Shown: positions 1-64,000 of the stretch, in pieces
How positions within the stretch are numbered: position 1 is the first letter of the stretch
Layout of the letters: each line of letters opens with the position of its first letter
Source of the DNA: Microbacterium rhizomatis
GTDB taxonomy: Bacteria; Actinomycetota; Actinomycetes; Actinomycetales; Microbacteriaceae
DNA length: 64,000 bases
Direction: 5' to 3'
NCBI RefSeq assembly: GCF_008710745.1
Contig: NZ_VYSA01000001.1
Coordinates: 1,488,001 to 1,552,000, forward strand
Translations under genes and position numbers: made by a program
Notes under the pieces: model-generated
What the model was told of the DNA's origin: nothing
What the model saw: only the letters and a program-made list of their open reading frames with translations
Databases searched by the model: none

Positions 1-1
1 G

Positions 2-1621
2 TCCGCGCACCGCGAAGCGGCGGAGCTGTTCCGGCGCGCGCAGCGCATGGCTCCTCACGGCATCGCCGATATCGATCGCGCGGGACTGCACCGTGCGCTG
101 GCGGCCGAACTCGCGGCGATCGACGACAACGAGGGGGCGGCGGCGGATCTGGAGACGGCGATCGCGCTCTACCGCTCTCTCGGCGACGAGCTTGCCGCCG
201 CCGAGCTGGTGCCCGATCTCATGGCCGCCCGGCATCTGCTCGGCTGGCCGCTGGAGCAACGGAGCCGACTCGCCCTCGACGCACTGGACGCCATCGCGCA
301 GATCGATCCCCGGGAGACGGAGTGCGTGCGATCGGAGCTGTTCGGTGCATTGGCGGCGGCCCACATGCTCGACCGCCGTCTCGACGACGCCATCGAATAC
401 GGCAGGCTCTCCACCGAGCTCAACGACGGCACCTTCTCGCACATCGAGCAGACCGTCGGGTCGGTTCTGGTGTTCGCCGGAGATCCAGACGGATGGGCGC
501 GCCTGGAGAGATCCATCCTCTCGTCGGCTGCCGAGGGGCGGGAGGCGCAGGCCGCACGGGGATACCGGATGATCGGCTCTTCGGCGTCGATGCTCGTCGA
601 GTACGCCAGAGCCGACAGATGGATCGCCGAGGGGCTGGAGTACACCGCCCGAACCGAGCGATGGAACGACCACCACTACCTGGCCTCGCACCTGGCACAT
701 GTGCGCTGGGCCCAGGGTGAATGGACCGAGGCCGAGGCGATCGCGCGGCGAGCGCTGGCCGACGGCCGGGGCATCACCACCCGGATCACGGCGCTCACGG
801 TGCTCGGGTACGTCGCCGTCGGGAGGGACGACCCCCTCGCCGACGAGCGCCTCCGAGCCGCTCTCGCCCTCGCTGAGCCCATGGACGAGCTGCAGCGGGT
901 GCTTCCCGTGCTGTGGGGTCTGGCCGAGCGTAGGCTCCGCACCGACGATCCGGAGGCCGCGGTCGAACTGTGCGAGCAGGCTCTCGCGCGCGCCGAAGCG
1001 GTCCAGGATGCTGCGTACCTGTTCCCCTTCGTCGTGACCGGCACGCGCGCGCACCTGGCCTTGCGGGAACGCGATCTCGCACGAGAATGGCTGGAGCGCT
1101 GCGCGCGCCTCATCACCCTGCGGGGGATTCCCGGGACCCTCCCCGCGCTCACGCACGCGGCGGGACTCATCGCGCTGGCCGAAGGACGGACCGGCGACGC
1201 GCGCGGTCTGCTCGAGGATGCCGAACGTGAGTGGACGCAGTGGGGGCGATTCTGGGAGGGGACCGTGGCAGCGATCGATCTGGCGATGTGCGCGCTCAGG
1301 TCACGTCGACCACGCGATGCCGCCCGCCTCGTTGCGGAGGCGCGCGAGCGCGCGCGCGCGGCGACCGCCCTCGCGCTGATCGCACAGGCCGACGGCGTGG
1401 GCTCGGGCGCGGACCTCGGCCCGCTGAGCGCGCGCGAGAGCGAGGTGGCCGAGCTCATCGCATCCGGCATGACCAATCGCGAGATCGCCGAAGCGCTCGT
1501 CATCGCACCGAAGACGGTCTCGGCGCACGTCGAGCACATCCTGGCCAAGCTCGGCGCCGCCCGGCGTGCCGAGATCGCGGGCTGGGTCGCCCGCACCCGC
1601 CCGGGCGACGCCCCGCGCTGA
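2..1621 (+). CDS. LuxR-family transcriptional regulator, 3' part (5' end outside window)
   Basis: The frame is already open at base 2, before the first ATG at 47, so the gene almost certainly begins upstream of the window. Most of the visible 540 residues are Ala/Leu/Arg-rich helical repeats of TPR type, as in large LAL/MalT-like regulators, whose AAA ATPase domain would lie upstream and is not visible. The last ~65 residues form a LuxR-type DNA-binding domain (LSARESEVAELIASGMTNRE, then IAEAL and KTVSAHVEHILAKLG). The stop at 1619-1621 is 19 bp from the stop of the convergent oxidoreductase gene. Targets cannot be inferred. Confidence 0.85.
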   Translation, partial: SAHREAAELFRRAQRMAPHGIADIDRAGLHRALAAELAAIDDNEGAAADLETAIALYRSLGDELAAAELVPDLMAARHLLGWPLEQRSRLALDALDAIAQIDPRETECVRSELFGALAAAHMLDRRLDDAIEYGRLSTELNDGTFSHIEQTVGSVLVFAGDPDGWARLERSILSSAAEGREAQAARGYRMIGSSASMLVEYARADRWIAEGLEYTARTERWNDHHYLASHLAHVRWAQGEWTEAEAIARRALADGRGITTRITALTVLGYVAVGRDDPLADERLRAALALAEPMDELQRVLPVLWGLAERRLRTDDPEAAVELCEQALARAEAVQDAAYLFPFVVTGTRAHLALRERDLAREWLERCARLITLRGIPGTLPALTHAAGLIALAEGRTGDARGLLEDAEREWTQWGRFWEGTVAAIDLAMCALRSRRPRDAARLVAEARERARAATALALIAQADGVGSGADLGPLSARESEVAELIASGMTNREIAEALVIAPKTVSAHVEHILAKLGAARRAEIAGWVARTRPGDAPR

Positions 1622-1640
1622 CGCGGCCACGTCGCGCCGG

Positions 1641-2036
1641 TCAGACGCCGACGGCGCTGACCTTCTCGGCCTCGATCGTGAGGATCACGCGCACCTGATC
1701 GCGGCCTCCGTACCAGGGGTACGGGCCGCCGTTGTACTTGTGCGAGAGCGCATCGATGTGCTCCGCGCCGCCCTCCTCGGTGATGCCGATCACGCGACCG
1801 CGCACCTGGAAGTACCCGCCCGGCCGGGCGGGGTCGCTGATCGTGAGCGCCACCCGGGGGTCGCGGCGGAGGTTCCGCACCTTGAGGTGCGTGTCGACGC
1901 TGTTGACCACGACGTGCTCGCCATCGGTGTCGACCCACACCTGGGTGAGCTGGGGCGAGCCGTCGCGCATCAGCGTGGCGATGTAGCAGATGGCCGGGGA
2001 GCGCAGCAGCGCGAGCAGGTTCTCGGGAAGAGTCAC
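1641..2036 (-). CDS. PPOX-fold (pyridoxamine 5'-phosphate oxidase-like) F420/FMN-dependent oxidoreductase
   Basis: A 131-residue split-barrel protein of the small PPOX family, many of whose actinobacterial members bind F420 or FMN. Visible landmarks are the N-terminal LPENLLALLRSPAICYIATL strand pair, TQVWVDTDGEHVVVNSV, KVRNLRRDPRVALTI and GYFQVRGRV. I chose the GTG at 2036: an in-frame ATG at 2096 would overlap nagB and add about 20 residues unlike the family. It lies 44 bp downstream of nagB on the same strand and may be cotranscribed, but nothing ties it to amino-sugar metabolism. The cofactor is not decided by the sequence. Confidence 0.8.
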   Translation of the reverse strand: MTLPENLLALLRSPAICYIATLMRDGSPQLTQVWVDTDGEHVVVNSVDTHLKVRNLRRDPRVALTISDPARPGGYFQVRGRVIGITEEGGAEHIDALSHKYNGGPYPWYGGRDQVRVILTIEAEKVSAVGV

Positions 2037-2080
2037 GTGCTCGACCCTATGCCCGTGCACGGCACGTGGCCGCCCACCGG

Positions 2081-2860
2081 TTAAAGCCCCTGCCACTCCG
2101 GCTTGTTCGCGAACGTGTACCGGTAGTAGTCCGCGAATCGCAGCGCGCGGGCGGCGGCCTCGTCGACGATGACCGTCGCGTGCGGGTGCAGCTGGATCGC
2201 CGACCCGGGGAGCGACGCCGTCACCGGACCCTCGACCGCCCCGGCGACCGCATCGGCCTTGCCCTCGCCGAACGCGAGGAGGACGAGGTGGCGGGCGCGC
2301 AGGATCGTGCCGAGCCCCTGGGTGATGCAGTGCCGTGGCACCTGATCGACCGTGTCGAAGAACCGGGCGTTGTCGTCGCGGGTCTGCTCGGTGAGGGTCT
2401 TCACCCGGGTGAGGGACGCGAACGACGAACCGGGCTCATTGAACCCGATATGCCCGTCGGTGCCGATGCCGAGGATCTGCAGGTCGACGCCCCCCGCGTC
2501 GTGCAGCGCCCGCTCATAGTCGTCGCCGGCGTGCTCGATTCCCTCGAGCGACCCGTCGGGCACGCGCACGCGCGCCGGGTCGAGACCCAGCGGCTCGATG
2601 ACTTCGCGCGCGATCACGTTGCGATACGACTCGGGATGCCCGGGGTCGATGCCGACGTATTCGTCCAGCGCGAATCCGCGCACGCGTGAGACGTCGATCC
2701 CGGCGAGCCGTGGCGCGAGAGCGCGGTACACCGGCAGCGGGGTCGACCCCGTCGCCAGGCCCAGCACCGCGTCGGGCGTGCGCGAGATCAGCCGCACGAT
2801 CTCGTCGGCGACGAGCGCACCGGCGTCATCGGCGGAGGAGACGATGACCACTTCAGCCAC
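2081..2860 (-). CDS. nagB: Glucosamine-6-phosphate deaminase
   Basis: Converts glucosamine 6-phosphate to fructose 6-phosphate and ammonia in the cytoplasm, the last step of amino-sugar catabolism. The 259 residues match the family's usual length. Visible motifs are the phosphate loop GLATGSTPLPVYRAL, the active-site stretch FALDEYVGI and GIGTDGHIGFNEPG with the catalytic His. Its start overlaps the end of the ROK kinase gene by 8 bp, indicating translational coupling. With the transporter and kinase upstream it makes a short route from imported amino sugar to glycolysis. No N-acetylglucosamine-6-phosphate deacetylase (nagA) is present in the window, so that step must be encoded elsewhere. 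Confidence 0.95.
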   Translation of the reverse strand: MAEVVIVSSADDAGALVADEIVRLISRTPDAVLGLATGSTPLPVYRALAPRLAGIDVSRVRGFALDEYVGIDPGHPESYRNVIAREVIEPLGLDPARVRVPDGSLEGIEHAGDDYERALHDAGGVDLQILGIGTDGHIGFNEPGSSFASLTRVKTLTEQTRDDNARFFDTVDQVPRHCITQGLGTILRARHLVLLAFGEGKADAVAGAVEGPVTASLPGSAIQLHPHATVIVDEAAARALRFADYYRYTFANKPEWQGL

Positions 2861-3779
2861 GGGCGAGCGCCTCCTCGGGTTCTCGGCTGTCGCCGATCAG
2901 GGCCGCGCCCAGCGCGGCGGCGGGCGAGCCCGCCGGCAGCAGGGCGACTCTCTCCTCGAGCCCCAGCGAGCGCATGAACGGCGAGGCCGCCGCGCTGGCA
3001 CCGAGCTCCGCACTGACGTCGGCCATGAGGCGAGCGCCGAGTGCCGTGATGCCCCCGCCGAGGACGACCGTGTCGACGTCGGCAGTGAGCACGAGGATCC
3101 GCACCGCCGCCGCCACGCCGCGGGCGAGCCCGTGGCGCAGATCGCGGGCGAGCGCGTCACCGGCGTCGGCGGCGTCGAACACGTCGCGGACGGGGAGCGC
3201 CCCCGGGCGCGACCAGCGCTCGGCGATCGCACCGCCGCCGGCGAGCGCCTCGATGCAGCCGCGCTGGCCGCAGCGGCAGAGCGGACCGTGCGGGTCGACC
3301 GAGATGTGGCCGACCTCGCCCGCGGTGCCGCGCGGCCCTCGGCGCAGCGCGCCGTCGAGCACGATCCCCGCAGCCACGCCGGTGCCGAGGTTGAGGTAGG
3401 CCATCGAACCGGTCGCGCCGAGCAGGGCGTACGCGCCGATCGCCGCGGCCTTCACATCGTTCTCGACGTGGACGGGAACCCCGAGCGCGGGGGCGACGGC
3501 CGCTGCCAGGTCGAGTTCGTCGACGCCGAGGTTCACCGCGTGCACGACGCGTCCCGTGCCCGACACGACCTGGCCGGGCGTGCCGATCCCGACGGAGGCG
3601 ATCGCGCCGTCCGGCAGCGCGAGTTCGCGTCGGAGCGAGGCGACCGCGTCGATGACGGTCTGGATGACGGCATCCGGACCCCATCCGGTGGCGAGGCGCA
3701 CGCGCCCCGCGATCGCGCCGCCCGGCGCGACAGCGACCGCGTCGGTCTTGGTTCCGCCGACATCCAGCCCGATCTTCAT
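2853..3779 (-). CDS. ROK-family sugar kinase (probable N-acetylglucosamine or glucosamine kinase)
   Basis: A 308-residue ROK kinase that phosphorylates a hexose or amino sugar with ATP. The N-terminal phosphate loop is LDVGGTKTDAVAV. The ROK zinc motif appears as GHISVDPHG followed by CRCGQRGCIEAL. The start is the ATG at 3779, with GGGGAGG about 7 nt upstream; the longer frame to 3815 has no family similarity. It sits between the transporter and nagB, with which it overlaps, so an amino sugar is the likely substrate (inference from context). It lacks an N-terminal helix-turn-helix, unlike the ROK protein at 7257-8471, so it is an enzyme and not a repressor. Confidence 0.88.
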   Translation of the reverse strand: MKIGLDVGGTKTDAVAVAPGGAIAGRVRLATGWGPDAVIQTVIDAVASLRRELALPDGAIASVGIGTPGQVVSGTGRVVHAVNLGVDELDLAAAVAPALGVPVHVENDVKAAAIGAYALLGATGSMAYLNLGTGVAAGIVLDGALRRGPRGTAGEVGHISVDPHGPLCRCGQRGCIEALAGGGAIAERWSRPGALPVRDVFDAADAGDALARDLRHGLARGVAAAVRILVLTADVDTVVLGGGITALGARLMADVSAELGASAAASPFMRSLGLEERVALLPAGSPAAALGAALIGDSREPEEALARG

Positions 3780-3822
3780 CGGCCGACCTCCCCGCGGAGG
3801 GCGGCTGCTGCACACACGTCCA

Positions 3823-4788
3823 TCAGCCCTTGACCGCTCCCGCGACCAGACCGCCCGACATGCGGCCCTGCACGATCAGGAAGAAGATCACCACGGGGAT
3901 CGAGATGAGGGTGGATGCCGCCATCACCGCTCCCCAGTTCGTCGCCTCGGTCGCCGACTGGAACGAGTTCAGCCAGGTCGGCAGTGTCAGGTTATAGCCC
4001 TTCATGAGGAGCAGCGCCATGACGAACTCGTTCCAGCACTGGATGAACGCGAAGACACCCGTGGCGACGAGCCCCGGCGCCAGGAGCGGGAACGTGACGC
4101 GCCAGAACGCCTGCGACTTGGTGCATCCATCGATCATGGCGGCTTCTTCCAGCTCCGCCGGCACGCCGGCGACGAAGCCGCGCAGCGTCCAGATCGTGAA
4201 CGGGATGACGGCCGCGAGGTAGACGATCCCGAGGCCCATCAGGGTGTTCATGAGGCGCCAGTCGTCGATCATCCCGTAGATCGTGAACATCATCGCCTCG
4301 CCGGGGATCATCTGGATGATCAGCACCGAGACGATGAACCCGCGCCTGCCGCGGAAGTGGAAGCGCGCGACGGCGACCGACGCGAGGAACGCGAGGACGA
4401 GGGTCACGATCAGCACACCGACGGTCACGATCGTCGACGTCAGCAGCGCATGAGGGAAGTCGGTCTGGCCGGGGGCGGCCTCACGCGTCCATGCGGTGAT
4501 GTAGTTGGCGAACGTGAAGTCCAGCGGCACGAGGCTGGGGTTGCGGCTGATGATGCTCTGGCCCCGGGTGAACGACATGTTCACCATCCAGTAGACGGGG
4601 AACACGGAGCAGATGAAGACGACGAACGCCGCGATGTTCAGCGCCGTGCGGGAGAGGATCCGTCGGGATGACGGGCGTCGGGCTTCGAGCGAGCGCTTCT
4701 GCGGAGTGCGGGGGACGCCGCCGTCCTCGAGGATCTCGTCGACGCCGACGGTGCCGAGCTGGGCGCTCACGCCTACCTGGGTGCTCAC
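3823..4788 (-). CDS. Carbohydrate ABC transporter permease, MalG type
   Basis: Inner membrane permease of the CUT1 family, 321 residues with about six hydrophobic segments. The EAA loop that contacts the ATPase is EEAAMIDGCTKSQAFWRVTF. The start is the GTG at 4788: it overlaps the stop of the other permease in a GTGA arrangement and has a strong GGAGGAGG site. The 5' extension to 4827 is ruled out by this arrangement. It pairs with the permease at 4785-5780 and the lipoprotein at 5888-7153. No ATPase gene is present, as is common for CUT1 systems that share one MsiK-like ATPase. The substrate is inferred to be chitobiose or N-acetylglucosamine from the ROK/NagB neighbours. Confidence 0.92.
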   Translation of the reverse strand: MSTQVGVSAQLGTVGVDEILEDGGVPRTPQKRSLEARRPSSRRILSRTALNIAAFVVFICSVFPVYWMVNMSFTRGQSIISRNPSLVPLDFTFANYITAWTREAAPGQTDFPHALLTSTIVTVGVLIVTLVLAFLASVAVARFHFRGRRGFIVSVLIIQMIPGEAMMFTIYGMIDDWRLMNTLMGLGIVYLAAVIPFTIWTLRGFVAGVPAELEEAAMIDGCTKSQAFWRVTFPLLAPGLVATGVFAFIQCWNEFVMALLLMKGYNLTLPTWLNSFQSATEATNWGAVMAASTLISIPVVIFFLIVQGRMSGGLVAGAVKG

Positions 4789-5780
4789 AGCTCCTCCTCC
4801 TTCAGGGTGGTGCGCACGTAGCCCCATGACATCGCGAGCAGGAGCACGACCATGACGACGCCGATGGCGCTCGTGATGCCGAACTCACCCGGACCCTGCC
4901 GGAACAGGTACGTCCCGAGCACATTCGTCTCCGAGACCAGTCCGCCGCGACTCTGCAGCGCATACACCTGGGTGAAGATCCGGAGGTTCCAGATCACCTG
5001 CAGCACGACGATCACGGTCAGGACGCTCCGCAGGTACGGGAAGACGATCAGACGGAATCGCGCGAAGCCGGTCGCGCCGTCCAGTGACGCAGCCTCCAGC
5101 ACCTCGCCCGGGACCTGGCCGAGCGCGGCGAACGTGGTGAAGGCGACGAACGGCACGCCCTGCCACACGACGATGATCGTGAGGACCATGAAGAACGACC
5201 ACGGGTTCAGCAGCCACGAGTGGTTGGTCCAGTCGGACGTGCCGGTGATCGTGTTGAGCGCCCAGTTGACCACGCCGTACTGGGTGTCGAAGATCCAGCC
5301 CCACACCGTCGTGGCCGCGAGGGCCGGCATGGCCCACGCCAGGAGCAGCCCGACCGACACGGTGATGCGCCATGCGCGCGACAGGCGCGTCATCAGCACG
5401 GCGACGAGTACCCCGAACAGCACGATCAGCACCGTCATGGCGACCATGAGACCCAGGCTGCGCACGAGCACGATCGGGAAGTCGGACTGCGTGAAGACCT
5501 CGATGTAGTTGTCGAGACCGACGAAGTTGCCGAGGGTGCCCTGCACCTTGTTCTTGATCGAGTAGTCGCTGAAGGACTGGACCACCATGAGGACGGCGGG
5601 GTAGCCGACCATGACGGCGAGGATGATCACGGACGGCGCGAGCAGCGTCCATGCACCCCGAGCATCGCGGCGCCCGCGCGACTTCTCCCTCGCGGTGGGG
5701 CGGTGCCGTGGCGGCTTCGTGGATGACGGTGGCTTCGCGGAAGACGCGCGCGGCGGGGCGGCGAGAACGGCCTCGGTCAT
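4785..5780 (-). CDS. Carbohydrate ABC transporter permease, MalF type
   Basis: The 331-residue partner permease. A basic, Pro-rich cytoplasmic N-terminus (about 45 residues, with KPPSSTKPPRHRP) precedes six membrane segments, the first being SVIILAVMVGYPAVLMVVQS. The EAA loop reads EAASLDGATGFARFRLIVFP. The stop overlaps the next permease start by 4 bp. An intergenic region of 107 bp with a strong stem-loop separates it from the binding-protein gene upstream, which would allow more binding protein than permease to be made. Confidence 0.92.
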   Translation of the reverse strand: MTEAVLAAPPRASSAKPPSSTKPPRHRPTAREKSRGRRDARGAWTLLAPSVIILAVMVGYPAVLMVVQSFSDYSIKNKVQGTLGNFVGLDNYIEVFTQSDFPIVLVRSLGLMVAMTVLIVLFGVLVAVLMTRLSRAWRITVSVGLLLAWAMPALAATTVWGWIFDTQYGVVNWALNTITGTSDWTNHSWLLNPWSFFMVLTIIVVWQGVPFVAFTTFAALGQVPGEVLEAASLDGATGFARFRLIVFPYLRSVLTVIVVLQVIWNLRIFTQVYALQSRGGLVSETNVLGTYLFRQGPGEFGITSAIGVVMVVLLLAMSWGYVRTTLKEEEL

Positions 5781-5833
5781 GGCGCCTCCTTTCTGTAACG
5801 CGTTGTCGAAAGGATCGGGCCTTTCCGGAGGGT

Positions 5834-5869
5834 GGGCAAGGGGTTCCGAGAGGCCGGAACCCCTTGCCC
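5834..5869 (-). terminator. Perfect 14-bp stem-loop between sugar-binding protein and permease genes
   Basis: GGGCAAGGGGTTCC at 5834-5847 is the exact reverse complement of GGAACCCCTTGCCC at 5856-5869, with an 8-nt loop. It lies 18 bp beyond the stop of the binding-protein gene and has no T-run on the transcribed side. The position and lack of T-run fit a partial terminator or a 3' mRNA-stabilising hairpin that raises binding-protein expression over permease expression, as in the malE-malF spacer of enterics (analogy, not shown here). Confidence 0.75.
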
Positions 5870-5887
5870 GGCGAGCTGACTCGCCGA

Positions 5888-7153
5888 CTACTTGTTGAGG
5901 ATGCCCTCGATCTGGGTGTCGAGCTCGGTGGCGATCGCCTTCACATCGCCGCCCTGCGCGATCTTCACGAGCGCGTCCTTGATGACGCCCGACGACTCGA
6001 CCTGCGCCCAGTTGGGGCTCGCCGGCACGGCCTTAGACCCGGCAGCTGCCTTCGCGGCCTCAGCGGTGATCTGGTCCTGCGGCAGGTACTTCGCGAACGT
6101 CGTCAGTGCGGGGATCAGGCCGTTCTCGGCGAGGATCTTCTGGTAGCCCTCCGAGAGCATGATCTCCAGAGCCGACTTCGCCATGTCCTTCGCGTCGCTC
6201 TTGGTGGCGACGGCGACGTTCGACCCACCCGCGAAGACCGGGGCGACCGATCCTGCGGTGGTGCCGGGCAGCGCGAACGCGGCGAGGTCCTTGCCGTAGG
6301 TGTCGGGGCATCCGGGCGCCTTCGCGTCGGCCGCGGCGAGGATCGACCACTTCACCCACGCGGGGGCCGAGAGGAAGCCGACTTCACCCGCGCAGAACGG
6401 CACCTGCGGGTCGGTCTCGTCGCTGTCGGCGGGCGCCACGTTCGCGTTGAGGTAGACATCCTGCAGCTGCGTCAGGCCCTTGAGGCTGTCGGCGCTGGAG
6501 AACTGAGCATCCCATTTGCCGCCGTCCTGCACGGCGATCTCGCCGCCGTTGGCCCACACGTAGGGAAGCGCGTTGTACCAGTCCTTGCCGGGCGCGTAGA
6601 TGCCCGACTTGGTGTCGGTCTTGCCCGCCTTGCCGTCGGCGACGTACTGGTCGAGCGTCGTCGGCACGGTGCCGCCGAACGTGGAGGGCGAGTAGAAGAC
6701 GACGCGCGAGCCGGCGTAGTACGGGGCGGCGTAGAGCTTTCCGCCGTCCGAGCCGAGGTCGACGAAGCTCTGCAGCAGGTCGGAGCCGCCGAGCGTCGAC
6801 TGGATGTCGGAGATGTCCTCGAAGAGGCCCTGCGCGATGAAGCCCTGCGCCTGAGTGTTGCCGACCTCGACGACGTCGGGCGCATCGTTGGACGACAGCG
6901 CGGCGACGTAGTTGTCGCTCGTGTCCGCCCAGGTCTTCTCCTCGATGTTGAGGGTCCAGCCACTGTGCTCGGACTCGAAGGTGGTCTTGAGGTAGTCGCG
7001 CGCGTCCTGCGGGGTGTCCGTGCCGACGAGCCAGACCGTCAGGGTGCCGGTGGCTGCCGCGCTGGACGACGAGCCGCCCGCGCCGCCCGCGCAGCCGGCG
7101 AGCGCCACAGCCGACGCGCCGAGGATGGCGAGGGCTCCGAGCTTCTTGTTCAT
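5888..7153 (-). CDS. Lipoprotein sugar-binding protein of CUT1 ABC transporter
   Basis: A 421-residue extracellular solute-binding protein of family 1. The N-terminus is a lipoprotein signal with lipobox LAGC, lipidated Cys at residue 21, followed by a Gly/Ser/Ala linker. The mature part begins LTVWLVGTDTPQDARDYLKT, typical of the fold, and ends with a helical lobe. It captures the sugar outside the membrane for the two permeases downstream. The ATG at 7153 has AAGGAAG upstream. By context (ROK repressor, ROK kinase, NagB) the ligand is likely a GlcNAc oligomer as for DasA or NgcE; sequence alone does not decide. Confidence 0.9.
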   Translation of the reverse strand: MNKKLGALAILGASAVALAGCAGGAGGSSSSAAATGTLTVWLVGTDTPQDARDYLKTTFESEHSGWTLNIEEKTWADTSDNYVAALSSNDAPDVVEVGNTQAQGFIAQGLFEDISDIQSTLGGSDLLQSFVDLGSDGGKLYAAPYYAGSRVVFYSPSTFGGTVPTTLDQYVADGKAGKTDTKSGIYAPGKDWYNALPYVWANGGEIAVQDGGKWDAQFSSADSLKGLTQLQDVYLNANVAPADSDETDPQVPFCAGEVGFLSAPAWVKWSILAAADAKAPGCPDTYGKDLAAFALPGTTAGSVAPVFAGGSNVAVATKSDAKDMAKSALEIMLSEGYQKILAENGLIPALTTFAKYLPQDQITAEAAKAAAGSKAVPASPNWAQVESSGVIKDALVKIAQGGDVKAIATELDTQIEGILNK

Positions 7154-7229
7154 GGTGACTTCCTTGTTCTTCCTGATGTGATGACGGGCCGGGTGGCCTA
7201 TCCGGGGGGGATTACCTTGGGGGGATTGC

Positions 7230-7245
7230 TCCGGGCGAACCCGGA
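7230..7245 (-). terminator. UUCG-capped hairpin after the ROK repressor gene
   Basis: On the minus strand TCCGGG-TTCG-CCCGGA forms a 6-bp GC stem with a UUCG tetraloop, beginning 11 nt beyond the stop of the ROK repressor gene. There is no T-run. It probably limits read-through into the transport operon. Confidence 0.55.
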
Positions 7246-7256
7246 ACTGCGGGGTT

Positions 7257-8471
7257 CTACGAGACGCCGAGCTGTCCCGAGAGGATCATGACGGCCGCGC
7301 CGCGCAGGACGATGTCCTGGCCTTGCCCCGTCATCCGCACTCGCACGCCGTCGTGGAACTCGGCGAGCGTCCGGGTGCGCAGCGTCTCGACGGTCGCCTC
7401 GCTGAGGGGTCCGTCGAGAAGTTCGGTGGGGCCGGAGAGGATGATCTCCGACAGATCCAGGGCCCCCACGACGGGGGCGAGGGCGATGCCGAGCCGCTCC
7501 CCCGCGTCGCGCAGGATTCCGTCGCGCGCGGCCGAGTCGGATGCCCCGGCCAGCCGCGCCGTCAGCTTCGGCACCGCGAGCCAGGCCTCGAGGCAGCCGA
7601 CCTTGCCGCACACGCAGACCGGGCCGCCATCGGTTCCGACCGTCACGTGGCCGATCTCACCCGCGGCGAAGCGACTGCCGCGCATGGGCTGACCCGACGC
7701 GAGCAGGCCGGAGCCCACACCGCGGCCGACCTTGACGAGCAGGATGTCTTCGTCGGCGCCGCCGAAGGTGTATTCGGCGAGGACGGCGGCGTTCGCGTCG
7801 TTCGCGACGAGTACAGGCAGGCCGAGCGCTTCGTGCAGCGCGCCCTCCAGGTCGAAGTCCACCCACCCGAAGCCGGGCGCGGCGAGGATCACGCCTCGGT
7901 CGTTCACCACACCGGGCGTGCCCACGCCCACTCCGAGCACGGGCGCGTGCGACTCGGCGACCAGCTCTCGGGCGAGGGCGACGACGGTGCCCACCACGTC
8001 GTCCGTGGGGAGCGGCACTTCGCGTCGGACGACGATGTCGCCGTCGAGCGTGAGCACCGCGCCGATGAACGAGTCGCTGCCCGACAGGTCGATGCCGACG
8101 ATCCGGTGCCCCGCACGGTCGAGGTCGACGAGCATGGCGGGTTTGCCGGGGCCGGATGCCTCACGCACGCCCATCTCTGCGACGAATCCGTCGGAGATGA
8201 GTTCGCCCACCAGATCGGAGATCGTGACACGGGTCAGGCCCGTCTCGCGGGCGAGGTCGGCGCGGCTCATGGCGCCCTGGTGGAAGAGCAGCTGCAGCAC
8301 GAGGGAACGGTTGTGGCCTCTGGCGTGCTCGGGGAGGACCTTGCCGCCGTGGCGGAGGGCACGGCTGGGGACGACGGAACGCGCGGCCGAAAGCGTGCTG
8401 CTCAGGGGTGCGCCGACGCTCGGGCGCGGGTCGAGGGTGGATGAGCCGCGGTGCGTTTCCGACGTGGACAT
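7257..8471 (-). CDS. ROK-family (NagC/XylR type) transcriptional repressor
   Basis: A 404-residue regulator. A variable N-terminus of about 50 residues is followed by a winged helix-turn-helix (HNRSLVLQLLFHQGAMSRAD, then GLTRVTISDLVGELISDGFV) and a ROK sugar-binding domain with GVGVGTPGVVNDRG, GHVTVGTDGG and the zinc motif CVCGKVGCLEAW. It is the first gene of a run of genes on one strand for sugar uptake, phosphorylation and deamination. ROK repressors of this kind bind a phosphorylated or free amino sugar and release DNA. A palindrome touching its own start codon (8471-8499) suggests autoregulation. Confidence 0.92.
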   Translation of the reverse strand: MSTSETHRGSSTLDPRPSVGAPLSSTLSAARSVVPSRALRHGGKVLPEHARGHNRSLVLQLLFHQGAMSRADLARETGLTRVTISDLVGELISDGFVAEMGVREASGPGKPAMLVDLDRAGHRIVGIDLSGSDSFIGAVLTLDGDIVVRREVPLPTDDVVGTVVALARELVAESHAPVLGVGVGTPGVVNDRGVILAAPGFGWVDFDLEGALHEALGLPVLVANDANAAVLAEYTFGGADEDILLVKVGRGVGSGLLASGQPMRGSRFAAGEIGHVTVGTDGGPVCVCGKVGCLEAWLAVPKLTARLAGASDSAARDGILRDAGERLGIALAPVVGALDLSEIILSGPTELLDGPLSEATVETLRTRTLAEFHDGVRVRMTGQGQDIVLRGAAVMILSGQLGVS

Positions 8472-8499
8472 GTTTGTTAGTAGACCTTACGAACAAACA
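8471..8499 (-). promoter_or_regulatory. Near-perfect 29-bp palindrome, probable ROK operator
   Basis: Arms TGTTTGTTAGTA (8471-8482) and TACGAACAAACA (8488-8499) match as inverted repeats at 11 of 12 positions around a 5-bp spacer. The AT-rich arms stand out in a GC-rich region and end at the first base of the ROK repressor start codon. Bound repressor would cover the ribosome-binding and probably the transcription start region. A weaker related block (TTTACAAACTTGTTACA) lies about 35 bp further upstream. Confidence 0.7.
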
Positions 8500-8662
8500 C
8501 CGCGCAAGACATGACGGCAATTTGAACGGCGCGTTTACAAACTTGTTACATACCACCGTCCCGGAGCGCGGTCCGCCGGCAACCGACCCGGGCACCGAGC
8601 CGTAGACAGCGAGCGGATTCTGCCGCTACCGCACTTACGTGCCTCCGATCCATCCCGGACGA

Positions 8663-8917
8663 TCAGGTCCCGGCGCTCCCCCGTGCCATCGTCTGTCGCG
8701 ACAATGCGCGCCGCAGGAGCAAGGCGCCCAGTCCGATGGCTGCTCCGGCGATCAGGCACGCCTGTGCCCAAAAGAGGATGGCGGTGAAGGTGGCGGAACC
8801 CCGCTCGAGGCCGACCACCGCATACACGGTCATGGCGGCCCCGGCAACAACCAGCGCCGCAGTGAGGCAGATCGCTGTGAGACTCACCGCCTTCAGCCGG
8901 CGACGTGAAGTGCTCAC
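8663..8917 (-). CDS. Small two-helix membrane protein, unknown function
   Basis: An 84-residue protein if the GTG at 8917 is used (AGGAAGG upstream). A longer frame starts at 9004, but its first 29 residues look non-membrane and low-quality. A basic N-terminus is followed by two hydrophobic segments (LTAICLTAALVVAGAAMTVY and ILFWAQACLIAGAAIGLGAL) and a basic C-terminus. I do not recognise the family. Confidence 0.5.
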   Translation of the reverse strand: MSTSRRRLKAVSLTAICLTAALVVAGAAMTVYAVVGLERGSATFTAILFWAQACLIAGAAIGLGALLLRRALSRQTMARGSAGT

Positions 8918-9007
8918 AGTCCGGATTCCCTTCCTGCCCATCTCGCCTGACGGAGCTCGAGCGAGAGCGCCACATGGAGCGTTACTACAACCCTGGCGAT
9001 CCAATGA

Positions 9008-9193
9008 CTATTTAGCATGGCCCCATCCCCTACTGCCCCCAGCAAAACGGTGTCCCGTGTAGAGCGTGTTCCCGTAGATCCCGTTCCCCCAGCAAGCGCA
9101 CACCCCGAATGCCCCAGCCCCAATGCTGAGCGCAGCAGCTGCGATCCCAGTGCTGTCGGACGCGCGCTTGGGCTTGATAGGACGGGAGTCCAC
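9008..9193 (-). CDS. Possible small Gly-rich hydrophobic peptide
   Basis: A 61-residue ORF from a GTG start. A basic N-terminus (RPIKPKRASDS) is followed by a hydrophobic Gly/Ala segment GIAAAALSIGAGAFGVCACW and GNGIYGNTLYTGHRF. The pattern resembles small membrane-active peptides, but there is no recognisable leader or processing site and no convincing ribosome-binding site. Another frame is also open here (9030-9272). It may be a chance ORF or a decayed gene. Confidence 0.25.
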   Translation of the reverse strand: MDSRPIKPKRASDSTGIAAAALSIGAGAFGVCACWGNGIYGNTLYTGHRFAGGSRGWGHAK

Positions 9194-9280
9194 ACGACGC
9201 TGGGGCGGCCTCGGACTCCCCTGCGCTAGGTGTCGGGGCGAGGATCAAAACGAAACAGGCGCCTCGTACCATCACCTCTA

Positions 9281-9382
9281 CTACGCGATCACCACAGCAT
9301 CGCCGATGAAGTTGATCACTCGACACCCATTGGCGGCAAAATGTTCTTTTAAAGTTTTAGTATATGTAACTGGCGTGATCAT
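9281..9382 (-). CDS. Possible 33-residue peptide
   Basis: ATG at 9382 with GAGGTG about 4 nt upstream. The first codons are unusually AT-rich for this genome (MITPVTYTKTLKEHF). It ends in two consecutive stop codons. Function and reality are uncertain. Confidence 0.25.
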   Translation of the reverse strand: MITPVTYTKTLKEHFAANGCRVINFIGDAVVIA

Positions 9383-9539
9383 TGCACCTCGTGTGGCGGC
9401 ACCAGCCCCTCCATCACCGCGCGAGGGAAATGCATCCGGACGGGAAGCGCTGGTGGCCGACCGACAGGCTCGGAGCGAGTTCACGGCGATAGCCGATGGC
9501 TGCATCGAGGAAGGGTGGAGCGTGCGTACTGAGGGGAAC

Positions 9540-10088
9540 ATGATGCCGGAGGGATGCCTTCAACGGTTAAAGCGGGCGATGGCTGGCGCGGATCCGACGC
9601 TGCGCGATGAGGTACTCGCTGGCGGTCGAGAAAGCCTCCACGGATTGGACGACGCGGACGTGCCCGGCCGGATCCGTCGCCTCGGATCCCCGGAGGATCT
9701 CGCGCGGCAAGCTCTCCCTGACGCCCCGGCGGCTTCGGCCGCCCGGCGCGGCCGGCTCATGACTACCGTGCTCGCTGTCGCGCTCAGCGCGTTGGTGTTC
9801 CCGCTGGTATGGCTGGCCAGTGTGGTCCTGCTCTGGCGGAACCAGCTGTGGACACGCTCACAGAAGTGGGCCGGGACGATCCTGGGCATAGGTGTAGGGG
9901 CCATCGCCGGTGCCGTCAGTGCCGCACTCCTCGCGGGAACACTCGGCGTTGCGGCAGGGCACCCGCTCGTCGTGTGGAACAGCATCGGAATTTCTCTCCT
10001 CGCGATGACCATCGCCAGCGTCATCATGGCAATCCACCTCGCCCGGGCAGCACGGGCAACCTCGGGAGTAGCCGCGTTGCGGCGGTAA
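9540..10088 (+). CDS. HAAS-like domain membrane protein
   Basis: 182 residues. The soluble N-terminus (CLQRLKRAMAGADPTLRDEV, then DVPGRIRRLGSPEDLARQAL) resembles the HAAS domain usually found next to PadR regulators. Three hydrophobic segments follow (around residues 75-95, 108-130 and 140-160). I place the start at ATG 9540 or 9543, with GAGGGG just upstream. An in-frame GTG at 9522 with GGAAGGGTGGAG is an equally good alternative. No PadR gene is adjacent, which is unusual for this family. Confidence 0.6.
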   Translation: MMPEGCLQRLKRAMAGADPTLRDEVLAGGRESLHGLDDADVPGRIRRLGSPEDLARQALPDAPAASAARRGRLMTTVLAVALSALVFPLVWLASVVLLWRNQLWTRSQKWAGTILGIGVGAIAGAVSAALLAGTLGVAAGHPLVVWNSIGISLLAMTIASVIMAIHLARAARATSGVAALRR

Positions 10089-10115
10089 CCTCACTCGGTA
10101 GAGAGAACACAGAGC

Positions 10116-10334
10116 ATGATCAATTCGTCACGAACTGCTGTGATAATCGTCGTGGTCACTGCATCGATCTCGGCCGCGATCGGCGCCATCGTCGTCGTGG
10201 CTCAATCGGTGCAGGGAAAGCCGACCCCGGCTCTCGGAGGGGCTTTCGTCGTGATCGGCGTCGCGATCCTGACGGTCGCGGTCGTCCTCAACGCGCGGGT
10301 CCGTAGACGCGGCAATCAGCGAGTCCGCCGCTAG
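10116..10334 (+). CDS. Small two-helix membrane protein
   Basis: 72 residues: a short N-terminus, hydrophobic segments TAVIIVVVTASISAAIGAIV and GAFVVIGVAILTVAVVLNAR, and a basic tail RVRRRGNQRVRR. It starts 27 bp after the HAAS-like gene, so the two are probably cotranscribed. Unknown function. Confidence 0.6.
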   Translation: MINSSRTAVIIVVVTASISAAIGAIVVVAQSVQGKPTPALGGAFVVIGVAILTVAVVLNARVRRRGNQRVRR

Positions 10335-10394
10335 GGCATCGGGCCTCGAGGCAGCGGAGCCCGGCTTAGGCTGGAAGAGACGAGGGGACTCTCC

Positions 10395-10832
10395 ATGCGC
10401 CGCACCATCGCCGTACTGACCATCGCCGCCGCCGCCGTTCTCGGGCTCAGCGCCTGCTCGGATTCCCGCCCGTCCCCCGCGGCTTCGGCGGCCGCAGGCA
10501 CGAGCACGCAGACCGCCGCGGAGGCGTGCACGCTCGTGCAGCAGGCGATCACCGACGCCACCACACAGCTCGAGTCGGCGACGTCATCCGATCCGGCGGC
10601 GATCGTCGACTCGATGACATCCGCATCGCAGAAACTCGCCGCCGCCGCTCCGTCGATCACGAACGATCAGGTCGCACCCCTGGTCCCCGCGCTGCAGGAC
10701 ATGTTCACGAAGGTCTCGGACGTCATGGGTGCTGTCGCGAAAGGCGACGTGAGCAAAGCCGGCGACCTGAGCCAGCTGAGCACCCAGTTCGACGAGACCA
10801 GCGCGAAGTTCCAGGCCGTCTGCGGCAGTTGA
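10395..10832 (+). CDS. Small lipoprotein, unknown function
   Basis: 145 residues with a lipoprotein signal peptide: MRRTIAVLTI, hydrophobic core, lipobox LSAC. An Ala/Ser/Thr-rich linker leads to a mainly helical, hydrophilic domain with two Cys residues (EACTLVQQAI and the C-terminal AVCGS) that could form a disulfide. Exported and membrane-anchored. I do not recognise a functional family. Confidence 0.75.
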   Translation: MRRTIAVLTIAAAAVLGLSACSDSRPSPAASAAAGTSTQTAAEACTLVQQAITDATTQLESATSSDPAAIVDSMTSASQKLAAAAPSITNDQVAPLVPALQDMFTKVSDVMGAVAKGDVSKAGDLSQLSTQFDETSAKFQAVCGS

Positions 10833-10940
10833 GGGGCGATCCCCGGTTCTGCTCCCCCACCGTGATGGGAACGTTGTGACTTCGAATCTGCGCGTCCCGT
10901 ACCATAAGGAGCGCGTATACGCATTTCCGGGGGTGATGGC

Positions 10941-12560
10941 GTGACCGATCTGGCCACAAGGCCGGGCGCTGACTCAGCGTCCGACGACGGCGTGCCCACG
11001 GCATCCGTCACGGCGACGATCGCCGACGACGCGGTCGTCGGCGATGCCGCTGTCGACACTACCCCTGCGACCCCGAGCGGGGTCAACACCACTGCCATCG
11101 ACAATGCCGCAGCAGCCGAGCCCGCGTACGCATGGGCTCCCGCCGAGCCCGCGCGCAAGAAGAAGCGCCTGGGCCTGTGGATCGGCATCCCGGCGGGCGT
11201 CGCCCTTGTAGCGCTCGTCGCCGCGTCGCTCACCCTCATCGCCCCCGGCACGACCGTCGGCGGCGTCGCCGTCGGCGGGATGACGGCCGGCGGTGCGGCA
11301 GACGCCCTCCAGCAGCGGCTGGACAACACCACGATCGTGCTCACCGGCGATGGTGTCGAGGCCACCGTGACCGCCGGCCAGCTCGGGGCTTCGGTCGCCC
11401 GATCCTCCACCAGCACGGGCGTAGAGATCGGTGCCCCCGAACTCGGTGCGAGGATCGACGCCAAAGCGCTTGCGGATGCGGCGTTCGCGCAGCATCCCGC
11501 CTGGAATCCCACCGCCTGGTTCTCTTCCCCCGCCACGACTGCGGTCACTCTGAACGCGGATTCCGCCACCGCGGCCCTCCGCAAAGCCGCGCCCCGCCTC
11601 TACAAGGATCCCGTGGACGCCGCCGTCGCGTTCGACGCGGGTTCCGCCGCGTACGTCGTAACGCCGGCCGTCGAGGGCCAGGGCGTGGACATCGCGGCCG
11701 TACAGGCAGCCGTCACGGACGCATTCAACACGGGACGGACCCGTGTCGAGGTCGCCGCCCAGGCGGCACCGATCGAGGCGAAGACCACGACGACCGCGGC
11801 CCAGAGTGCGGCCGACAAGCTCAACAACATCCTGAACACCGCCGGCTTCTACGTCGGGACCGAACGCACCGTCCCGGTCGACAAGGCGACCGTGGCGTCG
11901 TGGATCACTCTCTCCACCGGCGCGGACGGTGCGGTCACATACGACGTGAATCAGGCGGCGATCCAGACCGCCGTCGACGCACTCCCCGCGGCGGTCAATC
12001 GCGCCCCCGTGAACGCCACCGTGATCACCGACTCCGAAGGCGGCGTGCTGCAAGAGGAGTCCGCCGGCGTCACCGGACGTGCCCTGGGCGCGACGGACAA
12101 CGTCGCCGCCGCGTTCGCGACCCAGCTGAAGACCGGCAACGCCGTCTACGAGCTGCCCGTCACCGAGACCGCGTTCACCACGACGAACCTCGCTCGCCGC
12201 ATCGAGGTCAACCTCAGCGAGCAGCGCGCCACGCTCTTCGAGAACGAGCAGGTCGTGCAGTCCTGGCTGATCTCGTCCGGTCGCGACGGCTACAACACGG
12301 CGACCGGCCACTTCCGCGTCTTCGCGAAGCTCGACTACCAGAACATGGGCAACCCCGACCTGACGAAGGCGCCGAACTACTACACGCCCGACGTGCCGAA
12401 TGTCATGTACTACAACGGCGACGAGGCTTTGCACGGCGCGTACTGGCACAACAACTTCGGCAACCAGATGAGCCACGGCTGCGTCAACATGCCGCTGAGC
12501 GCGGCGGCTTACACGTTCGATTGGGCTCCGATGGGCACCGAGGTCTGGGTCCACTACTGA
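10941..12560 (+). CDS. Membrane-anchored L,D-transpeptidase (YkuD) with VanW-like N-domain
   Basis: 539 residues starting at GTG 10941, behind a GGGGGTG ribosome site. A cytoplasmic N-terminus rich in Thr/Asp/Ala (about 75 residues) is followed by one membrane helix (LWIGIPAGVALVALVAASLT). The extracellular part has two repeats of the putative peptidoglycan-binding type (GTTVGGVAVGGMTAGGAADA), then a YkuD domain from about residue 410 (IEVNLSEQRATLFENEQVVQ). The catalytic motif is HGAYWHNNFG...SHGCVNMPL, with Cys near residue 514. It forms 3-3 or related crosslinks in peptidoglycan outside the membrane. The domain order matches typical actinobacterial Ldt proteins. Confidence 0.93.
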   Translation: MTDLATRPGADSASDDGVPTASVTATIADDAVVGDAAVDTTPATPSGVNTTAIDNAAAAEPAYAWAPAEPARKKKRLGLWIGIPAGVALVALVAASLTLIAPGTTVGGVAVGGMTAGGAADALQQRLDNTTIVLTGDGVEATVTAGQLGASVARSSTSTGVEIGAPELGARIDAKALADAAFAQHPAWNPTAWFSSPATTAVTLNADSATAALRKAAPRLYKDPVDAAVAFDAGSAAYVVTPAVEGQGVDIAAVQAAVTDAFNTGRTRVEVAAQAAPIEAKTTTTAAQSAADKLNNILNTAGFYVGTERTVPVDKATVASWITLSTGADGAVTYDVNQAAIQTAVDALPAAVNRAPVNATVITDSEGGVLQEESAGVTGRALGATDNVAAAFATQLKTGNAVYELPVTETAFTTTNLARRIEVNLSEQRATLFENEQVVQSWLISSGRDGYNTATGHFRVFAKLDYQNMGNPDLTKAPNYYTPDVPNVMYYNGDEALHGAYWHNNFGNQMSHGCVNMPLSAAAYTFDWAPMGTEVWVHY

Positions 12561-12634
12561 GCACGACGCGCGACGTCGTCATCGCCGGCGGGGGCCCCAC
12601 CGGCATGATGCTGTGCGGCCGAGCTGCGGTGACC
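12557..12634 (+). pseudogene. Remnant of FAD-dependent monooxygenase N-terminus
   Basis: Immediately after the L,D-transpeptidase stop the DNA encodes RDVVIAGGGPTGMML, the Rossmann FAD-binding start of PHBH-type monooxygenases. One extra T after the MML codons shifts the frame. Removing it continues with AAELR, as in intact family members, after which similarity stops. So about 25 codons of a lost gene remain, with a frameshift and a truncation. Confidence 0.7.
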
Positions 12635-12656
12635 GAGTCGTGGTGACCGAGTCGTG
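12629..12656 (+). repeat. Tandem 14-bp duplication in the decayed region
   Basis: GTGACCGAGTCGTG occurs twice head to tail (12629-12642 and 12643-12656). A further pair, TACCGAGATCCG, appears near 12660 and 12808. Between 12657 and 12927 I see no gene; this non-coding stretch precedes the end of icd. Confidence 0.7.
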
Positions 12657-12927
12657 AGCGTACCGAGATCCGTGGGGAGCGCGAGTCGGTGACCGCACGC
12701 GCGGGCTGCTCTGCACACCTTCGGTGATCCGCGCGTTATCGGAGCTTCGCCGCGCGGAATGTCCGAAGAACTGCGGTTCTCCGAAGTTGTGTCAGCGCCA
12801 GCGAGAGTACCGAGATCCGCTGAACCGACGTCGCACGTACGTCCGGAGATCTCGATCCGGCGCTGGCGCGCCTCCCCGATCACTGCCACGGGGCGGGCGC
12901 GCCGGCGCGTTCGCCGACCTCGTGAGC

Positions 12928-15147
12928 TCAGTGCACCGCGTCGATGATCGTGTTGAACGTCGCCGACGGGCGCATCACGGCCTCGACGAGCTGCTCGTCC
13001 GGGCGGTAGTAGCCGCCGATGTCGACCGGCGAGCCCTGCACCGCCAGCAGTTCGCCGACGATCTGCTCCTCGCGCGCAGCCAGGTCGGCCGCAAGCGGGC
13101 CGAACACGGCCGCCAGCTCGGCATCGGCATCCTGCGCTGCCAGCTCCTGCGCCCAGTAGAGCGCGAGATAGAAGTGGCTGCCCCGGTTGTCGATCGTGCC
13201 GAGCGCGCGGCCGGGCGACTTGTCGTTCTCGAGGAACGTGCCGGTCGCCGCATCCAGTGTGTCGGCGAGGATCTGCGCCTTCGCGTTGCCCGTGAAGGTC
13301 GCGAGGTGCTCGAGCGAAGCCGCAAGCGCGAAGAACTCACCCAGCGAGTCCCATCGCAGGTAGTTCTCTTCGAGCAGCTGCTGCACGTGCTTGGGGGCGG
13401 AGCCGCCCGCGCCGGTCTCGAACAGTCCGCCGCCCGCGAGAAGGGGGACGATCGAGAGCATCTTGGCGCTCGTGCCGACCTCGAGGATCGGGAAGAGGTC
13501 GGTGAGATAGTCGCGCAACACGTTGCCCGTGACCGAGATCGTGTCGAGCCCGTGGCGCATGCGCGCGAGCGTGTAGCGCGTCGCCTCTTCGGGGGCGAGG
13601 ATCGTGATCTGCACGCCCTTCGTGTCGAGCGTCGCGAGCGCCTGGTGCACTTTGGCGATCAGCTGCGCGTCGTGCGCGCGGTTCAGGTCGAGCCAGAACA
13701 CCGCGGGCGAACCGGTGGCACGCGCGCGACCGACGGCCAGACGCACCCAGTCGATGACGGCGATGTGCTTGGTCTGCGTCGCACGCCAGATGTCTCCCGC
13801 GCCGACCTCGTGCTCGATGAGCACTTCGCCGGAGCTGTCGACGACCTGCACGCGGCCGGGGCTCTCGATCTCGAACGTCTTGTCGTGGCTTCCGTACTCT
13901 TCTGCCGCCTGCGCCATGAGCCCCACGTTCGGGACGGTGCCGATCGTCGCGGGGTCGAGCGGCCCATTCGCGATCACGTCGTCGATCACGGCCTGGTAGA
14001 CGCCCGCGTAGGACGAGTCGGGGATGACGGCGAGCGTGTCGTCTTCGCCCCCGTCCACGCCCCAGAGCTTTCCGCCGTTGCGCACGAGGGCGGGCATCGA
14101 GGCATCCACGATCACGTCCGACGGTACGTGCAGGTTCGTGATGCCCTTGTCGGAGTTGGTGTAGGAGAGGCGCGCACCGCTCTTGATATCTGCGGCGAAG
14201 GCCGCCTCGATCTCGGCGCCGCCGTCGACAGCAGCCAGCCCCGACAGGATCGAGCCGAGCCCGTTGTTGGGCGTGAGCCCGGCTTCGGCGATCTTGGTGC
14301 CGTACTTGTCGAACACGTCGGCGAAGTAGGTCTTGACGACGTGGCCGAAGATGATCGGATCGCTGACCTTCATCATCGTGGCCTTGAGGTGCACGGAGTA
14401 GAGCACGTCGAGCTTCTTGGCCTCGTCGAGCGTCTCGGCGAGGAAGGCGTCGAGCGCGGCGGCCGAGAGGAACGTCGCGTCGATGATCTCGCGCGGCAGC
14501 ACCTTGAGGCTCTCTTTCAGAACGGTGACGGTGCCGTCCTCGCCGACGTGCTGGATCGTGAGCACATCGTCGTGCGCGGCCACCCACGACTTCTCGTTGT
14601 GCTTGAAGTCGTCATGGCCCATGGTCGCGACGCGGGTCTTGGACCCCGTGGCGAACGGCTTGTTGCGGTGCGGATGCTTGCGGGCATAGTTCTTCACCGC
14701 CAGCGGCGCGCGGCGGTCGCTGTTGCCCTCGCGCAGCACCGGGTTGACCGCTGAGCCCTTGATGCGGTCGTAGCGGGCGCGGACGTCCTTCTCCTCCAGC
14801 GACTGCGCGTCGTCGGGATAGCTCGGGATGTCGTAGCCGGCCGCCTGCAGTTCGGCGATGGCCGCCTTCAGCTGCGGGATCGACGCCGAGATGTTGGGGA
14901 GCTTGATGATGTTCGCCTCGGGCAGCGTCGCCAGGCCGCCGAGCTCGGCGAGCGCATCGCCGACCTGCTGCTCGGGCGTGAGCCGCTGCGGGAATGCCGC
15001 GAGGATACGGCCGCCCAGCGAGATGTCGCGGGTCTCGACATCCACTCCCGCCCGGCTCGTGACAGCACGAACGATGGGGAGGAACGACGCGGTCGCGAGC
15101 GCCGGAGCCTCATCGGTGTGGGTGTAGAAGATCGTCGATTCAGTCAC
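12928..15147 (-). CDS. icd: Monomeric NADP-dependent isocitrate dehydrogenase
   Basis: 739 residues, the size and sequence type of the monomeric IDH family typical of actinobacteria. It oxidatively decarboxylates isocitrate to 2-oxoglutarate with NADP in the TCA cycle. Landmarks are the N-terminal [20 protein letters not shown], the substrate-binding stretch EGNSDRRAP and [10 protein letters not shown], and [19 protein letters not shown] in the C-terminal half. An 18-bp palindrome about 50 bp upstream of the start may be a regulator site. No operon partner; the divergent neighbour is a GNAT gene. Confidence 0.97.
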
Positions 15148-15198
15148 CGGTGGTGTCTCCGTTCGGGTCGTGATTCCAGCCTATCGCAAGGACGAAAG

Positions 15199-15216
15199 TA
15201 TCTTGATATCGAGATA
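15199..15216. promoter_or_regulatory. 18-bp palindrome between icd and the GNAT gene
   Basis: TATCTTGAT (15199-15207) and ATCGAGATA (15208-15216) are inverted halves with one mismatch. The AT-rich palindrome sits in a GC-rich divergent intergenic region, 52 bp from the icd start codon. Its TATCTTGATATC form resembles operators of MarR-type regulators. The regulator is unknown. Confidence 0.55.
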
Positions 15217-15289
15217 TCTCCGCCGCACCGTGGTTTCTCGCCGTGACATCCGGCGCGCACGCTCTCGCCCGGGGCGTTACCCTGGGCAC

Positions 15290-15742
15290 ATGGCTGAGCT
15301 GCGTCTGGTCGAACTGTCCGCCTCGACGATCGTCGCGGTCAACAACCTGTCACTCAAGCCGGGGCAGGAGCAGTTCCTCGCACCTGTCTCGTACGGGATC
15401 GCGGCGACCGTGATCGATCCGCGCACGAGCTGGCAGCGCGTCGTCCTGGACGACGACGAGGTCGTCGGGTTCGTGAGCGCGAACTTCGATCCGGAGGCTC
15501 CGCAGGAGCATTTCCGCTCGGTGCTGTGGCGCATCAACGTCGACGCCGACACCCAGGGTCGCGGCGTCGGCCGCTTCGCGGTCGATCGGCTTCTGGACGA
15601 AGCCCGTGCGCGCGGCATGGAGCTCGTCGACGTGATCTACGAAGCCGGCGAGGGCGGGCCCGAGGCGTTCTTCCAGCGGGTCGGCTTCACCCCGGTCGGC
15701 GAGACCGAGTACGGCGAGGTCATCGCCGAGATCCGCCTCTAG
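15290..15742 (+). CDS. GNAT-family N-acetyltransferase
   Basis: 150 residues. The acetyl-CoA loop is NVDADTQGRGVGRFAVDRLL, followed by the C-terminal strand and helix AFFQRVGFTPVGE, both typical of GNAT enzymes. The ATG at 15290 gives a standard GNAT start; the open frame before it overlaps the icd promoter region. It resembles spermine/spermidine-type small GNATs, but the substrate is unknown. Divergent from icd. Confidence 0.85.
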   Translation: MAELRLVELSASTIVAVNNLSLKPGQEQFLAPVSYGIAATVIDPRTSWQRVVLDDDEVVGFVSANFDPEAPQEHFRSVLWRINVDADTQGRGVGRFAVDRLLDEARARGMELVDVIYEAGEGGPEAFFQRVGFTPVGETEYGEVIAEIRL

Positions 15743-15765
15743 CCCCCGCACGGAGCGCGGCTCGG

Positions 15766-15830
15766 TCGGAGAATCCGCCTTCGGTCGGAGGATTCCGCGG
15801 TGATTCTCCGACGTATGCGCGATCCTCCGA
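15766..15830. terminator. Interleaved inverted repeats between convergent genes
   Basis: TCGGAGAATC (15766-15775) is exactly complementary to GATTCTCCGA (15802-15811), and TCGGAGGAT (15785-15793) to ATCCTCCGA (15822-15830). The two pairs interleave, so alternative hairpins or a pseudoknot are possible. The element fills the gap between the GNAT gene and the convergent transglycosylase gene and probably ends transcription from both sides. Confidence 0.6.
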
Positions 15831-15842
15831 CGCGGAGGAGCC

Positions 15843-16631
15843 TCAGCCGACCGCCGTCGCGTAGCGGTTGGCGACGACGGCGACGTCGTCGACGTAGCTG
15901 TCGAGGTGGTTGTAGCTGAACACGGCGGCGCGCCAGCCGTCCACGCTCGTCATCGGGCCTCCCGCGCACAGGTAACGCGCGGTGGCCAACGCCGCGTCGT
16001 CGATCTGGTTGGGGTCGGCGATCCCGTCGCCGTTGGCATCGGCACCCCATCGCGCCCAGGTATCGGGGATGAACTGCATCGGACCGACCGCGCGGTCCCA
16101 CGTCGCATCCCCGTCCCACCGTCCGCCGTCGCTGTCGGCGATCGCCGCGACGCCGTTCCCGTCGAGTGCCGGCCCACGGATGGCGGGGACCGAGTAGCCG
16201 TCCTCTCCCAAGGTCGCGCCCCCGTGGCGTCCGTGGTCAGACTCGATCGCACCGATGCCGGCGATCGTGTTCCAGCCGATTCCGCATTCCGGTTCTTCAC
16301 CCGAGATCACGAGGGATGCCGTCGCGTATGCCGCGAGAGCGCGGGTGGGGATGCCGGTGGCCCGCGCCGTCGCATCGACCCAGGCCGGATCGACCCCGAC
16401 GCGCTGCACCGCGTTGCTGACGCCCTGAGCCTCGGGAGGGGTCACCGCCTCGGGGGCGGCCGGCTGCGCGATGCGGGCGCCGGAGCCGAACGGGACGTCG
16501 GCCTGTGCACGTGCGAGGTTCAACGCGGCGATCGCCGCGACGCCCAGCATGACGGCCAGCACGACCGCGAACGTCGCGACCCCCGCGCGCCGCGGGCCCG
16601 GGCGCACGGAACCACGGCCCACCCCGTTCAT
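15843..16631 (-). CDS. Membrane-anchored lytic transglycosylase
   Basis: 262 residues from ATG 16631 (GGGAG upstream); the longer frame to 16799 runs through a terminator hairpin. A short basic cytoplasmic tail and one membrane helix (GVATFAVVLAVMLGVAAIAA) precede an extracellular SLT-type domain. The catalytic Glu lies in GIGAIESDHGRHGG, and the downstream motif is AVGPMQFIPDTWARWG with NGDGIADPNQIDDAA. It cleaves glycan strands of peptidoglycan, probably in cell-wall remodelling. The length and motifs fit the actinobacterial MltB-like group. Confidence 0.88.
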   Translation of the reverse strand: MNGVGRGSVRPGPRRAGVATFAVVLAVMLGVAAIAALNLARAQADVPFGSGARIAQPAAPEAVTPPEAQGVSNAVQRVGVDPAWVDATARATGIPTRALAAYATASLVISGEEPECGIGWNTIAGIGAIESDHGRHGGATLGEDGYSVPAIRGPALDGNGVAAIADSDGGRWDGDATWDRAVGPMQFIPDTWARWGADANGDGIADPNQIDDAALATARYLCAGGPMTSVDGWRAAVFSYNHLDSYVDDVAVVANRYATAVG

Positions 16632-16729
16632 CGGGGCTCCCGGATCGTGCGGTGCGCGAGGAACGCGAGTCGTGTCGCCATCGCCGGGCACGGTACCAGG
16701 CCGATCTGAACGCGCGCACCCTGAGCGTC

Positions 16730-16765
16730 GAGGGTGGGCGATGCCATCCCGCAACGCCCACCCTC
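16730..16765 (-). terminator. 11-bp perfect stem-loop after the ABC exporter genes
   Basis: GAGGGTGGGCG (16730-16740) pairs exactly with CGCCCACCCTC (16755-16765) around a 14-nt loop, 12 nt beyond the stop of the second exporter gene. No T-run. It probably ends the exporter transcript before the transglycosylase gene. Confidence 0.65.
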
Positions 16766-16777
16766 GCGCCCCGCCTG

Positions 16778-18595
16778 CTAGACGAGGGACTCCCGCCATG
16801 CGGCGTGCAGCTGCGCGAACTTGCCCGTGCCGCTGATCAGCGTGTCGGGATCGTCATCCTCGATGATGCGCCCGTGCTCCATCACCAGTACGCGGTCGGC
16901 GATCGCGACCGTCGACAGGCGATGCGCGATGATGATCGCCGTCCGGTCGGCCAGCAGGGTCTGCAGCGCCTCCTGGATCATCCTCTCGCTCGGCATGTCG
17001 AGCGACGCCGTCGCCTCGTCGAGGATCAGCACCGCCGGGTCGGCGAGGAACGCGCGGGCGAATGAGATCAGCTGGCGCTGGCCGGCCGACACCCGCCCAC
17101 CGCGCTTGTTGACATCGGTGTCGTAGCCGTCCGGGAGCGAGGTGATGAACGAGTCGGCACCCACGGCCTCGGCGGCCGCGCGGATCTCCTCCATCGTCGC
17201 GCTCGGCTTTCCCAGCGCGATGTTGTCGGCCACTGTCCCGCTGAACAAGTAGGCCTCTTGCGTCACCATGACGATGGCGCGCCGGAGGTCTTTCGGATGC
17301 AGCTGGCGCAGATCTACTCCGTCGAGGCGGAGCGAACCGCTCGTCGGATCGTAGAAGCGCGAGACGAGCTTGGCGAGCGTGGACTTTCCCGCGCCCGTCG
17401 TGCCGACCAGAGCGATCGTCTGCCCCGCGGGGATGTCGAGCGTGAAGTCGGGCAGGATCGTCTTGCCCGTGCCGTAGCCGAACTCCACCCGATCGAAGTG
17501 CAGGTGGCCACGAGAGTGCCACAGATCGATCGGACGCGTCGGGTCGGGGACCGTCGGCTGCTCCTCGAGCACGCCGGAGACCTTCTCGAGCGCCGCCGTC
17601 GCCGACTGGTAGGAGTTCAGGAAGAACGCGACCTCCTGCAACGGCGCGAAGAAGTTGCGCACGTACAGCACGGCGGCCAACAGCGTGCCGATGAGGAGGG
17701 TCCCGTCGACGACGCGGATTCCACCCCACAGGAGCACGAGGGCAACGGTGACCGACGCGACGGCCATGAGACCGGGCTCGAACGTGCCGAACAGCCGGAT
17801 CGAGCGCATGTTCACATCGCGGTAGTCGCTCGAGAGCTCTCCGAAATCGACGTCGTTGCGCCCCTCCTTGCGGAAGGCCTTCACGGCGCGGATGCCCGTC
17901 ATCGTCTCGACGAACTTCACGATCACCTTCGCGCTCACGACCCGGGATTCGCGGTACACCCGCTGCGAGCGGAGGTAGAACCACCGCATCAAGAGATAAA
18001 GCGGCAGGCCCATGACGAGCAGGATGACGCCCGACTCCCAGTCCAGCAGCAGGAGGGCGACGAGTGTGAACCCGCCGTAGAGGATGCCGGAGACGAGCTC
18101 GTTCAGTCCGCCGTCGAGCAGTTCGCGGATCGTGTCGAGGTCGCTCGTCTGGCGCGAGATGATGCGTCCGGACGTGTACGACTCGTGGAACTCGAGGCTG
18201 AGCCGTTGCGTGTGCAGGAAGATGCGCGTGCGGAGGTCGAGCATGATCGCCTGCGTGAGGCGTGCGGCGACGACCACGTACCACCCGATCAGCCCAGCCC
18301 CGCCGATTCCCGCGGCGAGGTACACCGCGACGACACCGATCGTGGGGAGCCAGTCGGCTTCCGACACGACGGCGGGCAGAGCGGTGTTGATCCCGTAGGC
18401 GATGAGTGCGGGGCCTGCGACCCGCAGCGCCGTGGAGACGATGAGCACCACACCGGCCAGCACGAGCTGCCAGCGGAGCGGTGAGACGAGTGAGCTCAGC
18501 AGGCGCAGCGAGCGACGCCGGATGCTGCGGCTCTCGTCCTTCGTGTAATCCGAGCGGTCTTCACCGGTGGTGCCGGCGACGGTGACGGTGCTCAT
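16778..18595 (-). CDS. ABC exporter half-transporter, catalytic-site subunit
   Basis: 605 residues: a six-helix membrane domain (about residues 35-330) fused to an ATPase domain. Walker A is GTTGAGKST and Walker B is [11 protein letters not shown], with the catalytic Glu. The signature motif is altered to VSAGQ instead of LSGGQ. The partner gene overlaps by 4 bp and shows the opposite pattern, so the two form a heterodimer with one canonical and one degenerate ATP site. Such pairs export drugs, peptides or lipids; the substrate is unknown. Confidence 0.93.
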
Positions 18596-20430
18596 CGGTT
18601 GCCCTCGCTTTCACGGATGCGCGCTCTGTCGCTCGTGCGGGAATCGTCGAGCTCGAGGCTCGAGATGACGTGACGGTAGTGCTCGCTGTCGCGGAGCAGA
18701 TCGGAATGGGTACCCACCGCGGTGATCCGGCCGGCCTCGAGCAGCGCGACCCGGTCGGCGAGCATGACGGTGGACGGTCGATGGGCGACCACGAGCGCAG
18801 TGGTGCTGTGGAGCACCTCGCGCAGCGCGTCTTCCACGAGTGCCTCGGTGTCGACGTCCAGCGCCGACAGCGGGTCGTCGAGCACGAGGACCGCAGGGCG
18901 TGCGGCGACGGCGCGCGCCAGAGCGAGACGCTGCCGCTGACCGCCCGACAGACTCATGCCCTCTTCCCCGATGATGGTGTCGACCCCCCGGGGCAGATCG
19001 TCGACGAACCCCGCCTGGGCGACCGACAGCGCTTCGCGCAGGACGGCCTCGGCCTCGGGGCTGCCGGATTCGAGGTCTTCGCGACCGAGCAGCACGTTGT
19101 CGCGCACCGTCTGGGAGAACAGGGTCGCATCCTCGAACGCCATGCCGATGTGCGTGCGCAGCTCGTCCAGAGAGAGATCGCGCACGTCGACGCCATCGAG
19201 CGTGACGCGCCCGCCTGTCACGTCGTACAGCCGGGTGGGGAGCGTCGTGAGGGTGGTCTTCCCGGAGCCGGTGAGACCAACGAGGGCCATCGTCTCGCCG
19301 GGGCGGAGCACGAGGTCGACACCGTCGATCAGATCGCGTTCGGATTCCGCAGCATCCTGATAGCGGAAATGCACCCCCTCGAACGCGAGCTCGCCGCGCG
19401 GGCGTTCGATGGTCGCCGGATCCGCGGGGTCGGTGATCGTGTTCTGCTCGTCGAACACCTCGAAGATGCGGTCGGTCGCCGTACGCGCATCGAGCATGAA
19501 CGAGAACAGGAAGCCGATCGATTCCATAGGCCACCGCAGCACCGTGCCCATCGCGAAGAACGCGATCAGCTCGGCCACCGTGAGCTGATCGAGCTGGACG
19601 AGGTAGATGCCCGCACCCAGGCACAGCGCGAACGCGATGTCGGGGAGCAGCACGAGCCAGAACCAGATGACGCCGACCGCGCGGGCCTTGCTCAGCTCGG
19701 TCTCGCGCAGCGTCTCGGCCTGACGTGTGAACTTCTGCAGGGCGTGCTTTCCGCGGCCGAAGGCCTTCAGCACGCGGATGCCGTGCACACTCTCTTCGAC
19801 CGATGTGGCGAGATCGCCGGCCTGGTCCTGACTCTGCCGGGCGAGCGTGCCGTACGTCTTCTCGAAGCGGTAGCCGGTGTACCAGAGCGGCGCGGAGCAG
19901 AGGAGGAAGATGGTGCCGAGCAGCCAGTGCCAGCGGAAGAGCAGGACGGTGCCGACGATGATTGTCAGCACGTTCACGAGCAGCAGCACGACACCGAATG
20001 CCAGCCACCGCCGCAGCATGCTGATGTCCTGCATCATGCGGCTGAGGAGCTGGCCGGACTGCCAGCGATCGTGGAACGACACCGGCAGCCGCTGCAGCCG
20101 CGCGTAGAAGCCCTTCCGCAGGTCGTACTCGACGCCCGTCGCCGGGGCCAGCACGAACCAGCGCCTGAGCCATACCATGAGGGCCTCGAACAGCCCGAGC
20201 ACGAGCACGGCGACGGCGCCCCACGTGATCTGCGAGAGGTCGCCAGAGGCGATGGGGCCTTGCACGATGACCTCGAGCACAAGCGGGATCGACAGCGCGA
20301 GCAGACTCGCGATGAGCGCGCTGACGGCGCCGAGCGTGAGGCGGCCCAGCACGGGTTTCGCGAACGGGATGAGGCGCGCGAGCGCCTTCAACGTGGACAG
20401 TCGCTCGGGAGCGGAGGCGGTGGAAGTCAT
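18592..20430 (-). CDS. ABC exporter half-transporter, degenerate-site subunit
   Basis: 612 residues: membrane domain (about residues 20-330) plus ATPase. Walker A is GLTGSGKTT and the signature is LSGGQRQRL, canonical, but Walker B is [11 protein letters not shown], where the catalytic Glu is replaced by Asp. With the partner's intact Glu and altered signature this gives one working and one degenerate site, as in TM287/288-type exporters. The ATG at 20430 has AAGGA upstream. A leader ORF and hairpin lie upstream (20545-20639). Confidence 0.93.
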
Positions 20431-20544
20431 GATCCTTGTGGGATTTCTGGTGCCGGTGGGGCGGGGTGGGGCGGGGGGCGCGCGGGCGCGCGTGCGTGAC
20501 AGAGGTCGAGGGCGGTGCCGTCTGAAGAACGAGAACGCTGCGGC

Positions 20545-20563
20545 GGCCGGCGATATGCCGGCC
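20545..20563 (-). terminator. Hairpin following the leader ORF, candidate attenuator
   Basis: GGCCGGC and GCCGGCC pair perfectly around ATATC, 5 nt after the leader ORF stop, followed downstream by a pyrimidine-rich stretch (GTTCTCGTTCTTC). A segment inside the leader ORF, GCCGGTCC (20609-20616), can pair with the 5' arm and flank GGGCCGGC (20557-20564), giving an alternative fold. Confidence 0.55.
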
Positions 20564-20567
20564 CGGC

Positions 20568-20639
20568 TCAGGAGCGGGGTGCGCGCGTCTTGATCGGGAG
20601 GACGGCAGGGACCGGCGTACGGGCGACGATCGTGTGCAT
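20568..20639 (-). CDS. 23-codon leader peptide upstream of the ABC exporter
   Basis: ATG at 20639 behind an excellent AGGAGG site 6 nt away. The peptide begins [17 protein letters not shown] and ends in an Arg/Pro/Ser tail. It is followed at once by a terminator-like hairpin, 114 nt before the next hairpin-free exporter start region. Strong translation signals on so short an ORF, plus the hairpin, suggest translation-controlled attenuation of the exporter genes, as known for several antibiotic-induced exporters (analogy). Confidence 0.5.
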
Positions 20640-20688
20640 GGCATCCTCCTCTGAACGGCCCACTGCCGGACGCAGCAGACAGCCCCCC

Positions 20689-20717
20689 AGGCTATGCCCG
20701 TGCCGGGGAACGTGCAA
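20689..20717 (-). promoter_or_regulatory. Predicted promoter of the leader and exporter transcript
   Basis: TTGCAC (20712-20717) and TAGCCT (20689-20694) are spaced 17 nt apart on the minus strand, resembling a housekeeping-sigma promoter of high-GC actinobacteria (TTGnnn / TAnnnT). The -10 lies 50 nt before the leader start codon. No AT-rich WhiB7-type motif precedes the -35. Confidence 0.45.
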
Positions 20718-20749
20718 GTCCTCTCTCGTCAGCTCCGCACCCCGGCCGG

Positions 20750-21244
20750 TCACCGGGCTTCGCGAGCCAGCAGGCTGCGCTTGACCTCGAGCCCCCAGGC
20801 GAATCCGCCGAGGCTCCCGTCGCCGCGGAGCACGCGGTGGCAGGGCACGAAGAGCGCGGGGGCGTTGCGTGCGCAGATGGATGCGGCGGCCCGCACCGCG
20901 CGCGGAGCGCCGAGCTGCGCGGCGAACTCGGTGTAGCTGAGCGGTGCGCCCGGCACGATCGTACGGAGGGCATCCCACCCGGCGTGCTGCATCGGGGTGC
21001 CCGGCTGCCACACCGGCACGCCGTCGATCGCCGAGATGTCGCCGGAATAGTAGGCGAGGGCGGCGGCCGCAGCATCCGTCCGTCCCTCATGCAGCTCGGC
21101 GGGCCGTGCCGCGGCCGGGATGCGGGCGATCGCGATGTCGACATCGGCGGTCCAGCCCGATGCGAGCACGCGGCCCTGGTCGTCGGCGACGATCGTGAAC
21201 GGGCCGTCGGGGGTGTCGATGGTCTGGGCGGTCGCGGTGCTCAT
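20750..21244 (-). CDS. ogt: Methylated-DNA--protein-cysteine methyltransferase
   Basis: 164 residues; repairs O6-methylguanine by transfer of the methyl group to its own Cys. The active-site motif is VPCHRVL (Cys near residue 135), preceded by the helix-turn-helix-like [20 protein letters not shown] and followed by [17 protein letters not shown]. The ATG at 21244 overlaps the stop of the Ada/AlkA gene in ATGA form, so the two are translationally coupled. The longer frame to 21313 is not needed. Confidence 0.93.
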
Positions 21245-22716
21245 GGAGTGCTCCTTCTGGTCGGTCGGGCAGGCGCTGCGCGCCAGAGATGTGCGGTGAG
21301 GTACGAGCGCCACGGCGCCGTGCGGGCGGCCCAGGCGGTGAGACCCGCAGGATCGGAGGGGATGCCGGCGGCCGCCGCTCCGGCGCGCACGGCCACGTCT
21401 CCCGGCAGGACCACGTCGGGATCACCGAGAACGCGCATGCGCACGTAGTCGGCGGTCCAGGGGCCCACCCCCGGAAGCGCCAGCAGCGCGGCGCGCTGTT
21501 CGGCACCGTCGTCGCCGGTCGTGAGGGTGAGCGAACCGTCGGCGAGGGCGGCGGCGGCACCGGTGACGGCGCGGATGCGGGCAGCGGGGCCCCGGAGCAC
21601 CTCGTGCCCGTGTTCGGCGATCGCGGCCATCGTGGGGAACAGCCGGGTCGCCCCCTCGAACGTCTCGACCGGCTCGCCGAGCTCGTCGGTCAGCCGCGTG
21701 AGCGCCGTGCGGGCCGCAGCGACGGTGATCTGCTGGCCGATCATCGCGCGGATCAGCATCTCGTGCGGGTCGGCCGCCCCGGGTACGCGGATACCGGGGA
21801 CCGCCGCCACGAGTGGGGCGAGCTCAGGATGCTCCGCGAGCGCCTCGTCGACGGCGAGGGGATCGGCATCCAGATCGAAGAGCCGTCGCGCTCGCGAGAC
21901 GAGCGTCGCGAGGTCGCCGAGGTGCGTGAGCCGAGCGCTCAGGTGGACGCGGCCGGCCTCGTCCAGCCGGAGCTCGAACCACACCGGACCCCCGGGAAGG
22001 CGCAGCGCCCGTGCGAACGAGGTCGCCGTCGCCGTCTCGACGCCGGGAATGGCGCGCGCCGACATCCAGGCGAACAGTCCGTCGGCGTCGAGCGGGCCGC
22101 GGTGCGGCAGCACGAGGTCGATCGCGCCCGGCACGTGCACCTCGTGGGCGCGGCGCCGCGCTCGGAGGTCGAGCGGCGTCATCCCGAACACCTCGCGGAT
22201 CGTGTCGTTGAACTGCCGCACGCTCGCGAAGCCGGCCGAGAACGCCACGTCGGCCGCCGGCAGGTCGGTGCCGACCAGCAGCATGCGCGCCGTGTGCGCG
22301 CGCTGCGCGCGGCTCAGCGCGAGCGGGCCGGCGCCGAGCTCGGCGGTGAGCAGCCGGGTGAGGTGACGCGGCGAGTAGCCCAGTCGCGAAGCGAGGCCGG
22401 GGACGCCTTCGCGCTCGACGACGCCGTCGGCGATCAGACGCATCGCTCGGCCGGCCGTGTCGCTGCGGAGGTTCCACTCCGGCGATCCGGGCGCCGCCTC
22501 GGGCAGGCACCGCTTGCACGCGCGATACCCCGCCTCGTGCGCCGCGGCGCTCGTCGGGTAGAACGTCACGTTGGCGGGCTTGGGCGTTCGGGCCGGGCAG
22601 CTGGGCCGGCAGTAGATGCCGGTCGAGCGCACGGCCGTGACGAACTGCCCGTCGAACCGCGCGTCGCGCGAATCGATCGCTCGATAGCGCTCGTCGAACG
22701 ACATCTGCAGGCTCAC
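21241..22716 (-). CDS. Ada-type metal-binding / AraC HTH / AlkA DNA-3-methyladenine glycosylase fusion
   Basis: 491 residues with three parts. First is an Ada N-terminal zinc domain ([20 protein letters not shown] and CKRCLPE) whose Cys accepts methyl groups from phosphotriesters. Next is an AraC-type DNA-binding region ([39 protein letters not shown]). Last is an AlkA N-terminal plus HhH-GPD glycosylase ([20 protein letters not shown] with the following Asp). It senses methylation damage, activates its genes and excises alkylated bases. The GTG at 22716 has AGGTG upstream; ATG 22704 is the alternative. Coupled to ogt. Confidence 0.93.
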
Positions 22717-22820
22717 GACACCTAGCCTGACATGCGCCTCCGACCCTCGCTCGCGGAAATCGGACATCGCCGTGCGGCGTCTGCGGGACCCGCCCGGCCG
22801 GCGGCGCAGCATCCCTGCAC

Positions 22821-23301
22821 TACCTCGGAGATCTGCACTACCTCGGAGATCTGCACCACCTCGGAGATCTGCAGTTCTTCGGCCTCATTTCGCGGGGGCG
22901 CCCCGATCTTGTGCAGATCTCCGAGGTCGTGCCGCGGAGGTCTGCACTGCCTCGGAGATCTGCAGCACCACGGAGATCTGCAGTTCTTCGGCCCCATTTC
23001 GCGGGGGCGCCCGATCTTGTGCAGATCTCCGAGGTCGTGCCGCGGAGGTCTGCACTGCCTCGGAGATCTGCAGCACCACGGAGATCTGCACTACCTCGGA
23101 GATCTGCAGTTCTTCGGCCCCATTTCGCGGTGGCGACCCGATCTTGCGCAGATCTCCGAGGTCGTGTCACGGAGGTCTGCACTGCCTCGGAGATCTGCAC
23201 CACCTCGGAGATCTGCACTACCTCGGAGATCTGCAGTTCTTCGGCCCCATTTCGCGGTGGCGCCCCGATCTTGCGCAGATCTCCGAGGTCGCGCCTCGGA
23301 G
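22821..23301. repeat. Nested direct and inverted repeat array
   Basis: A non-coding array between ada/alkA and the glycosidase operon. A short unit CTCGGAGATCTGCA with a few variable bases recurs about every 18 bp in groups of two or three (11 direct copies of GGAGATCTGCA). A longer unit containing GCAGTTCTTCGGCC...CATTTCGCGG recurs four times, starting at 22871, 22980, 23106 and 23233 (spacings 109, 126, 127). Each long unit ends in an inverted copy GCAGATCTCCGAGG. The differing spacing reflects two versus three short units. It is open in several frames because 18 is a multiple of three; I see no start sites that would make it a gene. Confidence 0.9.
23281..23301 (-). terminator. 8-bp stem-loop at the end of the glycosidase operon
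   Basis: CTCCGAGG and CCTCGGAG form a perfect stem around TCGCG, 18 nt after the stop of the secreted protein gene. It shares the repeat core of the adjacent array. No T-run. Confidence 0.5.
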
Positions 23302-23319
23302 GTGGCCCTCCGTTCCGGA

Positions 23320-25359
23320 TCAGCCCGAGACGATCGCGAACCCTCCTGACGGGAGCAGGACGGATGCCGCGCCCCTCACGTCGCGCTGGCGCACGAGCGC
23401 GCCGTGATCGTCGTAGATCCGGGCCGTGCCGGTCACACCGTCGCCGCCCACGGTCGCGAGCTGCGGGAGCGTCGCGCTGGAGTGGACGAGCTCAGTGCGC
23501 CCGCCGTCGCCGTCGAGCACGAGTCGCGAGACCACAGGTCGCACGAGGAGCGCATCGATCATCAGCGACCCCGCCAGGACGTCGACACGCACCTGCGAGC
23601 GGTCGGCCGCGACCGGCAGCTGCAGCGAGTACGGGCGCAGAACCCCCGGCGCCGGAGAGATGCCCTGCGCCGGTCCGGTGACCCGGAGGAGGCCGCTCGG
23701 CAATCCGCCTCCCCGCCAGATGGACGTGCTCGAGCTCCCCGGGTCGGACCAGATCACGGGCTCGACCCATCGGCGCGTCGCGTCGGTGCCGATATCGAAG
23801 ACGGCGTTCTGGCCCCGTGCGAGGGTGAGCGCGCCGCCAGACCAGCTCGATTCGCCCGTCCATGAGGTCGGCGTGCTGACGGTGCCGTTCGTCGACACCG
23901 CGTTCTCGGCTTCGACGAGCTCGAGTCCGTCACGCGCGGCGATGTGCGTGATGCTCGTCGCACGAGCGGCGACGTCCGGATGCGCGTCGAGCGCGATCGC
24001 GGTGAGCAGCCCATGGATCGTCGATTCGGCGCCGCTGTTCCGATTCACGGTGCCGTCCGGCTGCAGCCCGTCGTTGGTCACGCCGGTCGCCCTGTCGTAC
24101 ATGACAGCGCCGGCATGATTGCCCCCGAAGAACCATGCCGCCTGCATCCCGGCGAGCTGCGCGAACCCGTCCGAACCGGTGGCGTCGGCGACGGCGAGGA
24201 GCGATTGCACACGCGAATCGGCGCCGTAGGCGATCTGCACCCGATCGGTGGGGCTCGGCATCCACCCGTTGTCCGGCCCCCCGGCCGTCAGCAGAGTGGG
24301 CGTGAAGACCGCGGCGTCGCCGATCGCGGGTTCAGCCAGTTCGGGATCGTGCAGGGCGACGGATGCCGCGGCCAGCGCCGCCGGCATCTGAGAGCCCCAC
24401 GCGTGCCACGTGCCCGGGGATTCGGCCCACGGCGTGATCGCCCGGTACGGCCACTCGTGCGTCGAGCCGGACGACATCGCGCCGATCCCCTCGGCGAGCT
24501 GGCGGAGGGCCGTCGCGGCACGGTCGTCGTCGGGTCGCGCCGTGACGCGGGCGGCCAGACCGAGCGCGGCTTCGGCCGAGGCATCCGCACCGTTGACGAT
24601 GAGCCACGCGGGCACGCGAACGCCGTCGGCCTCGTTCCACCGGCCGTAGTCGACGAGCACGTCGCGTTCGAGCGCGCCGAGCGACAGTGACAGTCGCTGA
24701 TCGAGGAAGTCCGCGAAGGCGGGGTCTTCGTCCGCGAACGCGGCGTATCCCTCGCCGAGCGCCCACAGCGTGCGCGCGAGCCAGTAGCTCGGCCCGGAAT
24801 CGGACGGATCGGGGAGCTCGACGGGCTCGGCCGAGGGGTTGAGCGTTCCGTCGGGCTGCATCCACAGCACGACCTCGCCCGCGTGCGGACCATCGGTGGT
24901 CTGCAGGTAGGCGACCGAGCGGAGCAGCTCGTACGCCTTCGTCCGGCTCGCCTCATCGCCGGACTGCTGCCAGTGCCGGATATAGACGACCGCCGCCCGC
25001 GCGATGTCGTCCGCGTTGTAGGCGCCCTGACCCCACTGACCCGTGGCGGGGTCGAGGGCTCCCCCACCCACCCGGGCGAACGTGCCGCCGTCGCGAGCAT
25101 CCGCGTAGGTCCACGGCATGGTGAGCGTGGGCTCCTCCGCCTGTCGGTAGGTGCTGTGCCCGGCGACGTCGGCCGCCGGGGTGGCCTGATCGAGGAGGAA
25201 ATCCAGGTGGCCGAGGTTGGTGAGCGGGGCCGCCACCGCCGCCGCCGGTGCGGGTGCTCCGGCAGCGGATGCGGCAGCCGGAGCAGTCAGAGAGGTGACG
25301 AGCACGAGCGCACCGACCAGTGCGGTCGCACGCGCACGCCATCGTGCATGCGTGGACAT
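23320..25359 (-). CDS. Secreted protein, probable alpha/alpha-barrel glycosidase-like
   Basis: 679 residues from ATG 25359 (AAAGGA site). A Sec signal peptide (MSTHARWRARATALVGALVL, cleavage after AASA) precedes a helical, Trp-rich region (RAAVVYIRHWQQSGDEASR, GRWNEADGVRVPAWLI, WAESPGTWHAWGSQMPAALA) that resembles six-hairpin glycosidases or lyases. The C-terminal 200 residues are beta-rich (ALTLARGQNAVFDIGTDA), like a carbohydrate-binding domain. It is the last gene of the GH130 operon, 17 bp after GH130. The name of the family is not certain; an extracellular role in glycan handling is inferred from context. Confidence 0.7.
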   Translation of the reverse strand: MSTHARWRARATALVGALVLVTSLTAPAAASAAGAPAPAAAVAAPLTNLGHLDFLLDQATPAADVAGHSTYRQAEEPTLTMPWTYADARDGGTFARVGGGALDPATGQWGQGAYNADDIARAAVVYIRHWQQSGDEASRTKAYELLRSVAYLQTTDGPHAGEVVLWMQPDGTLNPSAEPVELPDPSDSGPSYWLARTLWALGEGYAAFADEDPAFADFLDQRLSLSLGALERDVLVDYGRWNEADGVRVPAWLIVNGADASAEAALGLAARVTARPDDDRAATALRQLAEGIGAMSSGSTHEWPYRAITPWAESPGTWHAWGSQMPAALAAASVALHDPELAEPAIGDAAVFTPTLLTAGGPDNGWMPSPTDRVQIAYGADSRVQSLLAVADATGSDGFAQLAGMQAAWFFGGNHAGAVMYDRATGVTNDGLQPDGTVNRNSGAESTIHGLLTAIALDAHPDVAARATSITHIAARDGLELVEAENAVSTNGTVSTPTSWTGESSWSGGALTLARGQNAVFDIGTDATRRWVEPVIWSDPGSSSTSIWRGGGLPSGLLRVTGPAQGISPAPGVLRPYSLQLPVAADRSQVRVDVLAGSLMIDALLVRPVVSRLVLDGDGGRTELVHSSATLPQLATVGGDGVTGTARIYDDHGALVRQRDVRGAASVLLPSGGFAIVSG

Positions 25360-25376
25360 AGTGATCCTTTCGGGGG

Positions 25377-26453
25377 TCAGTCGGTCGTGCGCTCGAGGAG
25401 CGCGACGCCGATCTTCGAGTCGGCCATTCCGTAGAAGACGAACAGGCGTCCGTCGATCTGCTCGATCGCCGTCGGGAAGACGACGTTGGGGACGATGCCG
25501 CTGCGCTCGTCGTCGGTCTCGGGAGCGAGCAGGGGCTCGCTCGTCCGGGCGAGCACTCGGCTCGGGTCGACAGCATCCAAGATCAAGGCCCCCGCCGCGT
25601 AGTTGACCTTCTGCTGCTGACTGAACGCGCTGTCGATCACTCCCGTGACACCGTGGTGCAGGACGAGCCAGCCCTCGGGGATGCGCAGCGGCGGCGGCCC
25701 GCCGCCGATCTTGAGCGACTCGAACGAGAACTCCGGCCCCGCCACGAACCGGTGCTGCTCCCACAGCGCGAGGTTCGTCAGATCGGCGCGCACCGCCTCG
25801 AGCGGGATGTAGCTGATCCAGATCGACTGCCGAGGGTCGTCGATCCCGGCGGGCAGCCGAACCCCCTGCCCCTTCTTCGTCTCGTCGAGGTCCCACATGG
25901 GTCGATGGAGGACGGCGAGTGCGGTGGTGCCATCCGGAGCCGTCACCGGCTCGGGGAAGAACACGGTGTCTTTGTTGTGGAACAGGTTCAGGTCCATGTC
26001 GAGGTCGTCCTGGTACCGGAACAGAGCGGGACCAAGCCTGCGCCACTCACGCAGGTCGTCCGACACGGCGATCGCCGTCCGCGGCCCCAGCGGTCCATAC
26101 GCGACGTAGGTCATGACGTGCAGGCCGAGAGCCTCGATCCACGTGGTCCGCGGGTCTTCCACGCCCGCATTGCCGACGCCGCGCTCCCAGCCGCGATCGG
26201 GTTCGAGGACGACGCCCTCGCGTTCGACGCCGACCGGGATCCCGTCCTCGATCACGACGCGCGCCAGCCCCACCCGCGACACGTTGCCGCCGGCGACGAG
26301 CCGCGGAAGGAGGTAGAGCTCGCCATCGGGGCCGCGTCCTGACGCGGGATTGAGCACCCCCTCGGCTTCGTTCGACGCCCCCGGCTCGGGGGTCATCACG
26401 ATCCCCATGCGTGTGAGGCGGTAAGGGACTGTCGTCTGGGTGGTCATGCTCAT
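25377..26453 (-). CDS. GH130-family glycoside phosphorylase, probably on beta-mannosides
   Basis: 358 residues with the five-bladed beta-propeller pattern of GH130 (RGPDGELYLLPRLVAGGNVS, VEDPRTTWIEALGLHVMTYV, LDMDLNLFHNKDTVFFPEPV, PTAIEQIDGRLFVFYGMADS). GH130 enzymes phosphorolyse beta-mannosides, giving mannose 1-phosphate. No signal peptide, so it acts in the cytoplasm on imported oligosaccharide. The ATG at 26453 overlaps the permease stop by 4 bp. With the transporter and LacI regulator it indicates uptake and intracellular phosphorolysis of a mannoside (inference). Confidence 0.88.
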   Translation of the reverse strand: MSMTTQTTVPYRLTRMGIVMTPEPGASNEAEGVLNPASGRGPDGELYLLPRLVAGGNVSRVGLARVVIEDGIPVGVEREGVVLEPDRGWERGVGNAGVEDPRTTWIEALGLHVMTYVAYGPLGPRTAIAVSDDLREWRRLGPALFRYQDDLDMDLNLFHNKDTVFFPEPVTAPDGTTALAVLHRPMWDLDETKKGQGVRLPAGIDDPRQSIWISYIPLEAVRADLTNLALWEQHRFVAGPEFSFESLKIGGGPPPLRIPEGWLVLHHGVTGVIDSAFSQQQKVNYAAGALILDAVDPSRVLARTSEPLLAPETDDERSGIVPNVVFPTAIEQIDGRLFVFYGMADSKIGVALLERTTD

Positions 26454-27289
26454 CCTTTCACTCCGGATCCGATGTCATTCGTGGTGAAGTAGCGCTGGAA
26501 GATGATGAACAGCACCACGACCGGGGCGGCCAGCACGGCGGCGCCGGCCATCATCGCCCCGAAGGGGTTGGCGGTGGAGGCCGCGACGTTCGAGATGAAG
26601 TTCGCGAGCGAGACGGCCAGCGGCTGCAGCGCGGCGTTCTTCGTGATCAGGAACGGCCACAGGAACTCGTTCCACGGCCCGATGAATGTCAGCAGCACGG
26701 CGGTGAGAATCGCCGGACGCACCAGGGGCAGTGCGACGCTCCACAGCAGACGGAACTCTTTGGCGCCATCGATCCGCGCAGCATCGAACAGCTCACGAGG
26801 CAACTGCAGGAAGTACTGACGGAAGATCAGCACGGCCGTCGAGTTGATGAAGAACGGCAGGATCATGCCGAGATAGCTGTCCGACAAGCCGTAGTCACGA
26901 GCGATCATGACGTAGAGCGGGATCATCAGCAGCTGAAAAGGCACGACCTGCACGAACAGTGCCAGCGCGAACGTCGCCTGACGACCGCGCCACTGCAGCA
27001 CGGCGAGGGAGTACCCGGCCAGGACACCGAACACGACGGTGCCGAGGACGACTCCGCCGGCGAAGATGCCGGAGTTGGCCAGCCCCTGGAGGAGATTGAC
27101 GCGCTCGTTGATCGCGGTGTAGTTCGCGGTCGTCAGGTTCGCCGGGTTGGGGAACGCCCCGGCCACGGTCGGGTCGACGTTCGACTGGAACGATCCGACC
27201 AGCATGTAATAGAAGGGGAAGAGGAACGCCACGGCACCGAGAGCGAGCACGATGTAGAGGGCGATCTTGCTGCCGAGTGCGCGCCTCAT
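26450..27289 (-). CDS. Carbohydrate ABC transporter permease, MalG type
   Basis: 279 residues, six membrane segments, CUT1 family. EAA loop LFDAARIDGAKEFRLLWSVA. It overlaps the upstream permease by 4 bp and the downstream GH130 gene by 4 bp. Together with the lipoprotein at 28271-29554 it forms a second sugar importer, again without its own ATPase. Confidence 0.93.
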   Translation of the reverse strand: MRRALGSKIALYIVLALGAVAFLFPFYYMLVGSFQSNVDPTVAGAFPNPANLTTANYTAINERVNLLQGLANSGIFAGGVVLGTVVFGVLAGYSLAVLQWRGRQATFALALFVQVVPFQLLMIPLYVMIARDYGLSDSYLGMILPFFINSTAVLIFRQYFLQLPRELFDAARIDGAKEFRLLWSVALPLVRPAILTAVLLTFIGPWNEFLWPFLITKNAALQPLAVSLANFISNVAASTANPFGAMMAGAAVLAAPVVVLFIIFQRYFTTNDIGSGVKG

Positions 27290-28269
27290 CGCTCCTCACC
27301 TCCGACGAAACGCCGCTGGAGCCACGCGATGAACAGGACGACGACCATGAGGATGACTCCGATCGCGGCCGCCTGGTCCGGGTTCTGCTGCTGGATGCCC
27401 TTCTGATAGATCAGCAGCACGGGCGACGCTGAGGCGCCGTCCGGTCCGCCACCGCCGGTGAGCAGGTACGGCTCGGTGAACAGGTTGGCTCCGGTGATGG
27501 TCGCCAGGAGCACGACCAGCACGGTCGCCGGCCGGACGCCGGGAACCGTCACGGAGAAGAACTGGCGGACGCGGCCGCCGCCGTCCATCGACACGGATTC
27601 GTACAGCTCGCGGGGAACGTTCTGCAGCGCCGCGAGGTAGAGCAGGATGTAGAACCCGAGACCCTTCCACGTGACGAAGAGTGCGATCGTCGGCATGGCG
27701 AGGAACGAGTTCACGAGCCACGACGGATTCGGTGCGAGCGGGCCGAGGATGTTGTTGACCAGGCCCTGGCTCGAGAACAGGAACAGCCAGACCGCGACCA
27801 CGGCGACCGATGCCGTCACGTAGGGCACGTAATAGCTCACACGGAAGAACGTGCGCGCATGCACGACGCGGTCGAGCGCCGTCGCCAGCACGATCGAGAG
27901 CCCGACGGTCAGGGGCACGTTGATGATCAGGAAGATCCCGACGTTCAGGAACGACCGGAGCACCGCCGGATCGGTGAGGACCGCGACGTAGTTGTCGAAT
28001 CCCACGAAGGGGCGATCGACGCTCGCGCCGGGAGCAGCGAAGAAGTAGTCCTGGAACGACATCCAGATCGCGAAGACGATCGGGTAGGCGAAGACCACCC
28101 CGATGAAGACGATGTAGGGCGCCGAGAAGAGGATGCCCAGCGGCTGGGCGCCGAGGAGGCGCCGGCGCCTCTTCCGCGAGTCGCCCTCGGCGTGGGAATC
28201 ACCCCTCCCGCTGGGCCGGCCGGGGTCTCCCCCGGTCAGCCCAGCGGTACCCTCGAGAGTCGCGCTCAT
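27286..28269 (-). CDS. Carbohydrate ABC transporter permease, MalF type
   Basis: 327 residues. A charged, Gly-rich cytoplasmic N-terminus (about 40 residues) and six membrane segments (ILFSAPYIVFIGVVFAYPIV first). EAA loop ELYESVSMDGGGRVRQFFSV. Its ATG is 1 bp after the binding-protein stop, much tighter than the stem-loop-separated arrangement of the first transporter. Confidence 0.93.
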   Translation of the reverse strand: MSATLEGTAGLTGGDPGRPSGRGDSHAEGDSRKRRRRLLGAQPLGILFSAPYIVFIGVVFAYPIVFAIWMSFQDYFFAAPGASVDRPFVGFDNYVAVLTDPAVLRSFLNVGIFLIINVPLTVGLSIVLATALDRVVHARTFFRVSYYVPYVTASVAVVAVWLFLFSSQGLVNNILGPLAPNPSWLVNSFLAMPTIALFVTWKGLGFYILLYLAALQNVPRELYESVSMDGGGRVRQFFSVTVPGVRPATVLVVLLATITGANLFTEPYLLTGGGGPDGASASPVLLIYQKGIQQQNPDQAAAIGVILMVVVLFIAWLQRRFVGGEER

Positions 28270-28270
28270 G

Positions 28271-29554
28271 TCACTGGCCCGCCGCGAGCTTGTCGATGTC
28301 CTGCTGCGCGGTCGAGAGGAAGCCGGCGGTGTCGCCTTGACCGAAGATCACGGCCTTGGAGTACCCGTCGCGGAACTTCTGCCAGATCTCCACCGAGTTC
28401 GCGACGTTGGGAACCTCGACAGTGCGCGCAGCCTGGTCACCGAACTGCTGGTAGGCGGGGTTGGCCGCGAAGTAGTCCGGGAAGGCTGTCGTCAGGTTCT
28501 GCCGAAGCGGCATCTGACCCGTCGCCTCGAGCCACTTGCCGTCCTGCTCCTGGCTGGTGGCGAACTTGAGGACATCCCACGCGGTCGCCTTGTTCTTGCA
28601 GGCGCTGAACAGTCCCACGTTCTTGGCGTCGCTGAAGGTGTACGTCGAGGATGCCGGGGTGCCTTTCTCGGTCGGGACCGGCACCGACCCCCAGTTCACC
28701 TTGTCTTTGTAGACCGAGACGGCCCACGGGCCGACGATCGCCATGGCCGCGTAGCCGTCGGCGAAGGCGTCACCCTGATACTGCTCGTTGCCGGCGAGCT
28801 GGTCGGCGTAGATCGTGTGCCAGAAGTCGGTGACCGCAGTTCCCGCGGCGTCATTGAACGTCGCCTTTCCGTCCTCGACCAGCTGCGCGCCGCCGCTCTG
28901 CGCGGCATAGAGCGGGTAGAAGTCGAACCACGACTGGAAGAACTCGCTCGTCGGCGCCGGATTGATCGCGTACTTCGACACTCCCGCATCCTTGAGCGTG
29001 CGAGCCGTCTGCAGGAAGTCGGCATACGTCGAGAGCTTCGGGTTCTCGGGGTCGAGGCCCGCCTTGGCGAAGAGGTCCTTGTTGTAGAAGATCATGACCG
29101 GGTTGGACTTCCACGGCAGCTGGTAGAAGCCGCCGTCACTCGAACGGTACTGATCTGCGAGCGCCCCGCTGCGCTCGGTGATGTACGCCTCACCGTCGGA
29201 GAAGGACGACAGGTTCACGAGTCCGCCCTGCTTCTCGAACCCCGGGACCGCGGCGGGCGAGGTGTTGAAGACGAGGCACGGTGCGTTGCCCGCGGTGATC
29301 GAGGCGCCGATGACCTCTTCGCTGGACTTGCCGGCGGGGATCTCCTGAGCGGTGATCTGCTGATCGGCGTGCTCGGCATTCCAGGCATCCACCATCTGCT
29401 TGCCCCACGAGATCTCGCTGGCGTTGTTGGAATACCAGATCGTGATGGGGCCGCGGCTGTCCATGCCTGCGCCGCCTCCGCCTGCCCCGCTGCAGGCGCT
29501 GAGGGCGAGGATCCCGACCGCTGCCGCGGCTGTGACCATGATGCGTCGTCGCAT
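28271..29554 (-). CDS. Lipoprotein sugar-binding protein of second CUT1 transporter
   Basis: 427 residues. Lipoprotein signal with lipobox LSAC, lipidated Cys at residue 21, then a Gly-rich linker. The fold starts GPITIWYSNNASEISWGKQM, a family 1 solute-binding protein. The ribosome site AAGGAG lies within the end of the LacI gene, 1 bp separating the two ORFs. The ligand is inferred to be the beta-mannoside used by GH130. Confidence 0.91.
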   Translation of the reverse strand: MRRRIMVTAAAAVGILALSACSGAGGGGAGMDSRGPITIWYSNNASEISWGKQMVDAWNAEHADQQITAQEIPAGKSSEEVIGASITAGNAPCLVFNTSPAAVPGFEKQGGLVNLSSFSDGEAYITERSGALADQYRSSDGGFYQLPWKSNPVMIFYNKDLFAKAGLDPENPKLSTYADFLQTARTLKDAGVSKYAINPAPTSEFFQSWFDFYPLYAAQSGGAQLVEDGKATFNDAAGTAVTDFWHTIYADQLAGNEQYQGDAFADGYAAMAIVGPWAVSVYKDKVNWGSVPVPTEKGTPASSTYTFSDAKNVGLFSACKNKATAWDVLKFATSQEQDGKWLEATGQMPLRQNLTTAFPDYFAANPAYQQFGDQAARTVEVPNVANSVEIWQKFRDGYSKAVIFGQGDTAGFLSTAQQDIDKLAAGQ

Positions 29555-29555
29555 G

Positions 29556-30614
29556 TCAATCTCCTTGGTGTCGAGCGGCCGCAGCCGCAGTGGTGCGAGG
29601 GGGTGCGCCGGTGGATGCGCGCACGATCAAACGAGGATCCGGAAGGCTCACGTGTTCGGGGGCGGCTCCGCCGACCGCCGCGAGCAGAGCGCGTGCGGCC
29701 ATGCGGCCCCACCCGCGCGCGTCGGTGGCCACGCTCGTGAGAGTCGGGTGGACGTGCTTGCCGATCTCGATGTCGTCGAAGCCGGTGACCGAGAGGTCGC
29801 GCGGCACGATGAGTCCGCGACGCTGGGCGACGCCGATGCCGGCGATGGCCATGTGGTCGTTCGAGTAGACGATCGCCGTGGGCCGGATCGCGGCATCCAG
29901 GAGCTCTTCCGTCGCACGAGCACCCTCGATCGCGCTGAAGTCGGTCTCGACGACGCGCGAGGTCACCCCGGCATGGCGGGCCGCATCGTCGAACGCGCGG
30001 CGGCGCCGATCGGCGTGCAGCATCGATCCGGGGCCGGCGACGTGCGCGATGTCTCTGTGCCCCAGCTGGGCGAGGTGCTCCACGGCCAGCCGGATTCCGG
30101 CACCGTCATCGGTGGAGACCGACGAGAACGGGCTGGCGGATTCCGGAACGCCGAGCGTGACGGCGGCCAGCCCGAGGCCCGCGACCAGGTCGATGCGATC
30201 GTCGTCGACGCGGAGGTCGGTGAGGATCACGCCGTCCACCCGCCGGTCGCTTGCCAGACCACGGTAGGTCTCGGCCTCGTGACGTCCCGGAGTGGCGACG
30301 GCGATGACGAGCACCTGGCCGGACACCGAGAACTCGTCTTCGATGCCGGCGATGAACGAGGGGAAGAAGGGATCGGCGGCGATGACGTCGGGGCTGCGGC
30401 CGATGACGAGTCCGCCCGCGAATGCGCGACCGACGCTGAGGGATCTCGCTCGAAGGCTCGGTGTCCAGCCGAGGTCGCGCGCGACGGCGAGGATGCGCTC
30501 GCGGGTCTCGGGCGAGACACCGGCCCGATCGTTGAGGGCGAACGAGACGAGGCCCTTGCTGACGCCGGCGCTGCGCGCGACGTCCGCGATCGTGGGTCGT
30601 CGCTCGTCGGCCAT
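29556..30614 (-). CDS. LacI-family transcriptional regulator
   Basis: 352 residues from ATG 30614 (GAAGGAG site; the frame to 30638 adds eight unneeded residues). N-terminal LacI helix-turn-helix PTIADVARSAGVSKGLVSFA with hinge, then a periplasmic-binding-like sensor domain (VDGVILTDLRVDDDRI, SPFSSVSTDDGAGIRLAVEH). First gene of the transporter/GH130 operon. It probably represses this operon and itself through the operator at 30660-30671 and releases it when a sugar ligand is bound. Confidence 0.93.
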   Translation of the reverse strand: MADERRPTIADVARSAGVSKGLVSFALNDRAGVSPETRERILAVARDLGWTPSLRARSLSVGRAFAGGLVIGRSPDVIAADPFFPSFIAGIEDEFSVSGQVLVIAVATPGRHEAETYRGLASDRRVDGVILTDLRVDDDRIDLVAGLGLAAVTLGVPESASPFSSVSTDDGAGIRLAVEHLAQLGHRDIAHVAGPGSMLHADRRRRAFDDAARHAGVTSRVVETDFSAIEGARATEELLDAAIRPTAIVYSNDHMAIAGIGVAQRRGLIVPRDLSVTGFDDIEIGKHVHPTLTSVATDARGWGRMAARALLAAVGGAAPEHVSLPDPRLIVRASTGAPPRTTAAAAARHQGD

Positions 30615-30659
30615 CGTCACTCCTTCGTGGTGGCCCACGCGTCGCGGGCACGTGGCTAC

Positions 30660-30671
30660 TAAACCGGTTCA
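30660..30671 (-). promoter_or_regulatory. LacI-type operator upstream of the GH130 operon
   Basis: TAAACCGGTTCA is a CG-centred palindrome (AACCGGTT core perfect, outer bases one mismatch), the classic LacI/PurR-family operator form. It lies 46 bp before the LacI start codon, where it would overlap the promoter. Confidence 0.7.
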
Positions 30672-30752
30672 GAAGGTCGTTGACCACCCCCTTGACACCC
30701 GCGCCCCAGCGGCGTATTTCGCGCGCGACCCGCCGCATCCCCCACCCCGAAT

Positions 30753-30823
30753 TGCGCGAGACCGGATAGGCGCCGCGAAACCGTGGGCTTTTGCCCGTGT
30801 CTCGTGGCGCGTATCCGGTCTCG
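30753..30823. terminator. Long imperfect hairpin between purH and the LacI operon
   Basis: CGCGAGACCGGATA (30753-30766) and TATCCGGTCTCGCG (30810-30823) pair exactly. Most bases between them also pair, up to a GGGC-TTTT-GCCC tip. It lies 29 bp beyond the purH stop. Likely a strong terminator or a REP-like intergenic element. Confidence 0.65.
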
Positions 30824-30851
30824 CGGACTGAAGAGGGAGATCAGCGCGGAA

Positions 30852-32459
30852 TCAGTGGAAGAAGTGTCGCTCTCCGGTGAAGAACATCGTCACGCCCGCC
30901 TGGCGCGCGGCGGCGATCACCTCGTCGTCACGCACCGACCCGCCGGGCTGGATGATCGTCGAGATGCCCGCGTCCAGCAGCACCTGCGGGCCGTCCGCGA
31001 AGGGGAAGAAGGCATCGGATGCTGCGGTCGAACCCGCAGCGCGATCCCCGGCGCGCTCGACCGCGAGCCGGCACGAGTCCACGCGATTGACCTGCCCCAT
31101 CCCGATTCCCACCGTCGCCGAGGCCTTCGCCAGCACGATCGCGTTCGACTTGACGGCCCGGCAGGCCTTCCAGGCGAAGATGAGGTTGGTCATCTCGTCG
31201 TCCGCAGGACGCTCTCCTGACACGAGCTGCCAGTCCTTGGCCACCGACTCGATGTCGTCCGGGAAGCGGTCGGCGTCCTGCAGCAGCAGGCCGCCCGAGA
31301 CGAGGCGCACGTCCATGCGCTCCTGACGCCAGTCGGCGGGAAGCTGCAGGATGCGCAGGTTCTTCTTGAGGGCGAAGACCTCCAGCGCCTCGGGCTCGAA
31401 GCCGGGCGCCACGATCACCTCGGTGAAGATGTCACGCAGGTTCTCGGCCATCTTCAACGTGACGGTACGGTTCGCGGCGATCACGCCGCCGAACGCCGAG
31501 ACGGGATCGCACTCGTGTGCGCGCAGGTGCGCGCTCGCGATGGGATCGAGCGCGTTCGGGGCTGCGACCGCGATGCCGCACGGGTTGGCGTGCTTGATGA
31601 TCGCCACGGCCGGCTTGACCATGTCGAACGCTGCGCGCAGCGCCGCATCCGCATCGACGTAATTGTTGTACGACATCTCCTTGCCCTGCAGCTGCGTCGC
31701 CTGGGCGATGCCGTGGCCGCCGAGCCGCGTGTAGATCGCCGCGCGCTGGTGCGAGTTCTCGCCGTACCGGAGCGTCGTCAGCCGTTCCGCCTTGATCGTG
31801 AGGTGCTGGGGCAGGTCGGCGTCCGAGGTCAGCGTCCCCTCGGTGAACCAGGTCGCGACGGCGCGGTCGTACTCGCACGTGTGGGCGAACGCCCGGGCCG
31901 CGAGCTGCCGGCGCTGCTCGAGGGTGGTTCCGCCGGCGCCGAGCGCCTCGATGATGCCGGGGTACGACTCGGGCGAGACGACGATCGCCACGTTGGCATA
32001 GTTCTTCGCGGATGCCCGCACCATGGCGGGGCCGCCGATGTCGATCTGCTCGACGACGTCATCGCCTTCGGCACCCGATGCCACCGTCTCGACGAACGGG
32101 TACAGGTTGACGACGACGAGCTCGAAGGGCTCGATGTCGAGCTCCGCCAGCTGGCGCACGTGGTCCTCGAGCCGCAGGTCGGCGAGGAGACCGGCATGCA
32201 CGCCCGGATGAAGCGTCTTGACCCGGCCGTCGAGCGACTCGGGGAAGCCCGTGACCGACGACACGTCGGTCACGGCGAAACCGGCGTCGCGCAGCATCCC
32301 CGCGGATCCGCCCGTCGAGACGATCTCGACGCCCGCTGCGGCGAGCGCCTCGCCCAGCCGAAGGAGGTCGGTCTTGTCGCTGACCGAGATCAGCGCGCGG
32401 CGTACCGGCACACGGTCGCGGTGGCGGTACAGGGAGGGATCGTGGCTCGGTCCGGCCAT
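30852..32459 (-). CDS. purH: Bifunctional AICAR transformylase / IMP cyclohydrolase
   Basis: 535 residues. Catalyses the last two steps of de novo IMP synthesis. The N-terminal MGS-like cyclohydrolase domain starts at about residue 20 ([48 protein letters not shown]). The transformylase domain has [22 protein letters not shown] with the nearby Lys/His pair, [10 protein letters not shown] and the C-terminal DAFFPFADG. Cytoplasmic. It follows purN by 23 bp on the same strand. Confidence 0.97.
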
Positions 32460-32482
32460 GGGGTGGCTCCTCGGGGTTCGGG

Positions 32483-33079
32483 TCAGAGTGTCGTTGTCGC
32501 CGCGGCGAGGTCGAGCTCACCGGTCGCGATGCGCCGGACGACGTCGATCAGAAGTCGGCGCTCGACGGGTTTGATGCGTTCGTGCAGGGAGTGCTCGTCG
32601 TCGCCCGGAAGCACCGGCACGCGCTCCTGGGCGAGGATGGGGCCGTCATCGATCCCGTCGTCGACCACGATGATGCTCGCACCCGTCTGCGTCGCGCCAG
32701 CGGCGAGCGCGTCTCGCACGCCGTGCGCGCCGGGGAACTCGGGCAGGTACGCCGGGTGCGTGTTGATGATCCGCGGCGACCAGGCCTCGACGACGCCGTG
32801 CGGCAGCAGGCGCATGAGCCCGCTCAGCACCACCAGGTCGGGCTGCCACACGTCGAGCTGCGCGGAGAGCTCGCGACCCCAGTCCTCGCGGGAGTCGAAC
32901 TCGCGCCAGGGAACCAGGAACGTGGGGATGCCGTAGGCCTCCGCATGCGCGAAGCCGTCCGCCTCCCGATCGGCACCGACCACGACGACCCGGGCGGGGT
33001 AATCGGCGTCGGCTGCGGCGTCCAGGAGGGCACGCAGATTGGAGCCTGCTCCGGAGATGAGGACCGCGACCGTGAGCAC
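32483..33079 (-). CDS. purN: Phosphoribosylglycinamide formyltransferase
   Basis: 198 residues starting at GTG 33079. Transfers a formyl group from 10-formyl-THF to GAR in purine synthesis. Motifs: [16 protein letters not shown] (phosphate loop), [17 protein letters not shown], the catalytic [17 protein letters not shown] and [20 protein letters not shown]. It starts 4 bp after the DUF6350 gene and is followed by purH: an operon of three. Confidence 0.96.
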
Positions 33080-33083
33080 GCGG

Positions 33084-34568
33084 TCAGTCTATCGGCGGCA
33101 GACCGGCCGGACGACGGGGCGGCGGGCCGGCAGGCCCGCGCTCGGTCGGTGGTGTCGCGGCGTCACCGGACATCTCGAAGGACGGCAGGGGCTCGAGTGG
33201 CGTTGTGTCGCCGTTCTCGTCGACGCGGGACCGGGCATCCTCCGAGATGTCCGGGGTGGGGCTCGCATCGAGCTCGGACGCCGACCGGTCGGCCTTGGCC
33301 TGCCGGTCGGCCTTGGCCTGCCGGCCGTCGGGACGATGCGGGCGCGGAGAGAGGAGCAGGATGCCGGCACCGAGGAGCACCTCCAGCCCGACCGCCAGCG
33401 CGACCGGGCCGGGCTGCGGGCCGACGTCGGCGAGCCGGCCGGGGCCCAGCGACCCCGAGGCGAGCACGGCGAGCAGGGCGGCGCCGGCAGCCGACGCGGT
33501 GGCGATCACCACCGTGAGCACGAATCGCACGAGGACCGGCTCGGCGTGCTCCGCCACGCCGTGGCCCGCGGCGCCCCGCTCGCCCGCGCCGACCAGGCGC
33601 GACCGCACGATCCACCCTGCGAATGCGCCCAGCGCGACGGGGATCAAAGCCAGAAGAAGGAGCCAGGACGAGACGGTTTCGGGCATCGCACCGAGCACCG
33701 GGATGCCGGGGACGACCCCCAGCTGCGTGCCGGCCGGCGACACCGAGGTGCCCGCACCCAGCGAGAACCCGGGGCCGGCGACGAACGCCATGCCCCACAC
33801 CACGAGCGTCGGCAGGTACGCGAGCTGGCCGAGGGTCGTCATCGTCGCCCCGAGCAGATCCATGTTGCCGGATTCGAAGAGCGCGATCACCTCGCCGCCA
33901 CGGAGGAGCAGCGCCACGGCGACGACGACCGCGCCGGCTCCGACGAGCCCGACGAGTACGGCCGCTGTGCCCCGCACGGCGAGTCCGACCGCCTCGCTCC
34001 ATCCGTCCGTGCGCCACTCGAGCCGGTCACGCAGACGCGCCACCGGGCCTGCGCTCGCCTCGCGCCACTCCACGACGAGTGCGCCGATGAGAGCCGGGAC
34101 GACGAACACGAGCGTCGGGAAGAGGACGGCCTGCCACAGGTGGATCGCGGCGATCCCCGAGCGTGCGGTGACGGCGACGAGGGTCGCGAGCGCGCCGAAC
34201 ACGAGGCCGCCGGCCACCACTCCGGTCAGCCACCCCTCGGCACGTGAGGCCCGCGCGCCGGAGCGCGCGGCGAAGATCGCGGTGAACGCGGCGAACCCGA
34301 GCGGCGCCAGAGAGAGCCAGAAGGATGCTGTGCTCGCATCGATCCCCGTCGCGGCGAGGTACTCGGGCGGCAGCGTGATCAGGACCGGGACGAGGTTGCC
34401 GAGCTGCCAGATGGTCGCGCTCGCCGGCCAGAGCGCCGTCCAATCCGCGCCCTGACCCAGGCCGAGCACCCACAGCACCGTCAGCGGCGCAAGCACCACG
34501 ACGAGGCCGACGGCGACCGCGAGCGCGGCGTCGAAGGCCGCGAGGAAAGCGACGAGAACCCGATTCAT
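33084..34568 (-). CDS. DUF6350 family polytopic membrane protein (PerM-like)
   Basis: 494 residues with about ten hydrophobic segments ([20 protein letters not shown] first) and a charged, Pro-rich cytoplasmic tail of about 90 residues ([20 protein letters not shown]). The position directly before purN-purH is typical of this actinobacterial family; a mycobacterial relative, PerM, is linked to cell division. The sequence contains a small tandem repeat (QAKADR twice). Molecular function unknown. Confidence 0.75.
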
Positions 34569-34710
34569 GCCTCCACGACCCTACCCAGCGACCGGCGCGG
34601 ATCCCGGCCCCCACGCCCGCTCGCCGCGGCTCGCGATCCTGCGAGGTTGCGGTGAGCGCGGGCACTAACGTCGTACGCGGATATCATCCACGAGCCCCCG
34701 GAGGTCATCC

Positions 34711-36174
34711 ATGAGCACAGAGACAACAACCGGTCAGCGCTCCGCGCCCGGCCCCCGCAACGGGTTCGACCGATTCTTCGACATCACCGGCCGGGGCTCG
34801 ACCCTCGGCACCGAGATCCGCGGCGGCGTGGTCACTTTCGTCACGATGGCCTACATCGTCATCCTGAACCCGATCATCCTCTCGAGCGGGACGGATGTCG
34901 CCGGAGACCGGCTGCCCTTCGGCGCCGTCGCGGCCGTCACCGCCTTGACCGCCGGCGTCATGACGATCGTGTTCGGCCTGGTAACGAGGCTGCCGTTCGC
35001 CTTCGCCGCCGGCCTCGGGATCAACTCGTTCCTCGCCGTCAGCGTCGTGGGGCAAGTGACGTGGCCCGAGGCGATGGGCCTCGTGCTCATCAACGGTGCG
35101 ATCATCGTGATCCTCGCCGCGACGGGTCTGCGGCGCATGATCTTCGACGCCGTTCCGCTCGCCCTCAAGACGGCCATCACTGTCGGCATCGGCCTGTTCA
35201 TCGCCTTCATCGGGTTCGTCGACAGCGGCTTCGTCACATCGACCGGATCGAGCTCGCCCCCGGTCGGACTCGGCGAGGCGGGCTCGGTGGCGACGGTGCC
35301 GACGCTCCTGTTCGTGCTCACCCTGCTGCTCACCGCCGTGCTCATGGCACGGAAAGTGCGTGGAGCGATGCTGATCGGCCTGATCTCGGGAACCGTAGCC
35401 GCCGTCATCGTCGAAGCGATCTGGCACCTGGGGCCTCGCGTGGGAACCGACGGCGCGATCAACCCGAACGGCTGGTCGCTGACGGTCCCGACCATCCCCG
35501 GGAATCCGTTCAGCCTCCCCGATCTGAGTCTCATCGGGCAGGTCAGCTTCGGCGGCTTCGAGCGGATCGGCATCCTCGCCGCGACGATGCTCGTCTTCAC
35601 CCTCGTGTTCACGAACTTCTTCGACGCGATGGGCACCATGACGGGGCTCTCGCGCGAAGCCGGCCTCGCGAACGAGAAGGGCGACTTCCCCCGCCTGCGC
35701 TCGGCGCTCATCGTCGAGGGCGTGGGCGCGGTGGTCGGCGGCTACACCTCGTCGTCGTCCAACACGGTGTTCATCGAGTCGGGGTCGGGAATCGGCGAGG
35801 GCGCACGCACGGGCGTCGCGAACATCGTCACAGGGCTGCTGTTCGTGCTGGCGATGTTCTTCACGCCTCTGACCACGATCGTCCCGACCGAGATCGCTTC
35901 AGCGGCGCTGGTGATGGTCGGCGCGCTCATGATGGCGCAGATCCGCCACATCGACCTGACCGAGCTCTCGGCGCTGATCCCGGTGTTCCTGACGGTCACC
36001 GTCATGCCGCTGACCTACTCGATCGCGAACGGCATCGGCGCCGGCTTCATCTCGTGGGTCGTGATCCGGTCGCTGTCCGGCCGCGGGCGTGAGATCAGCC
36101 CGCTCCTGTGGATCGTCGCGGCCGGGTTCGTCGTGTTCTTCGCCCGTGGCCCGATCGAGTCGCTGCTGACCTGA
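34711..36174 (+). CDS. NCS2-family (AzgA-like) purine permease
   Basis: 487 residues, about 12-14 membrane segments. Family motifs: GVVTFVTMAYIVILNPIIL at the start, AGLGINSFLAV, FTLVFTNFFDAMGTMTGLSR with the substrate-binding region, and the TSSSSNTVFIESGSGIGEGARTG-type motif (in part: SSNTVFIESGSGIGEGARTG). It imports adenine, guanine or hypoxanthine with protons. ATG at 34711 with GGAGG 6 nt upstream. Divergent from the purNH operon, consistent with purine salvage beside synthesis. Confidence 0.93.
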   Translation: MSTETTTGQRSAPGPRNGFDRFFDITGRGSTLGTEIRGGVVTFVTMAYIVILNPIILSSGTDVAGDRLPFGAVAAVTALTAGVMTIVFGLVTRLPFAFAAGLGINSFLAVSVVGQVTWPEAMGLVLINGAIIVILAATGLRRMIFDAVPLALKTAITVGIGLFIAFIGFVDSGFVTSTGSSSPPVGLGEAGSVATVPTLLFVLTLLLTAVLMARKVRGAMLIGLISGTVAAVIVEAIWHLGPRVGTDGAINPNGWSLTVPTIPGNPFSLPDLSLIGQVSFGGFERIGILAATMLVFTLVFTNFFDAMGTMTGLSREAGLANEKGDFPRLRSALIVEGVGAVVGGYTSSSSNTVFIESGSGIGEGARTGVANIVTGLLFVLAMFFTPLTTIVPTEIASAALVMVGALMMAQIRHIDLTELSALIPVFLTVTVMPLTYSIANGIGAGFISWVVIRSLSGRGREISPLLWIVAAGFVVFFARGPIESLLT

Positions 36175-36202
36175 GACGGGATGCTGCGGCATCCCGTCTT
36201 TC
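36174..36202 (+). terminator. Intrinsic terminator of the purine permease gene
   Basis: AGACGGGATGC and GCATCCCGTCT pair perfectly around TGCG, followed by TTC. The stem begins inside the stop codon. The 135-bp duplicated segment starts directly after it, at 36203. Confidence 0.85.
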
Positions 36203-36337
36203 GCGGTCAGTCGGCGATGGGCTCGAGGACGAAGACGGCGATCTGCCGATCGGTCTTCGTCTGGTAGTCGGCGTAGGCCGGCCACGCCTCGACCGCGTAA
36301 CCCCACCACTCGGCGCGCTCATCACCCGAGACCTCGC
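36203..36337 (-). repeat. Left copy of 135-bp direct repeat (3' end of nitroreductase gene)
   Basis: Identical to 37842-37976 except one base (G at 36234, T at 37873). It holds the last ~43 codons of the deazaflavin-dependent nitroreductase gene, its stop and 4 bp beyond. As it abuts the permease terminator it probably is the original chromosomal gene end, displaced by an insertion. Confidence 0.93.
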
Positions 36338-36344
36338 TCACGTC
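36207..36344 (-). pseudogene. Truncated 3' fragment of deazaflavin-dependent nitroreductase
   Basis: Encodes the C-terminal [18 protein letters not shown]...VFVLEPIAD of the gene at 37846-38286. An in-frame GTG at the new junction (36344) could allow a 45-residue peptide beginning VSEVSGDE, but no ribosome site is evident, so I treat it as a gene fragment. Confidence 0.75.
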
Positions 36345-36461
36345 GGACCAGTGTGTTCAGAACTTAAGTTATAGTCAGATGCGCATTGTGGTTTCTGGTA
36401 TATCTCGGCCACGACAGTGTGCACGTAATAGACGATTCGGCGCGAGGAAGTAGGGTCCGAG

Positions 36462-37418
36462 ATGAAGATGAGATCGAAACTCCATAGAGCAGTTGCCACC
36501 ACGGTTGCGACTCTCTCCTTGGCGGGCGGTGCCGTCTTCGCGCCTGCGCCTGCCGACGCGGAAGTTGCGTACGTTAATGCCAATCCGTGTGATTTCTCCG
36601 TTCTCATCGGTGTGCGCGGATTCACGGCACCATCAGGAACCGGCACATCAGCTGGGGGACACGGTTGGACTTCGGGCGGGTACGGCGATGTTCCCCAGTC
36701 GGTTGTCAGTTCGTACAATAGAAACTGGAGTTGGCCCACTTATGAAATAAGTCTGAATTATGACGCCTCAATAGTTTCGCCCATACAAGTGTGGGATGGT
36801 GCGCAGCACCTGGCGGACGAAATCAACTGGTATGCAAATACCTGCGCATACGGCCCGGCTATTCTCCTTACCGGACACTCTCTTGGTGCGGCCGTGATCA
36901 TCAACCTACTGACGAATGCCGACGAGTATCTCACTGAGAAGTCTCGCGTGATGGTTCGCAGCGTTCAATTGTACGGAAGTCCCATGTTTTACGCACCCGG
37001 GAGATCGTGGAGCAGTGGCACAAACTACGGCCAGGGAATCTTCGCAGCGATGTCGTCGGCGGCTTCCAACGAGGCAGTGACCGCGAGTATCAATGCAACC
37101 TTTGGGGCGGGATTCATCGAGGATAACTGCTACGCCGAAGACGGGTACTGCCAGTCAGGGCGAGCGCTGGATAACGTTGCCCACAATCGATATGCGAACA
37201 ACGAAGCAGTCATGGGCGGATACAGCCTCGGGGAAAGGCTGAGAGTAATGACCCGAGGCACACCCCGCGACGGGGCGACTGTGGAACCATCTGCGTACTC
37301 GCTCCCGGCTCCAGGGTCCGGGGAACTGCCGAATGTAGCACTGATAACGCCCCGCAATGCCAGCGAATATGCCGACGAGATCGCTCAGATGACGCATATC
37401 CTTCGGGAGCAGCGATGA
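36462..37418 (+). CDS. Secreted cutinase-like serine esterase
   Basis: 318 residues with a signal peptide (MKMRSKLHRAVATTVATLSL, cleavage near ADA). Mature protein begins with the Cys and strand of cutinases (NPCDFSVLIGVRGFTAPSG). Nucleophile elbow TGHSLGAAV (Ser), Cys-flanked Asp region NCYAEDGYC, and His in VAHNRYAN complete the triad order of cutinases. It probably hydrolyses an ester outside the cell, but the substrate (polyester, lipid, envelope ester) is not clear. Codon use is AT-richer than the neighbours. ATG 36462, AGGAAG/AGGG region upstream. Confidence 0.75.
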   Translation: MKMRSKLHRAVATTVATLSLAGGAVFAPAPADAEVAYVNANPCDFSVLIGVRGFTAPSGTGTSAGGHGWTSGGYGDVPQSVVSSYNRNWSWPTYEISLNYDASIVSPIQVWDGAQHLADEINWYANTCAYGPAILLTGHSLGAAVIINLLTNADEYLTEKSRVMVRSVQLYGSPMFYAPGRSWSSGTNYGQGIFAAMSSAASNEAVTASINATFGAGFIEDNCYAEDGYCQSGRALDNVAHNRYANNEAVMGGYSLGERLRVMTRGTPRDGATVEPSAYSLPAPGSGELPNVALITPRNASEYADEIAQMTHILREQR

Positions 37419-37428
37419 GGAGATATTA

Positions 37429-37791
37429 GTGGTTACGAAGCCTATTGATACTTCTCGGCGGCGCTCCGGGTACGCACTCGAAGCGCTGCCGGGAATCATC
37501 GTTCATCTGCTCGGATCCGTAGCCGCGTGGACCTTTGTTCAGGTAAATGGGCTCATGGTGGCAGGATGCGGAGCGGAACGGACCTGCAACGCGACCATGA
37601 CCGACCTCGCCGTCAACGGAATTCAGCCCGCGCTCATAGCAGTGTGGGCCGTGACAGCTCTGCTCTCTCTCGCCCGGGCGCTTGCATGGAGGCGAAGCCC
37701 CTGGCGAGTGCTCGGCATAGGAATGGGAGTATCAATTCTCATCACCGGGCTGGCCTATTTGATGCTGAGAATCGGTGCGGGAGTCCAATGA
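37429..37791 (+). CDS. Small membrane protein of the island
   Basis: 120 residues, GTG start with GAGGAG 7 nt before, 10 bp after the esterase stop, so cotranscribed. Three hydrophobic segments: ALPGIIVHLLGSVAAWTFVQ, LIAVWAVTALLSLARAL and VLGIGMGVSILITGLAYLML, with two Cys in the first loop (AGCGAERTCNA). Unknown function; a partner or protective protein for the esterase is possible. Confidence 0.65.
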   Translation: MVTKPIDTSRRRSGYALEALPGIIVHLLGSVAAWTFVQVNGLMVAGCGAERTCNATMTDLAVNGIQPALIAVWAVTALLSLARALAWRRSPWRVLGIGMGVSILITGLAYLMLRIGAGVQ

Positions 37792-37841
37792 CACAGTGAC
37801 GTCCCGGGTCGTCCGGAACCCCCTTCGGATGACGTCCGGCG

Positions 37842-37976
37842 GCGGTCAGTCGGCGATGGGCTCGAGGACGAATACGGCGATCTGCCGATCGGTCTTCGTC
37901 TGGTAGTCGGCGTAGGCCGGCCACGCCTCGACCGCGTAACCCCACCACTCGGCGCGCTCATCACCCGAGACCTCGC
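37842..37976 (-). repeat. Right copy of the 135-bp direct repeat
   Basis: The 3' end of the intact nitroreductase gene including stop codon and 4 bp; pairs with 36203-36337 (134 of 135 identical). Confidence 0.93.
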
Positions 37977-38286
37977 GGGCGAGGTAGTCACGCGTGACGG
38001 CGCCGTCCTGCAGCTCGACGTGCGGATTCTTGCGCATGTTGGCGCCCCAGCGCGGCTCGTCGGGGGCGCCGCCCTTCGACGCGACGACGGCGTAGCGACC
38101 GTCGTGCTCGACTCGCATGAGCGCGGTCTTGCGCAGCGCGCCGGTCTTCGCGCCGACGGTCGTGAGGACGATGATCGGCTTGCCGCGCAGCTCGTTCGCC
38201 TCGGTGCCGCCCGACGCCTCGAACTTCTCGGCCTGCACGCGGGCCCATTCGGCGGTGCTCGGTTTGTACTCTCCGGTCAATGGCAT
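37846..38286 (-). CDS. Nitroreductase family deazaflavin (F420)-dependent oxidoreductase
   Basis: 146 residues, DDN-like split barrel. Motifs: [20 protein letters not shown] with [20 protein letters not shown], and [18 protein letters not shown], both typical of this family, which uses reduced F420. ATG 38286 with AAGGTGAAG. It starts only 29 bp after the stop of the giant surface protein gene with no visible terminator, so read-through is possible. Its 3' end appears to be the integration site of the adjacent island. Confidence 0.9.
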
Positions 38287-38315
38287 GACTTCACCTTACG
38301 ACCGCCGGCGACGGG

Positions 38316-41300
38316 TCAGGCCCGGCGGCGACGGCGACCCACGAGCATCCCGCCCGCGGCCAGGAGCATCAGGCCCATGAGGAGCGCCGGCACCATGTCG
38401 ACGCCGCCGGTGGCGGGGAGCGCCACGACGGGCACCACCGGGGGTGCGGGCGGCACGACCGGCTCGACCGGGACCACCGGCACGACGGGGATGACCGGCG
38501 TGACGAGGTTGATGTAGACGTTGCGGGCGACGGCGTGGTCGTACAGCGGGTCGTCGCTCGAGACGATGTGGCTGACGGTCTGGACGCTCATGCCGGGCTG
38601 CGGCAGCGGCGACGGGAAGGCCAGCGCCAGGAGGGCGACCGGGTGGTGGTCGCCGCTGCCGGCCTTCAGGCGCACCATCACAGTCTTGGGCCCGACCTCG
38701 CCAGGCTCGAAGATGAGCACGACCATGTCGGCGTACGTGAGTCCGCCGTCGATCGAGATCTCGGCGTACGGCTCGCCTCCCGCGTAGGCCGACGAGATCG
38801 TGATGTAGACGCGTTCGATCGACGGGGCGCCGAGGGCGATCGTGTAGCTGTCGGTCTCTTTCACCCCGCTGATGAGCGTCGTATCGCCGTCGGTCTCGAC
38901 GATGATGATCTCTCCCGGCCCGACGGGGCGCGAGGGCAGCGGGATCACGAGCGGCGGGGGTGGCAGCAGCATCTCGCCGGCGAGACCCACCGGTGGCACG
39001 GGCACGAACGGCCCCGAGACGATCGTGGGCGCCGGGAGGTTGTAGAGGTTGACGTTCAGCCCCGCTCCCGTCACGTGCACGATGGTGGAGGTGATGTCGG
39101 ACGCGGGGCCCGTGGTGTAGACCGTCGCGACCGAGGAATCGACCCCGCCGTCCATCGAGACGAGCGCGTTCTGACGCCACGTCGCTCCGTCCGCGAGCCG
39201 GCTCGCCAGCAGGCGGAAGGTGTCGGCGCCGGTGTTCGCCTCCATGCGCAGCTCGGCGCCGTTGCCGTTCACGATGAAGTGGTCGTCGCCGGCTCCGCCG
39301 TACAGGGTGGTCGGTGCGCTGATGCCGGGGCTCGCGTAGCCGAATTCGGTCGGGATCGTCTCGAACGCGTCCTGCGGCAGGACGTTCGGGGCGATGCGCG
39401 GCGTCGCGAAGAACTGCCCGACGATGAAGGTGTCGTCGCCGTCGCCGCCGTTGACGGTGGTGAGCACGGTGGTGTCGTCGAAGACGAACGTGTCGTCGCC
39501 CTCATAGCCGTTGACCGTGAGCCGCGCGTTGATGCCCTCGTCGTAGACGACGCGCTCGGAGGTGCCGTCGACACCGCCGATCTGCGTCACCGCAGCGGGC
39601 CACTTCGCGTCGGGCTGGCCCGCGATCGCGGGAACCGCCCGGAACAGGAAGGTGTCGGCCACGTCGGTGCCGTCGATCGTCAGCGTGTTGAGCCCCTGCC
39701 GGACGCCTCCGCCGCGGACGATCACCTCGTAGTCGTGCGTCACGGTGTCTCCACCGCCCCACGTCTGGATCTGGAACACGTTGTCGCCGCCCTGCCCGAA
39801 CAGCACGAGCGAGTCGCGCACCTCGGTGCCCGCGAACGGGTCGCCGGCCGGGGAGATGTGCGTGCCGGTCATGTCCTGCAGCATCCACACGATGAACAGG
39901 TCGCCCGCATCGGGTGCGCCGTCCTTCTCGCTCGCGCTGCCGTAGACCAGCGTGTGGCCCCCGAGCAGCGTGCCGAAGAAGAAGAACGCGTCGCCACCGG
40001 CGCCGCCGAAGATGCGCGTGTCGTGGCCGGTGACGGTGCCGGCGAAGAAGAGGAGCGACGGGATCGGGTCGACGCTGCCCTGACCGAAGGACGCGCGGAT
40101 CGTGACGGTCGCGCCCTCGATGAGCGTGGCCTCGGGGGCGATGACGTCCTGCCCGACGAGGAGGGTGACATCGCGGCCGGCGACGATGCGCCCCTCGGTC
40201 ACCACGACGAGGCCGTCGATCGTCTCACCGTCGGCGATGACGAAGAGGCTGGTCGGGTCGCCGGTGGCGGCGAACGGCACGGTGAGGCGCACGTCGCCGG
40301 TCGTCGCCTCGGCGCGCAGCACCTGCAGCGACCCGGTGGCCTCGGTGATGAAGACACCGGTGGGCGGCACGGCGAGGATGACGGCGCCCGGCGTCGACAG
40401 CGCGTACAGGCGCCCGTAGATCGACGTGTCGATCGTGATGTCGGCCGAGCGGTCGACACTGTCGGCACCGATCGTGCCGCCGACGGCGATGAGGTCGATG
40501 TTGTCGCCGATGACCCGCGTGGTTCCGTCGTCGGCCGAGTTGCGGATAGACCCGGCGCGGGTGCGGAGCGACACGTCGCCGGCGTGCAGGCTGCGGGCGA
40601 GCGAGACGTAGAGGGTGCCGGCGACCTGGTCGAGCAGCACGTCGCCCGCCGCTACCGCGTAGACCGCGCCGCGGCTGGAGAGCGACGATCGGATCTCGAG
40701 GAAGTCCGGGGTCGCGCCCGTCCCGCCGATGTGGCCCGAGAGCGTGCCGGCCAGGAGCGTGATGTTGCGGCCGGCGACGCGGGGGGTTCCATCGTCGATG
40801 GTGCCGGCATCCAGGATCGATGCGGTGTTCTGGAGGGTCTCGAGCCAGACGTCGTCGCCCGTCGAGGTGATCGTGCCGACGCGCAGGTCGGCGATCGTCT
40901 CGAAGTCGTCGATGCGTCCGTTCGTGTACATCGTGATGACGCCGGTGCCGTCCGACGTCGAGTACTGCTGCGACGGGAACTGGCGGCTGAAGAGCGTCGC
41001 ATCGACGTTCGTGAAGGCGTAGAACGAGATGATCGTGCTCGTCGAGGGGTGCAGGACCGTGATGTCGTTGCCCGCGCTGAGATCGGTGAACCGGTACCCG
41101 CTGTTGACGAGTTCGTTGACCGTGCCCCAGGCCACGAGCACGGGGTCGTTGTAGCTGAACGTGCCGTCCGGGTGGAAGTAGGTCTGGTAGACGCCGGAGA
41201 GCGGCGGCAGCGGGCTGGAGATGTTGGGCGGGTTGTAGACGTTCACCTGCACGCCGTTGGACGACATCGGCGCGGCGTCCGACCCGCGCAGGCTGTCGTT

Positions 41301-44300
41301 GATGATGAGGTCGATGTTGCGTCCGGCGTGGATCGGGCCGATCACGGGCTGCATCGTGCTGGCGTACGGCGAGCCGGCCGGCTGGCGCACGCTGTAGGTG
41401 ATGTCGAGCACCACATCGTCGCGCGCGTCGGCGATCAGGCTGATGAGGCGGGTCGGGTCGACATCGTCCAGGATGTAGTCGCTCTGCACGAGCACGAGCG
41501 GGATCGGCGTGCGGCTGAGACCCGACAGCGTGCCGATCGTGCCCTTGTTGGCCATGAGCAGGGCGACGTTGGTGCGGATGAGGGTGTTCGCCGTGCCGAG
41601 GATGTCGCCGTGCTGGTTGATGACGTTCGTCGTGCCGATCGGGTTGTTGATCGCCCCGGCGAGCGTGAGGGACGGCAGCCCCGGTCCGTCGAAGTTCTGG
41701 ATGTCGACGAGGGTCGGCAGGAACAGCGGCGGCCGGATCGTGAAGCGGAACGCACTCGAGTCGTTGACCTGCAGGTTCACCGTCGCGCCGACGTTCGTGA
41801 GGTTCGCCACCTCGATGCGCTGGACGATCATCGAGCGCCCCGAGTAGTTGTGCAGGATCACGAAGTCGAACGTGTTCTGCACCCGGAACGAGCCGAGGGT
41901 CCCCGTGAGCGTCGACTGCGGCGGGGTACCGGCTCGCGGCTGACCCGTCGGCACGTTCGAGAAGAAGGTGGCGCTTCCGCCCCCGGCGTTGACGATGTCC
42001 TGCACGACGAACGTGCCCGAGATCACGTCGCCGAGCGCGTACGTGACCGTCCCGGCGGTGTTCTTCACGACGACGTTGTACATCTTGACGATGCGGCCGT
42101 CGGCATCCACCACGAGCGTCGGGTTCGCGGCGTGCAGGATCACGTCCGCCTCCCACAGGATGCTGCGCATCGCGTTGTAGTTCGTGCTCCCGCCGCTGCC
42201 GCCGATGTCGATGAGCCCGCCGCCCGTCGAGGCCGAGTTCGTCCAGGTCGGCAGCTCGTGCAGCGTCTGGACGAGGAGGCGAGCCGTGCGGATGATCGAG
42301 CCGGGCTCGGCGGTCACGCGCGACGCCGCGTTGTACACGATGTTCGCGTTCGCGGTCGAGTCGCCGCCGAAGCAGCCGCACGTGGCACGCGAGTCGGCGA
42401 TCATCAGGATGTCGCGGTGGACGGCGGTGATCTCGACGCTCTGGTAGCCGACGATCTTCGCGCCGCTCAGGATGTTGACGAAAGCCGTGGAATCGAGCGT
42501 CGCGGCGGTCGTCGCGTACGAGCCCTCGAACGCGCCGTCGGCGTTCGAGCGGGCGAAGTCGCGGAGACGCGATTCGTTCGAGGCGTTCGGGTCGAAGTCG
42601 CCGACGATCGCGCGCAGGGCCACGTTGTCGGCCTGGAGGTAGGCCGCTCCGCCGACCGTGAGCGTCGTGTCTGACGTGGCGCGCACCCCGCAGTTGCCGC
42701 CGCAGTCGCCCGCCGACGAGCTGCCGATCGCCGAGCCGCCCGACGCACGGGTCTCGGTGTTGCCGTTCAGGCCGGTCGTCGACTGCGCGGTGAGGTCGTT
42801 GCCCGCGATCATCGTGCCGCTGAGCGTCACATGCGACGTCACGGCCGGGCGGGCGAGCGCCTCGGATCCGACACCGTGGCCGAGACCGCCGCCCGAGGAC
42901 TGCGCGTACGCCTGGGCGTCGGCGACGGTCACGGGAAGGACGCGGATGCTGCCGCCCGCCCGCACTGCGGTTCCGCCCTGGAAGTCGACAGTCGTGGTGG
43001 ATGTCGCACTGGACTGCCCGCGGGCCGAGCCGACGCTCACGAAGCCGAGGCCGCGGGTCGTGGCATCCGCCAGCGCTCCCGCGTTCGAGCGGGTCTGGAG
43101 ATTCACGTCACCGCCCGCGGTGAGCTGCGCGCCGGCGCCGACCGTCACGTTCACGGTGGCGTTGACCGTCGCGGTCGGGCGCGACGTGGAGGACGAGATG
43201 AATCCGCCTCCGGAGCCGGAGACGACGGCCTCGGAGAGCGTGCCGCCGCCGGCGGTGGTCCCGGTGACGCCGACCGAGCCGAGCATCTGCGTGCCGCTGC
43301 CGACGCTCGTCAGATCGATCACGAGCCGCTGGCCGCCTGTGCCGCCGGTGCCGAGGTTGACGACCGCGGACGTGAAGCTGCCGGTGCCTGTGCTTCCGGT
43401 GCCGTTGAGCGCGAGCGCGGGGCCGCCGGGGGTGGCCGAGAGCTGGAACTTCGTGGCGGTCGCACCGACGACGTAGTACCGCCCGCCGTTCTCGAGACCG
43501 ACGATCGGCTGCTGGCCCGGCGCGAAGAGCTGGTGGAGGACGCCGAGGCCCGCCGTCGAGGTGTCAGCGGCAAGGGCGATCGGGGTGACCGGGATCGGGT
43601 TGTCATCGCTGTCAGTGCAGGTGCCGACCGCGTGGCAGAACGAGTCGGCCAGACGGATCTGGTTCGGGCCCAGCACGATCACGTAGTACTCGGCGTTGTT
43701 CGCGAGGCCCCCGACGGCGGTGCCGGTGGCGCGGTAGATGATCTTCTGACCCGTCGTCAGGCCGTGGTTGTGGATGACGACCGCATTGTTGTCTTCTGGC
43801 ACGAATCCGGTCGGGTTGGAGGGGTCGTTCGGGACGGGGTTGCCCGCGCCGTCGACCTTGATGTCGACGAGGTTGCTGCGGAAGTCGCCGAGACTCGTCG
43901 GCGCCGTGTACTGCACGGTCTGGCCGTCGGTGTAGGAGTTGGGCCGCGTGATCGTGTCGCCACCCGTCACATCGCTGCCGGTCGCGGTGACCGCAGCGGT
44001 CGGGGTCGAGGCATCCAGGAGCTGGATGCGGAAGTCGTCGATGACCTTCACGATGTACGTGTGGCCCGAGATCAATCCGGGCACGGCGCCGGCACCGGCG
44101 ACGTAGACGACGCGCTGGCCGTCGTCGAGGTTGTGGCTGAGCGGCACGAACGAGCCGTCGACGGTGCGGCCGAACGAGATCGTGTCGGTGGCGGGATCGA
44201 CCTGCGCACCGTCGAAAAGCGAACCGAGCTGCACGCTCGTCGTCGAGACGACGAGCACGTTGTAGCGGTGTCCGTCGGTGAGGCCGCCGACCGAGCCGCC

Positions 44301-47300
44301 GCCGTTGCGCAGATAGGTCACCGTCGCACCGTCGGTCAGCTTGTGCTCCGCCGAGAGCTGGATGCTGTTGCCGCCCACGTCGACGCCGGTCGCCGCGTCG
44401 AAGCTGAGGCCCGGCTGGTTCGTCGGCGGCTGCGTGTTCTGGAAAGCGGTCAGGGTGATCGTGCCACCCGCCGTGAGCACCGTGCCGTTGCCGATCGAGA
44501 GGCCCACCGTGGGGGTGTTGACGATCGTCGCGCGGTTCGTGTTGATGTTCAGCCCGATGCCCACCGAGAAGTTCTCGGCCGCCGATCGGGCCCACGGCTG
44601 CGCGGCGACGCCGATGGCGACCCCGTCGACGATCACGATCGGAGCGCCCGCGACACCGACGGTCGTGTCGACGGTCGGGGTGACGGTGGCCGTCGCGTTC
44701 GCGTTGCCGATCGCGAACGCCGCACCCGAGGTGTTGGTGAGCTTCGCGACCGCGATGTCGGTGGCCGTCGCCTGCACCGCGAGCGACTTCGCACCGGCGC
44801 CTCCGCCGTTGTTCACCGCGCCCTGCATGACCGCGTGGGTGCGGGTGTCGACGGTCGCCCTCGGGTTCGAGTCGGAGATGCTGCCGAGGCCGATGCTCAG
44901 CGATCCGCCCGTGGCGTTGGCCGTGTTGGTGGCGATGGCCTCGACGACGATCGCCGCGTTCGGCGCGTTGACCGTCGCGCCCGGGAGGATCCGCGCCTGC
45001 ACGACGACCGAGTCGGGAAGGAGCGCCTCCGCCGACGAGACGGCCACCGAGATCAGGCCGACCTTGATCGAACCCGAGGACGAACTGACGGTGTTGGTGC
45101 CGTTCGCACGGACGGTCAGGCTCGTCCCGCCGATCTGGTGGCCGGAGAAGTCCGCGGTCGTGCCCGCGGAGATCCGGGCGGTCGGCACCGAGACGCCGAC
45201 GACGAGGACTCCGCCCGAGGCCATGTCGGTCTCGGCGGTCGCGGAGTTGTTCGTGACGGCGAGGATCGCGACGTCGCCGGACGTGGCGAGCGAGCCCGAT
45301 CCGTAGCGGGCGAGCACGTTCGCGCTCGAGAGAACTTCGGCGTCGGCGACGCTGCCGTCGATCGCGCCGATCGCGATCGACAGGGCGTGGATCCGGGCGG
45401 TCGCTGTGGCGCGACCGGTCGCGGCGACCGTGACGCCCGTCGAACCTGCGATCGAACCGTCGTAGAGCGCCGAGATCGGAGCAGCCACCAGCGCCTGCGC
45501 GACGAGGAGGCCGACCTTGATTCCGCCGCCGCCCGCACTGTCGACGTCGGCGCGGGCGTGCGTGCCGTCACGCGTCTCGGCGCCGACCGAGACGAACCCG
45601 GTCGCGGTGAGGGTCGTGCCGGCCGAGACCGCGGCGCGCACCTCGGCGGTATCGGCGATCGTCGCCGTGGCCAGCGATCCGCCGCCACCGATCACGCTGA
45701 AGCCGAGCATCTTGACCGTGGCGTCCGCTGCGTTCATGGCCGAAGCGCCGACCGTGAAGTTCGCGGAGGTGGCCTGCCCGCCGTCGAAGAGCGCCCGCGT
45801 GGCAGCGGCGATCGTCGCGATGGGCACGAGACCGCTGATGTCGAAGACGCCGCCCCCTGTGCGGTCCATGTCCGCGATGACGGTCTGCGTCGCGTTCGCG
45901 CTGACCGATGCAGCGCCCGCGCCGGCCCGGACGGCGAGGCCGCCGGATGCGACCTCGGCGGTGACCGCTGCGGAATCGAGGATCTTCGCCACCGCGCCGC
46001 CGATGCCGCCGTTGAAGAGGCCCGCCTGGATGAGCGACGCGTGCGTCTCGGCCCGGTTGGTCGCGGTGGACGAGACGGTGAGGCCGTTGCCGCTCAGCCC
46101 CGAGCGCAGCTCGGCGACGGTTGCGGCCGCCACGATCGCGGTCGGGACGGCGACGTTGATGTTGACGGCGCCGATGCTCGCGGCATCCGTCCGCGCATCC
46201 GCGGTGTTGGTGGCGGTCGCTGCCACCGCGGTGGCACCGGACGAGGTGATCGGCGCGGTGATGGATGCCTTCACCCCCGCGGCGGCGCGGATCTCGGCGT
46301 CCACGACCGAGCCGCTGACCTGGAACAGCGAAACGCCGGTCGTGGAGGTCTTCGCCGTCGCGGCGTTCGTCGCCTCGGCGCGGACGTCGACGGCGCCCGA
46401 CTGGAACACGGGGCTTGCGAGCACGGCCGTGGTCGCGGCATCCATCAGTGCCGTCGCCGTGAAGACGCCCGCCTGGAAGATGCCGCCCGACCCCGAGGTG
46501 AGCAGGGCCGAAGCCACGTTGCCCGAGCCGCCGTCGGTCAGCACGCGCGCGCCCACCGAGACGAGGCCCGAGCTGAAGATCGTCCCGGAATCGAGCGACG
46601 CGCGCACCGCAGCGGTGTCGGCCACCCGGGCATTGACCTTGACGCCCTGCGCGCCGCCGAGGAACGAGACCGAGACGACGAAGGCCTGCGCGAACGCCTG
46701 GTTCTGCCCGGCGGCGAGCACGGCGAGCGAACCCGAGCGCGAGACGTCGCCGCGCATCCGCGCCTCGGTGAGGCCGCTGACGAGCGCTTCGGGGTTCTGC
46801 AGGGTCAGCGTGATCGCGCCGAGGCTGCCGCCGGGGGTCGAGGCGCTCGCCCGGTTGTGCGACGTGGCGGCGACGGTGATCGCGCCGTTCGTCGCGAGCG
46901 ACGCGCCGTCGGTGACGAGCGCGGTGGTGGTGCGCGAGACCGTGGCGCGGGCGAAGCTCGCCCCGACCGAGTACGCCCCGGTGTTGACGCTCAGCGTGCC
47001 TGCGTCGATCACGTTGATCGCGTCGGCCTTGACGTCGGCGGCACCGATGAGCGTGGCGGCACCGGCGAACTCGGCGGCGGTGCGTCCCGAGATCTCGGCG
47101 GTCGCGCCGGCGCCGGTGAGCGAGCCGAGGATGCCGCCCGAGACCGAGTAGACCTGGATCGGCACGGCGATGTCGCTGCCCGCGTGCACCGACAGGGCGC
47201 CCGCCGGTGCGGCGGATCCGATGACGACCGAGCCGATGCGGCCGACCGTGTCACCGTGCACGTCGGCGGTGGCCACGGCGGCACCCACCGCGGCGGCGGC

Positions 47301-50300
47301 GAGTGCGGCGCCGATCGTGAGCGGGGCGACGCGGCGGAAGGCCGTCGCATCGGCCGAGACGGTTCCGCCGGCCGTCGCGATCACCGTGCTGTCGTCGATG
47401 TGCGCGTTCTGCGAGCCGAGCGAGTCGATCACGAGGATCTGCCCGGCGATCGCGAAGCCCCCGACCTGACCGGTGAACGCGATCGCCGAGGTGTCTTCGG
47501 TGTGCGCGGCGGTGACAGCGATGTCGCCCCCGGCCGTCAGGAAGCCGCGCGAGCCGATTCCCGCGTCCACGTGGGTGTCGAGGGTGGCGACGACGACCGA
47601 GACGCCGATGGCGGCGATGCCGCCGGAGGCGGACCCGGCGAGGGCGAAGAACGCGTCGCGGGCACCGGAGCGGACCCGGATGGATCCGCCGGTCGTGACG
47701 GTCACTCCCACGCCCAGCCCGCTCGAGGTCCCACCGGGAGTCGCGGGGAGGCTGAATTCGCGCGAGACCAGGTCTGAGTTCGGGGCGGCGGAGGCGATCG
47801 AGCCGCTCGCCGACGCGAGCGAGGGGTTGATGCGCTGCGTCGTCTTGTCGCCCGACGAGCTCACCGCGCCGTTGAGGATGTTCGTGTAGCCGCTCGAGCC
47901 GCCGCCGGAGGCGAACTGCCCGGCCGTGTCCTGCGGCGTGCCCTGGGCCGAGGTGAGCGCGTCCTTGTCGCCCTCGCCGTTGTTGTAGCTGCCGGTGGGC
48001 GAGCCGCCGGCGGTCCACACCGACACCGAGGCGCCGACCCCGACCGCTCCCCCACCCACGCTCACGGCGTAGGACTGGATGTCACGCACCGTCAGCGCCT
48101 GGACGATGAGGTCTTTCGCCGCATACAGCGAGGCGAAGTCGCCGACCGTCGCCGTCGTCGAGATGTCAGCGACGCCGATGTCGACCCCGCCGGCGAGGCC
48201 GACGAACCCGCCGCCGATGCCGCCGCCGATCGTGAAGGTGCGGGTGATGTCGGTGGCCGACACCGAGACGGACTGCTGCGAACCTCCCGCGGCTCCCCCG
48301 TTGATCCGGGTGCGCAGGGCGTCGTTGCTGTCGATGCGGGCGACGGTCGTGCCGCGGACGAGTGTGACGTTGACAGCTCCTGCGACGCCGACGAAGCCCC
48401 CCGCCGCCGAGACGGCCATGCCGAACATCTTCTGCGTCGAGCTCGCGAGCACGGCGACGCCGGATTGCTCTCCGACCGGGAAGCCGTCGTCGGTCACGGT
48501 GCCGGTCGGGATGCCGCTCAGCGGCGCACCCGGCTGCTCGGCCCGCGCATCCACCGTGCTGCCTGCCCCGACGAGCGCGCGCGTGTCTTTCGTCATCGAC
48601 ACCACCGACACGCCCATGCCGACGCCGACGAAACCGCCGCCGATGCCGCCTGAGACGACGGTGATCTTGGTGTCGTCGGCCACGGCGACCAGAACGTTGT
48701 TGCCGGCGTCGATCACCGTCCGCTCGCCGATGCGGGCGTAGGTGTGCACCTGCGCGACGAGGGCGGCGACCGCGGCCCCGACGCCGACGAAACCGAAGCC
48801 GGCCGAGGCGGCGACCGCGGTGATGGACTCGTCACCGGCAGCGGTCACCCGCACGTCGCGCGCGGCCGTGACGTGCGCGGAATCGTCGATGACGGCATCC
48901 GTCGTCAGGGTCACGAGGTCGACGGCGGCGCTCACTCCGACGCCGGCCATGCCGCCGCCGACCGCGGCCGAGACCATGAGCTGGCGGAACGCCGACCCCG
49001 CACCGACGCGGACCGACTGCAGGCTCGACGCACCGGTGTTGTCGGGGTTGATCTCGGCGAAGCGGCCGATCGAGGCGATCGTGCGAGCGGTGACGACGTT
49101 GACGTTGCCACCGACCGCGACACCCGCGGTGGCGCTGGCTGCAGCGGAGGCACCGACGGCGAGGATCTCGTCGCTGTTGTTCGCGACGACCGCCACGCCC
49201 CAGATCGTCGCCGTGCGCGGAGTCTGCACGCGGATGCCGGTGACCAGCGCCGGGTCTCCTGGGGGCTGGCTGCCCTGCAGCACGATGCTGTGGGCGCGAC
49301 CGGCTCCCGCGCCGCCCGAGAGACCGAGCGAGATGGTCTGCGCGGGCGTTCCGGCGCACCCCTGTGCGGCCGGGTTGGCCTGGCAGAGGGTCGCTGCGAG
49401 CCGGAACGCGTGGGGTGCCCCCGTCGGGACGACGTAGTACGTGCCGCCGTCGACCAGGCCCGCGATGGGCGTTCCGCCGTTCGCGTTGTAGACGACGGCG
49501 TCGCCGAGGGAAAGGGTCAGGTCGTACGGGAGCGTGATGATGTCGCCCGAGACGTCGGCGCTCGGTGTGAAGTACGGCGACGGACGCTGCGGCACGGTGG
49601 CCTGGTCGGTCGGGTAGATCCGCTGCGACTGCCCGGCGCGCGCGGGCACGCTGAGGCTGAGGATCGGTCCGCCCTGTGTGAGCGACAGCTGGATGCGGGT
49701 CGGCGAGACGACGTGCACGAAGTACTCGCCCCCGGCCACGAGCGGACTGATGACGGCTCCGCCGCCGGGGTCGTAGCTGACCTGCTGGCCCTCGGCGAGG
49801 CCGTGCGCATAGCCGAGCTCGATCGTGCGGCCGTCGCCGAGAACGGCATTCGCGGGTGCGAACCGGGTGTCGATGTACCCGATGTCGTACCCGCCCGTGG
49901 TGGCGGTGAGGCCCGAACCGCCGCCGAGCGCCGTCACCTGCGACAGGTCGCCGATGAACGCCGTCGTCGTCTTGTTCAGCACCGGCACCGCGGCCGTCAC
50001 GCCGACCGACGCCGTGCCGGAGACCGCGATCGAGCCCGAGATGATGTTCATGGAGAGCGTCTCGTTCGCGGCGACACGGGCGCTGCCGCCCGCCACGACG
50101 ACGGCGCGCGAGGTCGGGCATGTCGCGAGCGAGATCGCTCCCGCCGCGCATACCTCGCCGACGAACGCCTTCGTGACGACGTTGTAGACCGAGACCGCGG
50201 CGTTGACGGCGACCGATGCGGTACCGGCGAAGCTGCCGCCGGCCGAGATGCTCGTCGCCTCCTCGCTCGAGGTGGCGTCGACGGCGACGTCGCCCGTGAC

Positions 50301-53300
50301 GCGGACGTCGGCCTGTGGCGCGATCCACGCCTGGGTGTCCTTGTTCACGACCTGGACGTCGGCGCCCGCCCCGACACCTGCGGTGCCGCCGATGGCGAGC
50401 TGGCCGGCCACCGAGCGGATGATCGAGTGATCGGATGCGGCGAGCATCGCCGACGACCATCCGGAGCCGCCGATGGCGTCGACGGTGGCGCCCCGGTCGA
50501 TGTGGGCGTGGGTCGTGTTGTTGCGCACCCCCACGGTGGCCGCCCCCGCGACGCCGGCCGTGCCCCCGAGGGTTCCGGCGACCGAGACGAGCCACTGGTC
50601 TTCGCTCTGCGCCGCCGTCATCGAGAGCCCCGCGCCACCGCGCGCCCACACGACGTCGTACGCGGCGATCGCGGCATCCACGATCCCGGTGCGCACGAAG
50701 ACGACCGACGAGACGCCGACGCCCGCGGACGAGCCCGCCGCGATCCCGCCCGCGAACAGCGTCATCTTCACCGGGTCGGCCGCGGCGATCGTCATCGCAC
50801 CGCGGGCGCGCACCGTCGTCGGGTTCTCCGCACCGCCGTCGATGTAGGCGCGGGTACCCGGAGCATCCGATCCCTGGTTCACGATCAGGACGACGAACGA
50901 CCCGGTCACTCCGGCGCTCGTCGAGGCGGCGGCACCGGCGACGACCTCGGTGAAGGTCTCGCCGGCGGTCGCCGTCAGCCACACCGAGCCGCCGAGGTCG
51001 GCGGTGACGCCCCGGCCGATCGAGGCGCGGACGTCTTTGTTGTGGACGCCGACGATGAGTGCGAACCCGACCCCGGCGCTGCCGGTCGAGAGCCCCAGAG
51101 CCCCGGCGAGCTCGATGAACTCGGTCTGGTCGGAGGCGGTGAACGCCAGATCCTGCCCGGCGGCGACCGGCAGACCCTGGTTCACGACCGCGCCGTCGCC
51201 CAGGAAGCTGAGCGTGCGGCGGTTCACGACGTCGACGATGACCGAGCCGCCCACCGACGCGTCGCCTCCGGAGGCCGCGGCGCCGAGTGCGACGGAGGTG
51301 AAGGCAGGGAGGGTGACGAGCGGCACCTCGGGGGCGGCGAGCGCGACGATCCCGCCCGTGGCGCGGCCGACGATCGCCCCACCGGCGTCGATCGTGGTCG
51401 GGTCGGCGAGGGTCGAATCGATGTGCGCGAGAGTGGAGGTGTCGATCACCTGGACGACGATCGCGGCGCCGACTCCGGTGCCGCTGGTGGTGAAGGCTCC
51501 CGAGACGGCCATCGCCTGGACGCCCATCGGGTTGGAGGCGTCCATCGCGATGCCGCCGGTGAGCGTGAAGCTCGACCCGGTGCCGATCACGGCCTCGTTC
51601 GTGAGGTTCAGGACCTGCACGGCGACGGACCCTGCGACGCTCGCGTCGCCCTTGCCGCCCGCCGCCGAGATGGCCCACGTGCGGAAGTCGTTCTGCGCGC
51701 CTGCGGGCGTGATGCCCGTGACGGCGACGCCGCCGGCCGTCACGATCGCGCCCGCGCCGATCGAGCCGCGGTTGGTCACGTTCACGACGTTGAGCCCGAC
51801 GGCGGCGCCGATGTTGTCGCTCGAGGTCTCGAGGCTGTAGCTCGTGCCGGTGGCCTTGGCCTCGGCATCCGTCTCGTTCGAGGCGAGCGCGGCGAGCTGG
51901 CCGGTGAGCACGACGACCAGCGCGGGCGCGAGGCTCGCCTGCGTGTCGACCGTCACCCAGTTGACCGCGACCGCGGCGCCGACACCCACCCCGTCGCTCG
52001 ACTGCCCGGACTGACCGGATGCCTGTCCATTGGCGCCCGAGACCTGGCTCTGCGACGACGGCAGCGTGCCGGACTTGCCTGCGGTGGCGGGAGTGCCGTC
52101 CAGCTGGCTCTGCGCCTGCCCGTCCGAATCGGATGCGGAGCCAGGGGTCGTCGCGCTGGAGGTGCCCTTCGCGCTGGCCGTGGCGTGCGCGCTCGTGTGA
52201 ATCGCGTTGGTGGCGATCATCCAGAGCGACGCCGCCGTGACGTTTCGCAGGACCGCGGCGTGCACAGAGAGGTCGACGACGTTGATGACGATGATCGCCC
52301 CGACCGCGACGCTCGACCCGGCGGCATCGGCGTCGCCGGTGACCGTCACCGACCCGTCCAGCGTGGCGCGGACGATCACGTCGCCGGTCGCGACGAACGG
52401 GCGGGGCCCGGGGGTTCCGATGCGGGCGAGGACGGTGTGGAAGACGAGGTTGATTCCCACACCGGGGCTGACCGCATTGCCGCCCTGCGACCCCGCCTTG
52501 ACCGTGCCGACGACCGTGTCGGCGGCGTCGGCACTGACGGTCACGTTGCGTCCGCCGGTCACATCGGCGCCGTTCTCGATCTCGGCGCGCGTGATGTCGT
52601 CGGTGATGACGTTGATCGCGACGGATGCTCCGACCCCCGTGCTCGAGCCGCCGCCCTTGGCATCGGAGGTCGCACTCGCGGTGTCGGTGCGGAGGTTCTG
52701 GGCCGCGATCACGACGTCGCCGGTGCCGAAGTCGACGCGGGCGCTGCCCGGGATCCAGGCCTCCGTGTGATCGAAGACGATGTTCAGTCCGAGCGCACCC
52801 GCGACGCCGACATCGGTCGATCCCGCGCCGGACTTCGCGACCGCGGAGAAGTCGTGGATGCCGTTGCCCACGCCCGTGGTCATCAGAGCCGACGCGGTGA
52901 AGCCGTTGGCCTCGACGATCGTGTCGGCGCCGATCCACGCCCGGTTGGTGAGGAAGACGAGGTTTAGTGCGACGGCCGCGCCGATGCTCGTGTTCTTCTT
53001 CGTCACGGCCTTGGCATCGGCCGTCACGATGCCGTCGACCTGCTCGCTCGAGAGCAGCCGGACGTCGCCGCCCGCGACGAGGTGACGGCCGTCGGGGAGC
53101 GATGCGGTCGCGGTGACGTCGGCGATATTGAGACCGATCGCCGCGGCGACGGCGACACCGCCGTCGCTCGTCGACGCCGACGGGTTGCTCGAGTTCTGCA
53201 CGCCGGAGCCGCCGGTGGCCGTGCTCTGGTCGTTCGCGTAGGTGCGCTGGTCGAGGATCTGCTGGTCGACGCCACCCGATGGTGCGTCGCTGCTCTTCGT

Positions 53301-56300
53301 GCTGGGCGCCCCGCTCGCCGAGGCGTCGGCCGCGGCGCCGTTCAGCGACGAGCCCGTCGCGACCAGCCAGATCGCGCCGCCGGCGGTGACGTCGCGGAGG
53401 GTGGTCGAAGTGACGGTGTCGAACGCGAAGTTCAGGGCGAGTGCGACGCCGACCGCGGCATCCTTCGCCCCCGTCGCAACGGCACCGGCGATCGTGTGCG
53501 CGGCGGCGATCTGGATGGCGGCGATCATGACCGACCCGGTCGCGGCGATGGGCCCGGAGGCGAGCGACCCGAGGCTCGCCGAGGTGCGGACGGTGGCGAC
53601 GGTGATCGCGATCGCCGGCGACACCGTGACCGCTCCCCCGGCGGCACCCATGCGCGCCTCGGTGCTGACGGTGTCCATCGACCATGCGCCCACGGTGATG
53701 TCGTGCGCTCCGGTGAGCGACACCTCGTCGTCGATCCGGGCGTGCGTGTCGGAGGTCGCGAGGGTGAGCGCGAACGAGGCGCCGACGCCCGCGTCGCCGG
53801 TCGCGACGACTCCGACGCCCGCGGGGAGCGCCTTGGCCGTGGCCTCGACCGAGCTCGTCGCGGCGATGACGGCGTCGCCGCCGGTGAGGACGACGGTGCC
53901 CGACACCGCGGCGAGCGTGTCGAACGTCGCGATGATGAGAGCGACCGAGCCGGCGACCGACACCTTGCCGCCGCCGGCGCCCGACGAGGCGATCGCCGTG
54001 ACGGTCGAGGTCGTGTCGGCGCCGAATCCGGTCTGCGTCGCGGTCACGGTGAGCGCGTGCGCGTGGACTTCGACGGTCGCGGGGACGACCGAGCGGTTGA
54101 GGCTGTCGACGTAGGTGATCGCGATGCCGGCTCCGATCGCCGCATCCCCGCCCTTCGCGGCGGTGCCGTCGGCGGCGCTCGCAGCGTCGGTGTTGGCCGA
54201 GGACGAGACCGTGAGCATGCCGCCTGCGGTGATGAGGGTGACATCGGGCTCGATGATCGAACGGGCGCGCAGCGTCGAGATGTCGATGCCGATCGCGGCC
54301 GCGACGTTCACGGGACCGCTGCTCGTCTTGGCGTTCGGGGTCGCCGCCGACCCCGAGCCCTCGGAGCCGGCGTGCGATCCGGCGACGCCGTCGGCGTACG
54401 TGCGCTGGCCGCCGACCATCTTGTCGACGCCGTCGCCCGAGGCGCCGCCCTCGGTAGCCGGGTCGCCCGTGCCCTTGCTCTTGTCGTTCTCGGGAGCGCC
54501 CGAGGCGGATGCGGCGGCCGCCGCCGCCGATGACGACCAGCTGAACGCCTCGAGCGTGACGTCGCGACCCGCCGTCGTGTTGCGACCGAGGGCCGCGGTG
54601 ACGGTGTGGTTCGCGATCGTGAGGGCGAGGGCCACTCCGACGGCCGCGTCGGTGGTCGCGATCGCCGAGGCGGTGGCCTTCGTGTCGGCGGCCGCGTGCT
54701 GATCGGCGTGGATCACCACGTCGCGGGTGACCACGAGGACGCCGGTGCCGATGCGGGCCAGAGTGGTGACGTTCGAGAGCACGATCGCGATCGCCGGGGC
54801 GACCGCGACTCCGCCGCCCTTCGCCCCGATGCGGGCCTCGGTCGAGGTGGCATCGGTCGCGCCCGCGCTGAGCTTCACGTCGCGGGCGCCCGTGACGCTC
54901 ACTCCGTCGTCGATGAGCGCCGTCGTGCGGTGCGTGTCGAGGGTGAGGGCGAAGGCGGCGCCGATCCCGGTGTCGGTCGCGCCCGTGGTGCTGTCGCCCA
55001 CGGGGAGCGCGGTGACCGTGCTCTTGAGGTCGCTCGCGGCGGTGAGGGTGACATCTCCTCCCGTGAGCACGAGCGTGCCATAGACCGCGGCGAGCGTGTC
55101 GGTCGTGAGGATCGCGATCGCCACGGCGCCCGCGACCGAGACCTTGCCACCCGCGGCTCCGGCGGCGGCAGCCGCGCCGTAGGTCGCCGTCGTGTCGGTG
55201 CCGTTCGGCGTCACGAGAGCCGAGACGGTCACGTCGTGGGCCGTGATCGTGAGCGTCGCCGGGACGGTCGCGCGATTCGTGACCTCGGCGAGCGTGAGGG
55301 CCACGCCCGCGCCGATCGTGGCGCTGCCGGTGCCGGCGGCCGATCCGTCACCGCCGGAGGCGGCATCCGTGTTCGCCGACGAGGCGAGGGTCACGGCATC
55401 GGCGGCGGTGATGACGGCCACGAGCGGGTCGATCACGGTCTCCGCGACGATCGTGGCGACCGTGATGCCGATCGCCGCGGCGACGCTCACCGGGCCGTCC
55501 TTCGTCTCGGCGCTCGGGTTGCTCTTCGTGCCCGAGTTCTGGCCGCCGTTGTCGGTCGCGACCTTGTCGGCGTGGGTGCGCTCGCCCTGCGCGAGTTCGT
55601 TCACTCCCGGCCCGGGCTTGCCACCCGGGTTGGCCGGGTCGCCCGAGTCGGCGTTCTCCGGCGCACCGGCCGTGGATGCCTTGGCCATCGCGGCCGAGTC
55701 CGAGATGCTCGACGCGCGGAGCGTCACGCTGCCGCCCGCCGTGGTGTTGCGGGCGAGCGTCGAGGTCGCCGTGTGGTTCGCGATCGTGAGCGCGAGGGCG
55801 ACGCCGATCGCGGCATCCGTCGCATTCAGCACCGCCGAGGTCGCCGCGGTGTGCGCCCGCGCCTTCTGGGTCGCGGCCATGAGCAGGCTGCCGGTGAGGG
55901 CGAGCACGCCGGTGCCGATCCGGGTCATCGTCGTGACGTTCGAGAGCGTGATGGCGACGGCGGGCGCCGCGGCGACCTTGCCGCCCTTCGCGCCCATCTT
56001 CGCCTCTGTGCTCATGTCGTCGGCGGCGGTCGCGGTGAGCGTGACGCTCCGTGCGCCCGTGAGCGAGACGCCGTCGGCGATCTCGGCGGTCGTGCGGTGC
56101 GTGTCGATCGTGAGGGCGACGGATGCTCCGACCCCGGCGTCGCCCGTGGCGATCACGCCCTCGTCGTGCGGGAACGCGGTGACCACTCCCGCGATGTCGC
56201 TCTCGGCGGTGAGCGTCGCATCGCCGCCGGTGAGGGCGACCGTGCCGTACACGCCCGCGAGGGTCGTGTGGGTGATGACCGCGAGGGCGAACGACCCCGC

Positions 56301-59300
56301 GACCGAGATCTTGCCGCCGCCCGCGCCCGACACGGCTGCGGCGCCGAACGTCGACGTCTTGTCGGTACCGTCTGCGGTGATCGTCGCCGAGACGGTGAGG
56401 TCGTGCGCGGTGACCGTGAGGGTCGCGGGAACCGTCGAGCGGTTCGTCACGTTCGCGAGGGTGAGTGCGACGCCCGCACCGATCGTCGTGCCGCTGTTGC
56501 CCGTCGCCGCACCGTCGGCCGCCGACGACGAGTCGGTGTTCGCCGACGAGGCGAGAGTGACCCTGCCACCCGCGGTGATCGCGGACACATCGCTCGTCAC
56601 GATCGCCTCGGCGTCGACCGTCGAGATCGTGATGCCGATCGCGGCGGCGACGTTCACGGGTCCGCTGGAGGATTCGGCGGTCGGCGCCGCCTTGTCGCCC
56701 GACTTCTTGCCGCCGTTGTCGCCCGCCTGCTTGTCGGCCTGCGTCCTCTCTTTCGCGGCCAGCTCGTTCACGCCCGAGCCCGACGCGCCGCCGGGGTTCG
56801 CGGCATCCCCGCTGTCGGCGGTGTTCTCCGGCGCGCCCGCCGCCGACGCGGTGGCCTTCGACGACGCCTCCGAGATGCCGAACGCCTGCAGCGTCACATC
56901 CACCCCTGCGGTGGTGTTGCGGGCCAGCGTCGAGGTCACCGTGTGGTTCGCGATGCCGAGCGCGAGCGCGACGCCGATACCGGCCTTGGTCGCATCCAGC
57001 ACCGCCGAGGTGGCGGACGTGTCGAGGGTCGCCTTCTGCGACGCCGACATCGTCAGGCTGCCGGTGACGGCGAGGATGCCGGTGCCCACCCGGGTGGTCG
57101 TCGCGACGTTCGAGAGCGTGATCGCGACGGCCGGCGCAAGCGCCACCTTGCCGCCCTTGGCGCCCATGCGCGCCTCGGTGATCGCGTCGTCCACGGCCGT
57201 CGCCGTCAGGGCGACCGTGCGAGCTCCCGTGAGCGAGACGCCGTCGGCGACGTCCGCCGTCGTGGTGTCGGTGATGAGGTTCAGGGCGACGGATGCTCCG
57301 AGCCCCAGGTCGCCGGTCGCGGTGACGCCCGCTCCGGCCGGGAGCGCCTTCACGGTGCTCTTCACCGCGCTGGCCGCGGTCAGGGTTGCGTCGCCGCCGG
57401 TGAGCACGATCGTGCCGTCGATGCCCGCGCGGGTGTCGTGGTTGACGATCGCCATCGCGAACGATCCGGCCACCGACACCTTGCCGCCGCCGGCGCCGGC
57501 GATCGACTCGGCACCGAACGTCGCGGTCTCGTCGGCGCCGTCCTTCGTGACGGTCGCCGAGGCCTCGAGGTCGTGGGCGGTGAGGCTCAGGGTTCCCGGC
57601 ACGACCGCCCGGTTGGTCACGTTCGCGAGGGTGATCGCGACGGCCGCGCCGATCGTCGCGGTCGCCCCCTGCGATGCGGAGCCGTTCGCGCTCGTGGCGG
57701 CGTCGGTGTTGGCCGACGAGGCGAGCGTGACCCTCGCGCCCGCGATCAGCACGGTCGTCGTGGGAGCAAGGACCGTCTCGGCCGTCACCGTCGAGAGGGT
57801 GATCGCGACGGCGGCCGCCACGTTCACCTTGCCCTGCGACGACTCGGCGCTCGGCGCCGTCTTGCTGCCCGCTCCCGCTCCGCCGTTGGCGGAGGACGTC
57901 GTGCTCGCGTTCGTGCGCTCCCCCTCGACCAGGGCGTCGACGCCCCCACCTGCGGCACCGCCGGGGTTGGCAGCATCCCCGCTGTCCGACGTGTTCTCCG
58001 GGGCACCGGCAGCCGATGCGACCGCGGTCGAGGTCGCCGACGAGATGCTCGATGCGCTGAGCGACACGTTCGCCCCGGCTGTCGTGTTGCGGGCGAGCGT
58101 CGAGGTGACCGTGTGGTTGGCGATGCCGAGGGCGAGCGCGACGCCGATGCCCGCCGTCGCCCCGGCAAGGACGGCGGAGGAGGCCGTTGTCGCGAGCGTC
58201 GCCTTCTGGGTCGCGGCCATCGTCAGGCTGCCGGTGACGGCGAGGATGCCCGTGCCGACCAGCGTCGAGGTCGTGACGTTGGACAGGGTGATCGCCACCG
58301 CGGGCGCCAGGGCGACCTTGCCGCCCTTGGCGCCCATGCGCGCCTCGGTCACCGCGTCGTCGGCGGCGGTCGCGGCGAGGACGACGTCCTTGGCTCCGGT
58401 GAGCGAGACGCCGTTCGCGACATCCGCGGTGGTGGTGTCGGTGATCAGGTTGAGCGCGACGGATGCTCCGAGCCCCAGGTCACCGGTGGAGGTGACGCCC
58501 GCCCCGGCGGGAAGGGCCTTCACGGTGCTCAGGACGGCGCTCGTCGCGGTGGCCCGGGCATCGCCCCCGGTCAGCACGATGGTGCCGTCGACCCCTGCGC
58601 GCGTCGTGTGGTTGACGATCGCCATCGCGAACGATCCGGCCACCGACACCTTGCCACCGCCGGCCCCCGAGATCGACTCGGCCCCGAACGTCGCCGTGCC
58701 GTCCGCGCCGTCGGCGGTCATATCGGCCGTGAGCGTCAGGTCGTGCGCGGTGATCGTCACCCCGGCCGGCACGACCGCGCGGTTGGTCACATTCGCGAGC
58801 GTGATCGCGACCGCGGCGCCGATCGTCGCGGTCGCCCCCTGCGACGCCGATCCGTTCGCCGAGCTCGTCGCGTCGGTGTTCGTCGACGTGTGGAGCGTGA
58901 CACCGCCGGTCGCGGTGACCGTGATGCTCGGCCCGAGGACCGTCTCGGCACGGACGGTCGACAGGGTGATCGCGATCGCCGCGGCGACGTTCACCTTGCC
59001 CTGCGACGACGACGCACTGGGCGCCTGTCCACCGGCAGCCGGTGCGCCGCCGTTCGCGGCGGACGTGTCGCTCGCGTTCTGGCGCTCGCCCGCGACGAGC
59101 GCATCGACCCCGCCGCCTGCGGCGCCGCCCGGGTTGCCGGCATCCCCGCTGTCCGCGCTGTTCTCGGGTGCGCCCGCGGCCGACGCGGATGCCGTGGAGC
59201 TCGCGGACGAGAAGCTCGACGCGGCCAGCGAGACATCTCCGCCCGCCGTCGTGCTGCGCGCGAGGGTCGAGGTGACGGTGTGACCGGCGATCGTGAGGGC

Positions 59301-62300
59301 GAGGCCGACGCCGATGCCCGCGGACGTGGCGGCCAGCACCGCCGCCGATGCCGTGGTCTGGGCGGTCGCCTTCTGGGTCGCGCTCAGCGTGAGGTCGCCC
59401 GACAGCGACAGGCCGCCGCCCGATCCGACGCCCGCTGCCGTGGTCACGGTCGAGAGCGTGACGGCGACGGCGGGCGCGAGGGCGACCTTGCCGCCCTTCG
59501 CCCCCATCCGGGCTTCGGTCACGGCGTCGTCGGTCGCGGTCGCCGTCAGGGCGACGTTGCGCGCGCCCGAGAGTGCGACGCCGTCGCCGACGTCGGCGCG
59601 CGTCGTGTCGGTGATCAGGTTCAGGGCGACGGATGCTCCGAGGCCGAGGTCACCGGTCGAGGTGACGCCCGCTCCGGCCGGAAGCGCCTTGACGGTGCTC
59701 GCCAGGGCGCTGACCGCTGTGGCGGTGAGGTCTCCGCCGGTCAGGACCACGGTGCCGTCGACCCCCGCCCGGGTCGCGTGGTTCACGATGGCCAGCGCGA
59801 AGCTGCCCGCGACCGAGACCTTGCCGCCCCCCGCGCCCGCGATCGACTCGGCCCCGAACGTCGCCGTCGAGTCGGCCCCCTCCGCGGTCATGTCGGCGCG
59901 GAGGGTCAGGTCGTGCGCGGTCACCGTGACGCCGGTCGGGACCACGGCGCGGTTCGTGACGTTCGCGAGGGTGATCGCCACCGCGGCGCCGATCGTGGCG
60001 GTCGCCCCCTGCGACGCCGATCCGTTCGCCGAGGTCGACGCGTCGGTGTTCGTCGAGGTGTGGACAGTCACGCCGCCCGTCGCCGTGACCGAGATGCTCG
60101 GCCCCAGAATCGCCTCGGCACGGACGGTCGACAGGGTGATCGCGATCGCCGCGGCGACGTTCACCTTGCCCTGCGACGACGACGCGCTCGGCGCCGTCGC
60201 CGAGCCGGCGCCCGCGCCCCCGTTGGCCGCCGACGTCGAGCCCGCGTTCGCCCGCTCGCCCTCGACGAGAGTGTCGACGCCGCCGCCCGCGGCGCCGCCC
60301 GGGTTGCCGGCATCCGCGCTGTCCGCACTGTTCTCGGGCGCTCCGGCCGCCGAGGCGAGAGCCGTCGAGATCGCCGAGGAGAAGCTCGAGGCAGTCAGCG
60401 ACACATCGCCCCCCGCCGCCGTGCTGCGGGCCAGCGTCGAGGTGACGGTGTGGTTCGCGATACCCAGGGCCAGGCCGACGCCGATTCCCGCGGAGGTGGC
60501 GGCGAGCACCGCGGCCGATGCGGTCGTGGAGAGCGTCGCCTTCTGCGTGGCGGTCATCGCGAGCGTGCCGCTCAGCGACAGCGACCCGGCGCTGGAGCCG
60601 ATGAGCGTCGTCGTCGTCACGTTCGAGAGCGTCACGGCGACTGCGGGAGCCAGGGCCACCTTGCCGCCCTTCGCGCCCATGCGTGCCTCGGTGATCGCGG
60701 CATCCGTCGCCGTGGCCGTGACCGAGACGTTCCGGGCACCCGTGAGCGACACGCCGTTCGCCACGTCGGCGGCGGTCGAGTCGGTGATCAGGTTCAGGGC
60801 GACGGATGCTCCGAGCCCGAGGTCGCCGGTCGAGGTCACGCCTGCGCCGGCGGGAAGCGCCTTCACGGTGCTCGTGAGGTTGCTCGTCGCGCTGCCGGTC
60901 AGGTCGCCGCCGGTCAGCACGACGGTGCCGTCGACTCCTGCGCGGGTCGCGTGGTTCACGATCGCCATCGCGAACGAGCCGGCCACCGACACCTTGCCGC
61001 CGCCGGCCCCGGCGATCGACTCCGCTCCGAAGGTCGATGTCGCATCGGCACCGTCCGGCGTGACGTCCGCCGCGAGTGTCAGATCGTGGGCGGTGACGGT
61101 CACGCCGGCCGGGACGACCGCGCGGTTGGAGACGTTCGCCAGCGTGATCGCGACGGCGGCACCGATCGTGGCGGTCGCCCCCTGTGACGCGGAGCCGTTC
61201 GCGGAGGACGCGGCATCCGTGTTCGCCGAGCTGTGGAGGCCGACTCCGCCCGTCGCGGTGACGGTGATGGCGGGACCGAGGATGGTCTCGGCCGTCACCG
61301 TGGACAGGGTGACGGCGACCGCCGCGGCGGCGTTCACCTTGCCCTGCGACGACGACGCGCTCGGCGCCTGACCGGCCGGAGCCGCCGCGCCGCCGTTCGC
61401 GGCCGCCGTGTCGCTCGCGTTCGCCCGCGCGCCCTCGACCTGCGCATCGACGCCGTCGCCGGGTGCGCCGCCGGGGTTTCCGGCATCCCCGCTGTCAGCG
61501 CTGTTCTCCGGGGCGCCGGCCGCGGATGCCGAGGCGGTCGAGGTCGAGGCCGAAACGCTCGACGCGGTCAGTGAGACGTTGCCGCCGGCGGTGGTGCTGC
61601 GCGCCAGCGTCGAGGTGACGGTGTGATGGGCGATGCCCAGGGCGAGGCCGACGCCGACCCCGGCGGTCGTGGCCGCGAGCACGGCGGCTGAGGCCGTCGT
61701 CGCGAGCGTCGCCTTCTGCGCCGCGGTCATCGTGAGGCTGCCGGACAGAGACAGCGCGCCCGTGCCGATCCGCGTCGTCGTCGTGACGGTGGACAGTGTC
61801 ACGGCGACGGCCGGCGCGAGAGCGACCTTGCCGCCCTTCGCCCCCATCCGGGCTTCGGTCACTGCGTCATCTGTGGCCGCCGCCGTGAGTGTGAGGTTCT
61901 TCGCGCCGGTGAGCGAGACCCCGTCTGCGAGATCGGCGGCGGTCGCATCGGTGATCAGGTTGAGCGCGACGGACGCCCCGAGCCCCAGATCGCCCGACGA
62001 GGTCACGCCCGCACCGGCGGGAAGGGCCGTGACCGTCGTCTTGACGGTGCTGGCCGCGGCGAGCGTCACGTCGCCGCCGGTCACCACCACTGTGCCGTCG
62101 ATCCCCGCACGGGTCGCGTGGTTCACGATCGCCATCGCGAACGAGCCCGCCACCGAGACCTTTCCGCCACCGGCCCCCGCGATCGATGCGGCCCCGAACG
62201 TCGCCGTGCCGTCCGCCCCGTCCACCGTCATGTCGGCCGTCAGGGTCAGGTCATGGGCGGTCACCGTCACCCCGGCCGGCACGACGGCCCGGTTCGTGAC

Positions 62301-64000
62301 GTTCGCCAGGGTGATGGCCACCGCGGCACCGATCGTCGCCGTCGCTCCCTGGGATGCCGAGCCGTTCGCCGAACTCGTCGCGTCGGTGTTCGTCGACGAG
62401 TGGAGGGTCACACCGCCGGTCGCGGTGACCGCGATGCCCGGCCCGAGGATCGTCTCGGCGCGGACGGTCGACAGGGTGATCGCGACCGCTGCCGCCGCGT
62501 TCACCTTGCCCTGCGACGACGACGCGCTCGGCGCCGAGCCGCCGGCCGCCGCCGATCCGCCGTTCGCGGTCGCCGTCGAGCTGGCGTGGGATCGTTCGCC
62601 GTCGACGAGTGCATCGACACCGCCGCCGGCCGCTCCGCCGGGGTTGGCGGCATCCCCGCTGTCGGCGGTGTTCTCGGGTGCACCGGCGGCCGATGCCGAG
62701 GCGGTTGACGTGGAGGACGACGCGCTCGACGCCGTCAGCGACACGTTCCCGCCGGCTGTGGTGCTGCGCGCGAGCGTGGATGTCGCCGTGTGACCGGCGA
62801 TCGTGAGTGCGAGTCCGACCCCCACTCCAGCGGTGCCCGCGGCGAGCACCGCGGCGGATGCGGTCGCCTGGGCCGTCGCCTTCTGCGTGGCCGTCATCGT
62901 GAGGTCCCCGGACAGCGACAGCGATCCGGTGAGAGAGCCGACTCGCGTGGACGTCGTCACGGTGGAGAGTGTCACGGCGACGGCCGGCGCGAGAGCGACC
63001 TTGCCGCCCGTGGCCCCCATCCGGGCTTCGGTCACCGCTTTATCGGTGGCCGCCGCCGTGAGCATCAGATTCTTCGCGCCCGCGACCGACGCGCCGTCAG
63101 CGATGTCGGCGGTGGTCGCGTCGGTGATCAGATTGAGGGCCACGGATGCCCCGAGCCCCAGATCGCCCGACGACGTGACGCCCTCGCCGGCGGGGAGCGC
63201 CTTCACGGTGCTGCTCACGCTGCTCGTGGCCGTGAGCGCGACATCTCCGCCCGTCAGGACGAGCGCGCCGTCGACGCCGGCCCGGGTGGTGTGGTTCACG
63301 ATCGCGAGCGCGAGCGACCCCGCCACAGAGACCTTGCCGCCACCGGCGCCCGCGATCGACTCGGCGCCGAACGTCGCGGTACCGTCCGACCCGAAGACCG
63401 TCATGTCTGCCGTCAGCGTCAGGTCGTGCGCGGTGATCGTCACCCCGGCCGGCACGACCGCCCGGTTCGTGACGTTCGCGAGCGTGATCGCGACGGCCGC
63501 GCCGATCGTCGCCGTCGCCCCCTGCGACGCCGAGCCGTTCGCCGAACTCGTCGCGTCGGTGTTCGTGGACGAGTGAAGGGTCACGCCACCGGTCGCCGTG
63601 ACCGCGATGCCCGGGCCGAGGATCGTCTCGGCGCGCACGGTCGACAGGGTCACCGCAATGGCGGCCGCCGCATTCACCTTGCCCTGCGACGACGACGCAC
63701 TCGGCGCCTGCCCGGCAGGAGCAGCCGCACCGCCGTTCGCGGCAGACGTGTCGCTCGCGTGCGACCTCTCGCCCTCGACGAGCGCGTCGACGCCGCCCCC
63801 TGCGGCACCGCCCGGGTTACCGGCATCCGCACTGTCGGCGCTGTTCTCGGGCGCGCCCGCCGCCGACGCCGACGCCGTCGACGTCGCGGACGCGATGCTC
63901 GACGCGGTCAGCGCGACGTCCGCCCCGGCCGTCACGCTGCCGGCGAGCGTCGAGGTGACGGTGTGGTTCGCGATCCCCACAGCGAGACCCACACCGACAC
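38316..64000 (-). CDS. Giant LPXTG-anchored repeat adhesin-like surface protein (5' end outside window)
   Basis: One reading frame of more than 8,560 codons, still open at the window edge (the first in-frame GTG, 63990-63992, is inside a repeat and not a start). The composition is dominated by Ala, Thr, Gly, Val and Ser, with very few Cys, Trp or Lys. Order from the N-terminal side: tandem ~390-residue units (to ~53.4 kb), degenerate copies (to ~51 kb), more shorter beta repeats interrupted by two blocks of an HGLxxGxxVxY module (~49.9-49.3 and ~44.4-43.4 kb), a filamentous-adhesin-like region (~42.2-40.1 kb), RTX-like Gly/Asp repeats (~40.0-39.2 kb), a Pro/Val stalk and the sortase signal LPATG, membrane helix and RRRRR tail. 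Predicted cell-wall-attached, beta-rich fibre; adhesion is inferred. The pattern resembles LktA-type filamentous adhesin relatives. Confidence 0.9.
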   Translation of the reverse strand, partial: VGVGLAVGIANHTVTSTLAGSVTAGADVALTASSIASATSTASASAAGAPENSADSADAGNPGGAAGGGVDALVEGERSHASDTSAANGGAAAPAGQAPSASSSQGKVNAAAAIAVTLSTVRAETILGPGIAVTATGGVTLHSSTNTDATSSANGSASQGATATIGAAVAITLANVTNRAVVPAGVTITAHDLTLTADMTVFGSDGTATFGAESIAGAGGGKVSVAGSLALAIVNHTTRAGVDGALVLTGGDVALTATSSVSSTVKALPAGEGVTSSGDLGLGASVALNLITDATTADIADGASVAGAKNLMLTAAATDKAVTEARMGATGGKVALAPAVAVTLSTVTTSTRVGSLTGSLSLSGDLTMTATQKATAQATASAAVLAAGTAGVGVGLALTIAGHTATSTLARSTTAGGNVSLTASSASSSTSTASASAAGAPENTADSGDAANPGGAAGGGVDALVDGERSHASSTATANGGSAAAGGSAPSASSSQGKVNAAAAVAITLSTVRAETILGPGIAVTATGGVTLHSSTNTDATSSANGSASQGATATIGAAVAITLANVTNRAVVPAGVTVTAHDLTLTADMTVDGADGTATFGAASIAGAGGGKVSVAGSFAMAIVNHATRAGIDGTVVVTGGDVTLAAASTVKTTVTALPAGAGVTSSGDLGLGASVALNLITDATAADLADGVSLTGAKNLTLTAAATDDAVTEARMGAKGGKVALAPAVAVTLSTVTTTTRIGTGALSLSGSLTMTAAQKATLATTASAAVLAATTAGVGVGLALGIAHHTVTSTLARSTTAGGNVSLTASSVSASTSTASASAAGAPENSADSGDAGNPGGAPGDGVDAQVEGARANASDTAAANGGAAAPAGQAPSASSSQGKVNAAAAVAVTLSTVTAETILGPAITVTATGGVGLHSSANTDAASSANGSASQGATATIGAAVAITLANVSNRAVVPAGVTVTAHDLTLAADVTPDGADATSTFGAESIAGAGGGKVSVAGSFAMAIVNHATRAGVDGTVVLTGGDLTGSATSNLTSTVKALPAGAGVTSTGDLGLGASVALNLITDSTAADVANGVSLTGARNVSVTATATDAAITEARMGAKGGKVALAPAVAVTLSNVTTTTLIGSSAGSLSLSGTLAMTATQKATLSTTASAAVLAATSAGIGVGLALGIANHTVTSTLARSTAAGGDVSLTASSFSSAISTALASAAGAPENSADSADAGNPGGAAGGGVDTLVEGERANAGSTSAANGGAGAGSATAPSASSSQGKVNVAAAIAITLSTVRAEAILGPSISVTATGGVTVHTSTNTDASTSANGSASQGATATIGAAVAITLANVTNRAVVPTGVTVTAHDLTLRADMTAEGADSTATFGAESIAGAGGGKVSVAGSFALAIVNHATRAGVDGTVVLTGGDLTATAVSALASTVKALPAGAGVTSTGDLGLGASVALNLITDTTRADVGDGVALSGARNVALTATATDDAVTEARMGAKGGKVALAPAVAVTLSTVTTAAGVGSGGGLSLSGDLTLSATQKATAQTTASAAVLAATSAGIGVGLALTIAGHTVTSTLARSTTAGGDVSLAASSFSSASSTASASAAGAPENSADSGDAGNPGGAAGGGVDALVAGERQNASDTSAANGGAPAAGGQAPSASSSQGKVNVAAAIAITLSTVRAETVLGPSITVTATGGVTLHTSTNTDATSSANGSASQGATATIGAAVAITLANVTNRAVVPAGVTITAHDLTLTADMTADGADGTATFGAESISGAGGGKVSVAGSFAMAIVNHTTRAGVDGTIVLTGGDARATATSAVLSTVKALPAGAGVTSTGDLGLGASVALNLITDTTTADVANGVSLTGAKDVVLAATAADDAVTEARMGAKGGKVALAPAVAITLSNVTTSTLVGTGILAVTGSLTMAATQKATLATTASSAVLAGATAGIGVALALGIANHTVTSTLARNTTAGANVSLSASSISSATSTAVASAAGAPENTSDSGDAANPGGAAGGGVDALVEGERTNASTTSSANGGAGAGSKTAPSAESSQGKVNVAAAVAITLSTVTAETVLAPTTTVLIAGARVTLASSANTDAATSANGSASQGATATIGAAVAITLANVTNRAVVPGTLSLTAHDLEASATVTKDGADETATFGAESIAGAGGGKVSVAGSFAMAIVNHDTRAGIDGTIVLTGGDATLTAASAVKSTVKALPAGAGVTATGDLGLGASVALNLITDTTTADVADGVSLTGARTVALTATAVDDAITEARMGAKGGKVALAPAVAITLSNVATTTRVGTGILAVTGSLTMSASQKATLDTSATSAVLDATKAGIGVALALGIANHTVTSTLARNTTAGVDVTLQAFGISEASSKATASAAGAPENTADSGDAANPGGASGSGVNELAAKERTQADKQAGDNGGKKSGDKAAPTAESSSGPVNVAAAIGITISTVDAEAIVTSDVSAITAGGRVTLASSANTDSSSAADGAATGNSGTTIGAGVALTLANVTNRSTVPATLTVTAHDLTVSATITADGTDKTSTFGAAAVSGAGGGKISVAGSFALAVITHTTLAGVYGTVALTGGDATLTAESDIAGVVTAFPHDEGVIATGDAGVGASVALTIDTHRTTAEIADGVSLTGARSVTLTATAADDMSTEAKMGAKGGKVAAAPAVAITLSNVTTMTRIGTGVLALTGSLLMAATQKARAHTAATSAVLNATDAAIGVALALTIANHTATSTLARNTTAGGSVTLRASSISDSAAMAKASTAGAPENADSGDPANPGGKPGPGVNELAQGERTHADKVATDNGGQNSGTKSNPSAETKDGPVSVAAAIGITVATIVAETVIDPLVAVITAADAVTLASSANTDAASGGDGSAAGTGSATIGAGVALTLAEVTNRATVPATLTITAHDVTVSALVTPNGTDTTATYGAAAAAGAAGGKVSVAGAVAIAILTTDTLAAVYGTLVLTGGDVTLTAASDLKSTVTALPVGDSTTGATDTGIGAAFALTLDTHRTTALIDDGVSVTGARDVKLSAGATDATSTEARIGAKGGGVAVAPAIAIVLSNVTTLARIGTGVLVVTRDVVIHADQHAAADTKATASAIATTDAAVGVALALTIANHTVTAALGRNTTAGRDVTLEAFSWSSSAAAAAASASGAPENDKSKGTGDPATEGGASGDGVDKMVGGQRTYADGVAGSHAGSEGSGSAATPNAKTSSGPVNVAAAIGIDISTLRARSIIEPDVTLITAGGMLTVSSSANTDAASAADGTAAKGGDAAIGAGIAITYVDSLNRSVVPATVEVHAHALTVTATQTGFGADTTSTVTAIASSGAGGGKVSVAGSVALIIATFDTLAAVSGTVVLTGGDAVIAATSSVEATAKALPAGVGVVATGDAGVGASFALTLATSDTHARIDDEVSLTGAHDITVGAWSMDTVSTEARMGAAGGAVTVSPAIAITVATVRTSASLGSLASGPIAATGSVMIAAIQIAAAHTIAGAVATGAKDAAVGVALALNFAFDTVTSTTLRDVTAGGAIWLVATGSSLNGAAADASASGAPSTKSSDAPSGGVDQQILDQRTYANDQSTATGGSGVQNSSNPSASTSDGGVAVAAAIGLNIADVTATASLPDGRHLVAGGDVRLLSSEQVDGIVTADAKAVTKKNTSIGAAVALNLVFLTNRAWIGADTIVEANGFTASALMTTGVGNGIHDFSAVAKSGAGSTDVGVAGALGLNIVFDHTEAWIPGSARVDFGTGDVVIAAQNLRTDTASATSDAKGGGSSTGVGASVAINVITDDITRAEIENGADVTGGRNVTVSADAADTVVGTVKAGSQGGNAVSPGVGINLVFHTVLARIGTPGPRPFVATGDVIVRATLDGSVTVTGDADAAGSSVAVGAIIVINVVDLSVHAAVLRNVTAASLWMIATNAIHTSAHATASAKGTSSATTPGSASDSDGQAQSQLDGTPATAGKSGTLPSSQSQVSGANGQASGQSGQSSDGVGVGAAVAVNWVTVDTQASLAPALVVVLTGQLAALASNETDAEAKATGTSYSLETSSDNIGAAVGLNVVNVTNRGSIGAGAIVTAGGVAVTGITPAGAQNDFRTWAISAAGGKGDASVAGSVAVQVLNLTNEAVIGTGSSFTLTGGIAMDASNPMGVQAMAVSGAFTTSGTGVGAAIVVQVIDTSTLAHIDSTLADPTTIDAGGAIVGRATGGIVALAAPEVPLVTLPAFTSVALGAAASGGDASVGGSVIVDVVNRRTLSFLGDGAVVNQGLPVAAGQDLAFTASDQTEFIELAGALGLSTGSAGVGFALIVGVHNKDVRASIGRGVTADLGGSVWLTATAGETFTEVVAGAAASTSAGVTGSFVVLIVNQGSDAPGTRAYIDGGAENPTTVRARGAMTIAAADPVKMTLFAGGIAAGSSAGVGVSSVVFVRTGIVDAAIAAYDVVWARGGAGLSMTAAQSEDQWLVSVAGTLGGTAGVAGAATVGVRNNTTHAHIDRGATVDAIGGSGWSSAMLAASDHSIIRSVAGQLAIGGTAGVGAGADVQVVNKDTQAWIAPQADVRVTGDVAVDATSSEEATSISAGGSFAGTASVAVNAAVSVYNVVTKAFVGEVCAAGAISLATCPTSRAVVVAGGSARVAANETLSMNIISGSIAVSGTASVGVTAAVPVLNKTTTAFIGDLSQVTALGGGSGLTATTGGYDIGYIDTRFAPANAVLGDGRTIELGYAHGLAEGQQVSYDPGGGAVISPLVAGGEYFVHVVSPTRIQLSLTQGGPILSLSVPARAGQSQRIYPTDQATVPQRPSPYFTPSADVSGDIITLPYDLTLSLGDAVVYNANGGTPIAGLVDGGTYYVVPTGAPHAFRLAATLCQANPAAQGCAGTPAQTISLGLSGGAGAGRAHSIVLQGSQPPGDPALVTGIRVQTPRTATIWGVAVVANNSDEILAVGASAAASATAGVAVGGNVNVVTARTIASIGRFAEINPDNTGASSLQSVRVGAGSAFRQLMVSAAVGGGMAGVGVSAAVDLVTLTTDAVIDDSAHVTAARDVRVTAAGDESITAVAASAGFGFVGVGAAVAALVAQVHTYARIGERTVIDAGNNVLVAVADDTKITVVSGGIGGGFVGVGMGVSVVSMTKDTRALVGAGSTVDARAEQPGAPLSGIPTGTVTDDGFPVGEQSGVAVLASSTQKMFGMAVSAAGGFVGVAGAVNVTLVRGTTVARIDSNDALRTRINGGAAGGSQQSVSVSATDITRTFTIGGGIGGGFVGLAGGVDIGVADISTTATVGDFASLYAAKDLIVQALTVRDIQSYAVSVGGGAVGVGASVSVWTAGGSPTGSYNNGEGDKDALTSAQGTPQDTAGQFASGGGSSGYTNILNGAVSSSGDKTTQRINPSLASASGSIASAAPNSDLVSREFSLPATPGGTSSGLGVGVTVTTGGSIRVRSGARDAFFALAGSASGGIAAIGVSVVVATLDTHVDAGIGSRGFLTAGGDIAVTAAHTEDTSAIAFTGQVGGFAIAGQILVIDSLGSQNAHIDDSTVIATAGGTVSADATAFRRVAPLTIGAALAAAAVGAAVATADVHGDTVGRIGSVVIGSAAPAGALSVHAGSDIAVPIQVYSVSGGILGSLTGAGATAEISGRTAAEFAGAATLIGAADVKADAINVIDAGTLSVNTGAYSVGASFARATVSRTTTALVTDGASLATNGAITVAATSHNRASASTPGGSLGAITLTLQNPEALVSGLTEARMRGDVSRSGSLAVLAAGQNQAFAQAFVVSVSFLGGAQGVKVNARVADTAAVRASLDSGTIFSSGLVSVGARVLTDGGSGNVASALLTSGSGGIFQAGVFTATALMDAATTAVLASPVFQSGAVDVRAEATNAATAKTSTTGVSLFQVSGSVVDAEIRAAAGVKASITAPITSSGATAVAATATNTADARTDAASIGAVNINVAVPTAIVAAATVAELRSGLSGNGLTVSSTATNRAETHASLIQAGLFNGGIGGAVAKILDSAAVTAEVASGGLAVRAGAGAASVSANATQTVIADMDRTGGGVFDISGLVPIATIAAATRALFDGGQATSANFTVGASAMNAADATVKMLGFSVIGGGGSLATATIADTAEVRAAVSAGTTLTATGFVSVGAETRDGTHARADVDSAGGGGIKVGLLVAQALVAAPISALYDGSIAGSTGVTVAATGRATATARIHALSIAIGAIDGSVADAEVLSSANVLARYGSGSLATSGDVAILAVTNNSATAETDMASGGVLVVGVSVPTARISAGTTADFSGHQIGGTSLTVRANGTNTVSSSSGSIKVGLISVAVSSAEALLPDSVVVQARILPGATVNAPNAAIVVEAIATNTANATGGSLSIGLGSISDSNPRATVDTRTHAVMQGAVNNGGGAGAKSLAVQATATDIAVAKLTNTSGAAFAIGNANATATVTPTVDTTVGVAGAPIVIVDGVAIGVAAQPWARSAAENFSVGIGLNINTNRATIVNTPTVGLSIGNGTVLTAGGTITLTAFQNTQPPTNQPGLSFDAATGVDVGGNSIQLSAEHKLTDGATVTYLRNGGGSVGGLTDGHRYNVLVVSTTSVQLGSLFDGAQVDPATDTISFGRTVDGSFVPLSHNLDDGQRVVYVAGAGAVPGLISGHTYIVKVIDDFRIQLLDASTPTAAVTATGSDVTGGDTITRPNSYTDGQTVQYTAPTSLGDFRSNLVDIKVDGAGNPVPNDPSNPTGFVPEDNNAVVIHNHGLTTGQKIIYRATGTAVGGLANNAEYYVIVLGPNQIRLADSFCHAVGTCTDSDDNPIPVTPIALAADTSTAGLGVLHQLFAPGQQPIVGLENGGRYYVVGATATKFQLSATPGGPALALNGTGSTGTGSFTSAVVNLGTGGTGGQRLVIDLTSVGSGTQMLGSVGVTGTTAGGGTLSEAVVSGSGGGFISSSTSRPTATVNATVNVTVGAGAQLTAGGDVNLQTRSNAGALADATTRGLGFVSVGSARGQSSATSTTTVDFQGGTAVRAGGSIRVLPVTVADAQAYAQSSGGGLGHGVGSEALARPAVTSHVTLSGTMIAGNDLTAQSTTGLNGNTETRASGGSAIGSSSAGDCGGNCGVRATSDTTLTVGGAAYLQADNVALRAIVGDFDPNASNESRLRDFARSNADGAFEGSYATTAATLDSTAFVNILSGAKIVGYQSVEITAVHRDILMIADSRATCGCFGGDSTANANIVYNAASRVTAEPGSIIRTARLLVQTLHELPTWTNSASTGGGLIDIGGSGGSTNYNAMRSILWEADVILHAANPTLVVDADGRIVKMYNVVVKNTAGTVTYALGDVISGTFVVQDIVNAGGGSATFFSNVPTGQPRAGTPPQSTLTGTLGSFRVQNTFDFVILHNYSGRSMIVQRIEVANLTNVGATVNLQVNDSSAFRFTIRPPLFLPTLVDIQNFDGPGLPSLTLAGAINNPIGTTNVINQHGDILGTANTLIRTNVALLMANKGTIGTLSGLSRTPIPLVLVQSDYILDDVDPTRLISLIADARDDVVLDITYSVRQPAGSPYASTMQPVIGPIHAGRNIDLIINDSLRGSDAAPMSSNGVQVNVYNPPNISSPLPPLSGVYQTYFHPDGTFSYNDPVLVAWGTVNELVNSGYRFTDLSAGNDITVLHPSTSTIISFYAFTNVDATLFSRQFPSQQYSTSDGTGVITMYTNGRIDDFETIADLRVGTITSTGDDVWLETLQNTASILDAGTIDDGTPRVAGRNITLLAGTLSGHIGGTGATPDFLEIRSSLSSRGAVYAVAAGDVLLDQVAGTLYVSLARSLHAGDVSLRTRAGSIRNSADDGTTRVIGDNIDLIAVGGTIGADSVDRSADITIDTSIYGRLYALSTPGAVILAVPPTGVFITEATGSLQVLRAEATTGDVRLTVPFAATGDPTSLFVIADGETIDGLVVVTEGRIVAGRDVTLLVGQDVIAPEATLIEGATVTIRASFGQGSVDPIPSLLFFAGTVTGHDTRIFGGAGGDAFFFFGTLLGGHTLVYGSASEKDGAPDAGDLFIVWMLQDMTGTHISPAGDPFAGTEVRDSLVLFGQGGDNVFQIQTWGGGDTVTHDYEVIVRGGGVRQGLNTLTIDGTDVADTFLFRAVPAIAGQPDAKWPAAVTQIGGVDGTSERVVYDEGINARLTVNGYEGDDTFVFDDTTVLTTVNGGDGDDTFIVGQFFATPRIAPNVLPQDAFETIPTEFGYASPGISAPTTLYGGAGDDHFIVNGNGAELRMEANTGADTFRLLASRLADGATWRQNALVSMDGGVDSSVATVYTTGPASDITSTIVHVTGAGLNVNLYNLPAPTIVSGPFVPVPPVGLAGEMLLPPPPLVIPLPSRPVGPGEIIIVETDGDTTLISGVKETDSYTIALGAPSIERVYITISSAYAGGEPYAEISIDGGLTYADMVVLIFEPGEVGPKTVMVRLKAGSGDHHPVALLALAFPSPLPQPGMSVQTVSHIVSSDDPLYDHAVARNVYINLVTPVIPVVPVVPVEPVVPPAPPVVPVVALPATGGVDMVPALLMGLMLLAAGGMLVGRRRRRA
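38325..38420 (-). other. Sortase sorting signal of the giant surface protein
   Basis: LPATG is encoded at 38406-38420, followed by GVDMVP, a hydrophobic stretch ALLMGLMLLAAGGMLV and a terminal GRRRRRA. This is a complete class A-type cell-wall sorting signal, preceded by a Val/Pro stalk (VPVVPVEPVVPPAPP). No sortase gene is in the window. Confidence 0.92.
39230..40020 (-). other. RTX-like Gly/Asp repeats in the giant protein
   Basis: Copies of GGxGxDxF type: FGGAGGDAFFFFG, NGYEGDDTFVFDD, NGGDGDDTFIVGQ, YGGAGDDHFIVNG and NTGADTFRLL. They resemble calcium-binding RTX nonapeptides but are single or paired, spaced 20-60 residues apart. Confidence 0.7.
40100..42200 (-). other. Filamentous-adhesin-like region of the giant protein
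   Basis: Less repetitive, beta-rich segment with more Asn, Asp, Tyr and Ile than the repeats: LVVDADGRIVKMYNVVVKN, GSFRVQNTFDFVILHNYSGR, VINQHGDILGTANTLIRTN, GRNIDLIINDSLRG. Such repeated short strands with NxxGxIL turns are typical of beta-helical filamentous adhesins. Confidence 0.55.
43400..44410 (-). repeat. Second block of HGLxxGxxVxY modules in the giant protein
   Basis: Three or four modules of about 55-65 residues, e.g. IQLSAEHKLTDGATVTYLRN, LSHNLDDGQRVVYVAGAGA and NHGLTTGQKIIYRATG, each followed by GLxxGxxYxVxVxxxxxxQL. The same module occurs at 49.3-49.9 kb. This block includes two Cys residues (DSFCHAVGTC), rare in the protein. Confidence 0.65.
49280..49900 (-). repeat. First block of HGLxxGxxVxY modules in the giant protein
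   Basis: Two modules: AHGLAEGQQVSYDPGGGAVI with GGEYFVHVVSPTRIQLSL, and LTLSLGDAVVYNANGGTPIA with GGTYYVVPTG. They interrupt the shorter Gly/Ala/Val repeats. Confidence 0.65.
53416..64000 (-). repeat. Tandem ~390-residue repeat units of the giant protein
   Basis: The motif GTGTG at the start of each unit (plus strand reading) lies at 63961, 62788, 61621, 60448, 59278, 58111, 56941, 55771, 54604 and, diverged, 53416. Spacings are 1173, 1167, 1173, 1170, 1167, 1170, 1170, 1167 and 1188 bp, all multiples of three. Each unit holds about six ~65-residue modules of form VAPAVAVTLSxVxTxTxIG...LxGxLxMTAT, and one Gly/Asp/Asn/Ser-rich linker (GAPEN..DSGDAxNPGGAxG, then NGG..APSASSSQGKVN). Differences between units are largely silent. 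Confidence 0.93.

Follow-up and report, generated by a model that had tools for sequence, protein, structure and literature searches.

Integrative elements that enter genes at their 3′ ends duplicate the gene end, and the gene is restored. Another mode of gene movement, insertion with long target duplication, was reportedly first seen in Helicobacter pylori (by Nobusato et al. 2000, Gene 259:99), and Furuta et al. 2010 (NAR 38:2428) are said to treat it as well. Passages of three articles present it as a suggested mode of gene mobility, whose frequent cargo is restriction-modification genes (PMC1643837; PMC3031569; PMC4978471). Transposed genes with flanking repeats are also described in Arabidopsis, where Woodhouse et al. 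2010 argue for excision as a circle and homologous re-insertion (PMC2869330). There the direct repeats correspond to sequence of the empty target, mostly gene sequence, as in the case below for which a circle is likewise proposed, while the setting is a plant nuclear genome and the movement takes place within that genome.

The island described here lies in a stretch of 64,000 nucleotides of Microbacterium rhizomatis (“the window”) and fits insertion with long target duplication. In common with the described cases, it has a gene-size insert, a long direct duplication of variable length and an empty site in related genomes; the difference is that the cargo there is often restriction-modification genes, while here it is one esterase and membrane-protein family, in Microbacterium and at several targets. 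Empty sites are seen for the window (18/60 relatives), at the DrrB target and at L063 (against G060), the repeats are long and variable, and the window insert has neither a transposase or integrase gene nor, by eye, termini in common with other inserts. Restriction-modification genes are absent from the cargo, and their association with this mode is one found in the literature, not a strict criterion. Of the marks of an integrase-driven genomic island, a nearby recombinase (PF00589 search) and a shared att core were both lacking. The features of the locus are as follows.

34711–36174, plus strand: NCS2-type permease, intact, the convergent neighbour (PF00860, E 3.2e-29)
36203–36337, unstranded: left copy of the 135-bp target duplication, the displaced nitroreductase 3′ end (repeat comparison)
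36338–36461, plus strand: insert leader, 124 bp
36462–37418, plus strand: secreted cutinase-like esterase, 318 aa (PF01083, E 1.7e-8; signal peptide by eye; G-H-S-L-G nucleophile motif)
37429–37791, plus strand: membrane protein, 120 aa, proposed cognate partner or immunity protein of the esterase (three hydrophobic segments by hydropathy; two Cys invariant in the family)
37792–37841, plus strand: insert tail, 50 bp; an imperfect hairpin, GTCGTCCG...CGGATGAC, is visible by eye
37842–37976, unstranded: right copy of the target duplication, which completes the nitroreductase gene (repeat comparison)
37846–38286, minus strand: target gene, an intact F420H2-dependent quinone-reductase-like (nitroreductase) protein (PF04075, E 1.2e-48)

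The two direct repeats are identical at 134 of 135 bases, start 1,639 bp apart and enclose 1,504 bp with a GC content of 57.4%, against 70.1% for the whole window. The right copy consists of the final 131 bp of the nitroreductase gene and 4 bp more, and the left copy begins 28 bp after the permease stop. The insert genes are co-directional, no other gene accompanies them, and the island occurs once in the genome. The locus agrees with the initial annotation, which had described the nearly identical repeats and their origin from the nitroreductase end plus 4 bp, the gene kept intact by the right copy, the lower GC, the secreted cutinase-like esterase with a membrane protein, and the absence of a recombinase from the island. 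At the sole mismatch the left copy has G, the base that prevails among the relatives (42 of 60, the other 18 having C), and the right copy has T, which none of them shows. A promoter scan of the leader gave no match to a sigma-70-type promoter, the tail hairpin was not picked up by a terminator scan, and Rfam matched nothing within 35900–38500. On its other side the nitroreductase gene adjoins an open frame of 8,558 codons (38316–63992), a giant repetitive surface-type protein.

The same gene was compared in 60 genomes of the genus, taken as the best-scoring nitroreductase matches of 198 genomes searched. The permease and nitroreductase genes are adjacent in 18 of the 60, with alignment ends 15–220 bp apart, and 0.5–5.3 kb of other genes lie between them in 26; the order differs in three, and no permease is present within the fetched stretch in 13. 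Within the stretch fetched, none of the 60 has a duplicated nitroreductase end. Because the junction is empty in 18 relatives and the gene end is duplicated in none, the window island is an insertion that duplicated its target, and the same site stands unoccupied in relatives. The comparison of relatives proposed in the initial annotation thus supports the insertion that it had read there. Its placing of the left copy at the original position of the gene end is also borne out: by the alignment-end measure this copy is 39 bp from the permease, near it as in the five tightest empty sites (15–41 bp). The same distance bears on a tandem duplication of gene end and cassette followed by deletion of the second cassette. 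Such a history would account for 23 bp of membrane-protein gene found inside the repeat of another locus (L063, below), but a random deletion would need luck to leave the left copy within the range of those tightest sites, and we consider it very improbable. The junction itself (L076–L135) is a variable spot in the genus.

The esterase and the membrane protein are a conserved module and are consistently paired. Of 366 genus genomes, 19 have a match to the esterase at E < 0.001, and a profile search at E < 1e-15 likewise returns 19 genus genomes, the source genome being included both times; at the family level 32 of 398 genomes match at E < 1e-8, mostly weakly or partially. Three modules are present in the source genome, namely the window module, L057 and L058. 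All 18 esterases of alignment A1 match Cutinase (PF01083), the window esterase with 35 bits against a cut-off of 25.9. The 18 aligned membrane proteins (A2) share two invariant cysteines, and the best family assignment fits at most three of them, all weakly; the 120-aa protein of the window has no match in Pfam (E 0.01) or NCBIfam. In the source genome the membrane-protein profile matches strongly three times, always next to an esterase, and weakly twice, within long frames. A membrane-protein match occurs in 19 of 20 fetched genus loci, L075 being the exception, in a count for which 17 of the 18 profile rows derive from the same genus loci as were scored for pairing. A structure prediction of the esterase from two sequences reached a mean pLDDT of 42.8 and was set aside. 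The solved relatives of Cutinase/CE5 esterases (PF01083) are acetylxylan esterase 1bs9, cutinases and the phage gene 12 protein 3hc7, the last of which we take to be LysB; the similarity is distant, and the difference here is the pairing with an unassigned membrane protein.

Furthermore, long direct repeats recur around these modules. The comparison covered 23 genus loci (the window, L056–L075, L332 and L333; a G157 match of only 34 aa was left out), and seven of them, at five targets, are bounded by direct repeats of 113–247 bp with 94.7–99.3% identity. The lengths are 135 bp in the window, 247 bp at L057 and 113 bp at L058 in the source genome, and 161, 194, 190 and 162 bp at L060, L061, L065 and L063 in other genomes. 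High-identity repeats are absent from the remaining 16, two of which have decayed pairs: an older-looking one at L067 (118 bp, 82%, E 3e-24) and one at L073 (132 bp, 74%, E 8e-21). Among 119 control windows, a left-right match at E < 1e-12 was found in nine, all of 57–77% identity, and close matches at E < 1e-3 in three. Given this background the pair at L067 is likely genuine and that at L073 only possibly so, and weak signals at L068 (54 bp) and L072 (a 29-bp terminator) were dropped as flanking repeats. The other 12 genus loci have nothing comparable to the long flanking repeats. None of eight loci from other genera has high-identity flanking repeats; in one, L194, a 105-bp match of 73% goes to two places.

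Chance, or a general background of repeats, can be set aside as the source of this pattern. A direct repeat of at least 60 bp and at least 88% identity, with 300–8000 bp between the copies, was found in none of 60 control loci (683 kb in total, each centred on a relative's nitroreductase gene), so that 7/23 module loci stand against 0/60 (Fisher p 6e-5); with the DrrB loci counted once the value is 5e-4 (5/19, before the two negatives L332 and L333 were added). A scan of 864 kb of the source genome (about a fifth of it, selected so that the modules were covered) gave just three pairs of direct repeats of at least 100 bp and at least 93% within 10 kb, and these are the pairs that flank the three modules. 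Insert GC is below flank GC in all nine inserts measured.

The targets are varied. Besides the nitroreductase 3′ end (PF04075) in the window, the repeats derive from the 3′ end of an OtnK-like kinase gene at L058, of a DrrB-like ABC permease gene at L060, L061 and L065, of a gene for a small membrane protein adjoining CorA at L063, and of a DeoR-like regulator gene at L067, all four named by eye. The repeat at L057 spans, by eye, the last 12 bp of a hydrolase gene, an intergenic stretch and the 5′ end of a CpaF-like gene; the CpaF-like gene itself looks truncated. Gene 3′ ends are therefore frequent but not required. This bears on the initial annotation, which had taken the 135 bp for an attachment site at a gene end and the island for a kind of integrative element. 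A non-autonomous relative of such an element, whose integrase acts in trans or has since been lost, would target gene 3′ ends and restore the gene, and the repeat does run past the stop codon of the intact gene in seven loci (the window, L058, L060, L061, L063, L065 and L067). Duplicated gene end and restored gene are thus shared with integrative elements; here the integrase was not found, a common core is lacking, the targets are varied and the repeat is not always a 3′ end. A PF00589 search across the whole genome, with serine recombinases outside it, places the nearest tyrosine recombinase on the window contig about 507 kb from the module, the nearest match to L057, a partial one, about 109 kb away, and none on the L058 contig. 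No common sequence, core or arms were seen by eye at the insert termini, the genes used are different and include the 5′ end at L057, the sister repeats differ, and the nitroreductase end is not used in any of the 60 relatives. From the recombinase search, the relatives and the termini, an attachment site at a gene 3′ end served by an integrase was rejected as the main reading, and we regard it as improbable. The same genome has three consecutive tyrosine recombinase genes at G000:C1:746063–748420.

We tentatively favour the reading, to which we would give slightly less than an even chance, that the window island is a mobile two-gene cassette, which would have entered the permease-nitroreductase junction as a circle through one homologous crossover and thereby duplicated the 135 bp. 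The cassette would travel as a DNA circle that had captured a short stretch of target sequence; a single homologous crossover with the same gene in a new cell would insert the cassette with the piece copied on either side, and a crossover between the flanking copies would remove it again. Should the two genes act as toxin and immunity protein, or as a comparable competition module, this would explain why such a cargo spreads. The empty sites at the window and DrrB, the recurrent repeats against 0/60 controls and the low insert GC argue for this reading, and the lack of high-identity repeats at 16 of 23 genus loci and at all eight from other genera argues against it. The strongest and a close rival, quite possible although on balance we doubt it, is the repair of a break: two nicks 110–250 bp apart followed by fill-in and end joining, or a microhomology-driven template switch of a collapsed fork, the cassette being joined or copied into the gap, so that both copies would be the host's own. 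The spread of repeat lengths (113–247 bp) and the absence of a core common to them are consistent with repair, and so is a gene, Ku-like by eye, that lies about 2.3 kb from the L057 module. It leaves unexplained, though, why only esterase modules show such repeats in 864 kb.

The DrrB loci bear on both readings. Of 30 fetched cassette-free DrrB loci, 28 hold the repeat sequence, each of them once. The left neighbour of L060 is present at six cassette-free loci; that of L061 adjoins at two and lies about 700 bp away at a third, and that of L065 is found at none. L060 and L061 are 94% identical in DrrB while their cassettes are far more divergent (esterase 75%, membrane protein 70%, leader 42%), which makes a single common vertical insertion unlikely. 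L061 and L065 resemble each other more (esterase 84%, membrane protein 75%, leader 63%, operon 85–95%) and could share one insertion. That one DrrB end has received two unlike cassettes of a single subfamily speaks for circles that use homology, and break repair does not explain it. On the other hand, measured against relatives, the DrrB repeat copies have diverged no further than the remainder of the gene, and sliding identity along DrrB shows no foreign stretch, so that a donor-derived stretch is not visible. Entry as a circle must therefore assume later gene conversion, while copies native to the lineage are what break repair would leave. In a further test for donor-derived copies, differences by codon position, pooled over eight loci, came to 4/3/14 (p 0.002 against equal), a result that change of the intact gene after insertion explains too. 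At L060, a palindrome-bearing segment of about 100 bp (about 8192–8300) lies between the end of a MacB-like gene and the left copy and is absent from the G040 empty site.

There is a more complicated case. The repeat at L063 consists of the host gene end, 13 bp, and 23 bp of the module's own membrane-protein gene. At the cassette-free site of G060, 19 of these 23 bases are found exactly, the last six codons reading GALNLG and followed by an in-frame stop, and the site in G127 is without this 19-base tail. The G060 arrangement may be the product of a single crossover between two L063 repeats, and a circle crossing into G060 would give L063: a possible footprint of movement, and a point for the circle. 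In a second reading, the tail would have belonged to the target from the start, and about 11 bp of microhomology would have joined it to the cassette, as expected from break repair. The gene end at L064, which is another site, has only TGAACGGsGCGCTGA in common with the L063 gene end (14/15), of which about 11 positions overlap the tail. Matching empty sites were not found for L057, L058, L065 and L067, which counts against the favoured reading.

A related pair lies on a circular plasmid, where the nearest plasmid relative of the cargo is found. The Curtobacterium plasmid pW21 (62 kb, circular; L334 3370–6950) encodes a protein of 1,069 aa with a Cutinase domain at 852–1059, followed by a protein of 130 aa, near TraM-, MobC- and relaxase-like genes. 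This relationship also argues for a circle as the vehicle; that the module itself was never encountered as a circle counts against it. Searches of phages, plasmids and viral contigs gave no match to the window esterase, and the A3 patterns of its relatives gave none in viral contigs; the L068 esterase has one distant plasmid match of 33% identity.

What the pair does is suggested by its long relatives. A large protein with a C-terminal toxin domain and an immunity gene downstream is the layout of polymorphic toxins. In L195 and L197, from other genera, and in L334, the Cutinase domain is at the C-terminal end of frames of 940–1157 residues. A homologue of the module's membrane protein follows in L195 (E 2.4e-9 to its profile), and the small membrane protein that follows in L334 gives a weak DUF6264 match. 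The C-terminal position in long frames, together with the membrane protein after L195 and L334, suggests that esterase and membrane protein are a toxin-immunity pair or a similar competition module. The difference from polymorphic toxins is that the Microbacterium modules are short stand-alone secreted esterases.

The initial annotation had called the use of a protein-gene end unusual. This was too strong, since insertion with long target duplication has already been published for restriction-modification genes. What the present case adds to the known phenomenon is another cargo, another lineage and a recurrence at several targets within one genome; a literature search, with full texts checked in part, found no description of this esterase and membrane-protein module. 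In the widest form of the proposal, the mobile units would be defined by their cargo and not by a recombinase: self-protecting esterase/membrane-protein pairs, relatives of plasmid-borne polymorphic toxins, would have spread through Microbacterium as circles, in which short stretches captured from host genes would serve as homology arms, with entry and exit left to host recombination. As a whole this seems to us unlikely, albeit conceivable. If true, insertion with long target duplication would be a general route for genes of the toxin-antidote type. The present case in any event carries the phenomenon beyond restriction-modification genes, to a second pair of genes that is probably self-protecting. 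One compact family at no fewer than five targets, whose copies are partly fresh and partly decayed and whose close relatives include empty sites, makes the mechanism testable in cultivable actinobacteria.

Some loci have additional features. The closest relative of the esterase (G191; L056 4667–7465) is beside TniB-, DDE transposase- and resolvase-like ORFs, by eye, and flanking repeats were looked for at this module and not found. The insert of the second source-genome module holds a fragment resembling an IS481-type transposase (L057 8584–9015, by eye). At L072 (5767–9476), a complete module is accompanied by a partial module of another subfamily, represented by a membrane gene and C-terminal pieces of an esterase, and two identical 29-bp terminator-like palindromes enclose both. 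Nine other close repeats of 80–90% identity occur in the 864 kb of the source genome. Two are members of a dispersed palindrome, five are in or beside large repetitive genes (by eye), and the last two enclose 1.1 kb (222 bp at 82%, G000:C1:51074–52595) and 3.6 kb (63 bp at 90%, C1:373226–376947). The dispersed palindromic repeat of 72 bp, GCGAGACCGGATAGGCGCC..., gives 19 blast matches in the 864 kb, self and reverse strand included, and its copies include the inverted repeat at 30755–30825 of the window (the same sequence by eye), G000:C1:95035 and others.
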